From: Rhodohalobacter sulfatireducens
GTDB lineage: Bacteria; Bacteroidota; Rhodothermia; Balneolales; Balneolaceae
Assembly: GCF_022012475.1 (NCBI RefSeq)
Contig: NZ_JAKLWS010000004.1
Span: 62,001 to 126,000, forward strand
DNA length: 64,000 nucleotides
Direction: 5' to 3'
Shown piece by piece: positions 1-64,000 of this stretch. The notes under the pieces were generated by a model that was not told where the DNA came from, ran no database searches, and saw nothing but the letters and a program-made list of their open reading frames with translations. A program made the position numbers and the translations under genes. Position 1 is the stretch's first letter; every line of letters starts with the position of its first letter.

Positions 1-68
1 AGATTGGGCTGGCTATTGAGTTGTATGGCTGAAATTTTCATTCTCTTGGTTCTCTGTTGTTAGTAGTT

Positions 69-118
69 GGTTGTTGGTTGTTGGTAAAATTGAGAAAAAA
101 CCAATAACGACCAACTCA
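69..118. repeat. Imperfect inverted repeat with direct repeat units
   Basis: A run of GTTGGTT/GTTGGT units near 66-86 is followed, after an A-rich spacer, by an imperfect reverse complement near 101-117 (ACCAATAACGACCAAC). It could fold as a hairpin. It resembles the low-complexity intergenic repeats seen near 34.9 and 39.2 kb more than a terminator, since no T tract follows. No gene is seen in 1-218. Confidence 0.35.
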
Positions 119-218
119 ATTGGCCAATCTATCCGAAGATCAGTAATTCCCTTATTGATACTCAGGTTATGACTGAATAGTTTATTTTAAAACGGATCAA
201 CCAAAAGAACGGGAAATC

Positions 219-620
219 ATGTATATCGATCATATAGGAATTGCTGTAAAAGATCTTGAGGCAGCTATTGAAACCTACGAAAAACTACTTCAAACTCCTT
301 GCTACAAAAGAGAGGTTGTGGAAAGCCAAAATGTAGAGACTGCTTTCCTTCAAACCGGTGAATCGAAAGTTGAATTACTGGGCGCAACAGATCCTGAATC
401 TGTGATCAACAAATTCATAGAGAAAAAGGGCGAAGGAATGCACCATGTAGCGTTTGAGGTGGATGATATTCAAGCCGAAATTAAAAGACTCAAATCAGAA
501 GGATTTACACTTTTGAGTGATAGTCCCAAGCCGGGAGCCGATCAAAAACAGATTGTATTCCTGCACCCGAAAAGCAGTAATGGAGTTTTAGTTGAGTTGT
601 GCCAAACTGTTAAGCAGTAA
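219..620 (+). CDS. mce: Methylmalonyl-CoA epimerase
   Basis: Predicted to interconvert (R)- and (S)-methylmalonyl-CoA in the cytoplasm, linking propionyl-CoA and succinyl-CoA through B12-dependent mutase. The 133-residue protein is a single vicinal-oxygen-chelate (glyoxalase-like) unit of two beta-alpha-beta-beta-beta modules, the usual family length. The expected metal ligands are visible: His5 in IDHIGIAV, the HHVAFEV histidine at about 75-76, and Glu126 in VLVEL. The ATG has a GGGA-type ribosome site about 8 bases upstream. It stands alone, convergent to ribE, with a shared hairpin between them; neither the mutase nor a carboxylase is in this window. Other VOC functions are possible, but length and motifs fit epimerase best. 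Confidence 0.85.
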   Translation: MYIDHIGIAVKDLEAAIETYEKLLQTPCYKREVVESQNVETAFLQTGESKVELLGATDPESVINKFIEKKGEGMHHVAFEVDDIQAEIKRLKSEGFTLLSDSPKPGADQKQIVFLHPKSSNGVLVELCQTVKQ

Positions 621-622
621 TC

Positions 623-684
623 CATCGGATGAGAAACTTTACAAATCTTCTGAGTAGTTAGTAAAAACTCATCCGATGATTTTT
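623..684. terminator. Bidirectional terminator between mce and ribE
   Basis: An 11-base inverted repeat (CATCGGATGAG at 623-633, its complement at 668-678) with a 34-base loop lies between two convergent genes. TTTTT follows on the plus side at 680-684. The long loop lowers confidence, but the perfect stem and convergent placement support a shared terminator. Confidence 0.5.
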
Positions 685-689
685 AGAGG

Positions 690-1289
690 CTAATTTTCCT
701 CTTCCCGGCTTTTCAAATACTTGAGTATATACTTTCCGAACACATCAAATTCGAGGTTCAGGTGGTCTCCCACTGTTCTTGATTTGAAATTAGTGTTCTC
801 CCAGGTATAAGGAATCACAGCAACGGTACAGACATTATCATGATCCCTGGCTACGGTCATGCTAATACCATCGATTGCTATACTACCCCGACCCACGATG
901 TAATCTGTATGTTCTTCAGGAAATTCAAAAGTTAAAAGTACATCGGCTCCCTTTTGGTCGATTTTTGTGACTGTTCCCACAGTATCTACATGACCCTGTA
1001 CAATGTGACCTTCAATCGCTTTCTCCAGTGTTAATGACCGCTCAAGATTTACGGGATCTCCCACCACCAGGTCTCCCAGGTTGGTCTTACTGAGTGTTTC
1101 ATTTACGCACTGTACATCGAATGAGTCGTCATCAAAAGATACAACAGTCAGGCAAACGCCGTTTACCGCGATACTTTCATCCACATGCACTTCCGAAACA
1201 AAAGGTGCTTTGATACTAAGCTCTTTTGCCCCGTCCATTTGCGTTACTTTCTTTATAGTACCAACTTCTTCAATAATTCCTGTAAACAT
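690..1289 (-). CDS. ribE: Riboflavin synthase alpha subunit
   Basis: Catalyses dismutation of two 6,7-dimethyl-8-ribityllumazine molecules to riboflavin in the last step of flavin biosynthesis. The 199 residues form two tandem lumazine-binding barrels: the first starts with the hallmark MFTGIIEEVG, the second near residue 97 with GHIVQGHVDTVG. Length is normal. It starts three bases after the ribD stop, so the two almost certainly form a ribDE transcription unit. The other riboflavin genes (ribBA, lumazine synthase ribH) are not in the window and must lie elsewhere, a common split arrangement in Bacteroidota. Confidence 0.93.
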   Translation of the reverse strand: MFTGIIEEVGTIKKVTQMDGAKELSIKAPFVSEVHVDESIAVNGVCLTVVSFDDDSFDVQCVNETLSKTNLGDLVVGDPVNLERSLTLEKAIEGHIVQGHVDTVGTVTKIDQKGADVLLTFEFPEEHTDYIVGRGSIAIDGISMTVARDHDNVCTVAVIPYTWENTNFKSRTVGDHLNLEFDVFGKYILKYLKSREEEN

Positions 1290-1292
1290 AAT

Positions 1293-2411
1293 TCAAAGAT
1301 TTGCTGTTAATAAAATATCCTGGCCTGTTTGCTGCCAGTTATGATCCCTGAAGGGTACAATATCCTCCATCCTGTTGATATCAAGATTGACGATAGATTT
1401 GGTACCCCCTCCTAATAATTTTGGCGCTATGAAAAGCTGAAGACGATCTACGAGACCTCTTTTTAAAAGTGCTGAAGAGAGCTGCTGTCCACCCTCTACG
1501 AGAAGTGATGTAATTCCATGATCAGCCAGTTTTCTCATTCCTTCTTTCAATCGTGAATGGCCGTTTACTTTCTCCACGTGAATAATCTCACCCCGAAAAT
1601 AATTGCTTTGTAACATCTTAAGCATTGGGTCAGCCTCGTCTTTAGATTTCTTCCTGTTGTGAGTGATCACAATCGTCTTTTCCTCAAACTGATCGGAAAA
1701 CAGGTTTAAATTTCTCGGCAGTTCAAATGGACCATCAATAACCACACGTTTAGGTTGACGTCCCTCTACCAACCGAACTGTTAATGACGGATTATCGTGC
1801 AGTGCTGTATTTCGACCAACCATGACCGCATCATTCTGACTTCTCCATATGTGAACCTTCTCCCTGGATTCTTTTGAGCTGATCCATTTTGAATCACCGT
1901 TTGGCGCCGCAATGTATCCGTCAGCAGTTTGAGCAATTTTTAGCGTTATAAACGGCCGGTTGAACTCTATATAGTGAAGCCAGCATTCATTCAATTCCTT
2001 AGCTTCCTTTTGCAGAATTCCCGTATCCACATCAATTCCCTCATTTCTAAGAAGCTCCAACCCGCGGCCATTTACTTTTTCGGATGGATCCTTCATCGCC
2101 ACTACAACCCTTTTGATCGGTTTATCCGCCAACATTTGAGCACAGGGTGGAGTTTTTCCGTGATGAGAACAAGGTTCAAGAGTGACGTAAACAGTGGCAT
2201 TTTTTAAGTTATCCGCATCATCAACTTGATTCATTGCATTTACTTCAGCATGTGCCTTACCGTAGCGTTCGTGATAACCCTCGCCAATTACATCACCCTC
2301 TTCCGAGACAATCACACATCCTACCATCGGGTTTGGAGACACATATCCCCTTCCCTTTTCTGCCAGGCTGAGGGCACGCTGCATCCAGATTTTATCTTGC
2401 TTTGCCGTCAC
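1293..2411 (-). CDS. ribD: Bifunctional riboflavin deaminase/reductase RibD
   Basis: Performs the second and third steps of riboflavin synthesis: deamination of the diaminopyrimidinone phosphate, then NADPH-dependent reduction of the ribose chain. The N-terminal cytidine-deaminase-like domain (about 1-145) carries the zinc motif H54-A-E56 with cysteines 81 and 90 in PCSHHGKTPPC; the C-terminal reductase domain (about 150-372) holds the conserved MVGRNTALHDNP segment. The length of 372 is typical. It is first in the ribD-ribE unit. I found no FMN riboswitch in the 111 bases upstream, which contain only the terminator of the preceding minus-strand gene. Confidence 0.94.
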   Translation of the reverse strand: MTAKQDKIWMQRALSLAEKGRGYVSPNPMVGCVIVSEEGDVIGEGYHERYGKAHAEVNAMNQVDDADNLKNATVYVTLEPCSHHGKTPPCAQMLADKPIKRVVVAMKDPSEKVNGRGLELLRNEGIDVDTGILQKEAKELNECWLHYIEFNRPFITLKIAQTADGYIAAPNGDSKWISSKESREKVHIWRSQNDAVMVGRNTALHDNPSLTVRLVEGRQPKRVVIDGPFELPRNLNLFSDQFEEKTIVITHNRKKSKDEADPMLKMLQSNYFRGEIIHVEKVNGHSRLKEGMRKLADHGITSLLVEGGQQLSSALLKRGLVDRLQLFIAPKLLGGGTKSIVNLDINRMEDIVPFRDHNWQQTGQDILLTANL

Positions 2412-2463
2412 GGATTTTGATTTTAAAAATGAATCCTCTAATAAATAGGGACTTCTTAAAAAT

Positions 2464-2492
2464 AAAAAAGGGTAAGAGATTTCCCTTACCCT
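2464..2492 (-). terminator. Rho-independent terminator of the PpiD-like gene
   Basis: Read on the minus strand, the stem (AGGGTAAGG... paired with ...CTTACCCT, arms near 2485-2492 and 2469-2477) is followed directly by a run of T (complement of 2463-2468). It lies about 30 bases past the stop of the PpiD-like gene and before ribD, so the ribDE pair probably has its own promoter. Confidence 0.75.
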
Positions 2493-2522
2493 ATCATCAA
2501 ATAAAACTAATTTTTTGTCTTA

Positions 2523-4295
2523 CTATTGCAACATTTCTCTTCTGTTATCAACTATATCGGCTTCAGCTTTTAGCTGATCCAAAAATACTTGATTAAATGC
2601 CATAAACTTCTGCTGTTCGAGACGACTTTGGATCTGTTGCCTTTGTGTATCTGTTATGTTTGCCGGATCAGCCTCAGAAAGTTCAGTCACCTCTATAACG
2701 TATACACCATTTTCGCCCGGTATCGGCTCAGAAAGATCGCCTTGTTCCATATCGAAGATCTCCCCAATTACACCAACTTCGCGACCCGCATCAGGAATGC
2801 GTGTGGCTGCCATTCGCAGATCCTGTACTTCCTGGATCTCTTTGTCGGATGCCGTGGCTATCGCTTCCAGGCCGGAATTGTTTTGGTACATCTCCTGTAC
2901 GCGTTCGAGCATCATATTTTTTCGCTTTTCGTTGATTACAAGAGTTTCAACCTGGCTTCGAACTTCTGGAAATGGACGCGGACCTTCGGGTGTTTTTTGA
3001 ATCATCTGAACAACTAAGAAAAAGTTGTTTGTTTCAATCGGTTCAGATATTTCATCTTCAGAAAGACTCTCCAATATCCGTAAGGTGCTTTGACTTTGTC
3101 CGATTCCGGGAATAAATGAACTTCCCTTTGATGCCGTGCCTTCCTGCACCTCAAGTTCTCTGCGCTCCGCTTCCTGCATAAAGCCTTCCGAGGATGCGTA
3201 GAATTCAAACTCGCTCGCTTGTTCTGCAAGCCGGTCGATCGTTGCAATCGGATCTGCCACTACCGGATAGGAAAGAACACCAAACTTAATTTCATTTCCT
3301 CGTTGATCTACTTTTTTGAACACATGAGGATCACCGTTAATCATCACCACATCCGATACTTCACCTACGTCAAGATCCACAACCGGTTGATATTCTTCCC
3401 GAATTTCATCAGCCGGCACATACGCGCCTGTATAATCGACAGTGGATCCATATCTGTCGAGGAAAAGGGAGTCATCCTGAGCATTTGCAAATGCTCTACC
3501 CAAATCTGCTACCTCATTCACAATGTTGGTTGTATCCTGCGCGGTCGGAGTTTTATCCCAGCTTACATATCTGAATCGATAAGTTTCAGCTCGTTCGAAA
3601 CGATCTTGATTGTCCTGGTAATATGCACGCAGCTCCTCTTCTGTTGCCGTAATTTCTTCTGCTGGAATATCAGCATAGGGAAATCGCAGATATCGAATAT
3701 TCGCGTACGAATTTTCTTTGATATACTCGTTTCTAACCTCAAGAGAATTTACTTTTAACCCTGATGAGATATAGCTGCTCATTTTTTCCTGGCGCCGGGT
3801 ATCACGAAGCTGCTGTTCCACTTGAATCCAGGCCTCGCTGTTCTCAGGAGATTCAATGGCCGCCCGAAGTGCAATTCTGTCGATCGTACCGTCTTCAGCC
3901 TGGAACTGCTGACGAATAAATGGGGCGGGATTCTCGCCGGTAACCATTTCAAGCAACTCATTGTCAGTTACTGTAATACCGATCTCGTTCATCTTTTGCT
4001 GAATCAGTTCAGCTGCAACAAGGTCTTCCCAAGCCTGGTTTTCGTATGTTGCTCTCATTTCCGGGTTAACCGATCCGCCGGTTCTCTGTTGATACTGCTC
4101 GGTATAAAAATTCACTCGCTGATTGTATTCATTCAGAGAGATGGCCTCACCGTTTACACTTCCAAGTGAACGCGGACCCACTGTCAGCGCATCAAAAACC
4201 TGTGTATCGGCCAATACCCATAAAATTCCAAATGAGAAGATCAGTATCCATAAAATGGAAGCTGTACTGTTTCTCATTTTTTCCATTACACCCAT
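2523..4295 (-). CDS. PpiD/SurA-like membrane-anchored peptidyl-prolyl isomerase
   Basis: Likely an inner-membrane-anchored periplasmic chaperone/foldase for envelope proteins. The 590-residue protein has a short cytoplasmic start, one membrane segment (about 11-29, ILWILIFSFGILWVLA), a SurA-N-like helical region (about 35-190), then a parvulin-like region (about 235-345) and a second, weaker parvulin-like C-terminal part (about 490-570, with GENGVYVIEVTEL). The size and order match PpiD. Parvulin active-site residues are not well conserved to my eye, so the protein may act mainly as a chaperone. It lies 123 bases downstream of mlaD on the same strand. Confidence 0.8.
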   Translation of the reverse strand: MGVMEKMRNSTASILWILIFSFGILWVLADTQVFDALTVGPRSLGSVNGEAISLNEYNQRVNFYTEQYQQRTGGSVNPEMRATYENQAWEDLVAAELIQQKMNEIGITVTDNELLEMVTGENPAPFIRQQFQAEDGTIDRIALRAAIESPENSEAWIQVEQQLRDTRRQEKMSSYISSGLKVNSLEVRNEYIKENSYANIRYLRFPYADIPAEEITATEEELRAYYQDNQDRFERAETYRFRYVSWDKTPTAQDTTNIVNEVADLGRAFANAQDDSLFLDRYGSTVDYTGAYVPADEIREEYQPVVDLDVGEVSDVVMINGDPHVFKKVDQRGNEIKFGVLSYPVVADPIATIDRLAEQASEFEFYASSEGFMQEAERRELEVQEGTASKGSSFIPGIGQSQSTLRILESLSEDEISEPIETNNFFLVVQMIQKTPEGPRPFPEVRSQVETLVINEKRKNMMLERVQEMYQNNSGLEAIATASDKEIQEVQDLRMAATRIPDAGREVGVIGEIFDMEQGDLSEPIPGENGVYVIEVTELSEADPANITDTQRQQIQSRLEQQKFMAFNQVFLDQLKAEADIVDNRREMLQ

Positions 4296-4418
4296 AGGAA
4301 AACCTCAAAAAATCTATTTAACTGTTAATAACTGCGATTATTTAATAGCCACGAAATATACAATAACTCTGCACGAAGCACAACGGATGGAGATCGATGT
4401 TCATTGCCTAAGCAATCT

Positions 4419-5348
4419 TTAGAACACTTCAATGATGCTCATATGTTTGAGATATTTCCCCGGATCTTCATTAATGCCCTTCACCAGTTTGTTCAGTTCT
4501 ATTGTCAGTGAATCCAGGTTTTCATACACTGAGGGATCATTGATTAGCTTGCCCATCGTACCCTCCCCGTTATTCAATTTGTCCAGGAGTTGATTAAGGC
4601 TTGCTGATGCCGTTTCAAGTTCTTCGCGCACAACGGAAAGTTCCCGCACATTTTCTTCGAGTGAAGTCATAAGACTATCAACCTTAGGACGGTTGTTCGT
4701 TGCCAGTGTATCCAATTGACTTATAACACGGCTGCCTGATTCAATGGCCAAATCGATGTCTCCCCGCTTTTCTTCCAGAAGATTTGCGACTCTTTCCGAA
4801 GAATCCAAAAGATTGCTCAGTGTTTCGTCGAGTTTACCGCGGGTTTCATCATCCACGGTTTCATTCAGCTGGCGTAAAAACTGGTTTAATTCGTTGATGG
4901 AGTTAGACACATCCGAACCAAGCTGTTCTCCCTGATCACCAAGAGTTTCCATGATGGTTTGGGCATACGTACCTGCAATTTCATCACCTGTTTCCACAAA
5001 CTGAGAGGAACTGCCCATCTCAATTACTATTGATTTTCCTTCAACAATACCAAGTGAAGTGAGGTTTGCCCTGGAATCTTCAGGAATATTTACATCTGTA
5101 TCGATACTCATACCCACCTGTACATTGTTTTCGGGGGTCAGTTGAACAGAATTAACCGACCCAACGCGAACACCTTTAATATACACCAGGCTTCCGTTAC
5201 TGATTCCATCCGCTTTTTCAAAGGTACTACTTATATTTAGTGACGTTCCAAATATGGGTACATCGCGCATGAAACGAAATCCGATAATGGCTACCACCAC
5301 CGCCAGAAAAACGGTTATTCCTACTTTAGCTTCGTTGCTCAATTTCAT
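4419..5348 (-). CDS. mlaD: MlaD/Mce-family lipid-binding protein
   Basis: Periplasmic substrate-binding subunit of an Mla-type phospholipid transporter. The 309 residues start with a membrane anchor (about 9-27) followed by one MCE domain (about 38-115, with GSLVYIKGVRVGSV). The remaining two thirds are predicted helical, with heptad-like leucines and repeated SLEENV/ELETA-type segments, similar to the helical tails of longer Mce proteins that can form a channel. It begins five bases after the mlaF stop. The family is well known, so the assignment rests on domain order and operon position. Confidence 0.87.
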   Translation of the reverse strand: MKLSNEAKVGITVFLAVVVAIIGFRFMRDVPIFGTSLNISSTFEKADGISNGSLVYIKGVRVGSVNSVQLTPENNVQVGMSIDTDVNIPEDSRANLTSLGIVEGKSIVIEMGSSSQFVETGDEIAGTYAQTIMETLGDQGEQLGSDVSNSINELNQFLRQLNETVDDETRGKLDETLSNLLDSSERVANLLEEKRGDIDLAIESGSRVISQLDTLATNNRPKVDSLMTSLEENVRELSVVREELETASASLNQLLDKLNNGEGTMGKLINDPSVYENLDSLTIELNKLVKGINEDPGKYLKHMSIIEVF

Positions 5349-5353
5349 TTTGT

Positions 5354-6094
5354 TTATTGTTTTATTTGATATTCACTGGCCGTGATAAAATTGACTAAAT
5401 CTTTCTGATTGCTTTGTTTCATCTCATCGATGGTTCCAAACCAACTTAGCTTCTGTTGATCTAAAAATGCAACTTTATCGGCTACTTCCAACACACTATG
5501 CATATCATGAGTAACAACAATTGAAGTCACATCAAATTGACGGGCCATATCTAAAATCAATCCGTTGATTTCATCTGCTGTTTGCGGGTCTAAGCCGGAT
5601 GTGGGTTCATCATACATAATATACTTTGGCTCCAGGATAATCGCCCGCGCCAGTCCCACACGTTTTCTCATACCGCCTGAAAGTTCCGCCGTTTCCTGTT
5701 GTGCTGCATTCTCAAGGTTCACGTAACGCAGCGCCCTCATTACATTCTCATGAATTTCCTCTTCGTTTTGATTCGTAAAGTATCGAAGAGGGAATGCTAC
5801 ATTCTCAAACGTATTAATGGAATCAAAAAGTGCAGATCCCTGGAAAAGCACTCCAAACTTCTGCCTGAGCAATCGCTTGTCCACATAATCCAGGTCAAAA
5901 ATATTCTTTTCATCAATGATGATCTCACCTTCATCCGGGGTTAACAGAGCGTTGATATGCTTTAGCAAAACGGATTTACCGCATCCTGAGCGACCGATAA
6001 TCGCGGTAATATCTCCTTCCTCAATTGTAAAGGATACGCCTTCCCATACCAAAAGGTCACCAAAACTCTTTTTTAAATTTTTAATCTCAATCAT
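5354..6094 (-). CDS. mlaF: Mla-type ABC transporter ATP-binding protein
   Basis: ATPase that powers lipid movement between the inner and outer membranes together with MlaE and MlaD. The 246 residues contain all nucleotide-binding motifs: Walker A GRSGCGKS at 34-41, the signature LSGGMRKRVGLARA at about 139-152, Walker B YIMYDEP with SGLDPQ, and the switch histidine in VVTHDM. Length is normal. Its start overlaps the mlaE stop by four bases (ATGA), so translation of the two is probably coupled. Confidence 0.93.
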   Translation of the reverse strand: MIEIKNLKKSFGDLLVWEGVSFTIEEGDITAIIGRSGCGKSVLLKHINALLTPDEGEIIIDEKNIFDLDYVDKRLLRQKFGVLFQGSALFDSINTFENVAFPLRYFTNQNEEEIHENVMRALRYVNLENAAQQETAELSGGMRKRVGLARAIILEPKYIMYDEPTSGLDPQTADEINGLILDMARQFDVTSIVVTHDMHSVLEVADKVAFLDQQKLSWFGTIDEMKQSNQKDLVNFITASEYQIKQ

Positions 6095-6828
6095 AATAAC
6101 AACGCTGCTAAAATAAAATCAGCTAAAAGAATATAGATACAACCCAATACGGTAGCCTGGGTGGTACTGTTTCCCACACCTTCTGCACCCCCTGTGGCAA
6201 AATATCCTTTATAACAGGCTATAGATGTAATGATAAACCCAAACACGAATGATTTCACCACTCCGAAGGCAACATCCCAGGGATAAAAATACATCCGGGC
6301 TCCTTCAAGAAAATCAGCCGGAGGAACCTGGCCAGAAAAATAACCTGCAGCCACACCGCCTGCCAATCCGCAAACACTTGCTACTATATAGATCACCGGG
6401 AACATCAAGATACCGGCAAGCACCCTGGGAACAACTAAAAATGAAACCGAATTAAATCCCATCGATTCAAGCGCATCAATCTGTTCACTCACGCGCATGG
6501 TTCCTAATTCTGTTGCAACCCTCGCCCCTACCTTTCCGGCGAGAACCAGTCCGGATATCACCGCAGCGAGTTCAATTAATATGGATTGCGATACAATGGC
6601 ACCAATCGTTGAGAGAGGAATAAATGCAGACTCGAGCTGGTAGGCTGACTGCAGAGTCATTACAGAACCGGTAAAAATTCCAACTAAAATAATAATGGGT
6701 ACCGAGTCGTACCCCACCTTAACCAATTCCTGAAAGAGATTCTTTCGATAGGTGCTGAACTCCGTTGATGAACGAAGTCCTTGGTATAACAGGGAACTGT
6801 ATTTTCCTAATTCTTTAAATACACGCAT
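6091..6828 (-). CDS. mlaE: MlaE-family lipid ABC transporter permease
   Basis: Inner-membrane permease of the Mla-type transporter. The 245 residues hold five to six hydrophobic segments and the family signature in the middle (LAAVISGLVLAGKVGARVA, about 89-107, and ELGTMRVSEQIDALE just after). First gene of mlaE-mlaF-mlaD. No MlaB (STAS) or MlaC (shuttle) gene is adjacent; in Bacteroidota such three-gene loci are common, and their shuttle components, if any, lie elsewhere. Confidence 0.92.
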   Translation of the reverse strand: MRVFKELGKYSSLLYQGLRSSTEFSTYRKNLFQELVKVGYDSVPIIILVGIFTGSVMTLQSAYQLESAFIPLSTIGAIVSQSILIELAAVISGLVLAGKVGARVATELGTMRVSEQIDALESMGFNSVSFLVVPRVLAGILMFPVIYIVASVCGLAGGVAAGYFSGQVPPADFLEGARMYFYPWDVAFGVVKSFVFGFIITSIACYKGYFATGGAEGVGNSTTQATVLGCIYILLADFILAALLL

Positions 6829-6980
6829 GTAGCGTACTTCTCATAAAAATTTATTACCTGAGCTCCTTTGCTCAAAGTTTTGAACCGCTAATATTACAAA
6901 AGTTTTATCCAAAATGCGGATACCTTCAAACAGCAATAATAGCACATAAAAACTACAAAAGGTTTTTGCAAATTGAAGGT

Positions 6981-7011
6981 TTTTGACTCAATTATTCCAC
7001 ACTATTTTTAT
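6981..7011 (+). promoter_or_regulatory. Candidate promoter of the aroC run
   Basis: In the 274-base divergent gap between mlaE and aroC there is TTTTG at 6981-6985 and TATTTTTA at 7003-7010, about 95 bases before the aroC ATG. This roughly fits the Bacteroidota pattern TTTG plus TAnnTTTG, but the spacing (17) is shorter than usual, so this is only a suggestion. Confidence 0.25.
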
Positions 7012-7102
7012 AGAAGATGATTCAAGCAGTTCGTCTTTATATCTCTTATTTTTCCCCACACTGTTTGTTAACTTATATTTTTTAACTGATATCCAGAATT
7101 TA

Positions 7103-8284
7103 ATGATCCGATATTTTACAGCAGGCGAATCTCATGGACCCGGCCTTACCGGAATTGTAGAAGGTGTTCCGGCCGGGCTTGAAATTACAGAAGAATACAT
7201 TGAACAACACCTTGTCCGCCGGCAAAAGGGGTATGGACGCGGTGGTCGAATGGCTTTTGAAAAAGATCATGCGGATATACAATCCGGTGTTCGATTCTCT
7301 AAAACCATGGGAGCCCCCATTGCGCTGTCGATGGTAAATCGAGCCTATGAAAAAGATGACAGCAACTGGCCAAAGGTCATGGCCAAAGACGGTGAACGTG
7401 GAGATGTTGAAAACATAACACTGCCCCGCCCCGGCCATGCAGATCTCGTTGGACTCCAAAAATATAGATTTAAAGATATTCGCCCCGTCATTGAACGATC
7501 CAGCGCGCGCGAAACTGCTATGCGCGTGGCTTGCTGTTCCATTGCACGAAAATTCTTAAAGGAATTTGGTATAGAAATTGGCGGCCATGTAATCCAGCTC
7601 GGTAAGATTGGGTATAACGGGTGGGACTCTGTAAGAAAAGCTGCCGATCCACTTGCAGAAAATGGTGCTGAATCGATCTACAAAGCTGCGGATGAATCAG
7701 ATGTGCGATGTTTAGACGAAGAACTCAGTCATGAAATGCGAGAGGAGATCAAAATCAAACGAAAAGAGGGCACCTCTCTTGGCGGTATTTATGAAATTGT
7801 TGTGACCGGTCTCCCGGCAGGATTGGGAAGCCACGTTCACTGGGATCGAAAACTGGACGGACAGTTGGCCCAGGCTATTGTCAGCACCCAAGCAATGAAA
7901 GGTGTTGAGATAGGTCTCGGTTTTGATGCAGGTAAAACGCACGGCCATAATGTACATGATGAAATTATTTATGAAAATGATTCATTCAAACGCCGAACTA
8001 ATCGCCTTGGCGGCTTTGAAGGCGGGATGACAACCGGCATGCCGATAATCATTCGCGGAGTGATGAAACCGATTCCTACCATGATTAAGCCTCTGAAAAC
8101 CGCCGATATCGAAACAAAAGAGGAGCAGGATACCCGATATGAACGATCAGACGTATGTGCACTTCCGCGAGCTGTGGTGGTAGTGGAGAGTGTCATCGCA
8201 CCGGTGATTGCCAATGCCATCCTCGAAAAATTCGGCGGTGACTCTATGTCTGAAATTCTCGAACGCTATCAAAATGAAAAGTAG
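7103..8284 (+). CDS. aroC: Chorismate synthase
   Basis: Converts EPSP to chorismate, the last common step of aromatic amino acid and folate/quinone precursor synthesis, using reduced FMN. The ATG at 7103 begins with the family hallmark MIRYFTAGESHGPG and gives 393 residues, the standard length; an upstream TTG (6983) would add 40 residues that match nothing. Other signatures are visible: RRQKGYGRGGRM near residue 45, RPGHAD near 112, and the C-terminal GGFEGGMTTGMPI. The stop overlaps the next gene's start by 11 bases, so it heads a four-gene run (aroC, TPR, LysM, CPBP). Confidence 0.96.
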   Translation: MIRYFTAGESHGPGLTGIVEGVPAGLEITEEYIEQHLVRRQKGYGRGGRMAFEKDHADIQSGVRFSKTMGAPIALSMVNRAYEKDDSNWPKVMAKDGERGDVENITLPRPGHADLVGLQKYRFKDIRPVIERSSARETAMRVACCSIARKFLKEFGIEIGGHVIQLGKIGYNGWDSVRKAADPLAENGAESIYKAADESDVRCLDEELSHEMREEIKIKRKEGTSLGGIYEIVVTGLPAGLGSHVHWDRKLDGQLAQAIVSTQAMKGVEIGLGFDAGKTHGHNVHDEIIYENDSFKRRTNRLGGFEGGMTTGMPIIIRGVMKPIPTMIKPLKTADIETKEEQDTRYERSDVCALPRAVVVVESVIAPVIANAILEKFGGDSMSEILERYQNEK

Positions 8285-8621
8285 CCGGCAGAAAATAAGA
8301 GACCTTGCAGCACAACTGAAAGAGCATCCAGACGATTCCTTTACAAAATTTGCACTGGCATTGGAACTGCTGAAGAAAGATGACGTTAAAAAAGCGAAGG
8401 TTTTGTTTGAGTCGATTTTAAAACAAGATCCAGATTATTTAGGCGTTTATTATCATCTGGGTAAACTTTATGAACGGACGGGTCGCATGAAGGACGCTCA
8501 ACAGATGTTTACAGACGGCCTTGAAATCGCAAAACAACAAAAAAATGAACGAACGGCCCTCGAATTGAAGGAAGCGCTTGAAACTATAAATATTGAATTG
8601 AATGATGATTCTATCTCTTAA
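8274..8621 (+). CDS. Small TPR-repeat protein
   Basis: A 115-residue protein with one to two tetratricopeptide repeats (about 17-100, including PDYLGVYYHLGKLYERTGRM), likely a protein-interaction module in the cytoplasm since no signal peptide is seen. The ATG at 8274 lies inside the end of aroC and begins MKSSRQKIRDLA; an upstream in-frame start would run deep inside aroC and is unlikely. The stop overlaps the following LysM gene by about 20 bases. The partner protein is unknown. Confidence 0.8.
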   Translation: MKSSRQKIRDLAAQLKEHPDDSFTKFALALELLKKDDVKKAKVLFESILKQDPDYLGVYYHLGKLYERTGRMKDAQQMFTDGLEIAKQQKNERTALELKEALETINIELNDDSIS

Positions 8622-9780
8622 AAAAATTTTTCTTTCCTCTCTTATTTTATGCATCTCAATTTTTGCGGATTTTTCTGATACTGCATTCGCCCAGCAGCAG
8701 TCTCAACAGGAGCATACCGTACAGCAGGGTGAAACACTCTTTAGCATTTCTCAACAATATGGTGTAACTGTTGGAGAACTGAGGGAATGGAATAATTTAC
8801 AATCGAATGAACTTCAATTGGGACAGGTTCTTATTGTGGCACCCCAAACCAATGAAGATAGAATTCTACATGAGGTGCAAGCCGGTGAGTCCCTTTTCGG
8901 AATTTCACAACAGTACAATGTTACAATTGCTGAAATCCAGGAATGGAACAACTTAGAGAATACAAACCTGGAAGCTGGTACTGATCTTATCATCTATCCT
9001 CAGGAAGAGCGAACCGAAGAACAACCCTCTATTGATGATCTTGAGGATATGGACGAAGAGGAACGAACTTCGATTGTTGAACGATATTCTGAATCAGCCG
9101 CTGAAAGTGAAACCTACACCGTAAAAAGTGGAGATACTCTCTACGGTATTGCACGCCAGCATGATATGACTATTACAGAATTGCGGCAGATTAACAATCT
9201 TCAAGATGACATGCTCCGGGTTGGGCAGCGAATCACAGTGAAAAAGATCCAAACAGCTCCATCTGTCGCTGAAGGTGCTGAGAACTCTACTCCACAAGGT
9301 AAATTTGCAACTTATCGCGTTCAGAGTAATGAAAATACACAAAGAGTTCTCGACAAATTTAATATGACACGGAATGAGTTTGAAGCTCTGAATCCGGGAA
9401 TGGATGCAGGTAATATTTCACCGGGTCAACAGATTACGGTACTGTTGCCTCCCACACGGAATTTCGACAATCCCTACCTCCCCGATGCTAACCTCGAAGA
9501 TCTCGGAACGGTTCCGGTGATGAGCTATTCAGAGGGTGATAAAGCTACTCCCACAACCAGCGGAGAGCTATACAGCCCGGACCAGCTTTCGGCTGCGCAC
9601 TCCAATATGGCACTTGGAAATGTGATTTTTATTGAAAACCCATCCAATGGAAAGGGAATTTTCGTTCGCGTTAATGACAGACATTCAGGTGAAGGGTTAA
9701 AATTATCACACAAAGCCTTCAGTATGCTGGATTTTTCAAGTATTGAACAGCCGGTTGTAACCATCTACCTGGACAACTGA
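8602..9780 (+). CDS. LysM-repeat protein with RlpA-like C-terminal domain
   Basis: Exported peptidoglycan-binding protein. The 392 residues begin with a signal peptide (about 1-31, cleaved near TAFA-QQ), then three clear LysM repeats (about 38-80, 90-133, 172-215), a more divergent fourth (about 237-282), and a double-psi beta-barrel region like RlpA (about 300-390, with MALGNVIFIENP and FVRVNDRHSGEG). RlpA-type domains cut glycan strands lacking stem peptides at the septum; the conserved Asp of RVNDR is present, but activity is inferred only. It starts within the TPR gene's end, indicating translational coupling. Confidence 0.87.
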   Translation: MMILSLKKIFLSSLILCISIFADFSDTAFAQQQSQQEHTVQQGETLFSISQQYGVTVGELREWNNLQSNELQLGQVLIVAPQTNEDRILHEVQAGESLFGISQQYNVTIAEIQEWNNLENTNLEAGTDLIIYPQEERTEEQPSIDDLEDMDEEERTSIVERYSESAAESETYTVKSGDTLYGIARQHDMTITELRQINNLQDDMLRVGQRITVKKIQTAPSVAEGAENSTPQGKFATYRVQSNENTQRVLDKFNMTRNEFEALNPGMDAGNISPGQQITVLLPPTRNFDNPYLPDANLEDLGTVPVMSYSEGDKATPTTSGELYSPDQLSAAHSNMALGNVIFIENPSNGKGIFVRVNDRHSGEGLKLSHKAFSMLDFSSIEQPVVTIYLDN

Positions 9781-9785
9781 AAGCT

Positions 9786-10505
9786 GTGCAGCGAAAGTCG
9801 CGTTCATACCTGGATCAAACCGGAGGGATTTTATATAGTTACCTGATCTCCATTCCTCTTTTGATTTTATATGAACTTCTGATTTGGATTTCACAGCCCC
9901 CGGATCAAGCTGTTCGAATTTCTGTAGATATTCTGTTCAAGTCCCTTTTCCAATTTCTGGGAGTCAATGCAATTTCGGCAACTCTTCTTGTAGCTGCTTT
10001 TATTGGGGCTGTAGTTTTATATCGGAAAAGATCTGAACTGCCGCATCTTCGATCATCTTATTTCCTAACAATGATCCTTGAATCCGCAGTTTATGCGGTA
10101 TTAATCACCGTGGTGATTGTTGGTTTGCTGGAGGCAGTTTTAACAATGAATCTATCTGAAAGCATCGAAGCACTCAGTAAAGTTCAGTTATTTGCCCTAT
10201 CACTGGGAGCGGGACTTTATGAGGAGTTGTTCTTCAGGGTGATTTTAGTAGGGGGTTTATCACTTATTTTTATGAAATTTCTTTCAAAAAAGACAACCGC
10301 TTATATAATCTCGGCGGTTATTGCAGCTCTAATATTTAGTGGGGTTCATTATGTTGGCCAATTTGGTGATTTTTTTACACTTGGATCGTTTTTATTCCGG
10401 TTCCTATTTGGCTTAGCACTAAATGTTATTTATGTTACGAGAGGGTTTGGGATAGCGGCATGGACACATGCTTTGTACGATATTTTCGTAATTTCACAAA
10501 TGTAA
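9786..10505 (+). CDS. CPBP family intramembrane metalloprotease
   Basis: Putative membrane protease of the CAAX/bacteriocin-processing (Abi) family. The 239 residues contain six to seven hydrophobic segments and the three family motifs: EE146-147 followed by FFR (YEELFFRVI), His188 in SGVHYVG and His228 in WTHALYD. The start is a GTG five bases after the LysM gene stop, placing it last in the aroC run. Substrate is unknown; bacterial members are linked to peptide processing, immunity or membrane protein turnover. Confidence 0.85.
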   Translation: MQRKSRSYLDQTGGILYSYLISIPLLILYELLIWISQPPDQAVRISVDILFKSLFQFLGVNAISATLLVAAFIGAVVLYRKRSELPHLRSSYFLTMILESAVYAVLITVVIVGLLEAVLTMNLSESIEALSKVQLFALSLGAGLYEELFFRVILVGGLSLIFMKFLSKKTTAYIISAVIAALIFSGVHYVGQFGDFFTLGSFLFRFLFGLALNVIYVTRGFGIAAWTHALYDIFVISQM

Positions 10506-10687
10506 TGATAGGAACGAATTAATTATTCATTCAGGTTTAAAGTAGATGTAATTAAAATCTACTCACCCGATCAATTCTATCAATTAGTTAAATTGATATC
10601 GGTGTTGTAAATTCTATTTGAATCAAACGAGTTGATTGTTACTTGACCAATAATTAAAAAAACTGTTCTGACAAACAACGCATAGGG

Positions 10688-11263
10688 ATGGCAGAACTCA
10701 CAAATAAAGAATTAAAAAAACAGGAAGATTTTAACGAAGAGATCATTCCTCATCTGGATGCATTGTACAACTTTGGCCTTCGGTTAACTTCTGATCCGAA
10801 TGATGCTGAAGACCTCGTACAAGATACGATCGTTAAAGCTTATCGCTTTTTCAGCAGCTACGAGAAAGGTACGAATGCCAAAGCCTGGTTATTTAGAATC
10901 CTGAAAAATTCATACATCAACAATTACAGGAAGAAGTCCAAGAAACCCCAGCAGGTTGATTATGATGAAGTCTCTACTTTTTATGAGACGATCCGTGCTG
11001 AACGAACAGACACTTCCGATCTCGAAGATAAAATGTTCCGAGAGCTTATAGATGACGAACTCTCCAATGCTCTCGATAATATTCCGGAGGATTTCAGAAC
11101 CGTTGTTCTTCTCTGCGACGTAGAAGATTTCACCTACGAAGAGATAGCCAACATGCTGGATGTTCCCATCGGTACAATTCGATCGCGGTTGCACCGAGGC
11201 AGAAACTTATTGAAAGCCGAACTTATGGATTACGCTGCCAAACGGGGTTATGCCGGCGATTAA
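10688..11263 (+). CDS. ECF-type sigma-70 factor (SigR/RpoE-like)
   Basis: Alternative sigma factor. The 191 residues contain sigma region 2 (about 24-95: GLRLTSDPNDAEDLVQDT, AWLFRILKNSYINNYR) and region 4 (about 135-180: FRTVVLLCDVEDFTYEEIA, helix-turn-helix GTIRSRLHRGR). The length is typical of the SigR/RpoE-like group. No anti-sigma gene adjoins it: the next gene is a convergent sensor kinase overlapping by four bases. The 182-base upstream gap is AT-rich and may hold an autoregulated promoter that I cannot resolve. Confidence 0.9.
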   Translation: MAELTNKELKKQEDFNEEIIPHLDALYNFGLRLTSDPNDAEDLVQDTIVKAYRFFSSYEKGTNAKAWLFRILKNSYINNYRKKSKKPQQVDYDEVSTFYETIRAERTDTSDLEDKMFRELIDDELSNALDNIPEDFRTVVLLCDVEDFTYEEIANMLDVPIGTIRSRLHRGRNLLKAELMDYAAKRGYAGD

Positions 11264-12540
11264 ATTGGAAGTGTAATTCGAATTATTGTTCCCTTGTTGA
11301 TCTCTGTAGAATAGATAAATATTTTCCCTTTGTGATACTCTTCAATAATTCGTTTTGTCAGGCTTAATCCAAGTCCCCATCCACGTTTTTTCGTACTGTA
11401 ACCGGGTTTAAACACCTCTTTTAAATATTTCCTGTCGATACCCGATCCCGAATCCTCCACATCAATTATCATTTGATTTCCGTCCTGGTGCACTGTAATG
11501 GCTACATAAGCATCAGCCACTGTTTCCTTAATGGCATCCATGGAATTTTTGATGAGATTTTCTACTGCCCACTGAAACAACTCCGGATTTAAATGTGCTT
11601 TCGTATCCGTTTCGATCTTCTTTCGAACATCAATCGATTTTCCAAGTGATGGCAAACGACGTTTCATATAGGAAATCACTTCATCAATTATCGGTTCCGG
11701 GTGAACCACTTTAAGCTCAGGCTGTGATCCGATTTTATTGAAACGTTCAGCGATTCCTTTCAGCCGGGTGACATCATTTTCAATTTCATAAGCAATAGAT
11801 AAATTGTCTTCATCATTTTGATTTTTATCCTTCAAAAGTTGAAGCCAACCATAAATACTGGATAAAGGTGTCCCCAGTTGATGAGCAGCTTCTTTGGTCA
11901 TACCCACCCATAAATTTGATTGCTCTGACCTTGTAATACTTTTATATGTGATGTAACCCACCCCAAGCAGAAGAGCCAGGATTCCAAATTGTACATAGGG
12001 GAAAAAGCGGAGATATCGCACTGTTGGACTTTCACCATAATACACATACTGGTTCTGCATTTGTTCATCATCACCAAAGGTAATGGTGATGGGTTCATGA
12101 AATTCAGCAAAACTTTCAGCTAATTCTTTTACATCTGTTTCTTCGTCTTCTATGAATCGGTAATGTACCGGGAAACCAGAATCATCCATTACAATAACCG
12201 GTATATTGAAGAGGTCGGGAGGTGTAATAATCTCTTGTGTAACAAAATCTTCCGTAAATCTTGCCGCCTCTGCCGATCGAATCATTCTCTCCAAACTGTC
12301 GGGAACATTCGGGTACATACTGAGCATATCAGCCACCCGGTTCAGTGTTGTACTTACCTCAAGGTGAACAGGATCATAATTGAACTCAAATGCTTTTGCC
12401 CAAAGCTCCACACTTTTTCTCTCCTGCTCCATAATCCTATTGATAAGAATCTGGTTATATATAAACGAGGCACCGGCCAAAAGAATTAGAAGGGAAACAA
12501 GGATAATCTTTATCCGGCTGGATGGAAGTAGTGTATTCAT
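11260..12540 (-). CDS. Membrane sensor histidine kinase
   Basis: Two-component sensor with no adjacent response regulator. The 426 residues carry a membrane segment at about 11-30, an extracytoplasmic sensor region (about 31-180), a second segment (about 183-200), a HisKA domain with phospho-acceptor His220 in KEAAHQLGTP, and an ATPase domain with N box NLIKNSMDAI, G1 DSGSGI and G2 GWGLGLSLTKRI. The H-box with HQLGTPLSS is characteristic of a Bacteroidota kinase group. Its stop overlaps the convergent ECF sigma gene by four bases. The signal and partner are unknown. Confidence 0.9.
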   Translation of the reverse strand: MNTLLPSSRIKIILVSLLILLAGASFIYNQILINRIMEQERKSVELWAKAFEFNYDPVHLEVSTTLNRVADMLSMYPNVPDSLERMIRSAEAARFTEDFVTQEIITPPDLFNIPVIVMDDSGFPVHYRFIEDEETDVKELAESFAEFHEPITITFGDDEQMQNQYVYYGESPTVRYLRFFPYVQFGILALLLGVGYITYKSITRSEQSNLWVGMTKEAAHQLGTPLSSIYGWLQLLKDKNQNDEDNLSIAYEIENDVTRLKGIAERFNKIGSQPELKVVHPEPIIDEVISYMKRRLPSLGKSIDVRKKIETDTKAHLNPELFQWAVENLIKNSMDAIKETVADAYVAITVHQDGNQMIIDVEDSGSGIDRKYLKEVFKPGYSTKKRGWGLGLSLTKRIIEEYHKGKIFIYSTEINKGTIIRITLPI

Positions 12541-12588
12541 GGTTGAGCCCGATTAAAAGACAAAGCTTAAACGCCAAAATTACATGAA

Positions 12589-12612
12589 CACACAATGAGT
12601 AGGCATTGTGTG
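12589..12612 (-). terminator. Hairpin after clpX
   Basis: Perfect 9-base inverted repeat (CACACAATG at 12589-12597 and CATTGTGTG at 12604-12612, 6-base loop) just past the clpX stop and before the kinase start, both on the minus strand. No strong T run follows, so it may instead act as a 3'-stabilising hairpin. Confidence 0.45.
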
Positions 12613-12619
12613 CGGGCAG

Positions 12620-13873
12620 TTAAGCAGTCGCCTTATGTTTTTCGTAAATCGGAGGAGCCTTTTTCTCAACAGTTTCACGTGTTATGATGCACCGTTTTAC
12701 ATTTTTCATCGAAGGAATTACAAACATGATCTCCAGCATTGATTCTTCCAGGATAGATCGTAATCCTCGTGCACCGGTTTTCCGCTGACGCGCTTTTTCT
12801 ACAATTGCATCAAGTGCTTCCTCTTCAAATTCAAGCTCAACATCTTCCATATTAAACAGCTTTTTATACTGCTTTGTGATGGCATTCTTTGGCTTGAGTA
12901 AAATTTCGATCATAGCTTCATCGGAAAGTTCCTCGAGTCCGCATATCACGGGCAGGCGGCCAATCAGCTCAGGGATCAGTCCAAATTTCTGGAGATCTTC
13001 CGGCTCGACGTGTGTAAATATTTTGGGATCATCCTTATCAAATTTTTCCTGATCCTGAGAATGGAAACCCATCGCACTGGTTGATAGACGGCGTGCAATC
13101 ACCTCTTCCAACCCGCTGAATGCTCCTCCGCAGATAAAAAGTATTTCTGAAGTATCCAGCTGTATAAAGCTCTGTTCCGGGTGTTTTCGACCGCCTTTCG
13201 GTGGAATATTTGCAGTGGTTCCTTCAAGAATCTTTAAAAGGGCCTGTTGTACACCTTCACCGGACACATCGCGAGTAATGGATGGATTGTCACTTTTCCG
13301 GGATACTTTATCAATTTCATCGATATACACAATTCCGCGCCGGGCTCGCTCAACATCGTAATCGGCAGCTTGCAACAAGTTGCTCAACATGCTCTCAACA
13401 TCTTCGCCTACGTAACCGGCCTCGGTTAGAACCGTCGCATCAGCAATGGTAATGGGGACATCAATAATATTGGCAAGTGTTCTGGCAAGAAGAGTTTTTC
13501 CCGATCCGGTTGGCCCCAACAACATAATGTTACTCTTCTCGATAACGGTGTCATCAAGCTGTATTTCGGAACTCCCGGAAATTCGCTTGTAGTGATTATA
13601 AACCGCAACGGAAAGTGTTTTCTTTGCTCCCTCCTGGCCAATCACATACTCATCAAGCCTGTTTTTAATCTCAACCGGTTTGAGTATCGGCTTATACTGC
13701 TTTTCGCGACGACGCGCCAGGGATGAGAGATCGCTCTGAATGATACTGGATGCATCTTCTACACAGTGATTGCAAATATATACATCCGGTCCGGCAACCA
13801 TAGAATTCACGTCATGGCTGGATCGCCCACAAAAAGAGCAATAGACCGAGTCGTTATCTTTCTTTTTACTCAT
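12620..13873 (-). CDS. clpX: ATP-dependent Clp protease ATP-binding subunit ClpX
   Basis: AAA+ unfoldase that feeds tagged proteins into ClpP. The 417 residues begin with the zinc-binding domain (Cys12, Cys15, Cys34, Cys37), followed by the AAA+ module with Walker [11 protein letters not shown] (about 118-127), Walker [12 protein letters not shown] and the pore-loop area YVGEDVESM, and end with the small D2-like domain. Length is typical. It follows clpP on the same strand with a 126-base gap, and tig lies upstream of clpP: the classic tig-clpP-clpX order. Confidence 0.96.
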
Positions 13874-13999
13874 AGTTGGTTGTATTTATTGCTTTAAAGT
13901 ATGCAATCTCAACAATTTTTCAGAAAAATTCTGAGAATTGCAGTGATCTACTTCGAAAGGTAGAATCAGAAAATTTGAAAAAAGAAATTATTAGCGTAA

Positions 14000-14650
14000 C
14001 TATTTTTTCCCGTTGCGACGCATAACGGAATCAATCAAACCATAATCCTTGGCTTCATCCGATGTCATCCATTTATTTCTGTCTGAATCTTCAACCACCT
14101 TGTCAACAGGCTGCCCGGTATGCTCGGCCAGAATACTGCTCAACTCTTTTTTGAGCCGTATAATCTCCTGGGCTTCAATCTCTATATCACTGGCCTGTCC
14201 CTGAACTCCACCCAACGGTTGATGAATCATCACTCGTGAGTGTGGGAGGGCGTGTCGTTTGCCTTTGGCACCGGCCGTCAATAAGACTGCGCCCATAGAT
14301 GCGGCCATACCTACACAAGTTGTAGATACATCGCTTTTTACAAATTGCATGGTATCATAAATGGCCATTCCAGCAGACACAACGCCACCGGGACTGTTTA
14401 TATACAGGTTAATATCTTTTTCAGTATCCTGCGAATCAAGGAACAACAATTGAGCTACGATAGAACTTGCTACAGCATCATTCACCGGCGTACCCAAAAT
14501 TACAATTCGGTCTTTTAACAGCCGTGAATAGATGTCATATGCACGTTCGCCGCGGTTGGTAGTTTCCACTACCATGGGCACCAAGTTGTTTTGAATTTGA
14601 TTAATATCGTTCATCTCTGGTAATTCAAATAGGGGTTGTTTGTAATTCAT
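14000..14650 (-). CDS. clpP: ATP-dependent Clp protease proteolytic subunit ClpP
   Basis: Serine protease subunit forming the tetradecameric chamber used by ClpX. The 216 residues show the nucleophile Ser118 in GMAASMGA and His143 in [10 protein letters not shown]. The acid residue lies in the VVEDSDR segment. The N-terminus is a little longer than E. coli ClpP, as often in Bacteroidota. It starts six bases after the tig stop, so the two genes are co-transcribed. Confidence 0.96.
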
Positions 14651-14656
14651 GGTAAT

Positions 14657-15964
14657 CTATACCTGTGGAATTTGTTGCTTTTCGTTTTCCTCTTCTCTCT
14701 TCTTACGAAATTCATCCTTTGAGAGTTCATTGATAGTAACTTCTTCAGTCAACTTATCAAAAACTTTATTCTCCCTGATATTATTGCGTAGATTTTCAAG
14801 TTGATTCGGGTTCTGAGCATAATAACTCTTTAACTGTTCAGCTGTTGCTCCATACTTTGCAGCTTCAACCCCGATATACTCGTCAATATCTTCCGGTTTA
14901 ATTTCGATATCATCAAATTTCTCCTGGAGTTTATGGCTGATAAATCCCCACTTAGCCTGTTGCACGGCCTGCTCACTCATATTTTCTTTATACTCCTCAA
15001 CATCAAATTCGGGTGGCAGATCGCCGCCGGACTGCTGCTTGGCGTATTCAACAAAATTATTTTTGATCTGTTCGAGCATCACTTCAGGTACTTCAAATTC
15101 ATGGGCCTCGGCCATGGCCTGGATTGCATCCTGGCGAAACATCTCATCAGATGACTGATCATAATAATCCTGCATCTGGCTTTTAATGTAGCTCTTGAAC
15201 TCATCTACATTTTTTGCCTGGCCGTTGGAGTTTTGTTTTGCAAATTCATCATTCAGTTCAGCTTCATGGTTGACTTCAACTTTTTTAACATGAAGTTCAA
15301 ATCTGTCTACTTCTTCATCTTCGCCAAGCTCCATCTCTACAACATCACCAACTTTATGGCCAACAAGGTGTTCGCGAAAATCAGCTGCCGCATCTTGTCG
15401 AAGGTCCAGCTTTTGGTCTTCATCCTTTTCTCCCTCAATAGGATTTCCATCCTCATCTAATGAAACGGCGTCAACTGTTACCCGGCTTTCTTCAGTAATC
15501 TCATCTTCCACCTCTTCCCAGTTACCTTGTCGCTGAAGTGTTCGTTCAATCTCCTCTTCAACTTCTTCATCGGATACATCATGCACCATCTTGTCGATGG
15601 CAATCTCTTTCAGATCTTTTAGCTCAAACTCAGGTTTTGCACCAATTTTAAAAACAACCTCAAGCTCATCATTCTCCCAGCTCATATCCAGCATCTGGGT
15701 TTCGCCAACCGGCTCATGCTCGGGTACAATCTCCTTTTCATAAACCTCTTCAACATAACTGTTGATCTCTTCCATTTCGATCTCTTTTCCAAAACGCTTC
15801 TTAATGAGACCAATTGGCACTCGTCCGGGTCGAAAGCCCGGCATCTGAATTTGAGATTTATACTTTTTATAGGCCTTATCAAATTTTTCAGACAAGTCTT
15901 CTCGATTCGCCTTGATTGTTATTTCCTTGTCTACGGAGGTAAGTTCCTCAACGGATAGTTCCAC
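14657..15964 (-). CDS. tig: Trigger factor
   Basis: Ribosome-bound chaperone acting on nascent chains. The 435 residues include the ribosome-docking signature GFRPGRVPIGLIKKRFG (about 43-59), a central acidic region in the position of the FKBP-like isomerase domain, and a long helical C-terminal chaperone part. The isomerase region looks divergent, as in other Bacteroidota trigger factors, so prolyl isomerase activity is doubtful. First protein gene of the tig-clpP-clpX set; tRNA-Leu lies 39 bases upstream on the same strand and may share a transcript. Confidence 0.93.
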   Translation of the reverse strand: MELSVEELTSVDKEITIKANREDLSEKFDKAYKKYKSQIQMPGFRPGRVPIGLIKKRFGKEIEMEEINSYVEEVYEKEIVPEHEPVGETQMLDMSWENDELEVVFKIGAKPEFELKDLKEIAIDKMVHDVSDEEVEEEIERTLQRQGNWEEVEDEITEESRVTVDAVSLDEDGNPIEGEKDEDQKLDLRQDAAADFREHLVGHKVGDVVEMELGEDEEVDRFELHVKKVEVNHEAELNDEFAKQNSNGQAKNVDEFKSYIKSQMQDYYDQSSDEMFRQDAIQAMAEAHEFEVPEVMLEQIKNNFVEYAKQQSGGDLPPEFDVEEYKENMSEQAVQQAKWGFISHKLQEKFDDIEIKPEDIDEYIGVEAAKYGATAEQLKSYYAQNPNQLENLRNNIRENKVFDKLTEEVTINELSKDEFRKKREEENEKQQIPQV

Positions 15965-16003
15965 TTGTGTTACCTAAATGTTTTTAAAATATTTGGATTG
16001 AGT

Positions 16004-16090
16004 TGGTACGAGAGGGGGGACTCGAACCCCCACACTGTTTAGAGTACCAGATCCTAAATCTGGCGCGTCTACCAATTCCGCCACTCTCGC
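16004..16090 (-). tRNA. tRNA-Leu (anticodon UAG)
   Basis: Read on the minus strand: acceptor GCGAGAG pairs with CTCTCGT, then discriminator A and an encoded CCA (16004-16006). The anticodon stem CCAGA/TCTGG encloses loop TTTAGGA, giving UAG, which reads CUA and related leucine codons. A long variable arm and GGGGGTTCGAGTCCCCC T-arm confirm a class II leucine tRNA. The G1-U72 pair is a wobble. Confidence 0.96.
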
Positions 16091-16097
16091 GCAAATT

Positions 16098-16115
16098 CTG
16101 ATAAATTTTTATCAG
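16098..16115. promoter_or_regulatory. Palindrome immediately upstream of tRNA-Leu
   Basis: CTGATAAA (16098-16105) and its complement TTTATCAG (16108-16115) form an 18-base palindrome eight bases upstream of the tRNA 5' end; a third CTGATAAA occurs at 16119. It sits where the minus-strand promoter should be and could be an operator, or could simply overlap an AT-rich -10 region. Confidence 0.3.
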
Positions 16116-16289
16116 AGCCTGATAAAATACGGTTTTTCGACTGTGGTTTCAACTATTCAATTTTGTTTGAATACAGATGCCCATAAGCTTTAATTTCGCT
16201 AATCTTATTGCTTTTTTCAGAAAATTCATCCAACTATTCTCTGATATTTTGTAGCTTTTAAGTTCAAATTAAAACTGTTGTAATTACCC

Positions 16290-16652
16290 ATGTTCAGAAA
16301 TCTCCGCTTTGTTTACGTAACCACGAAAAATCGAGATGAAGCTAAACAGATTGGCAGCATCATTGTAGAGGAAAAACTTGCCGCCTGTGCCAACATCATC
16401 GATGGAATGGAATCTATTTATCACTGGAAAGATAAGATCGAAACCAGCAGCGAATGTATCCTAATTTTAAAAACCAGTTATAGCAACGTTGGAAAAATGA
16501 CCCGCCGGATTAAAGAACTCCATTCGTATGAAGTTCCCTGTGTCATCAGCCTGAACATCGCCGAACAGGAGGGCAATCCCGACTACCTGAACTGGATACG
16601 AGATTCCGTCCGCAAACCCCTCCCGCAGGATGAAGACCTGCGAACCGACTAA
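16290..16652 (+). CDS. cutA: CutA1-family divalent ion tolerance protein
   Basis: Small trimeric protein of the CutA1 family, linked to metal tolerance in E. coli but of uncertain general role. The 120 residues show the family pattern: an N-terminal VYVTTKNRDEAKQIG, the core KLAACANIID, the WKDKIETSSECILILKT strand pair and EVPCVISLNI near the C-terminus. It has a slightly longer tail than the 110-residue norm. It lies four bases before the enoyl-CoA hydratase gene, so the two are probably co-transcribed by chance of genome order rather than function. Confidence 0.9.
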   Translation: MFRNLRFVYVTTKNRDEAKQIGSIIVEEKLAACANIIDGMESIYHWKDKIETSSECILILKTSYSNVGKMTRRIKELHSYEVPCVISLNIAEQEGNPDYLNWIRDSVRKPLPQDEDLRTD

Positions 16653-16655
16653 CCC

Positions 16656-17393
16656 ATGTCTTTAATCATCAAAAGAGAACCGTTCATCACAGAGGCAGCT
16701 ATTAACCGGCCAGAGGTGATGAATGCGATCAATTTTGATGTGATGGATCAACTTGAGTCCCTGCTGGATGAGCTTGAGAAAGATGAGAAACTGCGGCTTT
16801 TTGTACTGACGGGTACCAACAACAGCTTTATCTCCGGTGGTGATCTGCGTGAATTTCATCAAATTAAAGACGCAGAAGGTGCAAAAGAGATGACGCGCCG
16901 GATGATTTCGATTCTCGAGCGAATTGAGAATTTCCCCTGCTGGACGCTTGCCGCAATGAACGGACCTGCGTATGGCGGTGGATGGGAAACGATATTATCT
17001 TTTGACTTTCGGATCGCAATATCAACGGCTGCAATTGGTTTCACTCAAGGAAAATTCTACCTGCCACCTGGTTGGGGAGGCATCACAAAACTGACCGAGA
17101 CTGTTGGCAGAAATCGAACCCTCTATTGGTTAGCCTCACAGAAAATAATTGATGCAAAGACAGCCCTGCAATCCGGCTTGATTCAAGATGTTTTTGACAG
17201 TAACGACTATGAAGAGAAACTTGCACGCCTGAAAAAATCGCTGATTAAAAACGACCGGAAATTTATCGAGTATATCAAAAGAAGAGATCTCCAAAATTCA
17301 CAAGATGAGATTGAACCGTTCAGCACTTTTTGGGAGAGTGAGGAGCACCTGGAACGAGTGGAAAAATTTCTCTCACACAGGAAAGAAAAATGA
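16656..17393 (+). CDS. Enoyl-CoA hydratase/isomerase family protein
   Basis: Crotonase-fold protein of 245 residues. Two oxyanion-hole segments are visible: ISGGDLREF (about 59-67) and AYGGGWETI (about 105-113). Glu111 aligns with the first catalytic glutamate of classical enoyl-CoA hydratase, while the second position appears replaced in the FTQGKF segment, so a hydratase, isomerase or other acyl-CoA role cannot be decided. The final codons overlap the following LytTR gene by four bases (ATGA), suggesting coupled translation. Confidence 0.8.
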   Translation: MSLIIKREPFITEAAINRPEVMNAINFDVMDQLESLLDELEKDEKLRLFVLTGTNNSFISGGDLREFHQIKDAEGAKEMTRRMISILERIENFPCWTLAAMNGPAYGGGWETILSFDFRIAISTAAIGFTQGKFYLPPGWGGITKLTETVGRNRTLYWLASQKIIDAKTALQSGLIQDVFDSNDYEEKLARLKKSLIKNDRKFIEYIKRRDLQNSQDEIEPFSTFWESEEHLERVEKFLSHRKEK

Positions 17394-18241
17394 TTCAGTT
17401 TCTAAACAAGCCGTATCCTTTCGAATACTCAGTAAAAAAGTATACCTGGATCACCATTGGAACGACTCTTTTTGTAACATTCTTCCTCTTCTTTTTTCAA
17501 CCCTTTGGCCTGTATGTATTTGACGGATTAAATTTATTTATCATCTCCCTTGAATTCGGATTGGCAACCGGGGCCGTCATGGCCGTCTCATATTTTTTGG
17601 TGATACCATTGTTTCCGAATTTTTTTAATGAGGAGAACTGGACTGTCATCAAACATATCTGCTGGGTGGTTATGCTGCTGATCAATATCGCAATTGCAAA
17701 TACTCTCCTGATGTACCTTCTTGATTTAGGCAGCATTTCATGGAGAGCAATTCTTATCTCACTTGGACAGGTAATGGCTTTGGGAATCATCATAACCACT
17801 ATTATTGTCTCACTCGATTACCTTCGGCATTTCAAAGAAAATCAAAAAGAAGCTCAAAAAATCTCTGCCCATCCCGACCTTAAATCTGATTCAAATAAAA
17901 CCATCTCTCTTTTTTCTGAGAATGATAAAGAACAGCTTCACCTAAAAACAGAAGAACTCTTGTATCTCACATCTGCCGATAATTATGTGGAAGTAGTATA
18001 TCAATCAGGTAAAAAAATAACTCAAAAGCTACTTCGTGGAACACTTCAGCGAGCTGAGGAGAAAATCGATCAACCCGGCATCATCCGCTGCCACCGTTCA
18101 TATATCGTAAATCTTCACCAAGTGGTCGCTGTGGATGGAAATGCCCAGGGTTACGAGCTCAACTTAAGAGGGTTGGATAAGCCTATTCCCGTCTCCCGAT
18201 CCTACAAAAAAGACGTTATACGTTTTTTAAAGGGCACATAA
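17390..18241 (+). CDS. Membrane-bound LytTR-type DNA-binding regulator
   Basis: A 283-residue regulator with four predicted membrane segments in the first 145 residues and a LytTR DNA-binding domain at about 178-283 (LLYLTSADNYVEVVYQSGK, IIRCHRSYIVNLHQV, ending PVSRSYKKDVIRFL). No receiver domain is present, so it may sense a membrane signal directly. Such TM-LytTR proteins occur in Bacteroidota. It overlaps the upstream crotonase gene by four bases. Target genes are unknown. Confidence 0.85.
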   Translation: MIQFLNKPYPFEYSVKKYTWITIGTTLFVTFFLFFFQPFGLYVFDGLNLFIISLEFGLATGAVMAVSYFLVIPLFPNFFNEENWTVIKHICWVVMLLINIAIANTLLMYLLDLGSISWRAILISLGQVMALGIIITTIIVSLDYLRHFKENQKEAQKISAHPDLKSDSNKTISLFSENDKEQLHLKTEELLYLTSADNYVEVVYQSGKKITQKLLRGTLQRAEEKIDQPGIIRCHRSYIVNLHQVVAVDGNAQGYELNLRGLDKPIPVSRSYKKDVIRFLKGT

Positions 18242-18341
18242 GCCTGTAATTCATCCCTCCATTCATATTTTCATCCCATAAACCAAAACAGAGAAGTTTC
18301 CTTTTTTATTATGGGCTTGAATTGAAACCCAAAAAATAATT

Positions 18342-19025
18342 ATGACTTCAGGCATGCTCATTATTCACATCATCGCAGGTTTTTTGGCTCTTGTTACCGG
18401 TGCAATTGCCATATCAACGAAGAAGGGAAAAGGAGTGCACACAACGATGGGAAAAATTTATTTCTGGTCAATGGTTTTGGTTGCTGTCACATCTCTTTAC
18501 CTCTCCGTTGTAAAAGTAATTCCATTTTTATTTTTAATTGCCATATTCAGCTTCTACTTGACTTGGAGCGGGTACAAAGCTATCCATTGGAAAAACAGAT
18601 CTTTACCTACCTTTTTTTATTGGTTTGATTCAATTACCACTCACATTGTAGCACTTTTCGGAATCATTATGATTTTACTTTCTGTGCTCACTTGGTTTGG
18701 CATTCATGTCAATGCGGTGATTTCATCATTAAGAATTGTCTTGCTGGTGTTTGGAATCGGCACGCTCATATTTACATTCGAAGATCTAATTCTTCTGTAC
18801 CGTAACAAATCTTCAAAAAAATTCTTGTGGATGTACACTCATATCGGTCGGATGCTGGGAGCTTACATCGCCACTTTAACTGCATTTTTAGTGGTGAATG
18901 GAGAATTCTTTCCTTCACCACTCATTGCGTGGCTGGGCCCCACAATCATAGGAACTCCCCTGATCATCTATTGGATTCGAAAGTACCGCTTGAAAATGGA
19001 GCCTAAACCAAAAACGGCTAACTGA
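18342..19025 (+). CDS. DUF2306-like multi-pass membrane protein
   Basis: A 227-residue protein with six to seven hydrophobic segments and no soluble domain. The start MLIIHIIAGFLALVTGAIA, the HTTMGKIYFWSM segment and a later HIGRMLGAYIATLTAF resemble DUF2306-type membrane proteins with conserved histidines, but the match is by eye only. It ends convergent to the M48 protease gene, overlapping by eight bases. The role is unknown; the histidines could bind haem or metal. Confidence 0.6.
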   Translation: MTSGMLIIHIIAGFLALVTGAIAISTKKGKGVHTTMGKIYFWSMVLVAVTSLYLSVVKVIPFLFLIAIFSFYLTWSGYKAIHWKNRSLPTFFYWFDSITTHIVALFGIIMILLSVLTWFGIHVNAVISSLRIVLLVFGIGTLIFTFEDLILLYRNKSSKKFLWMYTHIGRMLGAYIATLTAFLVVNGEFFPSPLIAWLGPTIIGTPLIIYWIRKYRLKMEPKPKTAN

Positions 19026-20253
19026 TATTTCGGATGGCTTGAATTCTCTTCAACACCGGTGGGTGCGAATAATTCAAAAACACATAAAATGGGTGTGGTG
19101 TGAGATTACTCAAATTATCCTTGGAGAGCTTTTTTAGAACATTGACCATCTCTTCTGAATTCTGGATGGTTGTTGATGCAAAGTGATCCGCCTCGTATTC
19201 ATGAGAGCGACTGAGCTTCTGCATCGCAATTCCTAAAATAGTTTCGATGGGTGAATAGAGCATTCCGAAAAACAGGAGTCCTGCATAAACACTCATCTGA
19301 TCCATATAGAATGCATCAAAAAGTGCCGGTACCTGCAGAAAGATGGAAAGCAGCGCAAACATAATTCCGGTTTGCAGAATGCTGATCCCCATATTTTTGA
19401 TGATATGTTTCTTCTTATAGTGACCAATTTCATGTGCCAATACCGCCACCAGTTCCTCTTTGGTATGATTTTCAATCAGTGTGTCAAACAGGGCGATCCG
19501 TTTGTTCTTTCCAAAACCGGTAAAGAATGCATTCGATTTTGAGGATCGTTTTGATCCGTCCATTACATAAATTTCCTGCAGGGGGAAGTCTACTTTGTCG
19601 GCATAATTCTCGATCGCTTCACGAAGTTCTTCATCCTCAAGAGGCTCAAATTTGTTGAAAATGGGCATAATCCATGTCGGAGCGATGTATTGCATCACCA
19701 AAGAAAAAGCCGTCACTACAAGCCAGGCATAAACCCACGCCCACGTTCCGCCATACTCAAAGAAGGCGATGATTCCCGCAAGAAGCGGCGCTCCTATCAC
19801 AACAGAAAGCAACAGGCCTTTCACCCGGTCCATCACAAATGTTTTCGGCGTGGTTTTATTGAAGCCGAATCGCTCCTCAATCACAAAAGTGGAGTAGATA
19901 CTGAATGGCAGAGAGATAATTGTTTTAGCGATGATCAGCACACCGATAAAGATTAACCCGGTGACAATCACCCCAAAATCAAAGCCTCTCGCCCACTGGT
20001 CCAGCCAGTTGAATCCCCCGGCAAACCAGAAAACAAGAAGCAGAATCAAATCAAATGTGCCTGTAATAAATCCAAACTTCGTTTGTACCCGAGTGTATTC
20101 CTGTGATTTGGCATAGGTCTCCTCATCATAAACACCATCAAATTCATCCGGTAGCTCTTTGGATAACGCTTTTAAATTCAGGCGATTAGAGACGATTTCG
20201 AGCACAAAATCAACCAAAATCGCAGCTAAAATTATGACTGTAAAAATATTCAT
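19018..20253 (-). CDS. M48 family (Ste24-type) membrane metalloprotease
   Basis: Zinc metalloprotease related to the CAAX prenyl protease Ste24, probably acting on misfolded or prenylated-like membrane substrates. The 411 residues have several membrane segments in the first half, the zinc motif H274-E-I-G-H278, a third ligand Glu in RSHEYEADHFA (about 353) and further membrane segments between them. The usual Ste24 N-terminal domain is present. It is divergent from the next gene, and overlaps the DUF2306-like gene by eight bases at its 3' end. Confidence 0.92.
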   Translation of the reverse strand: MNIFTVIILAAILVDFVLEIVSNRLNLKALSKELPDEFDGVYDEETYAKSQEYTRVQTKFGFITGTFDLILLLVFWFAGGFNWLDQWARGFDFGVIVTGLIFIGVLIIAKTIISLPFSIYSTFVIEERFGFNKTTPKTFVMDRVKGLLLSVVIGAPLLAGIIAFFEYGGTWAWVYAWLVVTAFSLVMQYIAPTWIMPIFNKFEPLEDEELREAIENYADKVDFPLQEIYVMDGSKRSSKSNAFFTGFGKNKRIALFDTLIENHTKEELVAVLAHEIGHYKKKHIIKNMGISILQTGIMFALLSIFLQVPALFDAFYMDQMSVYAGLLFFGMLYSPIETILGIAMQKLSRSHEYEADHFASTTIQNSEEMVNVLKKLSKDNLSNLTPHPFYVFLNYSHPPVLKRIQAIRNIS

Positions 20254-20451
20254 GAACAGTTCTCAGGTATTAATGACTTCTTTTTTTGACTAAAAATTTT
20301 TCAACTTCAAAGGTACAAAAAACGCGCCATACCAGCACATTATGTTAAACTGATTTCATTTTTGGATTGATATAGTCATTTAATTTAATATTAAACTATT
20401 TTTCTGAAATTTTAGTTATTATTGTCATACACCCATCAAACAGAAAACACT

Positions 20452-21384
20452 ATGGCAGATAAAATAAAAGGATTGCACCATATTACCGCGGTATCGGGTC
20501 CGCCGAAACAGAACTATGAGTTTTACACCCGGGTATTAGGGCTTCGATTTACAAAGAAAACCATCAATTTCGATGATCCGGGAACCTATCATTTGTACTA
20601 CGGAAATTATGAAGCCACTCCCGGCAGCTCTATCACATTTTTCCCGTGGGAAGCTGTTCCGCAGGGCATTCCAAAGACAGGGGAGGCTACCGTTGTGTCG
20701 TATGCTGTTCCAAATGATTCCATCGATTTCTGGTCTGATCGTTTCAAAAAGCATGGTGTTGAGATTCTGGATGAAGTGAATCGCTTTGGAGGCCAGGGAA
20801 TTCGGGTAAAAGATATTGAAGGGATGATGATTGAGCTGGTGGAATCTGAAGGAGTGGACAGCATCAAACCGAAAAAAACGGAAGGTATTCCCAATAAATC
20901 TGCTATTCGCGGATTTTACGGAACCACACTTTCCCTGGCTGATATCGGACGAACCGCTGAATTGCTTCAAGAATTCGGATGGGAAAAATCAGGAGAAGAA
21001 TCTAATATTACACGATTTCTATCTGAACCCGAAAACCATCTTGGAGCTGTCATTGATCTCAAAAAAGAAAACCTGAATGGCCGGTTTGGCCGCGGATCGG
21101 TTCACCATATCGCGTTTCGTGTTCCCGATGATGACACACAGCTCGCATGGCGTGAAAAGCTGAAAGAGCTGGGCTTTAACCCAACACCGGTACAGGATCG
21201 GCAATATTTCAGATCGGTCTATTTCAGAGAACCGGGTGGTGTTTTGTTTGAAATTGCGACCGATATTCCAGGTTTTACCAAGGATGAAGAGTTAGAGAAT
21301 CTTGGAACAGATCTAAAACTACCGCCCTGGTATGAAAAGCACCGGGAAGAGATTGAGAGCAGATTGGTGCCACTGGATTCTTAA
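20452..21384 (+). CDS. Ring-cleaving dioxygenase, MhqO-like (two VOC domains)
   Basis: Predicted extradiol-type dioxygenase of the glyoxalase superfamily. The ATG at 20452 gives 310 residues starting MADKIKGLHHITAVSG; an upstream TTG adds ten unsupported residues. Two VOC modules are visible (about 7-135 and 145-285), with ligand-like histidines in LHHITAV and VHHIAFRV and Glu in LFEIATD. B. subtilis mhqO, a close family, acts against hydroquinone stress. The next gene resembles mhqD, the partner of mhqO, which supports this reading. No MarR-type MhqR regulator is nearby. Confidence 0.82.
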   Translation: MADKIKGLHHITAVSGPPKQNYEFYTRVLGLRFTKKTINFDDPGTYHLYYGNYEATPGSSITFFPWEAVPQGIPKTGEATVVSYAVPNDSIDFWSDRFKKHGVEILDEVNRFGGQGIRVKDIEGMMIELVESEGVDSIKPKKTEGIPNKSAIRGFYGTTLSLADIGRTAELLQEFGWEKSGEESNITRFLSEPENHLGAVIDLKKENLNGRFGRGSVHHIAFRVPDDDTQLAWREKLKELGFNPTPVQDRQYFRSVYFREPGGVLFEIATDIPGFTKDEELENLGTDLKLPPWYEKHREEIESRLVPLDS

Positions 21385-21389
21385 TTGTA

Positions 21390-21410
21390 AGCCGGACAGC
21401 TTGTCCGGCT
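21390..21410. repeat. Hairpin after the mhqO-like gene
   Basis: AGCCGGACA and TGTCCGGCT form a perfect 9-base stem with a 3-base loop, six bases after the stop codon. No T tract follows. A related but imperfect hairpin (ACGGACAG/TGTCTGT, 21491-21507) precedes the next gene, so the two hairpins bracket the intergenic gap. Confidence 0.6.
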
Positions 21411-21517
21411 CTTGAAATATACATTGACAAAAAATTTTGTTGCTAATTATCCGCTTAGCATCTGTAAACTTTAATTAAATTTAGGAGGTAACGGACAGGC
21501 TGTCTGTTGTACATTTT

Positions 21518-22177
21518 ATGTTCAGAGCAAATTCCGAAAAACCATTTCACGGACCGCACCAGAACTCAAACATTGTCACTCATGGAGTCTCGCCGGAAGA
21601 CGCTGAACTTGCGATGGTCATGATACATGGCCGGGGTGCTACCGCGGAAAGTATTATTACACTCTCCAATGAGTTTGATACCGGAAATATCCACTATCGA
21701 GCGCCCCAGGCAAACCAGTTTACGTGGTATCCTCACTCTTTCCTTCAACCCACCGAGCGAAATGAGCCCGGCTTATCCTCGGCTCTTCAGGTACTGTTTG
21801 ATATCGTTTCTGACCTGGAAGCCGAAGGGATCCCGAAAGAAAAAATCGTCCTTCTTGGATTTTCCCAGGGTGCTTGTTTGGCTACTGAATTTATTGCACG
21901 GCATCCCGCAAAATATGGCGGATTGATTGCATTGAGCGGTGGACTCATTGGCGACTCTATCAATCAAGAAAACTACGACGGAGACCTTGAGGGCACACCC
22001 TATTTTGTAGGATGTTCAGATGTAGATCCCCACATTCCTGTTGAACGTGTAGATGCTTCAGTGAACGTGTTGGAGAAACTGGGCGCTGACATAACAAAAA
22101 AAATCTACCCCGGAATGGGTCATACTGTTAATCAAGACGAGATTAATCATATTATACAAATTCTTGCATCACCTTAA
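21518..22177 (+). CDS. Phospholipase/carboxylesterase, MhqD-like
   Basis: Alpha/beta hydrolase of the phospholipase/carboxylesterase family, 219 residues. The nucleophile elbow GFSQGA (Ser about 115), the acid in CSDVDPH (about 170) and the histidine in GMGHTV (about 203) give a full catalytic triad. Together with the upstream MhqO-like dioxygenase this forms a pair like mhqO-mhqD of Bacillus. Its ATG is 28 bases from a strong AGGAGGT, with a small hairpin between the two, an unusual spacing. Substrate is unknown. Confidence 0.85.
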   Translation: MFRANSEKPFHGPHQNSNIVTHGVSPEDAELAMVMIHGRGATAESIITLSNEFDTGNIHYRAPQANQFTWYPHSFLQPTERNEPGLSSALQVLFDIVSDLEAEGIPKEKIVLLGFSQGACLATEFIARHPAKYGGLIALSGGLIGDSINQENYDGDLEGTPYFVGCSDVDPHIPVERVDASVNVLEKLGADITKKIYPGMGHTVNQDEINHIIQILASP

Positions 22178-22229
22178 CAAAGATTTGCCAAAAGCGTATT
22201 ATGGGTTGTAGAATTTTTATATTTATTTG

Positions 22230-22601
22230 ATGAATATTTTTTCAAAAATAAATTCTGTTTTCCTGGCCGCAGCGGTTGTATTCTCAACATTTGGCCAGCT
22301 GCAAATCTTACAGGGTGTTGAGCAGGGCTTTACCCATACAACAGCGAATGATGCTGCTACATATTCTAACATTACCAGTCAGAACATCTGGGGTGTTATC
22401 AACCTGGACGGCAGCAATTCATTATTTAATCTCTTTTCGAATTCCGAGTCTGAAGAAGACCGGAAGAACAGTTTAGAGTCGATAACAGGGCGAGAATCTG
22501 CACTCACAAAAATTTCCTCCCTTTATCTTTTACTTGCAAGAGATATTACACTCAGCCCCTCAATAGAAGACTTACTCTATCCTTTCCACTTCTACTTTTA
22601 G
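22230..22601 (+). CDS. Small hypothetical exported protein
   Basis: I do not recognise this 123-residue protein. The ATG at 22230 follows an in-frame TTG. The first 25-30 residues are signal-peptide-like (KINSVFLAAAVVFSTFG), but the cleavage site is unclear. The rest has low-complexity Ser/Asn/Leu stretches, a middle acidic patch (ESEEDRKNSLES) and an aromatic end (LLYPFHFYF). No cysteines or catalytic motifs are seen. It sits between mhqD-like and another unrecognised gene, with a structured hairpin following. Confidence 0.5.
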   Translation: MNIFSKINSVFLAAAVVFSTFGQLQILQGVEQGFTHTTANDAATYSNITSQNIWGVINLDGSNSLFNLFSNSESEEDRKNSLESITGRESALTKISSLYLLLARDITLSPSIEDLLYPFHFYF

Positions 22602-22663
22602 ATAAACTCATCTTTGATTTTATCGAGGCTCAATTTCTGAGCCTTACTTCCTTACAAACAACT

Positions 22664-22719
22664 ATACACTCCGAAACAGGTATTTCTCAAAGGATCTGTT
22701 TCATGGATTTGGAGTGTAT
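22664..22719 (+). promoter_or_regulatory. Structured leader before the 22743 gene
   Basis: A two-part stem: ATACACTCC (22664-22672) pairs with GGAGTGTAT (22711-22719), and inside it GAAACAG (22673-22679) pairs with CTGTTTC (22696-22702), leaving an 8-base one-sided bulge. It ends 23 bases before the ATG. No T tract follows, so an mRNA leader or a protein-binding site is more likely than a terminator. Confidence 0.45.
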
Positions 22720-22742
22720 CTAATCAAAAAAATTATACAAAG

Positions 22743-23249
22743 ATGAAAGTAGATTTACCCTCTCTGATTATTGGTATATGTGCACTGGCCACGTTTGCAG
22801 TGCCGATTGCATGGTATCAAATATCAGAAAAAATGAAAGAAAAGAAATTACATAATGAGATATCTCGTTATGCCCGGCAAGAAAACTTAACCCTTACCAA
22901 CGAAGAAGTTTGGGGAGATCAATATGCGTTGGGCATAGACAATAACAGCAGAAAAATTGTCTATTTAAAACACAGTGAAGATGGCGATCAAAAAGAGTTC
23001 ATTGATCTTTCAAAGGTTCAAAAATGCAAAGTTTCGAACGGTACAAAAACCGTTCACGATGCAGATGGAAAGAAAAATGTTCTCACCAGTATTGATCTGC
23101 TATTCCATTTTCGGAATTCTGGAACAGGAGCTTTATCCCTGGAAGTTTATAATGACTCAAATGGACGATCACTGACCTACGAACTTTCTATAGCCAATAA
23201 ATTGGCACGAAAAATTGGTTCATTAATTGATACAAATACTAACAGTTAA
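22743..23249 (+). CDS. Hypothetical protein with one N-terminal membrane segment
   Basis: Unrecognised 168-residue protein: a membrane segment at about 7-27 (LIIGICALATFAVPIAWY), then a short basic helix and a mainly beta soluble domain with conserved-looking VWGDQYALGID and KIVYLKH segments and a helix IANKLARKIGSLI at the end. The shape recalls PH-like or SHOCT-associated membrane proteins, but I cannot assign a family. It has its own terminator and a structured leader, so it is probably transcribed alone. Confidence 0.6.
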   Translation: MKVDLPSLIIGICALATFAVPIAWYQISEKMKEKKLHNEISRYARQENLTLTNEEVWGDQYALGIDNNSRKIVYLKHSEDGDQKEFIDLSKVQKCKVSNGTKTVHDADGKKNVLTSIDLLFHFRNSGTGALSLEVYNDSNGRSLTYELSIANKLARKIGSLIDTNTNS

Positions 23250-23274
23250 AAATTGACCAACTATTGAAATAAAT

Positions 23275-23305
23275 TCCGGGGCATTAAAAATTGTCCCGGA
23301 TTTTT
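23275..23305 (+). terminator. Rho-independent terminator
   Basis: TCCGGGGCA (23275-23283) pairs with TGTCCCGGA (23292-23300), one wobble, and is followed by TTTTT. It lies 25 bases after the stop of the preceding gene. Confidence 0.8.
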
Positions 23306-23375
23306 AGCTTACGTGTATCACTCTAAAACAATTGGTACCTTCTGCATTCAATTGTGAAACACAAATTGCATGTAA

Positions 23376-24923
23376 ATGGATATCATTTGGATAGGCGTTG
23401 CTTTCTTATTTGGATTTGGTGTATCAAAAATTAAACTGCCTCCTTTGGTTGGGTTTCTCCTGGCAGGAATTACCTTGTCTATTGCAGGTTATGAACCCGG
23501 TGAAATGCTACACGAGATTTCACATCTTGGGGTGATTTTTTTGCTGTTTACAGTGGGTTTACACATCCGTCTTAAAAATATTCTTCGATTTGACATACTT
23601 GGCGTAAGCCTCTCTCACTTGCTGCTTTCTGTGTTAATTTTCACACCGATTGCCCTTGCTTTTGGTTTTGAGCCTCAAGCCGCTCTTATCATTGCCATTA
23701 TGCTTGGTTTTTCTAGCACTGTTTTAACAGCAAAAAACCTTGAACGACGCAACGAACTCGGTGCTTTCTATGGCCGTTCAGCAATTGGTATCCTGATTGT
23801 GCAGGATCTCGTTGCGATTGGACTCATCGCCTACACGGGTGGCGGCGCACCTTCCTATTGGGCACTATCACTATTTGCATTGCCACTGACCCGACCTCTT
23901 ATTTTAAAATTACTGTCCGGTATTCGAGAAGATGAGATTTGGATGCTTCTGGGACTTGTACTTGCTCTCGGCGGAGCCGCTCTTTTTGAATTTTTCAATG
24001 TTTCAGGTGAGCTTGGTGCTCTTGCGGCCGGAACTTTACTGGCTTCGGATGAACGTGCTGACAAAATCGGGAAGAAAATGTGGGGAATTAAGGAAGCTTT
24101 CCTTGTTGGCTTTTTCCTGGAAGTTGGACTCACTGGTTTTCCGGATTCAACCGGGTTCTATTTTATCGGGGTACTCCTTTTGTTACTCCCCATAAAATCG
24201 ATGCTCTTCTACATCCTTTTTACCTGGTTCCGATTTCGCGGCCGAACCGGTTTTTTGGCAACTATATCTCTCACTTCTTACAGTGAGTTTACACTTATTG
24301 CCGGTACCGTTGCCATTCAAAATGGGTTTCTGCCGCAGGAGTCCCTAGTTGTGATGGGCTTATTAACGGCCATCTCATACGCGTTGAACTCTCCCGTTAG
24401 TATCAAAGAAGAGAAAATCTGGAACGCTTGGCACGATTTCCTCATGAAATTCGAGCGGGAAGGAAAGCATCCGGAACATCAGGCAGTATCTCTGGGATCG
24501 GCCGAGTACCTGATCGTTGGGATGGGAAATGCCGGACGTGCTGCTTATGACAAACTGAAGAACGACGGTAAACCTGTAGTTGGAATGGACATCGACCCCG
24601 GCCGGATTGAACGAAATCTTGCCGAGGGAAGGCGTGTTATTTATGGGGATATCCAGGACCGGGATTTATGGCTGAGTCTCGAACTTAAAAATATAAAATC
24701 AGTGATGATCGCCATGGGTAATCAAAACGTTAAAGTAAATGCTACAAAAACTCTTCGGGCTACCGGTTTTGATGGATTGATCTATGTCTTAACAATGCGC
24801 GAAGAGGAAGCAAAAATTATGCAGGAAGCCGGTGCAAGTGCGGTTTCCATCCCGATTAAAGAGGCCGGCGAACGACTTGCTGAATTGAGTGCTGAAATTG
24901 AAACCAAAAGAGCTAATGCTTAG
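23376..24923 (+). CDS. CPA2-family cation:proton antiporter with TrkA-N domain
   Basis: KefB/YbaL-like monovalent cation:proton antiporter in the inner membrane. The 515 residues have about 12 membrane segments (1-355) with the family pattern GFSSTVLTAKNLERR (about 112-126), then a linker and a Rossmann-type RCK/TrkA-N domain (about 376-510) with the nucleotide motif GMGNAGRAAYDKL and acidic strand end VVGMDIDPGR. No separate TrkA-C module is present. It ends two bases before the DsbA-family gene. Regulation by NAD(H) or glutathione adducts is the family pattern; neither is proven here. Confidence 0.9.
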   Translation: MDIIWIGVAFLFGFGVSKIKLPPLVGFLLAGITLSIAGYEPGEMLHEISHLGVIFLLFTVGLHIRLKNILRFDILGVSLSHLLLSVLIFTPIALAFGFEPQAALIIAIMLGFSSTVLTAKNLERRNELGAFYGRSAIGILIVQDLVAIGLIAYTGGGAPSYWALSLFALPLTRPLILKLLSGIREDEIWMLLGLVLALGGAALFEFFNVSGELGALAAGTLLASDERADKIGKKMWGIKEAFLVGFFLEVGLTGFPDSTGFYFIGVLLLLLPIKSMLFYILFTWFRFRGRTGFLATISLTSYSEFTLIAGTVAIQNGFLPQESLVVMGLLTAISYALNSPVSIKEEKIWNAWHDFLMKFEREGKHPEHQAVSLGSAEYLIVGMGNAGRAAYDKLKNDGKPVVGMDIDPGRIERNLAEGRRVIYGDIQDRDLWLSLELKNIKSVMIAMGNQNVKVNATKTLRATGFDGLIYVLTMREEEAKIMQEAGASAVSIPIKEAGERLAELSAEIETKRANA

Positions 24924-24925
24924 AT

Positions 24926-25573
24926 ATGAAACCAACACTGATCTACGCTAATGATCCCCTATGCGGATGGTGCTATGGATTTCATCCGATAATGAAACGG
25001 TTGCATAACCGTTTTAATGACGATTTGAATCTAAAGGTTATTCCGGGTGGACTTGCAACGGGAGAAAATGCACAAAAAATTGCTGAGGGCTACGATTATA
25101 TCCTGAATGCACTTGAACGAGTTGAAGATACCACAGGTATTGAATTTGGAAAAAATTTTAAACTTCTCGCTGAAGAGGGATCTTATTATTACGATTCGGA
25201 ACCATCCTGCAGGATACAAAATGTGGTTAACGAATTAAATCCAGACAAATCGCTTGAGTTTGCCGGTTCGTTGCATCAAGCCATTTTTGTTGACGGAGAT
25301 AATTTAAATGAATGGGAAACATTTGAAACCTTGCTTGAAGGTCATTCTGTAGATATTTCGAAAGCCCGGCAACTCTACGAGAGTGATGAAATCAAAATAC
25401 AGACTGAAGAAAATTTCGAATGGTGCGCCAAAAACGGGGCTACTGCATTTCCCACCTTACTTTTGCAGATCGGTGATGAGATTGGTGTCATGTCCCGAGG
25501 TTATCGCCCGTATGATATTCTTGAATCTCATTTGCATCATCTGCTGAATAACATCAAAAAAGTACAGGATTGA
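24926..25573 (+). CDS. DsbA-family thiol oxidoreductase (FrnE-like)
   Basis: Predicted cytoplasmic thioredoxin-fold protein of 215 residues with the redox motif C13-G-W-C16 in NDPLCGWCYGF at the very start, so no signal peptide. The helical insert and C-terminal cis-proline segment (TAFPTLLLQ) fit the DsbA/FrnE family. It follows the antiporter gene by two bases, which may reflect a shared response to thiol stress, since Kef-type antiporters respond to glutathione adducts; that link is inference. Confidence 0.87.
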   Translation: MKPTLIYANDPLCGWCYGFHPIMKRLHNRFNDDLNLKVIPGGLATGENAQKIAEGYDYILNALERVEDTTGIEFGKNFKLLAEEGSYYYDSEPSCRIQNVVNELNPDKSLEFAGSLHQAIFVDGDNLNEWETFETLLEGHSVDISKARQLYESDEIKIQTEENFEWCAKNGATAFPTLLLQIGDEIGVMSRGYRPYDILESHLHHLLNNIKKVQD

Positions 25574-25741
25574 TCTCAATTTTCTTAGATCAATAGCCGG
25601 GTTAATGCCCAAGAGATGAGATCATTATGCTTTATCCTTTGACTGAGGTGAATTGCGATAGTTTATTTTGGCTATCAGATAACCTATGTCTGTGATACTT
25701 AAGCCATTTTTAAATAAACATCCTTTGCAGTAGTATGCGGT

Positions 25742-26647
25742 ATGCAAAATCAAAGTATTCGCATCTGTTTCATCTTTAACCCGGCAGCTAACCGGAATCG
25801 CTCTCTACAGCATATCGATTGGCTGAGACGTGAAGCTTCAACATTGTGGGAGAATTATGAGATTGCGATCGCAAAAGAAGGGGAATCACTGGCAGAGCTC
25901 GCAAGAAAGAAATCTAACTTATTTGATGTAATAGTAGCTTGCGGCGGGGATGGAACCGTCAGTCAAATTGTGAATGGCCTTGCCAAATCGGACACAGTGT
26001 TAGGATTACTGCCCATTGGATCCGGGAATGATTTTGTAAAATCACTCAGCCTCCATAGATCATTGTCTGAATGTTTGAAGATTATCCATCAAAATATCAT
26101 TGCTGAAATCGATTTAATACAAATTGATGGGGATCGGAAAGGTTGGTGTGCCAATACGATTGGGATCGGTGTGGATGGCTGGGCCAACTACTATGCCCAG
26201 CAGGCAACCTGGCTAAAGGGTAAAATCAGCTACTATTACGGAGCTTTAAAAGCGATTCTGAAATTCCGCGGATGCCAAATGGATATCCAATCAATAGAAT
26301 ATTCTAACAAAGATGAGTATGTGATGGCAACGGTGTGTAACGGAAAATGGGAAGGCGGTAATTTCCTGGTTGCTCCAAATGCTGATCTGCTAGATGGCAA
26401 ACTAGACCTGCTCACGATCAAAAAGGTCCCCTTGCTATTACTACTCTGCTACCTTTTGAGGTTTCGATGGGGTCCTGCGGATTGGATGAAAGGAATTAAA
26501 ACATTCAGATCCGAAAAAATTGAGATTTCTACCTCCGTTCCGGTTGCAGTCCACAGTGATGGTGAGCATCTGGGCTCTGACATCCGGCATTTAAAACTGA
26601 CTGTTGAACGAAATGCTTTAAAAGTTCTCGTTCCAAAAGATTACTGA
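25742..26647 (+). CDS. Diacylglycerol/lipid kinase (DagK/YegS family)
   Basis: ATP-dependent lipid kinase of 301 residues, probably phosphorylating diacylglycerol, sphingosine-like or related lipids at the membrane. The nucleotide-binding loop CGGDGTVSQIVNGL (about 63-76), LLPIGSGNDF (about 93-102) and the C-terminal ligand region VAPNADLLDGKLDLL are intact. Length is normal. It overlaps the small minus-strand gene at 26641 by seven bases. The presence of an alpha-oxoamine synthase 5 kb away makes a sphingoid substrate conceivable but unproven. Confidence 0.88.
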   Translation: MQNQSIRICFIFNPAANRNRSLQHIDWLRREASTLWENYEIAIAKEGESLAELARKKSNLFDVIVACGGDGTVSQIVNGLAKSDTVLGLLPIGSGNDFVKSLSLHRSLSECLKIIHQNIIAEIDLIQIDGDRKGWCANTIGIGVDGWANYYAQQATWLKGKISYYYGALKAILKFRGCQMDIQSIEYSNKDEYVMATVCNGKWEGGNFLVAPNADLLDGKLDLLTIKKVPLLLLLCYLLRFRWGPADWMKGIKTFRSEKIEISTSVPVAVHSDGEHLGSDIRHLKLTVERNALKVLVPKDY

Positions 26648-26841
26648 ATCTGGTAATATTCTTCGTAAACGTAATTCCACAGACCGGCAAGGTTAGAACC
26701 TTTGTTATGTGGATTTTTTGAAGAGGATGATTTCATGGCGTCAATACAAGCTCTTTCTCGGGCGTGGCGAATAGCTTTCATTTGATGTTTTGTAGGATTC
26801 TCTATCATTTCTTCGTACTTCTCAATATCAGAATCAGACAT
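26641..26841 (-). CDS. Small hypothetical protein
   Basis: Predicted 66-residue charged helical protein with no signal peptide, rich in Glu, Lys, His and Ser (HQMKAIRHARERACIDAMK in the middle, NYVYEEYYQIQ at the end). It reads as a normal protein rather than a shadow, but no ribosome site is visible and it overlaps the DagK gene's stop by seven bases. Function unknown. Confidence 0.45.
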   Translation of the reverse strand: MSDSDIEKYEEMIENPTKHQMKAIRHARERACIDAMKSSSSKNPHNKGSNLAGLWNYVYEEYYQIQ

Positions 26842-26966
26842 AATATTTATTGTATATTAGAGGTTGATGGGTGGTTTTTTTATGACTAAAAAATGCTCTT
26901 TAAACCATGCTTTAATAAGCACTCCACAAAGCCACAACATTATCTTTAACGAGTTTTACGCATAAA

Positions 26967-28259
26967 ATGTTTCGTTATTTCCTTGTTTTAAGCGTTTTAT
27001 CTATACTCTTCTTCATTAGCTGTGAGTCAAATACCTCATCAGAAGCCCCATCTTATACCCCGTGCAGCAATGGAAAATCTGAAGTATATGAATGCAAAAA
27101 TATCGACCTGTATGCACATGTTGACATCTCTGAACTCTCCGGCGATGAATTGAGTGATATCTGGGGATGGATTGACCCGGAAACCGGTAAAGAATATGCT
27201 ATTCTTGGATTAATTAATGGAGTAGATATTGTAGATGTTACAGATCCCTCGGATCCACGGGTGGTTGGGTTTATTCCGGAACCGGGGGCAAGCCAAACAA
27301 AATCCGTTACATTCCAGGCTCATGATGACGGAGGCGGTTTGAAAGGAAACTCCCCCTGGAGGGATTTGAAAGTACACAGGAATACACTCTATATTGTGAG
27401 CGAACAAGCCGGTTATGGGCTTCAATATTTTGACCTCACTCAACTTCGGGATGTTGAAGATCCTCCCGTTGAATTTTCCGAATTCCAACGATATAGAGAG
27501 TTCGGTAATGCACACAATATCTTTATTAATGAGGCCAGTGATTATCTCTATGTAGTCGGCAGCACAACCGGCTTGTATTGTGCTGAGCAAGGGGGCCTTC
27601 ATATGATTGACATCTCCACACCCGATCAACCCAAATTTGCCGGGTGTTTTGTTGATGAAAACGCCGGTGGATTTACAACCAACGGCTATATCCATGATAC
27701 TCAATGTGTTATCTACTCCGGCCCGGATGAAGATTACCAAGGCAAAGAAATATGTTTTAATTCCAGTGAAGAAGTTTTTTTGATATCCGATGTGACTGAA
27801 AAAAATAATCCCACCTCCATCTCAATGGAAACCTACTCTGATGCCGGCTATATTCACCAGGGCTGGCTGTCTGAGGATCAGCGTTATTTCTTTATGAATG
27901 ATGAGCTGGATGAGAGATATAATCACACCAACACCAAGACCTATGTTTGGGATCTGCAGGACCTGGATGATCCTGAAATGATTGGGCACTACCAGCATAG
28001 TACTCCATCGATCGATCATAATTTGTACATTAAAGGTGATCTTATGTACCAGGCAAACTATACGGCCGGCCTAAGAATTTTGGATGTTCGTGATCCTTCT
28101 CCTCAAAACATTTCAGAAGTTGCTTATTTTGATACAACACCCGGTGATGAATCTGTTACCTTTGGCGGGTTATGGTCGGTATATCCATGGCTTTCAGGTG
28201 ACAAAATCATCGTCAGCGATATAAAAAAAGGACTTTTCATTTTAAGATATCAACCATGA
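26967..28259 (+). CDS. LVIVD-repeat lipoprotein, choice-of-anchor B family
   Basis: Secreted lipoprotein of 430 residues: signal peptide with lipobox FISC (Cys near 19), then a beta-propeller-like series of LVIVD repeats (YAILGLINGVDIVDVTDPSDP, LHMIDISTPDQP, LRILDVRDPSP). The family 'choice-of-anchor B' occurs in Bacteroidota and related phyla; ligand and role are unknown. Its last four bases overlap the aldo/keto reductase start (ATGA), so the two are translationally coupled despite different cell locations. Confidence 0.85.
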   Translation: MFRYFLVLSVLSILFFISCESNTSSEAPSYTPCSNGKSEVYECKNIDLYAHVDISELSGDELSDIWGWIDPETGKEYAILGLINGVDIVDVTDPSDPRVVGFIPEPGASQTKSVTFQAHDDGGGLKGNSPWRDLKVHRNTLYIVSEQAGYGLQYFDLTQLRDVEDPPVEFSEFQRYREFGNAHNIFINEASDYLYVVGSTTGLYCAEQGGLHMIDISTPDQPKFAGCFVDENAGGFTTNGYIHDTQCVIYSGPDEDYQGKEICFNSSEEVFLISDVTEKNNPTSISMETYSDAGYIHQGWLSEDQRYFFMNDELDERYNHTNTKTYVWDLQDLDDPEMIGHYQHSTPSIDHNLYIKGDLMYQANYTAGLRILDVRDPSPQNISEVAYFDTTPGDESVTFGGLWSVYPWLSGDKIIVSDIKKGLFILRYQP

Positions 28260-29173
28260 CACAATCTGCATCAAACCGAATTAAACTGCATAACAACGGT
28301 CCTGAATTCTCGAAACTGGCTGCGGGCTTTTGGCGACTGAATGAGTGGGATATGTCCACGGCCGAACTCATCGATTTTATTGAAAATTGCCTTGAAATGG
28401 GCATTACAACCATGGATCATGCAGATATCTATGGCGATTATCAAAACGAGGGTATTTTCGGTGAAGCGTTAAAAAAGCGCCCGGATCTTCGTGAAAAAAT
28501 GGAAATTGTATCCAAGTGCGGAATATGCCTGCCGGTTGAAAGTCGTCCGGAGCACAAACTTCAGCACTATAATACAACTGCTGAGCATATCCGTAAGTCG
28601 GTCGAAAATTCACTCAAAGAATTAAATACCGATTACCTGGACCTTATTCTTATCCACCGCCCCGACCCATTGATGGACGCATCAGAAATGGCCGACATAT
28701 TTATGAAATTGCACGAGGAGGGAAAAATCAAACATGTGGGGGTATCTAACTTTACAACTTCGCAGTTTCAGCTTTTTCAAAGTAAACTGGATTTGCCGCT
28801 TGTTACAAACCAGGTAGAGTGTTCTCTGCTTCACCTTCATGCGATCTACGACGGCACTTTCGATCAATGCCAGGAAAACAACATCTCTCCTATGCTTTGG
28901 TCGCCTTTTGCGGGCGGTCAACTTTTCAACGGAAGTGGAAAGCGAATCAAAAGAATCAGAAAAGTCGGGAAAAAACTTTGCAGAAAATATGATGTTGAAT
29001 TCGATCAGCTTTCGTTGGCCTGGTGCTTTTATCTCCCCTTTAATCCACTAACTATACTTGGAACGGGAAAAAAAGCACGTGTCAAAAAAGCTGCGAATGC
29101 TCTTAATATAAAATTGGAGCGCCAGGATTGGTTCAGGCTCCTTGAAGCATCCCGGGGTGAACCGGTACCATAG
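28256..29173 (+). CDS. Aldo/keto reductase, YdhF-like
   Basis: NADP-dependent cytoplasmic oxidoreductase, 305 residues, with the full catalytic tetrad: Asp54 in MDHADIYG, Tyr59, Lys87 in VSKCGI and His134 in LIHRPDP. The arrangement and segment spacing resemble E. coli YdhF. The substrate is unknown. The start overlaps the preceding lipoprotein gene. No regulator is adjacent. Confidence 0.9.
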   Translation: MTQSASNRIKLHNNGPEFSKLAAGFWRLNEWDMSTAELIDFIENCLEMGITTMDHADIYGDYQNEGIFGEALKKRPDLREKMEIVSKCGICLPVESRPEHKLQHYNTTAEHIRKSVENSLKELNTDYLDLILIHRPDPLMDASEMADIFMKLHEEGKIKHVGVSNFTTSQFQLFQSKLDLPLVTNQVECSLLHLHAIYDGTFDQCQENNISPMLWSPFAGGQLFNGSGKRIKRIRKVGKKLCRKYDVEFDQLSLAWCFYLPFNPLTILGTGKKARVKKAANALNIKLERQDWFRLLEASRGEPVP

Positions 29174-29266
29174 AAAATTTTATTTCCTTTTGAACTACCG
29201 GAAACCAGTTTTTAAGAGAGATATTTAAGATCTTATTATTTTAGTCGGGCAATTAAAATAAAAAAA

Positions 29267-31360
29267 ATGTTCCGGATCTATTCGTTTATTGGTGTACTTT
29301 TTATCTCATTCATTCTTGGAAGCTTATTCAATAACGGAATTATAGCCCAAAATCCGATTCGAGATGTTGCAATTTTTGAAGTCAACTCCAACAACGATGA
29401 ACCAGATCCTGCGCGAACTCACTCAGTAAAACATTTAGCAAATGTAGCAGGAATATCATACATCATTACCCGTGATATAAATGAAGCCTCACTTTATGCT
29501 GTAATTATTGCAACAGATGGATTCGACGGCCTAAATCTTTCCGACGTCCAGAGAGATACAATCAAAAAATATATTCAAGATGGGGGAATTCTAATCAGCA
29601 CCAATCTGAAAGACCCGGGTTTATATGATATTGCAGGAATTTCAGATCAAGTCTTTTCACGAAGCCGTTACTCCGTCAAATTCGATGTTACCAAGTCAAA
29701 AAATATTTTTATTTGGATTGATGAACCGGAAGAGAAAACAATACTCATCGGAAATGAAAGTAATGGAAATTCAATTTTCAGCAGATCGTATGTAACCGAG
29801 AAGGCGGAGGTTTTAGCTAAATTTGATGACGGAACTCCGGCTTTTATTCGTAATCAGTTTGGTAAAGGATACTTTTATACATTCGGAAACTCCTTTAAGG
29901 ATTTGATCATCCGAAGCCAATTGAATTTTGATTTCTCTGCTAACCGAACCTATTCGAATGGATTCGAACCCGCATCTGACGTTTTCGGTTTAATTTTTCG
30001 CGGAATTTTAATTGAACATATACCAAATCTGGTATGGAAAAACACCTCGGCTTTTAACAGTCGGTCAACTGTTATCCTAACTCACGACATCGATGCAGAA
30101 AGTAATATGCAATGGATGAACAGGTATGCTGATTATGAAAACAGCCTGGGCATTAGAGCTACGTATTTTGTAACCACCCATTATATTGATGATGCGCTTG
30201 ACGGTGATTACTACTCAGGGTACAGGGATGCCGTAGCAAATCTCAGAGATCAAAATCAAGAGGTTGGAAGCCATTCCGTTGGTCATTTTCCTGACTTTGC
30301 TGACCTTCCCTATGGAACTCTGGGAGAGGATATCTTCACCTATCAGCCCGGACATCATGGAGGAAAAACTCAAAATGCAACTCTTCTTGGAGAACTTGAA
30401 GTTTCAAAAAAACTGCTTGAAGAGGATACTGGATTACCTGTTACCTCATTCAGGTCCGGCCATTTAATTTATCCTGACAATCTGATAGCCGGCCTTGATA
30501 CACTTGGATACAAATTTAATTCGTCCTATTCGGCAAACGACGTTCAAACCTCCTTTCCATATTCACCTTACAAAACGAGGTCTTTCAGCGGTACTGAATC
30601 AGGGATTTTAGAAATACCGGTCACAATTTCCGATGTCCTATTTAATGAATTTACTACAGAAAATTACGTGCTTGCTGCAGATTTATGGAATAACATTACG
30701 GAAAAATACTATGCAAATGGCGCACCAACGGTACTCCTGATACATCCTAATCGGGACCTGAAACTTCGTGCCTTACATAGATATCTCGAAAATTTGCCAC
30801 GTAATGTGTCCATTCAGTCGATTCAATCATTTGGCAATTTTTGGTTGCAGCGAAATAATCTCAGCTTTTCAAGTTCCCTGGAAAATAATAGTCTGCAAAT
30901 TCAGCTTAAAAATTACCAAATACTCCCGGATAGTTTATCCCTGAATATTTCAAATGGTGCTTATTTGGATGATATAGAAATAGTGGGAAGTGATGGTAAT
31001 CAAATAGCTTTTTTGAGCCAAGTAAACGACGATAATACAGTGCTCATATATATTCAGGAAAATGAAGTAAAAAATCCCTCATCAATCATTCCAAAAAATT
31101 CTGTGGAATTGTGGCAGAATTATCCAAACCCGTTCTCAGGTAAAACAATCATCAAATATTATCTGAAGAGACCTTCGAATGTGCGAGTTGATATTTATAC
31201 TATTACAGGCAGAAAAGTGGAAACGTTGATAGATGAATATCAGTTTTTAGGTCCGCACTGGGTAGAGTTCGACTCTAAACAATATTCCAGCGGACTTTAT
31301 ATCTGTAGAGTGAACACAGATAACTTTTCAGCAGTTAAACTCATGACACATATTAAATGA
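29267..31360 (+). CDS. Secreted GATase-like/polysaccharide deacetylase with T9SS sorting domain
   Basis: A 697-residue exported protein of three parts. After the signal peptide (about 1-27), residues about 33-245 resemble a ThuA/GATase-like alpha/beta domain (AIFEVNSNNDEPDPARTHSV, YIQDGGILISTN, FGKGYFYTFGNSF). Residues about 265-540 are a NodB polysaccharide-deacetylase domain with Asp-rich THDIDAES and metal histidines in SHSVGHFPD. The end (about 612-697) is a type IX secretion sorting domain (LWQNYPNPFSGKT, SGLYICRVNT). It is likely released or surface-bound and acts on an acetylated glycan. AT-rich compared with its neighbours. Confidence 0.87.
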   Translation: MFRIYSFIGVLFISFILGSLFNNGIIAQNPIRDVAIFEVNSNNDEPDPARTHSVKHLANVAGISYIITRDINEASLYAVIIATDGFDGLNLSDVQRDTIKKYIQDGGILISTNLKDPGLYDIAGISDQVFSRSRYSVKFDVTKSKNIFIWIDEPEEKTILIGNESNGNSIFSRSYVTEKAEVLAKFDDGTPAFIRNQFGKGYFYTFGNSFKDLIIRSQLNFDFSANRTYSNGFEPASDVFGLIFRGILIEHIPNLVWKNTSAFNSRSTVILTHDIDAESNMQWMNRYADYENSLGIRATYFVTTHYIDDALDGDYYSGYRDAVANLRDQNQEVGSHSVGHFPDFADLPYGTLGEDIFTYQPGHHGGKTQNATLLGELEVSKKLLEEDTGLPVTSFRSGHLIYPDNLIAGLDTLGYKFNSSYSANDVQTSFPYSPYKTRSFSGTESGILEIPVTISDVLFNEFTTENYVLAADLWNNITEKYYANGAPTVLLIHPNRDLKLRALHRYLENLPRNVSIQSIQSFGNFWLQRNNLSFSSSLENNSLQIQLKNYQILPDSLSLNISNGAYLDDIEIVGSDGNQIAFLSQVNDDNTVLIYIQENEVKNPSSIIPKNSVELWQNYPNPFSGKTIIKYYLKRPSNVRVDIYTITGRKVETLIDEYQFLGPHWVEFDSKQYSSGLYICRVNTDNFSAVKLMTHIK

Positions 31361-31573
31361 ATCCAGATATCTTACAAATGAAAGAACTTTCTGCTTTGGT
31401 GAGTATTCAAGCCATTGTAAAAAAACTATCAGCATTGTGATTACTTCTATTTGCTTGAAGCTAACTTTTGACATGCTTGCCAATTTCCTTACTTTTGACC
31501 AATTCAAATGAACTTCTAAAAATAGTATCGCTTACAAATAAACGGGCAAAAAAAATTAGCTTAATCTCTCTTT

Positions 31574-32803
31574 ATGGATCTATTTAAAAAGCTGGAAAAC
31601 CGTCCAAGTCCTTTAGGTGAGTTTACTTCAGACGGATACGGCTATTACACATTCCCCAAGCTTGAAGGACCTTTGGGGCCCAAAATGAAATTTAATGGTA
31701 AAGATGTAGTTGTTTGGAGTATAAACGATTACCTCGGTATCGGTGCGAATCCTGATATCAGGGAAGTTGATCATCAAGCAGCCAAAAAACACACATTCAG
31801 CGTACCGATGGGTGCCCGGCTTATGACGGGTAACTCGGATCAACATGAAGCACTTGAAAGAGAGCTGGCTGATTTTGTTCACAAACCTCATGCCCTGCTT
31901 CTTAACTACGGCTACCAGGGCATCATGAGTGTAATTCACGCTCTGGTTGATCGAAATGACTTTCTTATTTACGATGAATTAAGCCATGCTTGTATCGTTG
32001 ACGGGAAACAACTTGCCATGAGTGATAAATCCGTTTATCAGCACAATGACATCGAGAGTCTTGAGAAACAACTGAAAAGGGCTACCTCAAGGTCTAAAGA
32101 AAATTCTTCAATCCTTGTTGTTACCGAAGGAGTTTTTGGGATGACCGGTGATCTCGGGAAGCTTAAAGAGATTATAGCGTTGAAGGAAAAATACGACTTC
32201 CGTCTACTTGTGGATGATGCTCACGGATTGGGTACTCTTGGTGATGACGGTTCAGGAACCGGAACCCATTTAGGAGTTCAGGATGGTATTGACATCTATT
32301 TTGGAACCTTTGCAAAATCAGTTGCGCTTATCGGTGCTTTTGTGGCAACAGAACCGCGTGTAGTGGAGTTTCTTAAAGCGAATGCGCGAAGCCAGATTTT
32401 TGCCAAATCCCTCCCGTTGGCTATTGTTGAATCAGCCAGGGAGCGCATAAAGTTGATCAGAGCCAATCCTCAATGGAGAGAGAAATTATGGGAGAATACT
32501 CTGAGACTCCGAAATGGCCTGCGAGAAATCGGTTATAATGTATTACCGTCCGAAAGTCCCGTTACACCGGTTCTGACAGAAGGAAGTACTGATCTCTGTA
32601 CCACAATTATGCGCGAACTCCGTGAAAATCACGGCGTTTTTGTGAGCGGTGTTGCCTACCCGGTTGTACCGCGCGGCATGGTTCTGATTCGGTTGATCCC
32701 AATGGCATCTCACACCGACAAACATATCGACAAGACGCTAAATGCTTTTGAAGCGATCAAACCGATAGTTTTTCAGAATGTAAGTGAAAAAATTTCTGCC
32801 TGA
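31574..32803 (+). CDS. Alpha-oxoamine synthase (KBL/BioF/SPT type)
   Basis: PLP-dependent condensing enzyme of 409 residues that joins an amino acid to an acyl-CoA. Hallmarks: substrate-site NDYLGIGANPDI (about 52-63), GNSDQHEALERELADF, histidine/aspartate pair in VDDAHGLGT, and the PLP lysine in FGTFAKSVALIGAF. Members are glycine acetyltransferase, biotin BioF, or serine palmitoyltransferase. No biotin genes are near. The sequence looks most like the serine palmitoyltransferase-type enzymes of Bacteroidota, which make sphingolipids, but the substrate cannot be settled by reading alone. Confidence 0.75.
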   Translation: MDLFKKLENRPSPLGEFTSDGYGYYTFPKLEGPLGPKMKFNGKDVVVWSINDYLGIGANPDIREVDHQAAKKHTFSVPMGARLMTGNSDQHEALERELADFVHKPHALLLNYGYQGIMSVIHALVDRNDFLIYDELSHACIVDGKQLAMSDKSVYQHNDIESLEKQLKRATSRSKENSSILVVTEGVFGMTGDLGKLKEIIALKEKYDFRLLVDDAHGLGTLGDDGSGTGTHLGVQDGIDIYFGTFAKSVALIGAFVATEPRVVEFLKANARSQIFAKSLPLAIVESARERIKLIRANPQWREKLWENTLRLRNGLREIGYNVLPSESPVTPVLTEGSTDLCTTIMRELRENHGVFVSGVAYPVVPRGMVLIRLIPMASHTDKHIDKTLNAFEAIKPIVFQNVSEKISA

Positions 32804-32838
32804 TCTTTCTTTAGGCAATAAAAATTATTCAATTGAAT

Positions 32839-32870
32839 AGTGCTAAAGCTATTTTGGTAGCCTTAGCACT
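32839..32870. terminator. Possible shared terminator
   Basis: AGTGCTAA (32839-32846) pairs with TTAGCACT (32863-32870), with an inner GCT/GGC-type pairing. It lies between convergent genes and overlaps the last codons of the HIRAN gene. T content downstream is weak. Confidence 0.4.
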
Positions 32871-33388
32871 TTAATATTTAGTCCTTTTGTTGGCATATCC
32901 CAGCCAGTAACCGAGTTGACAATTGCAAAAAAATCAAAGTCATTCGTTTTTGGACTGATCTCTTTAGCTATGCTTTTTGGTAAGTAACCAACATCAAACC
33001 CATCTTTATTAGTTACCATTATAGCGTTAGGATCATGGGGATTATCAGGCTCAGGTATTAAATCTAAAATTTCTCTACTGTTTAGAGTCCGCAATATCTG
33101 TTGTCTTGGTTTTCCAGAAATAGAATTATGTGAAACTCCAGCAACTTTTGTGTCAGTTACGACTTCAGCTTTAACAATTGAATCAATATTATATCCTTGA
33201 TTGTAAGTTAACTTAGTTCGATTAGCTTCAAATTCTTTTTCTTTTTGCTTCTTCTTCTCTCTTTCTTCACGCCTCTTCTCTAATTTTTTTAAAAGATTCT
33301 CCTTCTCTTTTAACTCTTTATTTTTTTTAAATGAAAGATATCCCCAAATAATTACTGCTATCAGTATTATACTAATTAAGCTATTCAT
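32849..33388 (-). CDS. Membrane-anchored HIRAN-domain protein
   Basis: Predicted 179-residue protein: one membrane segment (about 3-20), a highly charged coiled-coil-like linker (about 21-55, mostly Lys/Glu/Arg), and a HIRAN-like domain (about 75-178) with the core EPDNPHDPNAIMV and GYLPKSIAKEI. HIRAN domains bind single-stranded 3' DNA ends in HLTF-type helicases; a membrane-tethered, free-standing version is unusual. No helicase or nuclease is adjacent. The gene is AT-rich, unlike its neighbours. Confidence 0.72.
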   Translation of the reverse strand: MNSLISIILIAVIIWGYLSFKKNKELKEKENLLKKLEKRREEREKKKQKEKEFEANRTKLTYNQGYNIDSIVKAEVVTDTKVAGVSHNSISGKPRQQILRTLNSREILDLIPEPDNPHDPNAIMVTNKDGFDVGYLPKSIAKEISPKTNDFDFFAIVNSVTGWDMPTKGLNIKVLRLPK

Positions 33389-33519
33389 AATATTTAAATC
33401 ATCCTTTCTTAACTTCCCTCACAAATTCACAATTCAAAAAAAGAAAATTATAGTTTACTTACATATTATAATTTGAGACTCTGCATCTTTCATGTATGAT
33501 CAAACAATGAATAATTTTT

Positions 33520-34602
33520 ATGCTATTAAACCATATTAAGGTTCCAATATTCTTCACAACTTTTCTTTTTGTCTTTATTGCTTGCGATAATTCATCAACC
33601 GGAAGTAAAGAGGATTCCGGTCCCATCCCCTCCGAAAACCTTGAAGCTGTTCTCTCTTATACAATGGAAAATGAAAATGGCGGACCTAAGGGGCAGACTC
33701 TTTTAATTTGGCATGACGGAGAGATTCTCCTTGAAGAGTACAGTGAAAATTTTGACGGCCAACAACTCCACAATATTTGGAGCGGATCAAAAAGTTTTGC
33801 CGGGTTGTTGGCTGCCATTGCGGTACAAAATGGACTTTTCACATTTGATACAGCGCTTGGTGAACTGATTCCGGAATGGAACCCTGAAAGCGAACGCGGG
33901 AAAATTACCATTCGACAACTACTCAATCTAACCTCCGGAATTGAGACAGCTTCAATTGGAGATACCAATCAAACCGCAGAGGAGTGGTTGGCAGCTGATA
34001 TGGAATTTGAGACAGGGGCAAAATTCACATACGGCCCCACACCGTTTTACATTTTGTCGTGGATTTTTATGGAGGTTTTTGAAATCAACCCGGTATCGTA
34101 TTTAAATGATAATTTGTTTTCTCCTCTCGGCCTGGTACGCGGAGATTGGTCGAATGTAGATCTGATCTATCCGAATTTATCATTTGGAGCCAGGTATCCT
34201 GCACTCGACTGGCTTCAGGTGGGTATCATGCTGATGAACAAAGGTTCACTAAACGGCAATGTAATCATAGAGGAAAATCTACTTAATGACCTTTTAACCC
34301 CGAGTGAAACGAATCCCGGTTATGGAATTACATTCTGGTTAAATACACCTGTTGGGCAACAAAAACGATCAGCATTATCATTACCCGGGCATGCAAAATC
34401 CCAAAGCACCAGCAAGATGATATCAGATCTCATGCCGGACGACCTCTTTATGATGTCGGGGGCATTTGGGCAAAAGCTCTACATATGCCCTTCACTGAAC
34501 CTTGTCATCGTAAGATACGGTGTTTTTTTAGTCGGCGGCATCAGTGATGAACAGTTCTTTTTGAGATTAATGGAGGGAGTGGATCAAAATACTTTAGAAT
34601 AA
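33520..34602 (+). CDS. Serine hydrolase lipoprotein (beta-lactamase/transpeptidase fold)
   Basis: A 360-residue lipoprotein with lipobox FIAC (Cys about 22) and a class C beta-lactamase-like domain. The catalytic Ser88-G-S-Lys91 and Tyr171-Gly-Pro replace the usual SxxK and YxN; an HxG-type C-terminal motif is not clear. It is more likely an esterase or D-amino peptidase than a true beta-lactamase. It stands alone, followed by a 553-base gap rich in palindromes. Confidence 0.8.
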   Translation: MLLNHIKVPIFFTTFLFVFIACDNSSTGSKEDSGPIPSENLEAVLSYTMENENGGPKGQTLLIWHDGEILLEEYSENFDGQQLHNIWSGSKSFAGLLAAIAVQNGLFTFDTALGELIPEWNPESERGKITIRQLLNLTSGIETASIGDTNQTAEEWLAADMEFETGAKFTYGPTPFYILSWIFMEVFEINPVSYLNDNLFSPLGLVRGDWSNVDLIYPNLSFGARYPALDWLQVGIMLMNKGSLNGNVIIEENLLNDLLTPSETNPGYGITFWLNTPVGQQKRSALSLPGHAKSQSTSKMISDLMPDDLFMMSGAFGQKLYICPSLNLVIVRYGVFLVGGISDEQFFLRLMEGVDQNTLE

Positions 34603-35018
34603 AGAATTCTGAACAAGGAATAACGAATCTCGAAAATTCTGAATTTTGAATTTTGTCTGCTCCCGAAAGTTTTCGGTTCAACTCTCGTTTTGAAGGTCTT
34701 CCTTCGAAATGCTCACCTGAAGCTCCGCTTCTACTCCTTTGGGTCTAAAAACTTGACAATGGTCATTCCCATTACCCCTCGACAAACATTTTGCTTTTAT
34801 CTCACTCCTCAACTCGGGGTTTTTATATTTTGACTTTTATAACCCAGGGTTACGCTCGTTTTACTCGCTTACACTGGGCTATTTTATTTAACTCCTTCGG
34901 AGTTTTTATAAATTGCTGAAACTTCACTGTTTACTGCTTGTTGATCACTGAATAACTGCAAATCACTTGATTCAAACTCAGAATCCCGTTATCGTGTCAA
35001 CAAAATAAAACAGTCGAA
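34603..35018. repeat. Gene-free stretch with several REP-like palindromes
   Basis: No gene is seen in 34603-35155. The stretch holds tandem GAATTTTG units (34640-34656), CCGAAA/TTTCGG hairpin (34663-34676), an imperfect stem with AACCCAGGG and ACTGGGCT arms (34841-34880), an AACTCC/GGAGTT hairpin followed by TTT (34890-34907), and degenerate CACTGTTTACTG units (34918-34960). These look like decayed palindromic intergenic repeats of the kind spread by RAYT/IS200-type enzymes; none of the latter is in the window. Confidence 0.5.
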
Positions 35019-35115
35019 GACATTGTATTTTTTCTTATCACTACAATCTATTGCAATAGGCAAACTGTAATTTGCTGTTTCTGAGCATATAGCCAGCGCT
35101 AAAAATACAATGTCT
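35019..35115. repeat. Perfect 15-bp inverted repeat, 97 bp overall
   Basis: AGACATTGTATTTTT at 35019-35033 and its exact complement at 35101-35115 enclose a 67-base core that itself contains a GCAAA/TTTGC stem (35060-35075) and an ATTGCAAT palindrome (35050-35057). It ends 40 bases before the S9 peptidase start. It could be a small non-autonomous element, an operator with distant arms, or a structured leader. Confidence 0.7.
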
Positions 35116-35155
35116 CACACTCATCCGATGACTCTATAATCTAGAACTATATCTC

Positions 35156-37255
35156 ATGCGACGTTTTTTATTTTCTTTGATCCTGCTTTTTGGTTTTACT
35201 TCACAGGGTGTTTTTTCACAAAATGTCCCAACCGACCTTACTCTCAAGAAAATTTTTCTTGAACCAATGATCCCCGGAATTCGCCCCGATTTGGAATTTG
35301 TTTCCGGAGATCAATCCAAAATCTTTTTTGAGTGGAATGATTCATCCTACTACGAAACCGGTTTGTATTCTGTAGACTTGTATGGAGACAATCTTGAAGA
35401 TGTAGACGATGATGAAGTATACGAGCCCATACACTCACCGGACGGGTCAAAAATGGCCTACATAAAAAATGATGACATCTATGTTGCTGATGCAGATGGA
35501 TCGAGTGAGCAATTAGTTGTACAATCACAGGAAAGTGAATCCGACCTGAACTGGTCACCCAATAGCGAAAAGCTTGCGTTTGTGATGGACGGCAATGTGT
35601 GGGTCACAAACGTTCAATCCCCGGCAATTCAGCAAGTGACGAAAAAAGAAACAGACGCACCTGATTTTAATATTTACGAGTGGGTGGGTAACGATCAACT
35701 TGTTGTTGGCCAGGCTGACTATTCGGATGCCCGAACCATCTATTTCCCTGAATATGTGGATACGTTTGTGGAACCGGGTGGTGATGTGCGAGGTATCCCC
35801 GAGACATCTGTTTTTGTCGCTTCTCTTGATACGACTGCTCTTGATACACTCGAAACCGGTACTCATCGATCAACCTACAGTACATCTAAAGATGGCCGAT
35901 ACGTTGCAATTGATTGGGCAGATGCACCGTTAAAGCATCGAAAAATCATAGTTCATGATCTGCAGGAAGGTTCAAGAATTGTTGCTTTCGAGGATTCAAC
36001 AGACGGATGGATCACGGATAGCTCTACTGAACGCGAAATGGCATTTTCACCTGAGGATGACCGGCTTTTCTTTTTATCTGAACAAGTCGGGTGGAATCAC
36101 ATCTATACAGTACATGCCGATGGATCAAATCTCACACAGCATACGGATGGCGATTATTACGTACCCTGGGCGAGCTGGATTGATGATGAAACCATCGTAT
36201 TTGCCAGTAACGAAGAAGATTATGGCGTCCGACAGATCTATACTTTAAATGTTGAAAACAGTGATGTTACGCAACTGACTGAAGAAACAGCTTATCGATA
36301 TGAATTTGAACTGACACCGGATCGATCGAACCTGATCTATGCAAAAACATTTTTTAATCGACCCTATGATCTGTACCGGCTCAACCTCGAAGATGCGGAT
36401 GAAGAGATCCAACTGACAAACTCAGTCCCCGAACGTTTTTACGATTACGACTGGCAGCGCGAGGAGTATGTTCGGTTTACGGGTCGCGATGGTGAAACGG
36501 AATTATCGGCTTCACTGCTCTATCCTCAAGATTATGATGAAAGCCGGGAATACCCGGTTGTAGTGTTTGTTCACGGTGCCGGATCGCTACAGAATGTGTA
36601 CCAGGGATGGTCTGAAAATTACTGGCGCGAATACATGTTCAACCAGTTATTGAACAAGCATGGGTATATCGTACTGGAAGTGGATTATCGCCACAGTCTC
36701 GGGTACGGACGCGATTTTCGTGAGGATGTAACCAACTGGATGGGCAAGTACGAAACACAGGATATCGTCGACGGACTCGATTGGGCTGAAGAGCACACCG
36801 GCGGAGCACTGGACCTGGACCGTGTTGGAATATACGGCGGAAGCTACGGCGGATTTATGGCACTATACGCCCTCACCGCTGCTCCAGAACGGTTCGATGC
36901 CGGTGCCGCACTTCGAAAAGTAACCAACTGGCGAAATTACTATTACGCCAATCCATGGTATACCCTTCCGCGTCTAGGTGATCCGGAAGAAGTTCCCGAG
37001 CACTACGACCGAAGCTCTCCTCTCACCTACGCCGAGGAATTAGAGCACCCCGTTTTGCTTCTTCATGGACTTGAAGATGACAACGTCGGGTTCCAGGATG
37101 CCATGCAATACACCGAGAAACTGATCCAATCCGGCCACGAAGAGTTCGACCTGATGGTCTACCCTTCTGAACCGCACAGCTTCACCGATGCAGATTCCTG
37201 GTATGATGAGTATCGACGGATTTTTGAGTTTTTTGAGGAGGAGCTTAAGGAGTAA
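35156..37255 (+). CDS. S9 family prolyl oligopeptidase / dipeptidyl peptidase IV-like
   Basis: Exported serine peptidase of 699 residues that removes dipeptides or cuts short peptides. It has a signal peptide (about 1-22), a beta-propeller domain (about 50-445) with repeated blades, and an alpha/beta hydrolase domain with nucleophile Ser at about 563 in GGSYGGFM, acid near 641 in LEDDN and His at about 673 in SEPHSF. All three residues are present, so it should be active. It stands alone, preceded by a perfect 15-bp inverted repeat and followed by a heptamer repeat. Confidence 0.93.
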   Translation: MRRFLFSLILLFGFTSQGVFSQNVPTDLTLKKIFLEPMIPGIRPDLEFVSGDQSKIFFEWNDSSYYETGLYSVDLYGDNLEDVDDDEVYEPIHSPDGSKMAYIKNDDIYVADADGSSEQLVVQSQESESDLNWSPNSEKLAFVMDGNVWVTNVQSPAIQQVTKKETDAPDFNIYEWVGNDQLVVGQADYSDARTIYFPEYVDTFVEPGGDVRGIPETSVFVASLDTTALDTLETGTHRSTYSTSKDGRYVAIDWADAPLKHRKIIVHDLQEGSRIVAFEDSTDGWITDSSTEREMAFSPEDDRLFFLSEQVGWNHIYTVHADGSNLTQHTDGDYYVPWASWIDDETIVFASNEEDYGVRQIYTLNVENSDVTQLTEETAYRYEFELTPDRSNLIYAKTFFNRPYDLYRLNLEDADEEIQLTNSVPERFYDYDWQREEYVRFTGRDGETELSASLLYPQDYDESREYPVVVFVHGAGSLQNVYQGWSENYWREYMFNQLLNKHGYIVLEVDYRHSLGYGRDFREDVTNWMGKYETQDIVDGLDWAEEHTGGALDLDRVGIYGGSYGGFMALYALTAAPERFDAGAALRKVTNWRNYYYANPWYTLPRLGDPEEVPEHYDRSSPLTYAEELEHPVLLLHGLEDDNVGFQDAMQYTEKLIQSGHEEFDLMVYPSEPHSFTDADSWYDEYRRIFEFFEEELKE

Positions 37256-37256
37256 A

Positions 37257-37322
37257 ACGGTAGACGGTAGACGGTAGACGGTAGACGGTAGACGGTAGAC
37301 GGTAGACGGTAGACGGTAGACG
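37257..37322. repeat. TAGACGG heptamer tandem repeat
   Basis: Eight perfect TAGACGG copies (37261-37316), with partial units on both sides, start within two bases of the S9 peptidase stop. Being intergenic, copy number is free to change without frameshifting the gene. Confidence 0.95.
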
Positions 37323-37336
37323 AATGTAAAAAGAAA

Positions 37337-37363
37337 ATGGCGCAAGCGTCCCGCTTGTGCCAT
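37337..37363. repeat. REP-like palindrome (GGCGCAAG/CTTGTGCC), copy 1
   Basis: ATGGCGCAAGCG (37337-37348) pairs with CGCTTGTGCCAT (37352-37363), one G-U, three-base loop. A second copy, split by an inserted palindrome, occurs at 43444-43496. No T run follows. Confidence 0.7.
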
Positions 37364-37513
37364 CTATTCGCAAAGATAATAGAATATTTAACTTCTCAAT
37401 GTTTAAATACTATTCATCAATTTTTGGTGGAGAAATTGGAGCCGTAAAATAACATCTAATCGATTGGCAATATTGATGTGTGTGTAGCGAGTATCTTAAA
37501 TGAGCTATGACTG

Positions 37514-37771
37514 TTAAGATTGCTCTTTAAGAACCCACAATCCCTCTGGATATGTTTCTTCCGAGTGAATGACTCCCCGGTCTCGCAACCGTCTGCCGAT
37601 CCAGGTAAAATCATATTGCCAGCTCCTGAAATGCCTTCCTGAGGCGTGCAGTTCTTTTTTGTGCTTCTTCCATGTTCGTTTAGCAACCTCTATCATGGAT
37701 GCTCGTCCACCGAGATCGTGTAATGCTTCAATCGCCCATTGATCGAGATCGTTTTTATCAGCCATCGTCAT
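37514..37771 (-). CDS. Small winged-helix-like hypothetical protein
   Basis: Charged, mostly helical protein of about 85 residues with no signal peptide: DLDQWAIEALHDLGGRAS, a basic EVAKRTWKKHKKEL, then WQYDFTWIGRRLRDRGVI. The pattern suggests a winged-helix, Mrr-N-like fold and recalls small conserved proteins of unknown role. Start codon choice is uncertain: ATG at 37771 or 37765, with a TTG at 37780 less likely. No neighbour suggests a target. Confidence 0.6.
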   Translation of the reverse strand: MTMADKNDLDQWAIEALHDLGGRASMIEVAKRTWKKHKKELHASGRHFRSWQYDFTWIGRRLRDRGVIHSEETYPEGLWVLKEQS

Positions 37772-37981
37772 TAGATTCAATTATCTCTTGCGTGAATCAG
37801 ATTTTGTACCCAACAGATTATAAACAGAACATTATATCCACACAAATTTTGATCTATGCTGACTTTCAGCCAAGAAATATGCGATTCAGACACTTTGTGA
37901 TTTCACTCTTCGACATTCATTCATCAGTCCCGTAAAAATCTTATTATTCGACCTCAATTTTAAAACTCAGCTTAAATCTTA

Positions 37982-39034
37982 GTGAAAAAATTAATGCTCT
38001 GGATACTCAGCCTGCTCGTAATTATTGCTTTAGGAATATCTTTTTTGGGCTGGTGGTTTTCCACACCTGGATATGACGGCCCCTCATCCGACCACTTCAA
38101 CGGTACAACGTTCGAAAATATCAGCGACGTTGAAGCAAAAGGTTTTTTTGATTTGATAAAATGGTCATTCAGTCGAGATGAAGGTGAGTGGGCGAAACTG
38201 ACTGATGAGGATGTGTCATTTGCTGAAAAACCCTCTCCAACCGTTGACAATTCTCTCGCAATCACATTTGTGAATCACGCTACATTCCTTATTCAAACCA
38301 ATGAACTCAATATTCTAACCGACCCGGTATGGAGTGATCGTGTGAGTCCCCTGAGTTTTGCCGGTCCTGAACGAATGCGCCCACCCGGCCTTAAGTTTGA
38401 GGATCTCCCTGAAATCGATATCGTACTTATCAGCCACAATCACTACGACCATCTGGATATTGAAACTCTTAAAAAACTCGATTCGGTGTATTCACCTGAA
38501 TTCATCGTTCCGCTTGGTGTGGATCTATACCTGAACCGGGAAGGGATCTCCAACACAACTTCTTTGGATTGGTGGGAGGCAAAGCCTGCATCTGAATCCA
38601 TAAGTATTACCTCGGTTCCCGCTCAACACTTTTCAGCACGCGGACTTTTTGATCGAAATAAAACACTCTGGGCCGGGTACGTCCTGGAGACAGGTTATGG
38701 AAATGTATATTTTGCCGGAGATACCGGTTATGGTGACTTTTTCAAAGAGATTGGAGAGAAATTCAATTCCATCACTGTTGGGCTGATTCCGATTGGAGCG
38801 TATAAACCTGAATGGTTTATGGGACCCATTCACGTCAACCCCGAAGAGGCGATCCAGGCTCATAAAGACCTGAATGCTGAAATCAGTTTTGGAATGCATT
38901 TCGGAACTTTTCCACTCGCCGATGACGGCATGAAAGAACCGATCAATGATTTTACCGAAGCGATGCAAAAGCCTGAAAACACGGGGGTAAATTTTAAATT
39001 ATTAACGGAGGGGGATTCGTTCGTGTTACAGTAA
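37982..39034 (+). CDS. Metallo-beta-lactamase-fold hydrolase (NAPE-PLD/UlaG-like)
   Basis: Predicted zinc hydrolase of 350 residues. A GTG start gives a hydrophobic N-terminal anchor (about 4-24). The metal motif is intact: His152-N-H154-Y-D156-H157, with further ligands in GDTGYG and a late HFGTF histidine. The family contains N-acyl-phosphatidylethanolamine phospholipase D-type enzymes and many uncharacterised hydrolases. The protein probably faces the periplasm. Confidence 0.85.
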   Translation: MKKLMLWILSLLVIIALGISFLGWWFSTPGYDGPSSDHFNGTTFENISDVEAKGFFDLIKWSFSRDEGEWAKLTDEDVSFAEKPSPTVDNSLAITFVNHATFLIQTNELNILTDPVWSDRVSPLSFAGPERMRPPGLKFEDLPEIDIVLISHNHYDHLDIETLKKLDSVYSPEFIVPLGVDLYLNREGISNTTSLDWWEAKPASESISITSVPAQHFSARGLFDRNKTLWAGYVLETGYGNVYFAGDTGYGDFFKEIGEKFNSITVGLIPIGAYKPEWFMGPIHVNPEEAIQAHKDLNAEISFGMHFGTFPLADDGMKEPINDFTEAMQKPENTGVNFKLLTEGDSFVLQ

Positions 39035-39179
39035 TTCAGGAGAGAACATGTTTTAGCCGTGTATTGATAAAAGATATTCTAAATCTGAACTAAAGACACC
39101 GAAAGTTGTCTGATTTTTCGTCTGCTGAATCCACTTCAGCTACCGAATTCGTGTTATGGGATGAAACTCGGCAGCCCAA

Positions 39180-39232
39180 AAACCCACTGTTAACTGTTTA
39201 CGGAGAACTGCTAACTGTTCACTGCCCGCCTG
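39180..39232. repeat. Degenerate CTGTTAACTG-type repeats
   Basis: CTGTTAACTGTTTACGGAG and AACTGCTAACTGTTCACTG lie side by side in the 270-base gap between the MBL and haem protein genes; related units occur near 34920-34960. They look like remnants of a low-complexity intergenic repeat. I see no gene in this gap. Confidence 0.4.
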
Positions 39233-39304
39233 ATTCCCCTTTTGCGAATAAAAGTTTTTCAATTACATTGTCCCTGATGTCTACTAAAGCATGATAGATT
39301 TTGT

Positions 39305-42300
39305 ATGAACAATTTTCTGAAAAAATTAACACCTGCTGCAATCGCAGCTGTTTCCCTACTTCTCCCTCTCTCGTTTTCAGGATGTTCTCAGCAACAGCAA
39401 CCAAATTATAATGAACTCACCGACGAGCAGAAACGAAGTGCGGAATATGCTCTCGCCGGTTTAGAAACACGTAATGGATTGGAAACCACGCTTTTCGCCG
39501 CGGAGGATATGCTGGTCAACCCCACCAATATGGATGTGGATGCGGAAGGCCGCGTTTGGGTAACAGAAGGCTACAACTATCGATCGAATCTTAATCCTGA
39601 AAATCCTACTAAAGAAGACGGTGACAGAATCGTGATTCTTGAAGACACGGATGGCGACAACAAAGCGGATACCAGTCAAGTGTTTTACCAGGGGAATGAC
39701 ATCAATGCAGCACTGGGAATTATGGTGCTGGATAACCGGGTGTTCATCTCACGAAGTCCGCACATTTTTGTGTTTACGGATACCGATGGAGACGACAAAG
39801 CCGATCAAAAAGAGATTCTTTTCAGTGGAATTGAAGGTGTACAGGATGATCACGGCGTTCATGCAGCTATGTTTGGCCCCGACGGCAAACTCTATTTCAA
39901 CATGGGAAATCAAGGAAAAGTTATCCGGGATGCTGAGGGAAATATCATCGAAGATATTTTTGGGAATGAAGTAAAAACGGACGGAAATCCTTTCCGGCAG
40001 GGATTGGTATTCAGAAGTAATTTGGACGGAACTGAGTTTGAGGTGTTAGGCCATAATTTCAGAAATAATTACGAAGTTACGGTCGATTCATACGGCACTG
40101 TTTGGCAATCCGATAATGATGATGACGGAAATCGCAGTGTACGCATCAACTACGTGATGGAGTATGGAAACTATGGCTATACGGATGAACGTACAGGTGC
40201 CGGTTGGCGTGCGCGCCGTACCAATATGCCTGATGATATCCCCTCGCGTCACTGGTATCAGAACAGCCCGGGTGTGGTCCCGAATTTACTTCAGACCGGG
40301 GCGGGATCCCCCACGGGAATCGTTTTATATGAAGGTGATTTGCTCCCTGAACTCTTTCACAACGCGATGATTCACGCCGATGCCGGGCCAAATATTATCC
40401 GTTCCTATCCAACCCAAAAAGATGGCGCTGGATTTACAGCCACCATCGAAAATATCCTGGAAGGTGAACAAGATCAGTGGTTTCGGCCATCAGATGTGAC
40501 AGTAGCGTCGGATGGTTCCATTTTTGTATCGGATTGGTACGATCCCGGAGTTGGAGGCCACCGGATGGGCGATCAGCAGCGGGGACGAATTTTCCGAATT
40601 GCTCCTGAGGATACACCTTACAAAGTTCCGGAATTTGATTTGAGTTCACCTGAGGGGGCTGTCGAAGCGCTTAAAAATCCCAACCTGAGTTTACGGGCTC
40701 GGGCTTGGTTAAAACTTCACGATTGGGGCATGGATGCCGAAGAAGCATTGATTGAACTTTGGGAATCCGACAATCCGAGGTATCGTGCACGGGCGCTTTG
40801 GCTTTTAAGCAAGCTTGAATCAAATGGCACCGAGTATGTTGATGAGGCACTGCAAGATGATAATGAAGATATTCGAATCGCAGGGTTTCGAGCTGCTCGG
40901 CAGTTGAAGGTCGATATAATTCCTTATGGAAAACAGCTATCTGATGACCCCTCACCTCAAGTACGTCGCGAGGTAGCCATTGCCCTACACAGAAACAACT
41001 CTCCGCAAGCTGCTGAATTATGGGCACAACTTGCTGTACAACATGATGGGAATGACCGATGGTATCTTGAAGCGTTGGGAATTGGGGCGGCCACTCAATG
41101 GGATTCGCATTTCGATGCCTGGCTAAATGAAGTTGACGGCAATTGGAATACACCCGGCGGACGTGATATTGTTTGGCGTTCACGGGTGAATACGTCCATC
41201 CCAATACTGGGTGAAATGATTAAAGATCCTGAGACTGCATTGGATGAAAAACTCCGCTACTTTCGTGCTTTCGACTTTCATACCTCTTCACAAAAACAGG
41301 ATGAATTGATCAGCATTCTGCAAACGGACCTGCCAAATCAAGATCAGATCGATTTACTGGCACTCAATCATTTGAGTCCGTCAGCATTAGAATCACCCAT
41401 TGTTCAGGAAAAACTTGAGGATGCGATGGCTTCCGTCCGGGGTACCCAAGAGTATCTCGATCTGGTTGAAAAATTTGAATTGGAAACACAACATGATGAA
41501 CTGCTCCGGCTTATGACCACTTATCCCGACAGCAGTCTTGGAATCAGGGCAGCAAGTTTATCCCTTCAAAATAATGGAACGGAAGTTATCAATGCAGTTT
41601 TGCAGGGTGATGATCCGGGTAGGAAAGAAACTGTGATTGAAGTTCTCGGATATGCCCAATCGTCTCGATCCCTTGAGACACTTCGGGAGTTTATGATGAA
41701 TGAGGATAATGATCCGGAGATGAGGCAAAGTGCAGTTTTAGCTTTTGGGTCAGGATGGGGTGGCGAGCAACAACTTTTCGAGATGGTCAATAATGACGAA
41801 ATTCCAGAACCTTTAAAATTAGCCGTTGGCCAGGCACTCGCCGATTCCTGGCGGGGTGACGTGCAAACCCTAGGTAATGATCTGATTGGAGAAACAGCCG
41901 TTGAAAATGAACTGCCTCCCATCGCTGATTTGGCTTCGAAGGTTGGTGATTCACAAACTGGCCGGGAAGTTTTTGCCACATCTTGCCAAATCTGTCACCA
42001 GGTGAACGGAGAAGGAATTAATTTTGGGCCAGCATTAACAGAAATTGGCTCAAAACTCCCAAAAGAGGGATTGTACGATGCAATTATAAACCCCAATGCG
42101 GGTATCAATTTTGGATATGAAGGTTATATTATAACGATGAAGGATGGCTCGCAAACAGCTGGGATCATCCAGAGTGAAACTGAAACTGAATTAACCTTAT
42201 TGATGAATGGCGGATACACGTCTATCATCAATAAATCAGAAATTGCCAGCCGGGAAGAGATGGAACAATCACTGATGCCGGAAAATTTACACGCTCAAAT

Positions 42301-42352
42301 GACCCGGCAGGAGTTAGTGGACCTGGTTGAGTATTTAACGACTTTGGAATAG
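39305..42352 (+). CDS. PVC-type dehydrogenase/HEAT/cytochrome c lipoprotein
   Basis: A 1015-residue lipoprotein (lipobox FSGC, Cys about 27) of three parts: a beta-propeller/sorbosone-dehydrogenase-like domain (about 55-430, with ADTDGDDKADQKE calcium-loop-like segments and NFRNNYEVTVD), a HEAT-repeat region (about 450-830), and a c-type haem domain with C894-Q-I-C-H898 and downstream IITMKDGSQTAGII. This order is known from Planctomycetes-type 'membrane-bound dehydrogenase/haem-binding' proteins. It probably oxidises a sugar or alcohol in the periplasm and passes electrons to the haem. The next gene is a Tat-exported TIM barrel. Confidence 0.86.
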   Translation: MNNFLKKLTPAAIAAVSLLLPLSFSGCSQQQQPNYNELTDEQKRSAEYALAGLETRNGLETTLFAAEDMLVNPTNMDVDAEGRVWVTEGYNYRSNLNPENPTKEDGDRIVILEDTDGDNKADTSQVFYQGNDINAALGIMVLDNRVFISRSPHIFVFTDTDGDDKADQKEILFSGIEGVQDDHGVHAAMFGPDGKLYFNMGNQGKVIRDAEGNIIEDIFGNEVKTDGNPFRQGLVFRSNLDGTEFEVLGHNFRNNYEVTVDSYGTVWQSDNDDDGNRSVRINYVMEYGNYGYTDERTGAGWRARRTNMPDDIPSRHWYQNSPGVVPNLLQTGAGSPTGIVLYEGDLLPELFHNAMIHADAGPNIIRSYPTQKDGAGFTATIENILEGEQDQWFRPSDVTVASDGSIFVSDWYDPGVGGHRMGDQQRGRIFRIAPEDTPYKVPEFDLSSPEGAVEALKNPNLSLRARAWLKLHDWGMDAEEALIELWESDNPRYRARALWLLSKLESNGTEYVDEALQDDNEDIRIAGFRAARQLKVDIIPYGKQLSDDPSPQVRREVAIALHRNNSPQAAELWAQLAVQHDGNDRWYLEALGIGAATQWDSHFDAWLNEVDGNWNTPGGRDIVWRSRVNTSIPILGEMIKDPETALDEKLRYFRAFDFHTSSQKQDELISILQTDLPNQDQIDLLALNHLSPSALESPIVQEKLEDAMASVRGTQEYLDLVEKFELETQHDELLRLMTTYPDSSLGIRAASLSLQNNGTEVINAVLQGDDPGRKETVIEVLGYAQSSRSLETLREFMMNEDNDPEMRQSAVLAFGSGWGGEQQLFEMVNNDEIPEPLKLAVGQALADSWRGDVQTLGNDLIGETAVENELPPIADLASKVGDSQTGREVFATSCQICHQVNGEGINFGPALTEIGSKLPKEGLYDAIINPNAGINFGYEGYIITMKDGSQTAGIIQSETETELTLLMNGGYTSIINKSEIASREEMEQSLMPENLHAQMTRQELVDLVEYLTTLE

Positions 42353-42354
42353 AT

Positions 42355-42420
42355 TTCCCCCCTTCGAAGGGGGAATGTGAGTTCGATCCGATTTATCGGA
42401 ATCGAATCGAACTCGGGGGA
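42355..42420. repeat. Nested palindromic element
   Basis: TTCCCCCCTTCGAAGGGGGAA (near-palindrome at 42355-42375) is followed by GAGTTCGAT/ATCGAACTC (42379-42387 and 42406-42414) enclosing TCCGAT/ATCGGA (42387-42400). It follows the haem protein stop by two bases and could be a REP-like element or a terminator without a T run. Confidence 0.6.
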
Positions 42421-42530
42421 TGTACCGTCATTTTGACTTTTTACTTCCCTTAATCCTGCTTACGCCCCGACGTATCGAGGGCAGGCAGCAGGGAAACCAA
42501 TTGCGACAACATCAAAATAAACCAAAACAC

Positions 42531-43409
42531 ATGACCATAACACGACGCAATGCCATCACAAAAATGGGAGCTGCTGCCGGTTCAACCGCACTGGCAGCAT
42601 GGCTCGGAAGCCTTGAAAAATTGAACAACTCATTACCCCAAGACCTGAAAGGACGTGTAAAGCACTCTGCTTGCAGATGGTGCTATAACGATATTCCCCT
42701 GGAAGATTTGGCAAAGGGAGTCAGCGAAATAGGAATGCACTCTATCGAGCTGATTGGACCCGGCGAGTGGGAATTAGTAAAAGAATATGGCCTCACCTGT
42801 GCGATGCCCTGGGGAGCAGGGAATGGTATTGAAGAGGGGTTTAATGAACCGAGTTTGCACGACGAACTTCTGGCAAGTTATGAGGAAGTGATTCCGCAAG
42901 TTGCCGAGGCCGGACTGGATAAAATTATCTGTTTTTCCGGAAATAGAAACGGTATGGATGATCAAACCGGACTCGAAAACTGTGCAGCGGGGTTACAGCG
43001 GTTAATGAGTACGGCCGAAGAATATGATGTTACGGTATGCATGGAACTTCTAAACAGCAAAGTGAATCACCCAGACTATATGTGTGACCATACAGAATGG
43101 GGTGTAAGGCTTGCAGATCGTGTTGGTTCCGATCATTTTAAACTTTTGTATGACATCTATCACATGCAGATTATGGAAGGAGATGTGATCCGAACCATTC
43201 GGGATAATCATCAGTACATTGCACACTATCACACGGGCGGTGTACCCGGCAGAAATGAGATTGATGAAACCCAAGAGCTCTACTACCCGGCCATCATCGA
43301 AGCAATCCTGGAAACGGGATATGAAGGGTTTATCGGCCAGGAGTTTATTCCAACCTGGGATGACAAACTCGCAGCCCTGAAATCAGGTGTTGAAATCTGT
43401 GATGTCTAG
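42531..43409 (+). CDS. Tat-exported TIM-barrel sugar isomerase/epimerase family protein
   Basis: A 292-residue protein starting with a twin-arginine signal (TRRNAITKMGAAAG, then a hydrophobic stretch) and a xylose-isomerase-like TIM barrel similar to hydroxypyruvate isomerase (CRWCYNDIPLEDLA, SIELIGPGEW, VCMELLNSK, LLYDIYHMQI, GFIGQEFIP). Glu and Asp/His metal ligands of the family are visible in MELLN, YDIYH and GQEF. The ATG at 42531 places the RR motif at residues 4-5; an upstream in-frame ATG would add a non-Tat extension. Follows the dehydrogenase/haem gene, suggesting a joint role in sugar oxidation. Confidence 0.83.
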   Translation: MTITRRNAITKMGAAAGSTALAAWLGSLEKLNNSLPQDLKGRVKHSACRWCYNDIPLEDLAKGVSEIGMHSIELIGPGEWELVKEYGLTCAMPWGAGNGIEEGFNEPSLHDELLASYEEVIPQVAEAGLDKIICFSGNRNGMDDQTGLENCAAGLQRLMSTAEEYDVTVCMELLNSKVNHPDYMCDHTEWGVRLADRVGSDHFKLLYDIYHMQIMEGDVIRTIRDNHQYIAHYHTGGVPGRNEIDETQELYYPAIIEAILETGYEGFIGQEFIPTWDDKLAALKSGVEICDV

Positions 43410-43443
43410 GACAGGTTTTAAAATTTAGTCTACAAGATGAAAT

Positions 43444-43496
43444 GGCGCAAGAGTCCTTGGTCGACGAAGCTTTAGCGTAGTCGATTCGCTTGTGCC
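43444..43496. repeat. REP-like palindrome (GGCGCAAG/CTTGTGCC), copy 2
   Basis: Outer arms GGCGCAAG (43444-43451) and CTTGTGCC (43489-43496) match the copy at 37337-37363, but a second palindrome (TCGAC...GTCGA, 43461-43484) is inserted between them. It lies in the gap after the TIM barrel gene. Confidence 0.6.
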
Positions 43497-43596
43497 TGAA
43501 TTTTTCTGATTTACCGTTGTTCACAAAGGTTATATGGCCTGACAGATGTCGCTCAAACACGCTGCCAGGCCATTTATCAACCTCTCTCTTTATTCC

Positions 43597-44769
43597 TTAA
43601 TCAATATTCAATTGAATCGACGTTCCGGTGCCAACCTGGTTCATTGGAGAGTACTGTTTCTTGGCACTGACGGAGGGTTCTCCGATCACATAAGTTTTCA
43701 TGTACGTATTGCCTTCATACTCAAACTCCCATACCAACGACCAATCCTGGAATGTTTCCGCATCCGTCGTTTCACCTTCGAAGGTCCCCTGGAATGGGTA
43801 TTGTGTTCTTGGTTCTAACGGAGCAATACCTTCAAAATCAAAAACTCCTACTACATCATCGCTCTCATCAAGGACTGCAGTTTCAATTAAGGTTATTTGG
43901 TTTAGAAGGAAGTTTGTGATATTCATTTCGAACCGTACAACATTGCCGTCTTCCTCCACAATCTCGGTTGTTTCAAAAATAAACGCGTCTTCAACCGAAC
44001 TAAAAAATGCGGTAATATCCAGGTCTTCCGTAATTTGATATTCAAAATCCATCTCAAGCATCTGGAAAGTTCCGGATTCATTAAACCATCCAAGGAACTC
44101 ATTGCCAGGATCGGGGTCGGCCTCAAATTGCACAGTCTCGTTGTATTCATACATTTCCTTATCCGGATCTATAGAGACATCTCCCGGTCCTTCGGCTCGA
44201 ATATCAACCGTAAATTCACTCACCTCAAAAACAGCCGTTACTTCCTTTGGTCCGTCAACGGTTACCTCTACAGGGTTTTCCATACTTTCAACAGCTCCCT
44301 CCCACCGGGCAAATTCATTTCCCGTCTCTGAGTTGGCCAATAATTGTACAATTGTGCCATGCTCATAATCTGTCATTTTTGCCTGAACGATGGTCTCTGT
44401 TACAGTCCCCTCACCCTGAATATTGACCGTAAGCGGGTACTGCTGTTTTACAAACCGGGCATTGACCGATTTGTCCGAATCCATCATGACCATCACCGGG
44501 TTTTGTGCTCCGGTTTGATCTCCCTCCCAGCCATCGAATACCCAATTTTCGTTGGCAGTAGCCCGGAGTTGGACTTCGTCTCCATCCTTAAATTCACCTG
44601 AAGCCGGGCTCACCGTTCCACCCGCTGCTGGAGTACTTGAGGTTGTTAATTGATACGTCGGTTTACTTTCCGTACCGCATGAGAGTGTAGCAGTAAGAAG
44701 AGCTGATATAATTAGCGAATAATAAACAACACGGCATATTGAAAAGGGTGTTTGGATTTGATCCGGCAT
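43597..44769 (-). CDS. Lipoprotein with InlB B-like repeats
   Basis: A 390-residue lipoprotein (lipobox TLSC, Cys near 31). Residues about 38-265 hold three to four related repeats, each with a GTV or EGT start, a VQLRA-type strand and a closing W-x-G-D or W-E-G segment (VFDGWEGDQTG, EFARWEGAVES, EFLGWFNESG), like InlB B repeats. The C-terminal third is a separate beta-rich domain of unknown kind. Likely a surface-exposed adhesion or structural protein. It is divergent from the DUF3365 gene. Confidence 0.78.
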   Translation of the reverse strand: MPDQIQTPFSICRVVYYSLIISALLTATLSCGTESKPTYQLTTSSTPAAGGTVSPASGEFKDGDEVQLRATANENWVFDGWEGDQTGAQNPVMVMMDSDKSVNARFVKQQYPLTVNIQGEGTVTETIVQAKMTDYEHGTIVQLLANSETGNEFARWEGAVESMENPVEVTVDGPKEVTAVFEVSEFTVDIRAEGPGDVSIDPDKEMYEYNETVQFEADPDPGNEFLGWFNESGTFQMLEMDFEYQITEDLDITAFFSSVEDAFIFETTEIVEEDGNVVRFEMNITNFLLNQITLIETAVLDESDDVVGVFDFEGIAPLEPRTQYPFQGTFEGETTDAETFQDWSLVWEFEYEGNTYMKTYVIGEPSVSAKKQYSPMNQVGTGTSIQLNID

Positions 44770-45035
44770 AGCATTTCCGTTTGAAGGTTTCGGGATATAC
44801 TATGCTATGCACCATTTGGTGTTAGATTGGATCATCAACCCAAAGAATATTTTTGATAGTGAATTATGTGAAAAATCGATAACGGAAAAGCCTTGATTAT
44901 GCTTTCAAACACCAATTAGGCCTTCTTATCAGGCATTCCACTACTTTAATACTCAAAGATTTTACTTATCATAATGATCTACAAACAGAATTTTTTTTAT
45001 CGCACTATAAATCAAGAATCAAAGAGTTTCCCGGT

Positions 45036-45644
45036 ATGAATAGCCATTTTCTAAGACTTCTACTCCTTTCAATTGTAATCTCAGCTTCATCTTTTGGCTG
45101 CCAAAACAGAGAATCAAGTTCAGAGAAAACCTTAAGTAAAGAAGATCTCTCCGCTTATAAACAAAAAGGGGGTGAGTTCGTTGAGGCAACCCAAAAAGTG
45201 CTGGCATCCAATTTAGTTGGAGCCATACAGGAAAAGGGAACTGAGGGAGCCCTTGAGTTTTGTAATATTCAGGCGATTCCTCTCACCGATAGCATGGCAG
45301 TAGAATTGCAAGCACACATAAAAAGAGTGACAGACCAACCTAGAAATCCGGATAATTTAGCAAACGAATCGGAGTTGGAATATATCCGATCTGCCAAATC
45401 AGATCTCAGTGAGGGTAATGAAGTGACTCCGGCCATACATTACGCCAATGGAAAAGTTGTTGGGTATTATCCCATCATCACAAATCAACTATGCATGCAG
45501 TGTCATGGCAATGAGAATTCACAAATTAATCAAGCGACTCTTGAACAGATCAAAACTCTTTACCCGGATGATCAGGCTACCGGTTATGATGTTGGTGAAT
45601 TGCGAGGGATTTGGGTTGTAGAGATGGAGGAGCAGTCAGAGTAA
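45036..45644 (+). CDS. DUF3365/Tll0287-like c-type haem lipoprotein
   Basis: Lipoprotein of 202 residues with lipobox SFGC (Cys about 22). The DUF3365 pattern is clear: ALEFCNIQAIPL, ITNQLCMQCHGNE with haem motif C153-M-Q-C-H157, and a closing GYDVGELRGIWVVEM. The haem would be periplasmic. Function is uncertain: the family has a PAS-like fold and may be a redox or signal sensor. No kinase or partner adjoins it. Confidence 0.85.
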   Translation: MNSHFLRLLLLSIVISASSFGCQNRESSSEKTLSKEDLSAYKQKGGEFVEATQKVLASNLVGAIQEKGTEGALEFCNIQAIPLTDSMAVELQAHIKRVTDQPRNPDNLANESELEYIRSAKSDLSEGNEVTPAIHYANGKVVGYYPIITNQLCMQCHGNENSQINQATLEQIKTLYPDDQATGYDVGELRGIWVVEMEEQSE

Positions 45645-45861
45645 ATTCAAAATGCACCTAATAATATTTTGAAAAGATAAAAAGCTCAAACCAATTTAGC
45701 ATGGTTAACGTAAGTTTTATTAGACTTGACATTAACTTCAAATAGAACTAAATAGCAATTGCTTCATTAATAGGGACTAATATAAACAGACGAGTTACGA
45801 CTCCATTAAACAGAAACCGCATGTAAGCTTGTCGATGCATGTATAAACGAATGGAGAAAAT

Positions 45862-46680
45862 ATGTCTTTAAAACAAGTAACTAATCTACTCTTTATCCTT
45901 TGTATTTCCCTGGGATTATCACTCTTCTTATCCAATTATTCATACGGTCAGGATAGTGATGATCAACTTTATCTGATCTTTGAATTTATGGAAGTGGATA
46001 ATGAACAAGAAACCGCCTACGCAGAAACAGAAGAATTTTGGAGCAAGGTACACCAGGAACGTGTTAATGCCGGTGAAATCGTTGGTTGGGATTTATGGTC
46101 ATTGCGACCCGGCGGGGAAAACCAGGGAGCTCAATATCTAACCGTGACACTTTTCAATGATCCTGTTCAAATGATGCAACCAATGAACTGGATGGAGCAT
46201 TTTAGTAATGCATACCCCGATATGAGTGACGAAGAGTTATCGGCTGAATTAGAGAGAGGTGCAGCAAGCCGTGATTTAGCTTACAGGTATTATATCCAGC
46301 AAGTTGCATACACAGATTCGGACTATGAGATGGGTATTGGCACAATTGCACAATTAGATTTAATGAAAGTTAAGTTTGACAGTGTAACAAGCTATGGTGA
46401 TTATGAGAACACCGAAATAGAAGTCTTTATGCCGATTCACCAGGAGATGGTAGATAACGGTGAAAAAGAGAGCTGGAGTCTTGTACGGGTAATGAACCCG
46501 ATTGGCAATGATACCTTCTTTAGTCACATGACGATCAGTTTCTTTCAAGATTGGGAACAATATTACTCATCGGGCATGTCAGCAAATTCTCTTTCTGAGC
46601 AACTAATGGTTCAACAGGGATTAGAAACCCGTACGATGGAATGGGTGTACCTGGCTACATTAATAGATATGGTACGATAA
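45862..46680 (+). CDS. Secreted protein with internal duplication
   Basis: Unrecognised 272-residue protein with a signal peptide (about 1-29). Residues about 37-100 and 163-230 repeat the same pattern: a strand, an E-x-F helix, then HQERVNAGEIVGWDLWSL (64-81) and HQEMVDNGEKESWSLVRV (193-210). Offset is about 129 residues. The pattern recalls the dimeric alpha/beta barrel (ABM-like) fold, here as a single chain. A GGAG ribosome site precedes the ATG. No cofactor motif is seen. Own terminator downstream. Confidence 0.6.
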   Translation: MSLKQVTNLLFILCISLGLSLFLSNYSYGQDSDDQLYLIFEFMEVDNEQETAYAETEEFWSKVHQERVNAGEIVGWDLWSLRPGGENQGAQYLTVTLFNDPVQMMQPMNWMEHFSNAYPDMSDEELSAELERGAASRDLAYRYYIQQVAYTDSDYEMGIGTIAQLDLMKVKFDSVTSYGDYENTEIEVFMPIHQEMVDNGEKESWSLVRVMNPIGNDTFFSHMTISFFQDWEQYYSSGMSANSLSEQLMVQQGLETRTMEWVYLATLIDMVR

Positions 46681-46704
46681 CCACATTTTTTTGAATTATA
46701 TATC

Positions 46705-46745
46705 AAAAAGGCTCAAGTGCATAAGCAATTGAGCCTTTTCGTTTT
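46705..46745 (+). terminator. Rho-independent terminator
   Basis: AAAAAGGCTCAA (46705-46716) pairs with TTGAGCCTTTT (46729-46739), followed by a T-rich tail. A nearly matching hairpin lies at 48116-48151. Confidence 0.8.
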
Positions 46746-46929
46746 CTGGTATATGAGTTCCCATATTATTGATATCACTGAAATACCAATTCTAATATCT
46801 AATGATTAAATAATCCTAATATTTGATCGAAAAGTACAATACTCCATTACTTATTTAATCGATTATGTGCGTACAATCGGGTAATTCAATTCCCGATTTA
46901 ACATTAATCATTAACATAGGAATAATTGT

Positions 46930-47931
46930 ATGAAAAAATATTCAATTTACGCCTTAGCTGTTGCATTGGCTACGTTACTAGTTATCACAGGATGTGATAG
47001 TCAGTTGACAGAAAATAGTGAGACTACTGATAATCAAACACTTGCCTATCAGGGATCCATGGATGCCAACTCGGATCAGTCGGATTTTATTGAATTTAGT
47101 ATCGAAGAGATCATGAATTCATTGAACGACAAATTGGCAGCTGAAGGGCTTAACTACAGGGTACGGATGGCCGAATACATCACGGCTGAGGGAAGCGGGG
47201 AAGCTGGTAATACCGTTTTTGCCAAAGATGTAGGCAATAAACAGCTAGGAACTGACTTCGTCCCCAATGATGCACGCAGAACCTGGAGTAATCCGGGTGC
47301 ACCGGGTGATACCGATGATATAACGTATGCGATTGATCAAACTCCCGGACCTGCGGGAAGTACACCATTTTTGGGGGGACTTTCCGGTACTGATGCAACT
47401 GCCGCTATCCAACGAGCAATGGGAACCTGGGATGCTCAAACTTGCTCTGATCTATCTTTGACAGAGATTTCAACTGGCATAGACATTAGTGCTACACTAT
47501 TTTTCTTTTCCGGTGGATTTATTGGAAATCCCACTGTAGTTGCAGATATACAACATGCGGGCTTTAATGTTAATTGGGGCAATAATATTCTTGGAGTCGC
47601 ATTTTCTTTTGTATTTGTCGGACCCAATGGCCCAACAGATGTGGATAATAATGGGAAGACAGATAAAGCATTCACTGAAATTTATTACGGTCCGTTTTTC
47701 CCTTGGGCTGATGATGGCACAAATCCTGACCTCGAAACTGTTGCCCTGCATGAAGCTGGTCATGGCCTAAGCCAAGCTCATTTTGGACAAATATTTGTCA
47801 CAAAAAGCGGCAAGTTCAAAGTCGCTCCTCTGGCCGTTATGAACGCCGGTTATACTCAGGTCCAACGAGATCTGAAAGGCACTGACAAAGGCGGACACTG
47901 CAGCAACTGGGCAGAATGGCCAAATAATTAA
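46930..47931 (+). CDS. Matrixin-like metalloprotease lipoprotein
   Basis: Exported zinc protease of 333 residues with lipobox VITGC (Cys about 22). The zinc motif is H274-E-A-G-H278-G-L-S-Q-A-H284, the metzincin HExxHxxGxxH with Ser in place of the usual Gly, and the Met-turn lies 20 residues on in AVMNAGY (Met304). This spacing is typical of matrixins. A probable pro-region occupies the first half. Preceded by no operon partner; a terminator follows. Confidence 0.82.
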   Translation: MKKYSIYALAVALATLLVITGCDSQLTENSETTDNQTLAYQGSMDANSDQSDFIEFSIEEIMNSLNDKLAAEGLNYRVRMAEYITAEGSGEAGNTVFAKDVGNKQLGTDFVPNDARRTWSNPGAPGDTDDITYAIDQTPGPAGSTPFLGGLSGTDATAAIQRAMGTWDAQTCSDLSLTEISTGIDISATLFFFSGGFIGNPTVVADIQHAGFNVNWGNNILGVAFSFVFVGPNGPTDVDNNGKTDKAFTEIYYGPFFPWADDGTNPDLETVALHEAGHGLSQAHFGQIFVTKSGKFKVAPLAVMNAGYTQVQRDLKGTDKGGHCSNWAEWPNN

Positions 47932-47951
47932 ATTTAGCAAGCTTAAAATTT

Positions 47952-47983
47952 AGGGAAACCTAGACAGCTGGGTTTCCCTTTTT
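47952..47983 (+). terminator. Rho-independent terminator of the matrixin-like gene
   Basis: AGGGAAACC (47952-47960) pairs with GGTTTCCCT (47971-47979), followed by TTTT. It lies 20 bases past the stop. Confidence 0.85.
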
Positions 47984-48115
47984 CATTATGAGATGTCATC
48001 CGAGAGTCAAGATCAGAAGTGTAACCGATAAAAATTCTTATCATAATCAGGTGAATAGAGTGTATAAACCGTGTAAATCATAATCCCTCTTGATGGATTT
48101 GTTAGCAAAATAAAT

Positions 48116-48151
48116 AAGGCCCAACTGCGTGAGCAATTGAGCCTTTTTTTT
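48116..48151 (+). terminator. Strong T-tract hairpin near tRNA-fMet
   Basis: AAGGCCCAA (48116-48124) pairs with TTGAGCCTT (48137-48145), with one mismatch, then a run of T. It is similar to the hairpin at 46705. It lies just past the 3' end of the minus-strand tRNA and opens on the plus strand. Confidence 0.6.
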
Positions 48152-48153
48152 AG

Positions 48154-48226
<73 letters not shown>

Positions 48227-48338
48227 ATGTGTTTTCAATAAGACTTTAAAGTTAAGGGGAATCTGATTCGAATGCAATCAAAATAGAACATAAATTTTCT
48301 ATTTTTTAACACTACTCACTACTCTAACACAGATTGCA

Positions 48339-49295
48339 TTAGGCCTCCCATGTAAATGCTTCTCGAATGCGTTCAAGACTTTTGGGTATGGCTGTCATAG
48401 GATCTTCTTTTCCTTCAAATTCGATGGAAACATACCCCTCATAGCCGACATTATGAAAAATTTTCGCGACCTCGTCGTAGTCAATGTCCAGTGTGTACCA
48501 CGTTCCGCCGCCGTAATAGGTTTTCGCCTGGATCAGTACGGTCTCAGGGGCCATCATCTCCAGTTGTTCTCGACGGCGCTCAAGGAAATTGCCGGTATCT
48601 GTTGTTGCTCTCAGCCAGGGCGAATCGATAGCATCTACAATTCTGAGTACACCTTCGGCAGTTCGTCCGAGTCCCCAGTGATTTTCCAGACCTAGCGTTA
48701 CACCACACTTTTCGGCGGTAGGGATACACTGTTCAATCGCATCAATCACCCATTCAAATCCCTCGTCTTCCGTATATCCTTCGAGCACCGGTTCGATCCC
48801 TTTATTGGCCATCAATTCATCGAACGAATCAATCGTACCCCATCGGCCCGTGTTCAATCGCATGGTGGGAATACCCAAGTTGTAGGCCAACTCGATTTGG
48901 TGAATTGTTTTATCCACTTCCTCTTGCCTTTTATCCCTATCCGGGTATACAAATCCCTGGTGGGTGGAAAAACCCATTAAGTCTAAACCTGCGTGAAACG
49001 CTTGCTGCTTCAATTTCTGCAGGTAACTGTTCTCTTCGGATTCCATTTGAATGAGCAGAAGTTCAATCCCGTCAAATCCCATCGCAGCTGCCTGGTCGAT
49101 ACAGTATTCAATAGGTGTCTCCTCTTTCGGTCCATCAAATCGCCAAAATGAGTAGGTAGAGACCCCTATCGGGTTTCTTTTTACACTCGAGGATGTTTCA
49201 TCTGAATTTCCTTTTGCTAAACCGGGAATGAGTCCCGCGGCCGGTAGTGCGAGTAGTGATTTTTTCAGAAATGATCTTCGATTTTGCATTGTCAT
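48339..49295 (-). CDS. Tat-exported sugar phosphate isomerase/epimerase-like TIM barrel
   Basis: A 318-residue protein with a twin-arginine signal at the start (NRRSFLKKSLLALPAAGL), then an AP-endonuclease/xylose-isomerase-type TIM barrel (IGVSTYSFWRF, FDGIELLLIQME, MGFSTHQGFVYP, LGLENHWGLG, RATTDTGNF, YVSIEFEGKED). Family Glu and His ligands are visible in GLENH and SIEFEG. This is the second Tat-TIM barrel in the window. The substrate is probably a periplasmic sugar or inositol derivative; unknown. Confidence 0.86.
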   Translation of the reverse strand: MTMQNRRSFLKKSLLALPAAGLIPGLAKGNSDETSSSVKRNPIGVSTYSFWRFDGPKEETPIEYCIDQAAAMGFDGIELLLIQMESEENSYLQKLKQQAFHAGLDLMGFSTHQGFVYPDRDKRQEEVDKTIHQIELAYNLGIPTMRLNTGRWGTIDSFDELMANKGIEPVLEGYTEDEGFEWVIDAIEQCIPTAEKCGVTLGLENHWGLGRTAEGVLRIVDAIDSPWLRATTDTGNFLERRREQLEMMAPETVLIQAKTYYGGGTWYTLDIDYDEVAKIFHNVGYEGYVSIEFEGKEDPMTAIPKSLERIREAFTWEA

Positions 49296-49541
49296 AGGAT
49301 GAAGTTTTAGTTAGAAGTCACAGAAATGTAGTAAAAAATCTGTAGGGATGGAGTTGATTTCAGGATGGTATCATTTCAATTTTCGGCCGAGAGCTTTCTA
49401 TCTGTTTAGCATGAACGGAGAACCCGGACGACTTTGACTGGAACTCTCCCGATGGCTGTTGGGATCATCCTCTGTAAGGTCACTTTATTTCTTCTCACAA
49501 TGACCAAATCAATTGCGCTAATTCTCATCCAAATAATCTGA

Positions 49542-49577
49542 AAATTAGTATCGAACACTGCATGTTAAATTAGTATC
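49542..49577 (+). promoter_or_regulatory. Direct repeat and candidate promoter of rocD
   Basis: AAATTAGTATC occurs twice (49542-49552 and 49567-49577), period 25 bases, in the gap before the ornithine aminotransferase. The second copy runs into TATCTTTA (49574-49581), close to the TAnnTTTG of Bacteroidota promoters. It may be an operator or a -10 region; evidence is thin. Confidence 0.3.
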
Positions 49578-49615
49578 TTTATAGTTTGTTATTACTTAAT
49601 AATGCATTTATACCT

Positions 49616-50893
49616 ATGATTTCTTCAAAAGAAGCGATAACTCTCGAAGAAAATTACGGAGCTCATAACTACCATCCCCTGCCGGTTGTTCTTGCAAAAG
49701 GCCGGGGTGTATATGTGTGGGACCCAGAGGGAAATCAATATTTCGACTTTCTTTCCGCCTACTCTGCCGTAAACCAGGGGCATTGTCATCCCAGGATCAT
49801 AGGTGCACTCAAAGACCAGGCAGATACTCTTACTCTAACCTCCCGGGCATTTTATAATAATAGACTTGGCGAATTTGAGAAGTATGTCACGGAGCTGTTT
49901 GGGTTTGATAAAGTTCTTCCCATGAACACAGGAGCCGAGGCCGTTGAAACTGCAATAAAGATATGCCGGAAATGGGGTTATGAAGTCAAAGGGATATCGC
50001 CGAATAAAGCCAAAATTGCGGTTTGCAGTAACAATTTTCACGGGCGTACCACAACGATCATTTCATTCTCTAATAACCCGGAGGCTAATACAAATTTTGG
50101 GCCTTACACTCCCGGATTTCTTAAGGTTGAATACAATAACCTTGAACAACTGGAATTGGTACTTCAAGATGATTCTGTAGCAGGCTTTTTGGTTGAACCC
50201 ATACAGGGCGAAGCCGGAGTCATGGTACCCGATGATGACTATATTGAAAAGGCTAAAGCGCTTTGCGAGTTAAATAATGTTCTTTTTATAGCCGATGAAA
50301 TTCAAACGGGAATTGCCCGAACCGGCAGCCTTCTTGCCGTCTGTGGGGATTGTAATTGTAAACAAAAATGCGAAAGACAACCCTCAACCTACATAAAACC
50401 GGATATTTTGGTACTTGGTAAAGCGCTTTCCGGCGGTGTTTATCCTGTCTCGGCTGTTTTGGCTGATAAAGAGGTTATGAATGTAATTAAACCGGGACAG
50501 CACGGATCCACATTTGGAGGAAATCCTTTGGCTGCCAGGGTTGCAGTGGAGGCTCTCAAAGTTGTCCAGGATGAAGACCTGATGAGCAATGCAAAGCAGC
50601 TCGGAAAGCTTTTCAGAGATGAGATGAATAATTTAAAGCAAGAATGCGACCTGATAAAAGAAGTTCGCGGAAAAGGCTTATTGAATGCCATCGAAATTAA
50701 CGATAGTCCGGAGAGCTCCACTGCATGGAATATCTGTGTTCGGTTGAAAGAGAATGGACTGCTTGCAAAACCAACGCATGGTAATATTATTCGGTTTGCA
50801 CCCCCGTTGGTTATGACGAGGGAACAACTTGATGAGTGTGTTGATATCATAAAGAAAACTGTACTTGAATTTGCCGGGCAAGAACATCTCTAA
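49616..50893 (+). CDS. rocD: Ornithine aminotransferase
   Basis: PLP enzyme converting ornithine and 2-oxoglutarate to glutamate-5-semialdehyde and glutamate. The ATG at 49616 gives 425 residues beginning [19 protein letters not shown], the family start; an upstream TTG is not supported. Marks: [12 protein letters not shown] (about 106), [21 protein letters not shown], and the PLP lysine in [12 protein letters not shown]. An unusual insert of about 15 residues before it carries four cysteines (243, 246, 248, 252 in [10 protein letters not shown]), possibly metal binding. A lysine aminotransferase follows on the same strand. Confidence 0.93.
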
Positions 50894-51091
50894 GCTTGCC
50901 GGATCGAAATTCAACTAGTTCTTTTATAGTTTTCCAAAAGCAACATACATTTTGTGTTGATGATCACTTAAGTTACACTTGAACCTCTAAAGTATCATCA
51001 GATTCCACTTATCCTATCGTTGTAAATGGACAGTGGAATTTCTTATTCTATCTGCAGACGCTCAAAAGAGAATCTAATTTATTATTGGAGT

Positions 51092-52435
51092 ATGAAACAT
51101 CACATAGACCCAAAAAATGTTCGGTCTACCCTAAATAAACATATCCTGGCTGATGGTTACGAAATTGTATTAGACCTTCAAAAAAGTAAGGGAGCCTATC
51201 TACACGATTCTGTTTCGGGAAAAAAGTATCTCGATTTTTTCACCTTTTTTGCCTCTAATCCACTTGGCATGAATCATGACCAACTTGCAGGTGATCCTGA
51301 TTTTGTGAATAAACTTGGTGAGGTTGCTATCAACAAACCTTCCAATTCTGATATCTATACGGAGGAGATGGCTCAATTTGTGGATACATTTTCGAGAGTG
51401 GGAATTCCTGAATACATGCCCTATGCGTTTTTTGTATCCGGAGGAGCATTAGCTGTAGAAAATGCTCTGAAAGTAGCGTTCGACTGGAAGGTTCAGAAAA
51501 ATTTCGAAAAAGGGTATACGGAAGAAAAAGGTCACAAAGTCCTGCATCTTGAAAAAGCGTTTCACGGGCGAAGCGGCTATACAATGTCTCTTACCAATAC
51601 CGATCCAAATAAAACAAAATACTTCCCAAAATTTGACTGGCCACGGATACCCAACCCATCTGTAGAATATCCGCTTAATGAAACACGAAATGCACTTGTT
51701 CAGGAGAAAGAGCAGGTGGCGTTAAACCAGGCTCGTAATTACTTTGAGATGCATCCTGATGAAATTGCATGTATTATCCTCGAACCGATCCAGGGGGAAG
51801 GAGGGGATAACCATTTCAGGCCTGAATTTCACCAGGGGTTACGAGACCTCGCAGATGAATTTGAAGCTCTCCTGATCTATGATGAGGTACAAACCGGAGT
51901 AGGACTGACAGGAAAGTTCTGGGCTCATGAATACTATGTAAAACCGGATATTCTTGCCTTTGGAAAAAAGGCACAAGTATGCGGAATACTGGCAACAAAT
52001 AGAGTTGATGATATCGATACAAACGTCTTTCACGTATCCTCGCGAATCAATTCAACATGGGGTGGAAACCTGGTAGATATGGTTCGGTTCGATCGAATAC
52101 TTGAAGTTATAGAGGAGGATCAACTTGTAAGAAACGCATCAACAATGGGAGGTTATCTTCATGAGAATCTCAACAATTTGGCCGAAGAGTATGAAGAAAT
52201 CTCCAACCCTCGCGGCAAAGGTTTATTTTGTGCGATCGATCTGCCAGACAAAGAATCTCGTGATGCACTTAAAAAAGAATGCCTGAAGAATCAGCTTATG
52301 ATTCTTGGCTGCGGTACTAAAACCCTGCGTTTTCGGCCACCTCTTACTATTCAAAAAGAGCATATTGATGAGGGAATTGGTATCTTAAGAGAAAGTCTTA
52401 AAGCTATATTGGATAAGAAAACTGCCAAGCTTTAA
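51092..52435 (+). CDS. lat: L-lysine 6-transaminase
   Basis: Class III PLP aminotransferase, 447 residues, that converts lysine and 2-oxoglutarate to 2-aminoadipate-6-semialdehyde (cyclising to piperideine-6-carboxylate). The ATG at 51092 (MKHHIDPKNVRS) is chosen because the ADGYEIVLDLQKS start matches the family; a second in-frame ATG at 51026 would add 22 unsupported residues. Motifs: SGGALAVENALKVAFDW, FHGRSGYT, LIYDEVQTGVG and PLP lysine in DILAFGKKAQ. It follows rocD by 198 bases. Confidence 0.88.
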   Translation: MKHHIDPKNVRSTLNKHILADGYEIVLDLQKSKGAYLHDSVSGKKYLDFFTFFASNPLGMNHDQLAGDPDFVNKLGEVAINKPSNSDIYTEEMAQFVDTFSRVGIPEYMPYAFFVSGGALAVENALKVAFDWKVQKNFEKGYTEEKGHKVLHLEKAFHGRSGYTMSLTNTDPNKTKYFPKFDWPRIPNPSVEYPLNETRNALVQEKEQVALNQARNYFEMHPDEIACIILEPIQGEGGDNHFRPEFHQGLRDLADEFEALLIYDEVQTGVGLTGKFWAHEYYVKPDILAFGKKAQVCGILATNRVDDIDTNVFHVSSRINSTWGGNLVDMVRFDRILEVIEEDQLVRNASTMGGYLHENLNNLAEEYEEISNPRGKGLFCAIDLPDKESRDALKKECLKNQLMILGCGTKTLRFRPPLTIQKEHIDEGIGILRESLKAILDKKTAKL

Positions 52436-52458
52436 GCTGTTGAGAAACATCGACGTAT

Positions 52459-53349
52459 ATGCCTGATTCACAAGAGAAACAGACATCTTTTCCTATTCAG
52501 CTCGTTGCAATTCCGGCAACCGTTATTGTTCTAATCTTTACAGTTATTTACCTGCATACGGAATCAGATCGTCAGCGAACTTATCCACTGACTGAGTACG
52601 ATATCGATATTCCGAATGATTCTCTGTCTGTTGAACACGGCAGAAGAATTTTTACCATTCGGGGATGTGTGGACTGCCATGGGGATAACGCTGGAGGAAA
52701 AATCGTAGAATCAGGTGTTCTTACGGGTACAATCGTTGCTCCGAATTTAACGACCGGAAACGGAAGTGCACTTGAAGGATACACCGGTGAGGATATTGTG
52801 CGGGTAATCCGCGAAGGCGTAAAACCAAATGGACAATCTGTTGTATTGATGCCTTCCCACAAGTTTCGCGTAATACATAAGCGAGATATTGAATCATTGG
52901 TAGCTTATTTAAGGCATTTACCTCCTGTAAACAGAGATCTGCCTGCAACCCGTTTGAACTTCCCTATTCGGTTCTACTATTTCCTGAACAGGGAGTTGGG
53001 TTTGTTTCCCGCCAATCTGATACAAAGGCCGGTGGAATTTCCTCAAATTGACTCTACCGATGTTTACGAAAAAGGCCGCTACCTTGCCAGTTCATGCGTG
53101 GGTTGCCATGGGCATCATTTGGAAGGAGGCCCTGTTCCGGGAGCTCCACCCTATTGGCCTGAGGCACCGGATCTCACCGCATCGGGGCCCTTGGGCGATT
53201 GGACTAAAGACCAATTCAAAACAGCGATGAAAAACGGGGTCACACCCGATGGGCGCCATCTCGACGAGCAGTACATGCCATGGCCTGCATTTGGCCAACT
53301 TACCGATGAAGAGTTCGATCTGATCTGGAATTACCTTCAAACCCTTTAG
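52459..53349 (+). CDS. Dihaem cytochrome c (paralogue 1)
   Basis: Predicted membrane-anchored periplasmic cytochrome of 296 residues with an N-terminal membrane segment (about 13-31) and two haem motifs, C70-V-D-C-H74 and C213-V-G-C-H217, about 143 residues apart. A second copy with the same order lies at 54222. Methionine axial ligands may lie in LMPSHKF and YMPWPAF. It probably passes electrons from a periplasmic dehydrogenase to the respiratory chain. It starts 23 bases after the lat stop. Confidence 0.87.
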   Translation: MPDSQEKQTSFPIQLVAIPATVIVLIFTVIYLHTESDRQRTYPLTEYDIDIPNDSLSVEHGRRIFTIRGCVDCHGDNAGGKIVESGVLTGTIVAPNLTTGNGSALEGYTGEDIVRVIREGVKPNGQSVVLMPSHKFRVIHKRDIESLVAYLRHLPPVNRDLPATRLNFPIRFYYFLNRELGLFPANLIQRPVEFPQIDSTDVYEKGRYLASSCVGCHGHHLEGGPVPGAPPYWPEAPDLTASGPLGDWTKDQFKTAMKNGVTPDGRHLDEQYMPWPAFGQLTDEEFDLIWNYLQTL

Positions 53350-53403
53350 CTTTCATAATTGAACGTCAGCTTGATACAAGTTTATTGAAAATCTTCATTT
53401 TGA

Positions 53404-53460
53404 GTCTGCATTGTCGGCAGACAGGCGAAGTTCCGGTCGCTTTTGGTCGGGGCAGGCTCA
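53404..53460. repeat. Palindromic remnants after dihaem cytochrome 1
   Basis: GTCTGC/GCAGAC hairpin (53404-53409 and 53417-53422) and an outer TGAGTCTGC/GCAGGCTCA pairing with one mismatch occupy part of the 231-base gap before the AhpD-like gene. No gene is seen there. Confidence 0.35.
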
Positions 53461-53580
53461 ATGCGACGAATTCAATCATTTAATTCATCATTATCTCGAA
53501 CTGACGGTAATTTATTTGATTGGAAACTCTTAATTACGTTTCTTGCTTCTAAATAACATGTCACGAACAAGTTACGAACC

Positions 53581-54120
53581 ATGGCTTATATTGATCTTAA
53601 AAATAATCTTCCGGGAATTATCGGTTTGATGAAATACCGGCCTGAAACTGCAAAACCCCTCAACGAATTAGCAGAAATACTTTTAAGGGGCCCTTCTACA
53701 CTGTCTTCGGCAGAGCGGGAGATGATAGCATCTTATGTATCTCATCAAAATGAATGTCATTTTTGCCACTCTTCTCATGGAGCGGCGGCTGCACATCACC
53801 TTGACGGAAATCTTGATCTGCTTGATGACATCAAGAAAAACTTCCGGAATACGGAGATCTCACCCAAACTCCGAATGCTGCTGAATATTGCTAAAAAGGT
53901 ACAAATACTGGGAAATAAAGTATCCGAAAAGGATATTGAAGAAGCCAAAGCCAAAGGAGCAACCGACAGGGAAATTCATGATACAGTTTTAATTGCTGCT
54001 GCATTCTGTATGTACAACCGCTACGTAGACGGACTCGGAACATGGGCTCCTGAAGAAAAGGATGCCTACAATGAAACCGGCAAAATGCTTGCAAAAGAGG
54101 GTTATTTGGATTCTATATAA
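53581..54120 (+). CDS. AhpD-like carboxymuconolactone decarboxylase family protein
   Basis: A 179-residue helical protein with the redox motif C59-H-F-C62 and a histidine at 66 (CHFCHSSHGAAA), matching peroxidase-related AhpD/CMD proteins. Such proteins reduce peroxiredoxins or act as disulfide carriers; no AhpC is adjacent. Length fits the family. It sits between two dihaem cytochromes, which is unusual. Cytoplasmic by lack of a signal peptide. Confidence 0.85.
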   Translation: MAYIDLKNNLPGIIGLMKYRPETAKPLNELAEILLRGPSTLSSAEREMIASYVSHQNECHFCHSSHGAAAAHHLDGNLDLLDDIKKNFRNTEISPKLRMLLNIAKKVQILGNKVSEKDIEEAKAKGATDREIHDTVLIAAAFCMYNRYVDGLGTWAPEEKDAYNETGKMLAKEGYLDSI

Positions 54121-54221
54121 ATATGAGTTAAAAGTATTTGGACCCTTGTATCTTTAAATTCTTGTTATTACTATCGCTCTAATTCTATTGGTTTTAAAAA
54201 ATAATATTGGGGGGAAGTATA

Positions 54222-55121
54222 ATGAAGATTTTAAAATGGGCTGGGATACTATTGGGAACAATTGTGGCACTATTACTTATTTTTATTGCTGTCACATATT
54301 TCATTTCAGAACGACATTTCAATGAAACCTACCAAATAGAAGCTGAAACAGTTGAAGTTTCGACCGATTCCTCTGTGGTTGCTCACGGTGAGCACGTTGC
54401 AACGATCCGCGGCTGTATTGAATGCCATGGTGAAGGATTAAGCGGACAAGTTTTTATTGATGATCCTGCCATAGGATTACTTATTGCGACGAACCTGACT
54501 GACGGTGAGGGTGGAATTGGCCGGGAGTACACCAATGAAGATATGGTAAGAGCCATTCGAAATGGTGTCAACAAAGATGGTAAACCGGCCATTTTTATGC
54601 CATCCCACGAATATAATCCAATTGACAGAAGCGATCTTTCAGCGTTAATCTCATACATCCGGAGTTTAGAACCCGTAGATAACGTTCAACCGGAAACCGA
54701 AGTGGGCATGGTTGCTCGTTTCCTTTATATGTACGGAGGCATGCATCTTATACCCGCACGAATGATTGATCACAGCAAACCGATACCTGATCCTGTTGAA
54801 AACAGATCTCCTGTAGAAATGGGTGAATACCTGGCTGTAACTTGTACAGGATGCCATGGAGCGGGGTTTGCCGGCGGAGCGATCCCGGGCGTACCACCAG
54901 AATGGCCGGAAGCTCCCAATATCACTCCTGCCGGAAATATCGGTAACTGGACGCTCGAAGACTTCAAAACAACCATGGAGTCAGGTGTGACGCCTGAGGG
55001 CCTGGAACTTACCCAGCCATATATGCCGTGGCAAATGCTGGGGGCAATGACAGACGAAGAGTTAGAAGGGCTCTATACCTATCTGCGTTCTCTGCCTGAA
55101 AAAGAGACCGGTACAAGATAG
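54222..55121 (+). CDS. Dihaem cytochrome c (paralogue 2)
   Basis: Membrane-anchored periplasmic protein of 299 residues; ATG at 54222 follows GGGGGGAAG, a strong ribosome site. After the membrane segment (about 6-25) come haem motifs C65-I-E-C-H69 and C208-T-G-C-H212, the same spacing as paralogue 1, and shared segments (ATNLTDGEGG, MPSHEY, PPEWPEAPN). Both likely arose by duplication. The AraC regulator lies 141 bases downstream on the same strand. Confidence 0.88.
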   Translation: MKILKWAGILLGTIVALLLIFIAVTYFISERHFNETYQIEAETVEVSTDSSVVAHGEHVATIRGCIECHGEGLSGQVFIDDPAIGLLIATNLTDGEGGIGREYTNEDMVRAIRNGVNKDGKPAIFMPSHEYNPIDRSDLSALISYIRSLEPVDNVQPETEVGMVARFLYMYGGMHLIPARMIDHSKPIPDPVENRSPVEMGEYLAVTCTGCHGAGFAGGAIPGVPPEWPEAPNITPAGNIGNWTLEDFKTTMESGVTPEGLELTQPYMPWQMLGAMTDEELEGLYTYLRSLPEKETGTR

Positions 55122-55180
55122 ACTCAAAGCGTTTTGTATGCTCTTTTCAAGAAGTCTCAATACTTTAATTCATTTTTTAT

Positions 55181-55258
55181 AGATTGATCGTACGGCAATT
55201 GAACTGACCACTAAACAGCTGTTGTTCGGCGTAATAGTTAGTCCTAAAAGATCAATCT
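55181..55258. promoter_or_regulatory. Distant inverted repeat before araC-type gene
   Basis: AGATTGATC (55181-55189) and its exact complement GATCAATCT (55250-55258) flank the leader of the regulator gene, which starts at 55263. It could be a two-site operator for autoregulation. Confidence 0.35.
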
Positions 55259-55262
55259 TGTA

Positions 55263-56099
55263 ATGGATTATAAAGAATACTGGCCACCTAAAGAGATTTC
55301 ACATCTTGTAGAGTGTTTCTGGACGAATACACTTCACCCTGACGATTTCCAACAAGAGTACGATTTCATTATTCCCGATGGCGGCGCCGATGCTATTTTT
55401 ATGCTGAACGGTCATTACCTTAGAGAGGATGAGGAAAACAGTACTAAATACCTGGTAGACCAGTGTAGTTTTGTAACTCCATTTCAGCGAGCTGTGAAAG
55501 TTTATCAAGAACCCTACACTACATGTCTTGCTGTTCGGTTCAGGCCGGAAGCTATCCAGGCGTTAACCGGTGTAACCCTGGGTGAATTGGACCGGCCCGC
55601 TTATCCACTCTATGAAATCATGCCGGAACTCGCCGACCTTGTGATGTCCCAAATCTCTAAAAAGAGTTCGGAAGCTGAAATCATTCGTCGTTTGACTGGT
55701 TGGCTATCTCAAAAACAAATTGAGCCTTCTGCCAATGCAATAGTTACCCGATTTATTGATCAAACCATTCAATCGAAAGGCAAGGTTGGAATCAAAAATT
55801 TTTGTGGAGAGCTACAGGTACATAAATCAACCCTTGAAAAAAATTTCAAACATTACACGGGTTACACCCCAAAAGAGTATTCAAAGGTGATACGTTTTAA
55901 TTTTTTGTTAAACCGTATTCTATTTTCCCCGATGAACCTGACGGAAATTACATATGAAATGGGGTTTTTTGATCAAAGTCATATGATCCGTGATTTCAGA
56001 AAAATTACGGGCATGAATCCAACCGATTTCATTGAAAAGAAGTTTACAGTACCCAAATTAGCAGCAATGGCTATATCCAATAAAAGACTTTACCTGTAA
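55263..56099 (+). CDS. AraC-family transcriptional regulator
   Basis: A 278-residue regulator: N-terminal ligand-binding part starting DYKEYWPPKEISHLVECFW (about 2-150, DUF6597-like) and a C-terminal double helix-turn-helix AraC domain (about 170-265, with KSTLEKNFKHYTGYTPKEY and MGFFDQSHMIRDFRKITG). The neighbouring cytochromes and AhpD-like gene are likely targets, by position only. It converges on purL with a 13-base gap. Confidence 0.87.
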   Translation: MDYKEYWPPKEISHLVECFWTNTLHPDDFQQEYDFIIPDGGADAIFMLNGHYLREDEENSTKYLVDQCSFVTPFQRAVKVYQEPYTTCLAVRFRPEAIQALTGVTLGELDRPAYPLYEIMPELADLVMSQISKKSSEAEIIRRLTGWLSQKQIEPSANAIVTRFIDQTIQSKGKVGIKNFCGELQVHKSTLEKNFKHYTGYTPKEYSKVIRFNFLLNRILFSPMNLTEITYEMGFFDQSHMIRDFRKITGMNPTDFIEKKFTVPKLAAMAISNKRLYL

Positions 56100-56112
56100 G
56101 AGTCGGCAGAAT

Positions 56113-58350
56113 CTACACTTCCATCGCTTTCGGGATCGCTCCCTCGTACCGGTTGCTCATCTCTGAAATTTGAATTGAAACCACATCGTTAATTGTAAGC
56201 TCTGAGCCGCCTACTGTGCCAAACTCGTGAACAGGGATATTGAATTTCTTAAAGTGATCTGAAACAGCCTCAACCTTTTCGGGGTCACAAGAGATCACAG
56301 CACCTGACTGAGCCTCACTGAAAAGAATTTCATGGAGTGATCCGGCAAAATCATCGATAGAAACATCAGCTCCCTTCGCTCCAAATATTGCCATCTCCGC
56401 AAGTGTCGTTGCCAAGCCTCCATCCGAAATATCATGAACGGCATTCAGGTTACCGGACTTAATCGCCTCCAACAATGATTCCTGCAAAATAGCTTCAAAG
56501 TCCAGGTCAATATCGGGTGTGTCACCGGTTGTTAAGTGATGAATGGTATTCAGGTACTCGCTTCCACCAAGCCCCTTTCGTTCGGCACCGATGTAAAGAA
56601 CGGCATCTCCGTCGTTTTTAAAGCCGGGTGTCATGCGATGTTTTTCAACATCCTCTACGATACCCAGCATCCCAATTACCGGCGTTGGAAAAATTGCTCC
56701 CTTCGGGTTTTCGTTATAGAAACTCACGTTACCTCCGGTCACCGGGGTATTCAGTTTCCTGCAGGCATCACCCATTCCGCCCAGTGCTTCTTTGAATGTC
56801 CAATACACGTCAGGTTTGTATGGGTTCCCAAAGTTGAGACAATTCGTAATCGCAACAGGTTTTGCTCCGCTGCAAACCACATTTCGTGCTGATTCGGCAA
56901 CTGCAATCTGTCCGCCTTTCCGTGGATTCAGATAGACATACCGGCCGTTGCAGTCGGTCTTCACGGCAAGGCCTTTTTTTGAATCTTTGATTCGTATCAA
57001 CCCTGAATCGGAAGCGCCCGGAGCGTTTACCGTATTCGTTCGAACAGTGGTATCATATTGCTCATGCACCCACCGTTTGGATGCAATATTTGGTGCGTTC
57101 AGCAGATCCAGCAGAATGGTTTTAAAATCATCGGAGTGCTGAAGTGTATCGGTATCAAAATTTTGAACAGTATCCAGATACTCGGGTTTTTTCGCCTCGC
57201 GGACATACTGTGGAGCTCCGCCACCGAGTACCAGTGAATCTGCAGGCATATCCGCTTTGACTTCACCATCCTTCCAGTAAGTTACACGATCGCCTTCCAC
57301 AACCTCGCCGCAAACTACGGCGTTCAGATCCCATTTTTCATACACGTCGATAATTTCCTGCTCCCTGCCTTTTTCTGCGACAATCAGCATTCGTTCCTGG
57401 CTTTCACTGAGCAATATTTCATACGAAGTCATACCCTCTTCCCGCATCGGAATTTTATCCAAATCCATATTCATTCCCAGTCCGCCTTTGGCTGTCATTT
57501 CTGAAGAGGAGCAAGCAATACCCGCTGCTCCCATATCTTGCATCCCAACTATAGCGCCGGTTTTCAACGCTTCAAGGCTGGCTTCGAGGAGCAGTTTTTC
57601 GGTAAATGGATCACCTACCTGAACACTTGGACGCTTCGCTTCACTTTCTTCGCTGATATCTTCTGAGGCAAATGTGGCCCCGTGAATTCCATCCCGTCCT
57701 GTACTTGATCCTACAATCAGCACCGGGTTTCCAATTCCTTCTGCAATGGCTGATGCAGTCTCTCCCACTTTTACAATCCCCACACTCATCGCATTGACGA
57801 GCGGGTTTCCTTCGTAGGCTTCATCAAAGTAGATCTCTCCGCCTACCATCGGGATTCCGAATGAATTTCCATAATCCGAAATACCTCGAACCACGCCATC
57901 CAGCAAATATCGAACACGCGGATTTTCCATGTCACCAAATCGCAGGGAGTTGAGTGACGCGACTGGCCGGGCACCCATTGTAAAAATATCACGATGAATT
58001 CCCCCGACTCCTGTTGCAGCACCCTCATACGGTTCAATAGCTGAGGGATGATTATGACTTTCAATCTTGAAGGCGCAGGCCAGCCCGTCTCCAATATCAA
58101 CCAAACCGGCATTTTCCTCTCCTGCCCCGACCAGAAGCTGATCGCCTTCGCGGGGTAGTTTCTTGATCTCGAGGATGGAATTTTTATATGAACAGTGCTC
58201 ACTCCACATCACGGAATAAACTCCCAATTCAGTAAAAGTCGGGGTTCGACCGAGATAGTCTTTAATCATCTCGTACTCATCTTCCGTGAGGCCGTGATCG
58301 ATTGCTAATTCAAGGTTAACTTCTGGTTCTTGCAACGTCGTCTGTGACAT
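56113..58350 (-). CDS. purL: Phosphoribosylformylglycinamidine synthase, small-form PurL
   Basis: Catalyses the ATP-dependent conversion of FGAR to FGAM in purine synthesis. The 745 residues match the Bacillus-type PurL that needs separate PurQ (glutaminase) and PurS. Family marks: the start [32 protein letters not shown], and [18 protein letters not shown]. PurQ and PurS are not in the window. It converges on the AraC gene and is divergent from the small gap with the HAD gene upstream. Confidence 0.95.
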
Positions 58351-58435
58351 CAGATTTGTTAAATTTTTGGGATGGTTGGATTGGTACTAAAACTACAAAA
58401 AGATGAGCTTCGAATCTTTGTTATTTAAGGAAAAC

Positions 58436-58469
58436 CTGCGAGAGTCCTCCCGAGAAGTCGGGGTCGCAG
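58436..58469. repeat. Short palindromic element upstream of purL
   Basis: CTGCGA (58436-58441) and TCGCAG (58464-58469) flank an inner TCCCGAG/CGGGG pairing. It lies in the 239-base gap between purL and the HAD gene, in which I see no gene. Resembles the REP-like elements at 37-43 kb. Confidence 0.35.
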
Positions 58470-58589
58470 AGTTTATAGTATCACTAAGAAGAAAGAAATG
58501 GTTTTTTTGTGTTGGCTATAAAACTATGATCATTCACTTTTTTTGTGAATTGCAATCGTCTGAATTTCTCAAAGAAAAAATACCATTTC

Positions 58590-59300
58590 TCAAGTACCTT
58601 TCCCACTTCCATTCAAATAATTCGTAAGCATCGGGAATTGGTCGAACTGGAAATCGGCAGTTTGGTCTTCTTCAATTTCTGAGACAAACATTGTAAACCA
58701 GGCCGTGTTCCAGCCGGCATTTCTGCCGCCTACAATATCCGAGGAGTAGGAATCACCGACATATAAGATAGATTCACGGTCAACCCCTGCCCTCTCCGTT
58801 GCCACATCAAATACTTTTTGATGCGGTTTCATCACACCGATCTCTTCCGTAATCACAAAAAGATTGGTGTATTGGTCGAGCCCCATTTTCTGAATCTTCA
58901 TCTGCTGGGTTTCGAGAAATCCGTTAGTTACAATCCCTACCGGATGTTTCTCCACAACTTTTTCTAATGCTTCCCGGGCACCTTCAACCCAGCTCCAGTG
59001 ATTTTGATAGAACTGCATATAATTGTATCCAATCTCTTCACTTCTATCCGTGGAAAGTTCGAGTTTATCCATCGTGTCATGAAAACGGGAAATCTGCAGG
59101 CCATGCCGGTCGATCTTACCTTCCTGGTATTGCAACCAGAGCTTATGGTTGACTGATTTATAAGTACTCAGCCACTCATCCTGCGATACCTCTTGTAGTT
59201 CCGGAGTTGATTCATACAGGTCGTTTTGAGCTGCTGCTTCTGCGGAATCGTGATTGAGAAGTGTATTATCAAGATCAAAAAAGACAAAGTTTGGATTCAT
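58590..59300 (-). CDS. HAD-superfamily nucleotidase (YjjG-type)
   Basis: HAD phosphatase of 236 residues, probably acting on non-canonical pyrimidine nucleotides. The nucleophile motif is FFDLDNTLLNH (Asp9, Asp11), followed by VGIVTNGF (motif II Thr) and motif III/IV in VMKPHQKVF and LYVGDSYSSDIVGG. The cap domain is of the small alpha-helical type. Length is typical of YjjG. Own promoter is not resolved. Confidence 0.86.
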   Translation of the reverse strand: MNPNFVFFDLDNTLLNHDSAEAAAQNDLYESTPELQEVSQDEWLSTYKSVNHKLWLQYQEGKIDRHGLQISRFHDTMDKLELSTDRSEEIGYNYMQFYQNHWSWVEGAREALEKVVEKHPVGIVTNGFLETQQMKIQKMGLDQYTNLFVITEEIGVMKPHQKVFDVATERAGVDRESILYVGDSYSSDIVGGRNAGWNTAWFTMFVSEIEEDQTADFQFDQFPMLTNYLNGSGKGT

Positions 59301-59470
59301 TTACGAAATTTTCTTTATAAGGTAATTAAGTATTCTACTGCCTGTTATAAGCTCCTTAATGATACATGTTCTGAGCCCAAGTATCAGGAAAAATCCGAAG
59401 GAATTTCTTTGATATTAATGACATCTTCACTCATCTTTACAAAATATTAATGTGTAATAGAGGTTAGATC

Positions 59471-59503
59471 TTGAACCCATTCGGAGGATCTTTCGTATAT
59501 TCG
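59471..59503 (+). promoter_or_regulatory. Candidate promoter of lemA
   Basis: TTGA at 59471-59474 and TATATTCG at 59496-59503, 37 bases before the ATG, resemble the Bacteroidota promoter elements TTTG and TAnnTTTG with 21-base spacing. Suggestive only. Confidence 0.35.
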
Positions 59504-59539
59504 TGTTGTTTAAATCTTCAAAAAAAATAAATTACTCAA

Positions 59540-60127
59540 ATGAATATTAAAGTTTGGATTGCAATCGGGGTTGCGGTTTTGCTGGCCTTTTACGGAATCA
59601 GTGTAAATAACAGCCTTGTGGAACAGGAAGAGACTGTAAACCAGGCGTGGGCACAGGTTGAAAATCAATATCAACGGCGGGCTGACCTTGTTCCAAACCT
59701 TGTAAACACCGTTCAGGGTGCCGCCGATTTTGAACAGGAAACCCTCACAAATGTGATCGAAGCAAGGAGTCGTGCCACATCTATTAAGATAGATCCGTCT
59801 CAATTGAGTAATGAATCAACGATTCGCCAATTTGAGCAGGTTCAGGGACAACTCGGAAGTGCACTTTCAAGGCTATTGGTGAGCGTGGAACGCTACCCTG
59901 AATTGACGGCCACGCAGAATTTCCGGGATCTTCAAAATCAGCTCGAAGGAACGGAAAACCGCATTGCTACCGAAAGAATGCGATTTAACCAGGCCGCACA
60001 ACAATACAATACATCTATTCGCAGATTCCCGGCAAGCCTGTTTGCCGGCCTTTTAGGTTTTGATCGCAAGTATTATTTCGAAGCCACCGAAGGAGCCGAA
60101 AACGCACCAGAAGTCTCATTCGATTAA
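59540..60127 (+). CDS. lemA: LemA family protein
   Basis: Membrane protein of 195 residues with one N-terminal segment (about 4-21) and a long helical domain with the family core LVEQEETVNQAWAQVENQYQ and RRADLVPNLVNTVQG. The role of LemA is not settled. It is first of a three-gene set with two TPM-domain proteins, with a 12-base gap to the next. Confidence 0.93.
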   Translation: MNIKVWIAIGVAVLLAFYGISVNNSLVEQEETVNQAWAQVENQYQRRADLVPNLVNTVQGAADFEQETLTNVIEARSRATSIKIDPSQLSNESTIRQFEQVQGQLGSALSRLLVSVERYPELTATQNFRDLQNQLEGTENRIATERMRFNQAAQQYNTSIRRFPASLFAGLLGFDRKYYFEATEGAENAPEVSFD

Positions 60128-60139
60128 GCCCAGCGAATT

Positions 60140-60592
60140 ATGCCAGCCAGAGAATTTTTATCTGAACAGGACGAAGAAAAAATAGTACAGGCGATTGCCG
60201 AGGCCGAAGAGTTTACCACCGGCGAGATTCGGATTCATATCGAAGCTAAATGCAAAAAAGATCCGGTTGAACGTGCGAAAACAATTTTCGGCCAACTGGA
60301 AATGCACGAAACGGAAGCCAGGAATGGAGTCATACTCTATATCGCCACGAAAGATAGAAAGGTTGCCATATTTGGCGATGAAGGAATCAGCCAGCAGGTT
60401 GAAAATAATTTTTGGCAGGATGAGATCGATAAACTAATCGGTGAATTTAAACAGGGAAATTTTGAAAAAGGTATTGAATCTGTTGTTGGGGACATTGGTA
60501 AAAAGTTAAAACAATTCTTTCCCAGTGACGGTGCCGATCCCAACGAATTGGATAATGAAATTACATTTGAGGATAACAGGGATGATGACTAA
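60140..60592 (+). CDS. TPM-domain protein (soluble)
   Basis: A 150-residue protein with a TPM (TLP18.3/Psb32/MOLO-1) domain: FLSEQDEEKIVQAIAEAEE, TGEIRIHIE, GVILYIATKDRKVAIFGDEGI and FEKGIESVVGDIG. No signal peptide or membrane segment, so it may be cytoplasmic or act near the membrane with LemA. Its last bases overlap the next gene by 11 bases. Function unknown. Confidence 0.88.
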   Translation: MPAREFLSEQDEEKIVQAIAEAEEFTTGEIRIHIEAKCKKDPVERAKTIFGQLEMHETEARNGVILYIATKDRKVAIFGDEGISQQVENNFWQDEIDKLIGEFKQGNFEKGIESVVGDIGKKLKQFFPSDGADPNELDNEITFEDNRDDD

Positions 60593-61355
60593 ACCCATGT
60601 TGACCCGTTTAAAAATAGTTCTACTCACACTTCTAATCGCAACCCCATTATCTGCCCAGGATTTTCCGGATCCAACCGGGCACGTGAATGATTTTGCCAA
60701 TCTTCTGGGGCAAAGAGAGGTGCAGAACCTTGAAAACAAGCTGAGAACCTACCGGGATACCACCTCCAATGTTATTGCCATTGCTATTGTAGAGAGTCTT
60801 CAGGGGATTCCGCGCGAAGAGGTGGCCACAACCATCTTCAATGAATGGAGAATGTGGGAAGGTGAGCGCCAAAATGGAGTCTTAATTTTGGTAGCGCCCA
60901 ACGAGCGCGAAATGCAGATTGAAGTTGGCTATGGCCTTGAAGGTGCTATAACTGACTTGCAGGCAGGCCGCATTGTAGATGAAATCATGCGACCCAATTT
61001 CCAACAGGGAAATTTTTACACCGGCTTAGAGAGAGCAACATCGGTTCTGATGCAGCTTGGTGCCGGCGAATACGATGCTGTTGATCGTGCTACAAATGAA
61101 GATTCAGGCAATTTCAGTTTTATTGTCATTGTCATCATCTTCATCGTTATCTACACACTTGTACGCGCCAGTGGCGGCGGTAGAGGCGGTGGCAGGCGAG
61201 GCCGACACACACTCGGTTCAAACGGAATTGTTTGGGGCGGCGGTGGTTTCAGCGGAGGCGGATTCAGCGGTGGTGGCGGTGGTGGCGGTTTCGGCGGCTT
61301 CAGCGGCGGCGGAGGTTTTGGATCCGGTGGCGGCGGTGCCGGCGGGGGCTGGTAA
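60582..61355 (+). CDS. Exported TPM-domain protein with Gly-rich tail (YgcG-like)
   Basis: Predicted 257-residue protein: signal peptide (about 1-25, ATPLSA-QD), TPM domain (about 30-155, with NGVLILVAPNEREMQIEVGYGLEG), a membrane segment (about 175-193) and a Gly-rich tail (about 195-257) with repeated GGGFSGG units. The start is ATG 60582 or 60585, inside the preceding gene; an upstream in-frame start would give no signal peptide. Forms lemA-TPM-TPM, an arrangement seen in many bacteria. Confidence 0.9.
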   Translation: MMTKPMLTRLKIVLLTLLIATPLSAQDFPDPTGHVNDFANLLGQREVQNLENKLRTYRDTTSNVIAIAIVESLQGIPREEVATTIFNEWRMWEGERQNGVLILVAPNEREMQIEVGYGLEGAITDLQAGRIVDEIMRPNFQQGNFYTGLERATSVLMQLGAGEYDAVDRATNEDSGNFSFIVIVIIFIVIYTLVRASGGGRGGGRRGRHTLGSNGIVWGGGGFSGGGFSGGGGGGGFGGFSGGGGFGSGGGGAGGGW

Positions 61356-61494
61356 TCAGCCTCTCAACAGACATGGTATTTTTTCGTAAAGCTTTAGTTC
61401 GTGTTAATTTTACGAACTTACGTAAGACTGAGGTGTATCATTAACGAAAAGAAAAAATACCCTATTTCACATCGAATGAGATAACCGATGCTAA

Positions 61495-62376
61495 CTACAT
61501 ACGATTTCCACCGCCTACCTGCAGTACTTGTCCCGTAATCCATTCAGCCTGATCGGATGCAAAAAAGAGTACTGCCTTTGCAATATCTACCGGCTGTCCG
61601 ATTCGGCGAAGTGGGTAGGTTTCTGCAAGCTCCTTTTCCATTTCAGCTGGCATCCACCCGGTCTGAACTGCACCCGGAGAAACAACATTAACAGTGATTC
61701 CATACGGTCCCAGCTCCGTTGCAGCTGAACGTGCGTAGCTTTCTATGGCAAATTTACTCGCACCATAGGAGACATTAGAAGCGTGACAACGAGCTCCGTC
61801 TGTTGTAATATTGATAATGCGTCCCCACTGTCCATCACTCGCGATATGCCGTTTTGCAAATTCGGCCATCATAAGGGCAACTGCTCTGCTGTTGACATGA
61901 AAATGTGTGTCATGGGTATCGGCAGATAAGGTTTTCAGAAAATATTCTTCGGCAAAAACAGGATCTTTTTCTAAAGCTTTTTCAGATAAAAACGTATCAG
62001 GTTTGTCGAATGCGGCATTGTTTACAATAATATCGACCCTCCCCCATGCATCCTCAACCCGGTCAAACAGTTTCGGAATATTGTCTGGTTCCGCTAAATC
62101 CGCTTCCAACGTCATGCATTCTCCTCCCAGGCTACTAATCTTTTCAGCAACCCAATCCGCAGTTTGCCCTATCTCACGGCAATAATATGAACTGCCCGGA
62201 GCAGTGGCTTCTTCTACGCTTTCTTTCGTTTCACCGTACAGTTCGGGGGGCTGTCGAAGATAAGTAATCAACACTTTCGCCCCTTCCCTTGCAAAAGCGA
62301 TCGCTATAGCAGCACCAATCCCATGATTGGCACCTGTTACAATCACAGTTTTTCCATTTAAGCCCGTATCAATCAT
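61495..62376 (-). CDS. Short-chain dehydrogenase/reductase (FabG-like)
   Basis: NAD(P)-dependent oxidoreductase of 293 residues with cofactor motif TGANHGIG (14-21), NNAA (119-122) and active-site Tyr204 and Lys208 in YGASK. The usual catalytic Ser is in INITTDGARC, where Thr or Asp stands in its place, so activity may differ from FabG. The insert at 43-80 (PELYGETKESVEE) is longer than usual. Substrate is unknown. Confidence 0.85.
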   Translation of the reverse strand: MIDTGLNGKTVIVTGANHGIGAAIAIAFAREGAKVLITYLRQPPELYGETKESVEEATAPGSSYYCREIGQTADWVAEKISSLGGECMTLEADLAEPDNIPKLFDRVEDAWGRVDIIVNNAAFDKPDTFLSEKALEKDPVFAEEYFLKTLSADTHDTHFHVNSRAVALMMAEFAKRHIASDGQWGRIINITTDGARCHASNVSYGASKFAIESYARSAATELGPYGITVNVVSPGAVQTGWMPAEMEKELAETYPLRRIGQPVDIAKAVLFFASDQAEWITGQVLQVGGGNRM

Positions 62377-62511
62377 GACTCTTGTATTTAGATGAATGAT
62401 GTATAATCAATTCTCAACCAAAGTAATCCATGTAATTATGACTCTATCCAAGATCTGTACTTTGTATGATATTCATTCCCAGGTTGATATCGACATCTTT
62501 ATTATACATAA

Positions 62512-62545
62512 TTAAAAAATCCCGGGCACCTTCTATGCCCGGGAT
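62512..62545 (-). terminator. Rho-independent terminator of the GH92 gene
   Basis: On the minus strand, ATCCCGGGCA (complement of 62536-62545) pairs with TGCCCGGGAT (complement of 62519-62528), 7-base loop, followed by a run of T (complement of 62514-62518). It lies about 170 bases past the GH92 stop. Confidence 0.85.
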
Positions 62546-62713
62546 CCGGTGTTATCTGCCACATGGGTTATGATGCGACAATATTCTTCTAAAGACTCAA
62601 CTTATAGTTTCTGTAAGCATCTATATTTCAATCTTGCCAAAATTGATATGTATTTAATTTGAAGTCATCAAATATCTATTCCTGATTTATTGAATTTGAT
62701 TTTCCAAATCTTA

Positions 62714-64000
62714 TTAATCCAACCCCCAACTTTTTACTGCATTTGGCGAAGATTCAAGATGTAAATGTCCTCCATTAATAAAGGTATCCCAGGGAAAATG
62801 AATCGAATTCAATGCCTCTCCATTCAAAACAGCGGAACGAATATATTTATGGTTTGAGGGATCACCATCAACCGTGATCACAAATTCATCCCCGCGAAAA
62901 TGGTCCGGATTGAGTTTAATCCGAACTCTTTCAAACATGGGCAGTGATAACTGCAGTGTGGGCTCTTGGTCACTCCCACCCGCTACATCAAACAGGCCCA
63001 TTCCGGCAAGAACAAACCAAGCTCCCAACTGTCCCTGGTCCTCATCCTGGCCCAAACCGTATCCCCGAATGGGTTCTGTTCCGTAAAATGAATCGCTGAT
63101 TTCCCGAACCCATTTTTGTGTGAGCCATGGGCTTCCTGAATAATTAAAAAGCCAGGAGATGTGCAGGCTGGGTTGATTTCCATGGTTATAAACCCCGCCC
63201 ACTCCGGCAAATGCATCGATCTCTTCACTGCTTGAAAAATTTACTTTTTCAGCCATTTCAAAGAGGTTATTCAGTCGTTCATTAAAGGTATCTTCACCAA
63301 TTTTTTCCACCAATCCTTCCGGGTCATGCGGAACATAAAATGTATATTGATATGCATTCCCTTCCTGGAAACCTCTCCACGGTTCAGACGGATCAAAGTT
63401 ATCTATAAAATTCCCATCCAGATCACGTGGCCGGATATATCCTGTATCGTCATCATAAAGTATTTTCCAGCCGTGTGACAGATCCATAAGCCTTTCGTAA
63501 TCATCAGACTTGCCCAGCGATTTTGCCATTTGAGCAGCCGCATAGGCACTAAAGCTGTACTCCATCGTGTGTGACGCCGCAAACCGGGAGGACCGATTCG
63601 TGGAACCGGAATAATACTCACCGGTATTCTCGAACGGTACATAGCCACGCTCAAGAAACGCTTTCACGTCCCTTTTCCCTGCACCATAAGGCCGATTGAT
63701 CCAGCCAAGCTCATTTCCGCGAACGGCTTCCCACGCTGCTGCAGTATCCAGTCCCTGAATGCCCCTGTTATATCCGGATGCGATAAACTGCCCTACAAAA
63801 TTTGTCCCAACCCCCGACACATATTTAAAAGCTGCCATGCCATCAGACAGCCAGCCTGTTTCTTCAAAAAAGTCGATATGAGTATTCAGGTATTCGCTGA
63901 GGTAGTCCGGATAAGCCATCGCCCAAAGGGTGCCCAGGTTCCAGAATGCACCCCATACAGCGTCGGTATTATAGTGGTGATATAATGGGTTGCCACTCTC
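62714..64000 (-). CDS. GH92 family alpha-mannosidase (partial, 5' end outside window)
   Basis: C-terminal part of a glycoside hydrolase family 92 protein; the open frame runs off the right edge with no start codon forced inside (the ATG at 63919 is internal, because the upstream frame continues with the family segment ESGNPLYHHYNTDAVWGAFWNL). At least 428 residues are visible. Catalytic-region marks: EGNAYQYTFYVPHD with the acid Glu and GQDEDQGQLGAW with the base Asp pair. GH92 enzymes are calcium-dependent exo-mannosidases in the periplasm or on the surface. No T9SS tail. A strong terminator follows. Confidence 0.92.
   Translation of the reverse strand, partial: ESGNPLYHHYNTDAVWGAFWNLGTLWAMAYPDYLSEYLNTHIDFFEETGWLSDGMAAFKYVSGVGTNFVGQFIASGYNRGIQGLDTAAAWEAVRGNELGWINRPYGAGKRDVKAFLERGYVPFENTGEYYSGSTNRSSRFAASHTMEYSFSAYAAAQMAKSLGKSDDYERLMDLSHGWKILYDDDTGYIRPRDLDGNFIDNFDPSEPWRGFQEGNAYQYTFYVPHDPEGLVEKIGEDTFNERLNNLFEMAEKVNFSSSEEIDAFAGVGGVYNHGNQPSLHISWLFNYSGSPWLTQKWVREISDSFYGTEPIRGYGLGQDEDQGQLGAWFVLAGMGLFDVAGGSDQEPTLQLSLPMFERVRIKLNPDHFRGDEFVITVDGDPSNHKYIRSAVLNGEALNSIHFPWDTFINGGHLHLESSPNAVKSWGLD

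Follow-up and report, generated by a model that had tools for sequence, protein, structure and literature searches.

A dispersed family of short hairpin elements in Rhodohalobacter, probably REPIN-like

The perfect inverted repeat just 5' of an S9 peptidase gene in the window (the whole 64-kb stretch of Rhodohalobacter sulfatireducens DNA that was analyzed) belongs to a family with about 45-50 copies in this genome. In our view the unit is probably hairpin DNA that is mobile but non-autonomous and resembles a REPIN, in effect an inverted REP doublet, with no link to the RAYT transposase by which REPINs are defined. It is likened here to a REPIN and not classed as one, because the RAYT test fails. 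The features of the window that bear on this reading are as follows.

35018 to 35115, no strand assigned: 98-bp hairpin element, a family unit made of arms and core (covariance model, 67.5 bits)
35018 to 35032, forward strand: left 15-bp arm AGACATTGTATTTTT, T-type at arm position 7
35033 to 35100, no strand assigned: variable 68-bp core, containing a 12-bp palindrome at 35048-35059 (60/68 identical to the orthologue in genome G005)
35101 to 35115, reverse strand: right 15-bp arm AAAAATACAATGTCT, perfect complement of the left arm
35119 to 35133, no strand assigned: single arm ACTCATCCGATGACT of the sister family AG[AT]CATCGGATGAGT, adjoining the element and recurring elsewhere in the genome
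35156 to 37255, forward strand: S9 peptidase of the prolyl oligopeptidase family with a DPPIV N-terminal domain (Pfam PF00326, E 5.9e-48; PF00930, E 6e-27)
58494 to 58590, no strand assigned: second family copy, 97 bp, arms slightly degraded (covariance model, 43.9 bits)
61369 to 61467, no strand assigned: third family copy, 99 bp, right arm degraded (covariance model, 37.2 bits)

Within the window's 64 kb, this is the single perfect 15-bp inverted repeat with arms no more than 110 bp apart, and 0 of 60 windows simulated with a first-order Markov model contained such a repeat, which bears out the preliminary description both on the existence of the repeat and on its being unexpected by chance. 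That description correctly gave 40 bases between the end of the right arm and the ATG of the peptidase at 35156; it had set the start of the element one base too late and counted 67 rather than 68 bp in the core. When folded as RNA, the element reaches a z of -3.3 relative to shuffles, with the arms contributing most. The palindrome and small stem that had been reported within the core are both present in the window: the palindrome, CTATTGCAATAG (35048-35059), is retained in the G005 orthologue, whereas the stem, GCAAA/TTTGC (35060-35064 and 35071-35075), is disrupted there in the alignment. Rfam searches around the element returned sub-threshold matches only, and a search of viral contigs with the element gave 0 matches.

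Two stretches upstream of the element are of separate interest. A repeat-like hairpin at 34843-34904 matches Acido-Lenti-1 of Rfam below threshold (26.2 bits against a cut-off of 37), and the ~55 bp directly 5' of the element (34960-35017) are near-identical between this genome (G000) and G005, exceeding the adjacent coding DNA. This conserved stretch is likely a promoter or regulatory region for S9.

The arm occurs 120 times in this genome at up to two mismatches, compared with 26 times for a reversed control, and a paired-pattern search recovered 29 exact arm pairs against 0 for the reversed pattern. The same paired pattern found units in 5 of the 40 genomes searched, including this one. A covariance model gave 101 strand-hits here (~50 units) and 72 in G005 (~36 units), matched two further copies in the window, and extended the family to 20 of 28 Rhodohalobacter genomes, the other eight giving no match, and to 24 of 92 Balneolaceae genomes in 3 of 21 genera. 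A scan of named genomes added relatives in Rhodohalobacter halophilus and in metagenome-assembled genomes, one labelled Balneolaceae and one Chitinophagaceae. The loci examined from this genome contain 46 units, and the counts below draw on overlapping unit sets: 74 distinct units in the analysis of arms and cores, 77 in that of gene context, and 106 in that of anatomy. The many dispersed copies found across this genome and its relatives run counter to the condition under which the preliminary description would have put the repeat down to chance, namely arms occurring nowhere else. They also show its MITE-like reading to point the right way, copies being numerous and dispersed, but the target duplications it anticipated are missing and a likeness to REP doublets or REPINs fits better than a classical MITE. 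The preliminary interpretation as a whole is partly supported.

Across the 106 units in the loci examined, the arms are nearly invariant and the cores differ. Unit length is 96-98 bp in 85 of the 106, with a few units of 63, 70, 79 and 94-103 bp. The arms vary at positions 2, 4, 7, 12, and 14, and the two arms of a unit change together; position 7 agrees between them in 101 of 106 units, where within-genome permutation gives a mean of 72.5 and a maximum of 84. In a REPIN each arm is a REP, an imperfect palindrome in its own right. Among the arm types here, AGACATGGTATGTCT and AGACTTCCGAAGTCT are palindromic and the common AGACATKGTATTTTT is, by eye, a poor palindrome. The core ends of the main family do not pair, and 70 family cores are no more structured internally than expected (mean z -0.35); the cores do carry a weak motif near each arm, one end having an extra T, and phased A/T tracts. 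Exact target duplications of 3-12 bp were present in 0 of 70 units. At L073:9792-9922, the core of one family unit holds an inserted hairpin repeat of the GCGAGCGTCTCGCTCGTGC type.

The hairpin is also bounded by a strict rule. The two bases that directly flank the arms on the outside form a Watson-Crick pair in 1 of 106 units against 29.3 expected, and are complementary in 0 of 70 and 0 of 77 units in the smaller, overlapping sets; in the sister families the counts are 0/18 and 0/5, but 2/9 in a third. Pairing is likewise avoided at the inner boundary of the arms (17/106 against 31.7 expected), although this inner avoidance is absent from a sister family (10/18 against 10.4 expected) and is therefore not general. 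When the outer pairs of tandem units are read on the transcribed strand, G,T occurs 6 times and A,C 8 times, so that G-U pairs are not avoided; the boundary rule therefore looks like one of DNA pairing, and an RNA-level cause was rejected. An extended stem with a bulge was also rejected, since within-element pairing beyond the arms is absent.

Several units share related cores within flanks that are unrelated from the arm ends on, most clearly L075/L131 (on different contigs), L046, and L079. The units at L064 and L065 share a flank and those at L086 and L170 stand in tandem, and the shared flank and tandem arrays point to duplication, not transposition. We found no exact empty site. Six orthologous pairs of units in G000 and G005 show long residence: their arms have 4 differences in 180, a conservation inflated by the loci having been picked by their arms, and their cores differ by ~20% in the better orientation. 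The retention of arms at old sites, in loci chosen by arms, would mean either selection or arm correction at each site, and their persistence through ~20% core divergence suggests that more than mobility is at work, with selection acting where the unit lies. Two of the six pairs have collinear flanks but a core in the opposite orientation, L060:14142/L078:9760, where both flanks align through, and L046:12818/L081:6663, where the right flank is weaker; the other four pairs, including that of the window, are unflipped. At a further syntenic site (L049:8620-8800 and L073:6800-6980, the latter on the reverse strand), G005 has a different long inverted repeat of the ACCCTAAATCCCTCCC type, of which only the left arm is left in G000, beside a family unit.

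Simple ORF calls put 37 of the 77 units in convergent gene gaps, 30 in tandem gaps, and 6 in divergent ones, with 4 unclassified, compared with 72, 243, and 80 of 395 background gaps, and 0 of the 77 lie within ORFs of at least 100 aa. The copies mostly adjoin gene 3' ends, and the position of the window's unit, 40 bases 5' of a start codon, is an unusual placement for the family.

Rhodohalobacter is a many-RAYT genus, with Y1 (RAYT-type) genes in 25 of 28 genomes. This genome has ten (loci L118-L135), several with distinct GC-rich flanking repeats of their own, and family arms were found beside none of the ten, nor beside the 8 examined of 13 in G005, where two units are separated from such a gene by ~4-5.5 kb. 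In G011 the covariance model gave 13 strand-hits, and there is no Y1 gene. Among the matches listed for G007, G013, and G017, no arm of the AGACTTCCGAAGTCT sister family comes closer than 2 kb to a Y1 gene. RAYT was dismissed as the mobiliser, the Y1 genes here being flanked by other, GC-rich repeats; counting against this dismissal, copy number correlates with Y1 gene count (Spearman 0.50, p 0.006), a correlation for which genome size and completeness are confounders and to which G011 is an exception. A parent insertion sequence with the same ends and a transposase was not noticed in the loci examined.

The plan recurs in sister families with other AG[A/T]C-ended 15-bp arms, each with its own fixed lengths. 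The AGACTTCCGAAGTCT family reaches 34 exact pairs in G017, 29 in G013, and 28 in G020, and is present in 6 of 28 genomes in all; its cores listed for G017 and G013 are clearly related and lie on many contigs. The AGACCCGTCGGGTTT family (80-82 bp, 5 pairs) occurs in G005 only, and AG[AT]CATCGGATGAGT forms paired units of 61-80 bp in 9 of 28 genomes.

We favor the REPIN-like reading, in which two inverted 15-bp REP-like arms keep a constant spacing and the core between them is free to vary. The active form would be one DNA strand folded on the 15-bp stem, and a putative enzyme may copy this strand to new sites between genes, leaving no target duplication. Recognition or selection would act on the stem and not on the core, and core flips may arise from template switching or recombination between the arms. 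Dispersed copies, fixed length, co-varying arms, the exact 15-bp boundary, and the location 3' of genes all speak for this reading, as do the relatedness of cores between unrelated sites, the vertical inheritance of units whose arms stay the same, and occasional core inversion. Against it, the arms adjoin no Y1 gene in the loci examined, G011 has model matches without a Y1 gene, and the cores of the main family are mostly unrelated, recent copying being seen in the sister family and not there. The shared flank and tandem arrays, the persistence of arms while cores diverge, and the failure to find an exact empty site count against it as well. The elements could instead form a separate class of mobile hairpin, 'AG[A/T]C-tagged' with 15-bp stems, moved by a putative non-RAYT enzyme that measures exactly a 15-bp stem and a family-specific loop length, the non-pairing flank rule being the footprint of that measurement; we put this forward tentatively, and on balance doubt it.

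The units might also be host-functional structures that are not, or no longer, mobile and that selection maintains site by site. Each would then be a hairpin of exactly 15 bp, or two protein-binding sites set a constant distance apart, close to a gene end. The strict outer-base rule, the phased A/T tracts and weak end motifs of the cores, and the six orthologous pairs (arms 4/180 different, cores ~20%) would suit such a role, but the arm conservation is inflated by the selection of loci, related cores lie at unrelated sites, a sister family reaches 28-34 copies in some genomes, and the family is missing from 8 of 28 genomes of the genus and from most of the Balneolaceae. Paired protein sites would also leave the matching type of both arms unexplained, and we regard a purely host-functional structure as rather unlikely. 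A classical MITE, the short derivative of a DDE insertion sequence, would account for 15-bp terminal inverted repeats on short, dispersed, intergenic elements; it is improbable given that target duplications of at least 3 bp are found in 0 of 70 units, no longer element with these arms was seen, the cores are fixed in length yet unrelated, and several arm families of the genus follow the same 15-bp plan.

The two core flips between species raise the idea of an invertible DNA switch, with a recombinase turning the core between the arms and so altering how the next gene is expressed. Loops would, however, also be flipped by template switching at short inverted repeats. Most orthologous pairs are unflipped (4/6, the window's among them), the usual location at gene 3' ends makes little sense for a promoter switch, and the window's unit was searched for a sigma-70-like promoter and none was found, which together make a switch very improbable. 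The preliminary description had also proposed a structured mRNA leader or operator for the S9 gene. In G005 the element and its position are retained (core 60/68 identical, arms unchanged), and it has a highly conserved stretch on its upstream side and the start codon on the other, as a leader or operator specific to that gene would. A survey of S9 genes, however, gave 26 matches in 25 of 28 genomes, and of the 22 loci scanned, which excluded the four partial loci L261, L262, L263, and L265, only 2 have a unit, those of this genome and G005, the two closest species; tens of other copies adjoin other genes, mostly at their 3' ends. An S9-specific regulator was rejected on this survey, and we give such a leader or operator almost no weight. 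On the REPIN-like reading that we prefer, the S9 peptidase is a bystander, and the element happens to lie in its leader region.

Bacterial MITEs are short, dispersed, non-coding elements with terminal inverted repeats. The family resembles them in all of these respects and differs in that target duplications are absent, no parent element was noticed in the loci examined, and cores are unshared across the main family. A literature search of partial coverage returned no earlier report of repeats like these from the phylum. In bacteria, REP doublets rank with the most frequent repeats, and for some REP families no transposase is said to be dedicated to them (PMC3733652). Here, sister families within a single genus follow a common plan, keep cleanly to their length rules, and observe a boundary rule that is almost absolute (1/106), which gives a concrete handle both for finding the enzyme and for telling selection at the site from rules of insertion.

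REPINs are REP doublets that form hairpins, with highly conserved inverted ~16-mers (Bertels and Rainey 2011, PMC3116915). As in that account, the family has conserved inverted arms around a less conserved spacer of constrained length, compensatory arm changes, and extragenic, multicopy units; doublets dominate, tandem arrays occur, and persistence is long. Unlike the REPINs described there, the loci examined have no cognate RAYT (Y1) gene with the same repeats beside it, the arms are AT-rich, 15 bp long, and AG[A/T]C-ended, the core ends of the main family avoid pairing, the bases flanking the arms are almost never complementary, and cores are sometimes flipped. CGTC-tagged REPs form dimers and are described as having no transposase of their own (Di Nocera et al. 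2013, PMC3733652). Compared by eye with that description, the arms here lack a CGTC, TGTC, or CCTC tag at the 5' side of the stem, and neither arm contains an 8-9 bp stem with a 4-5 base loop of its own. Like the CGTC-tagged REPs, however, the units are dimers with no associated transposase gene, whose spacers are similar in length and different in sequence, and which lie near gene 3' ends.
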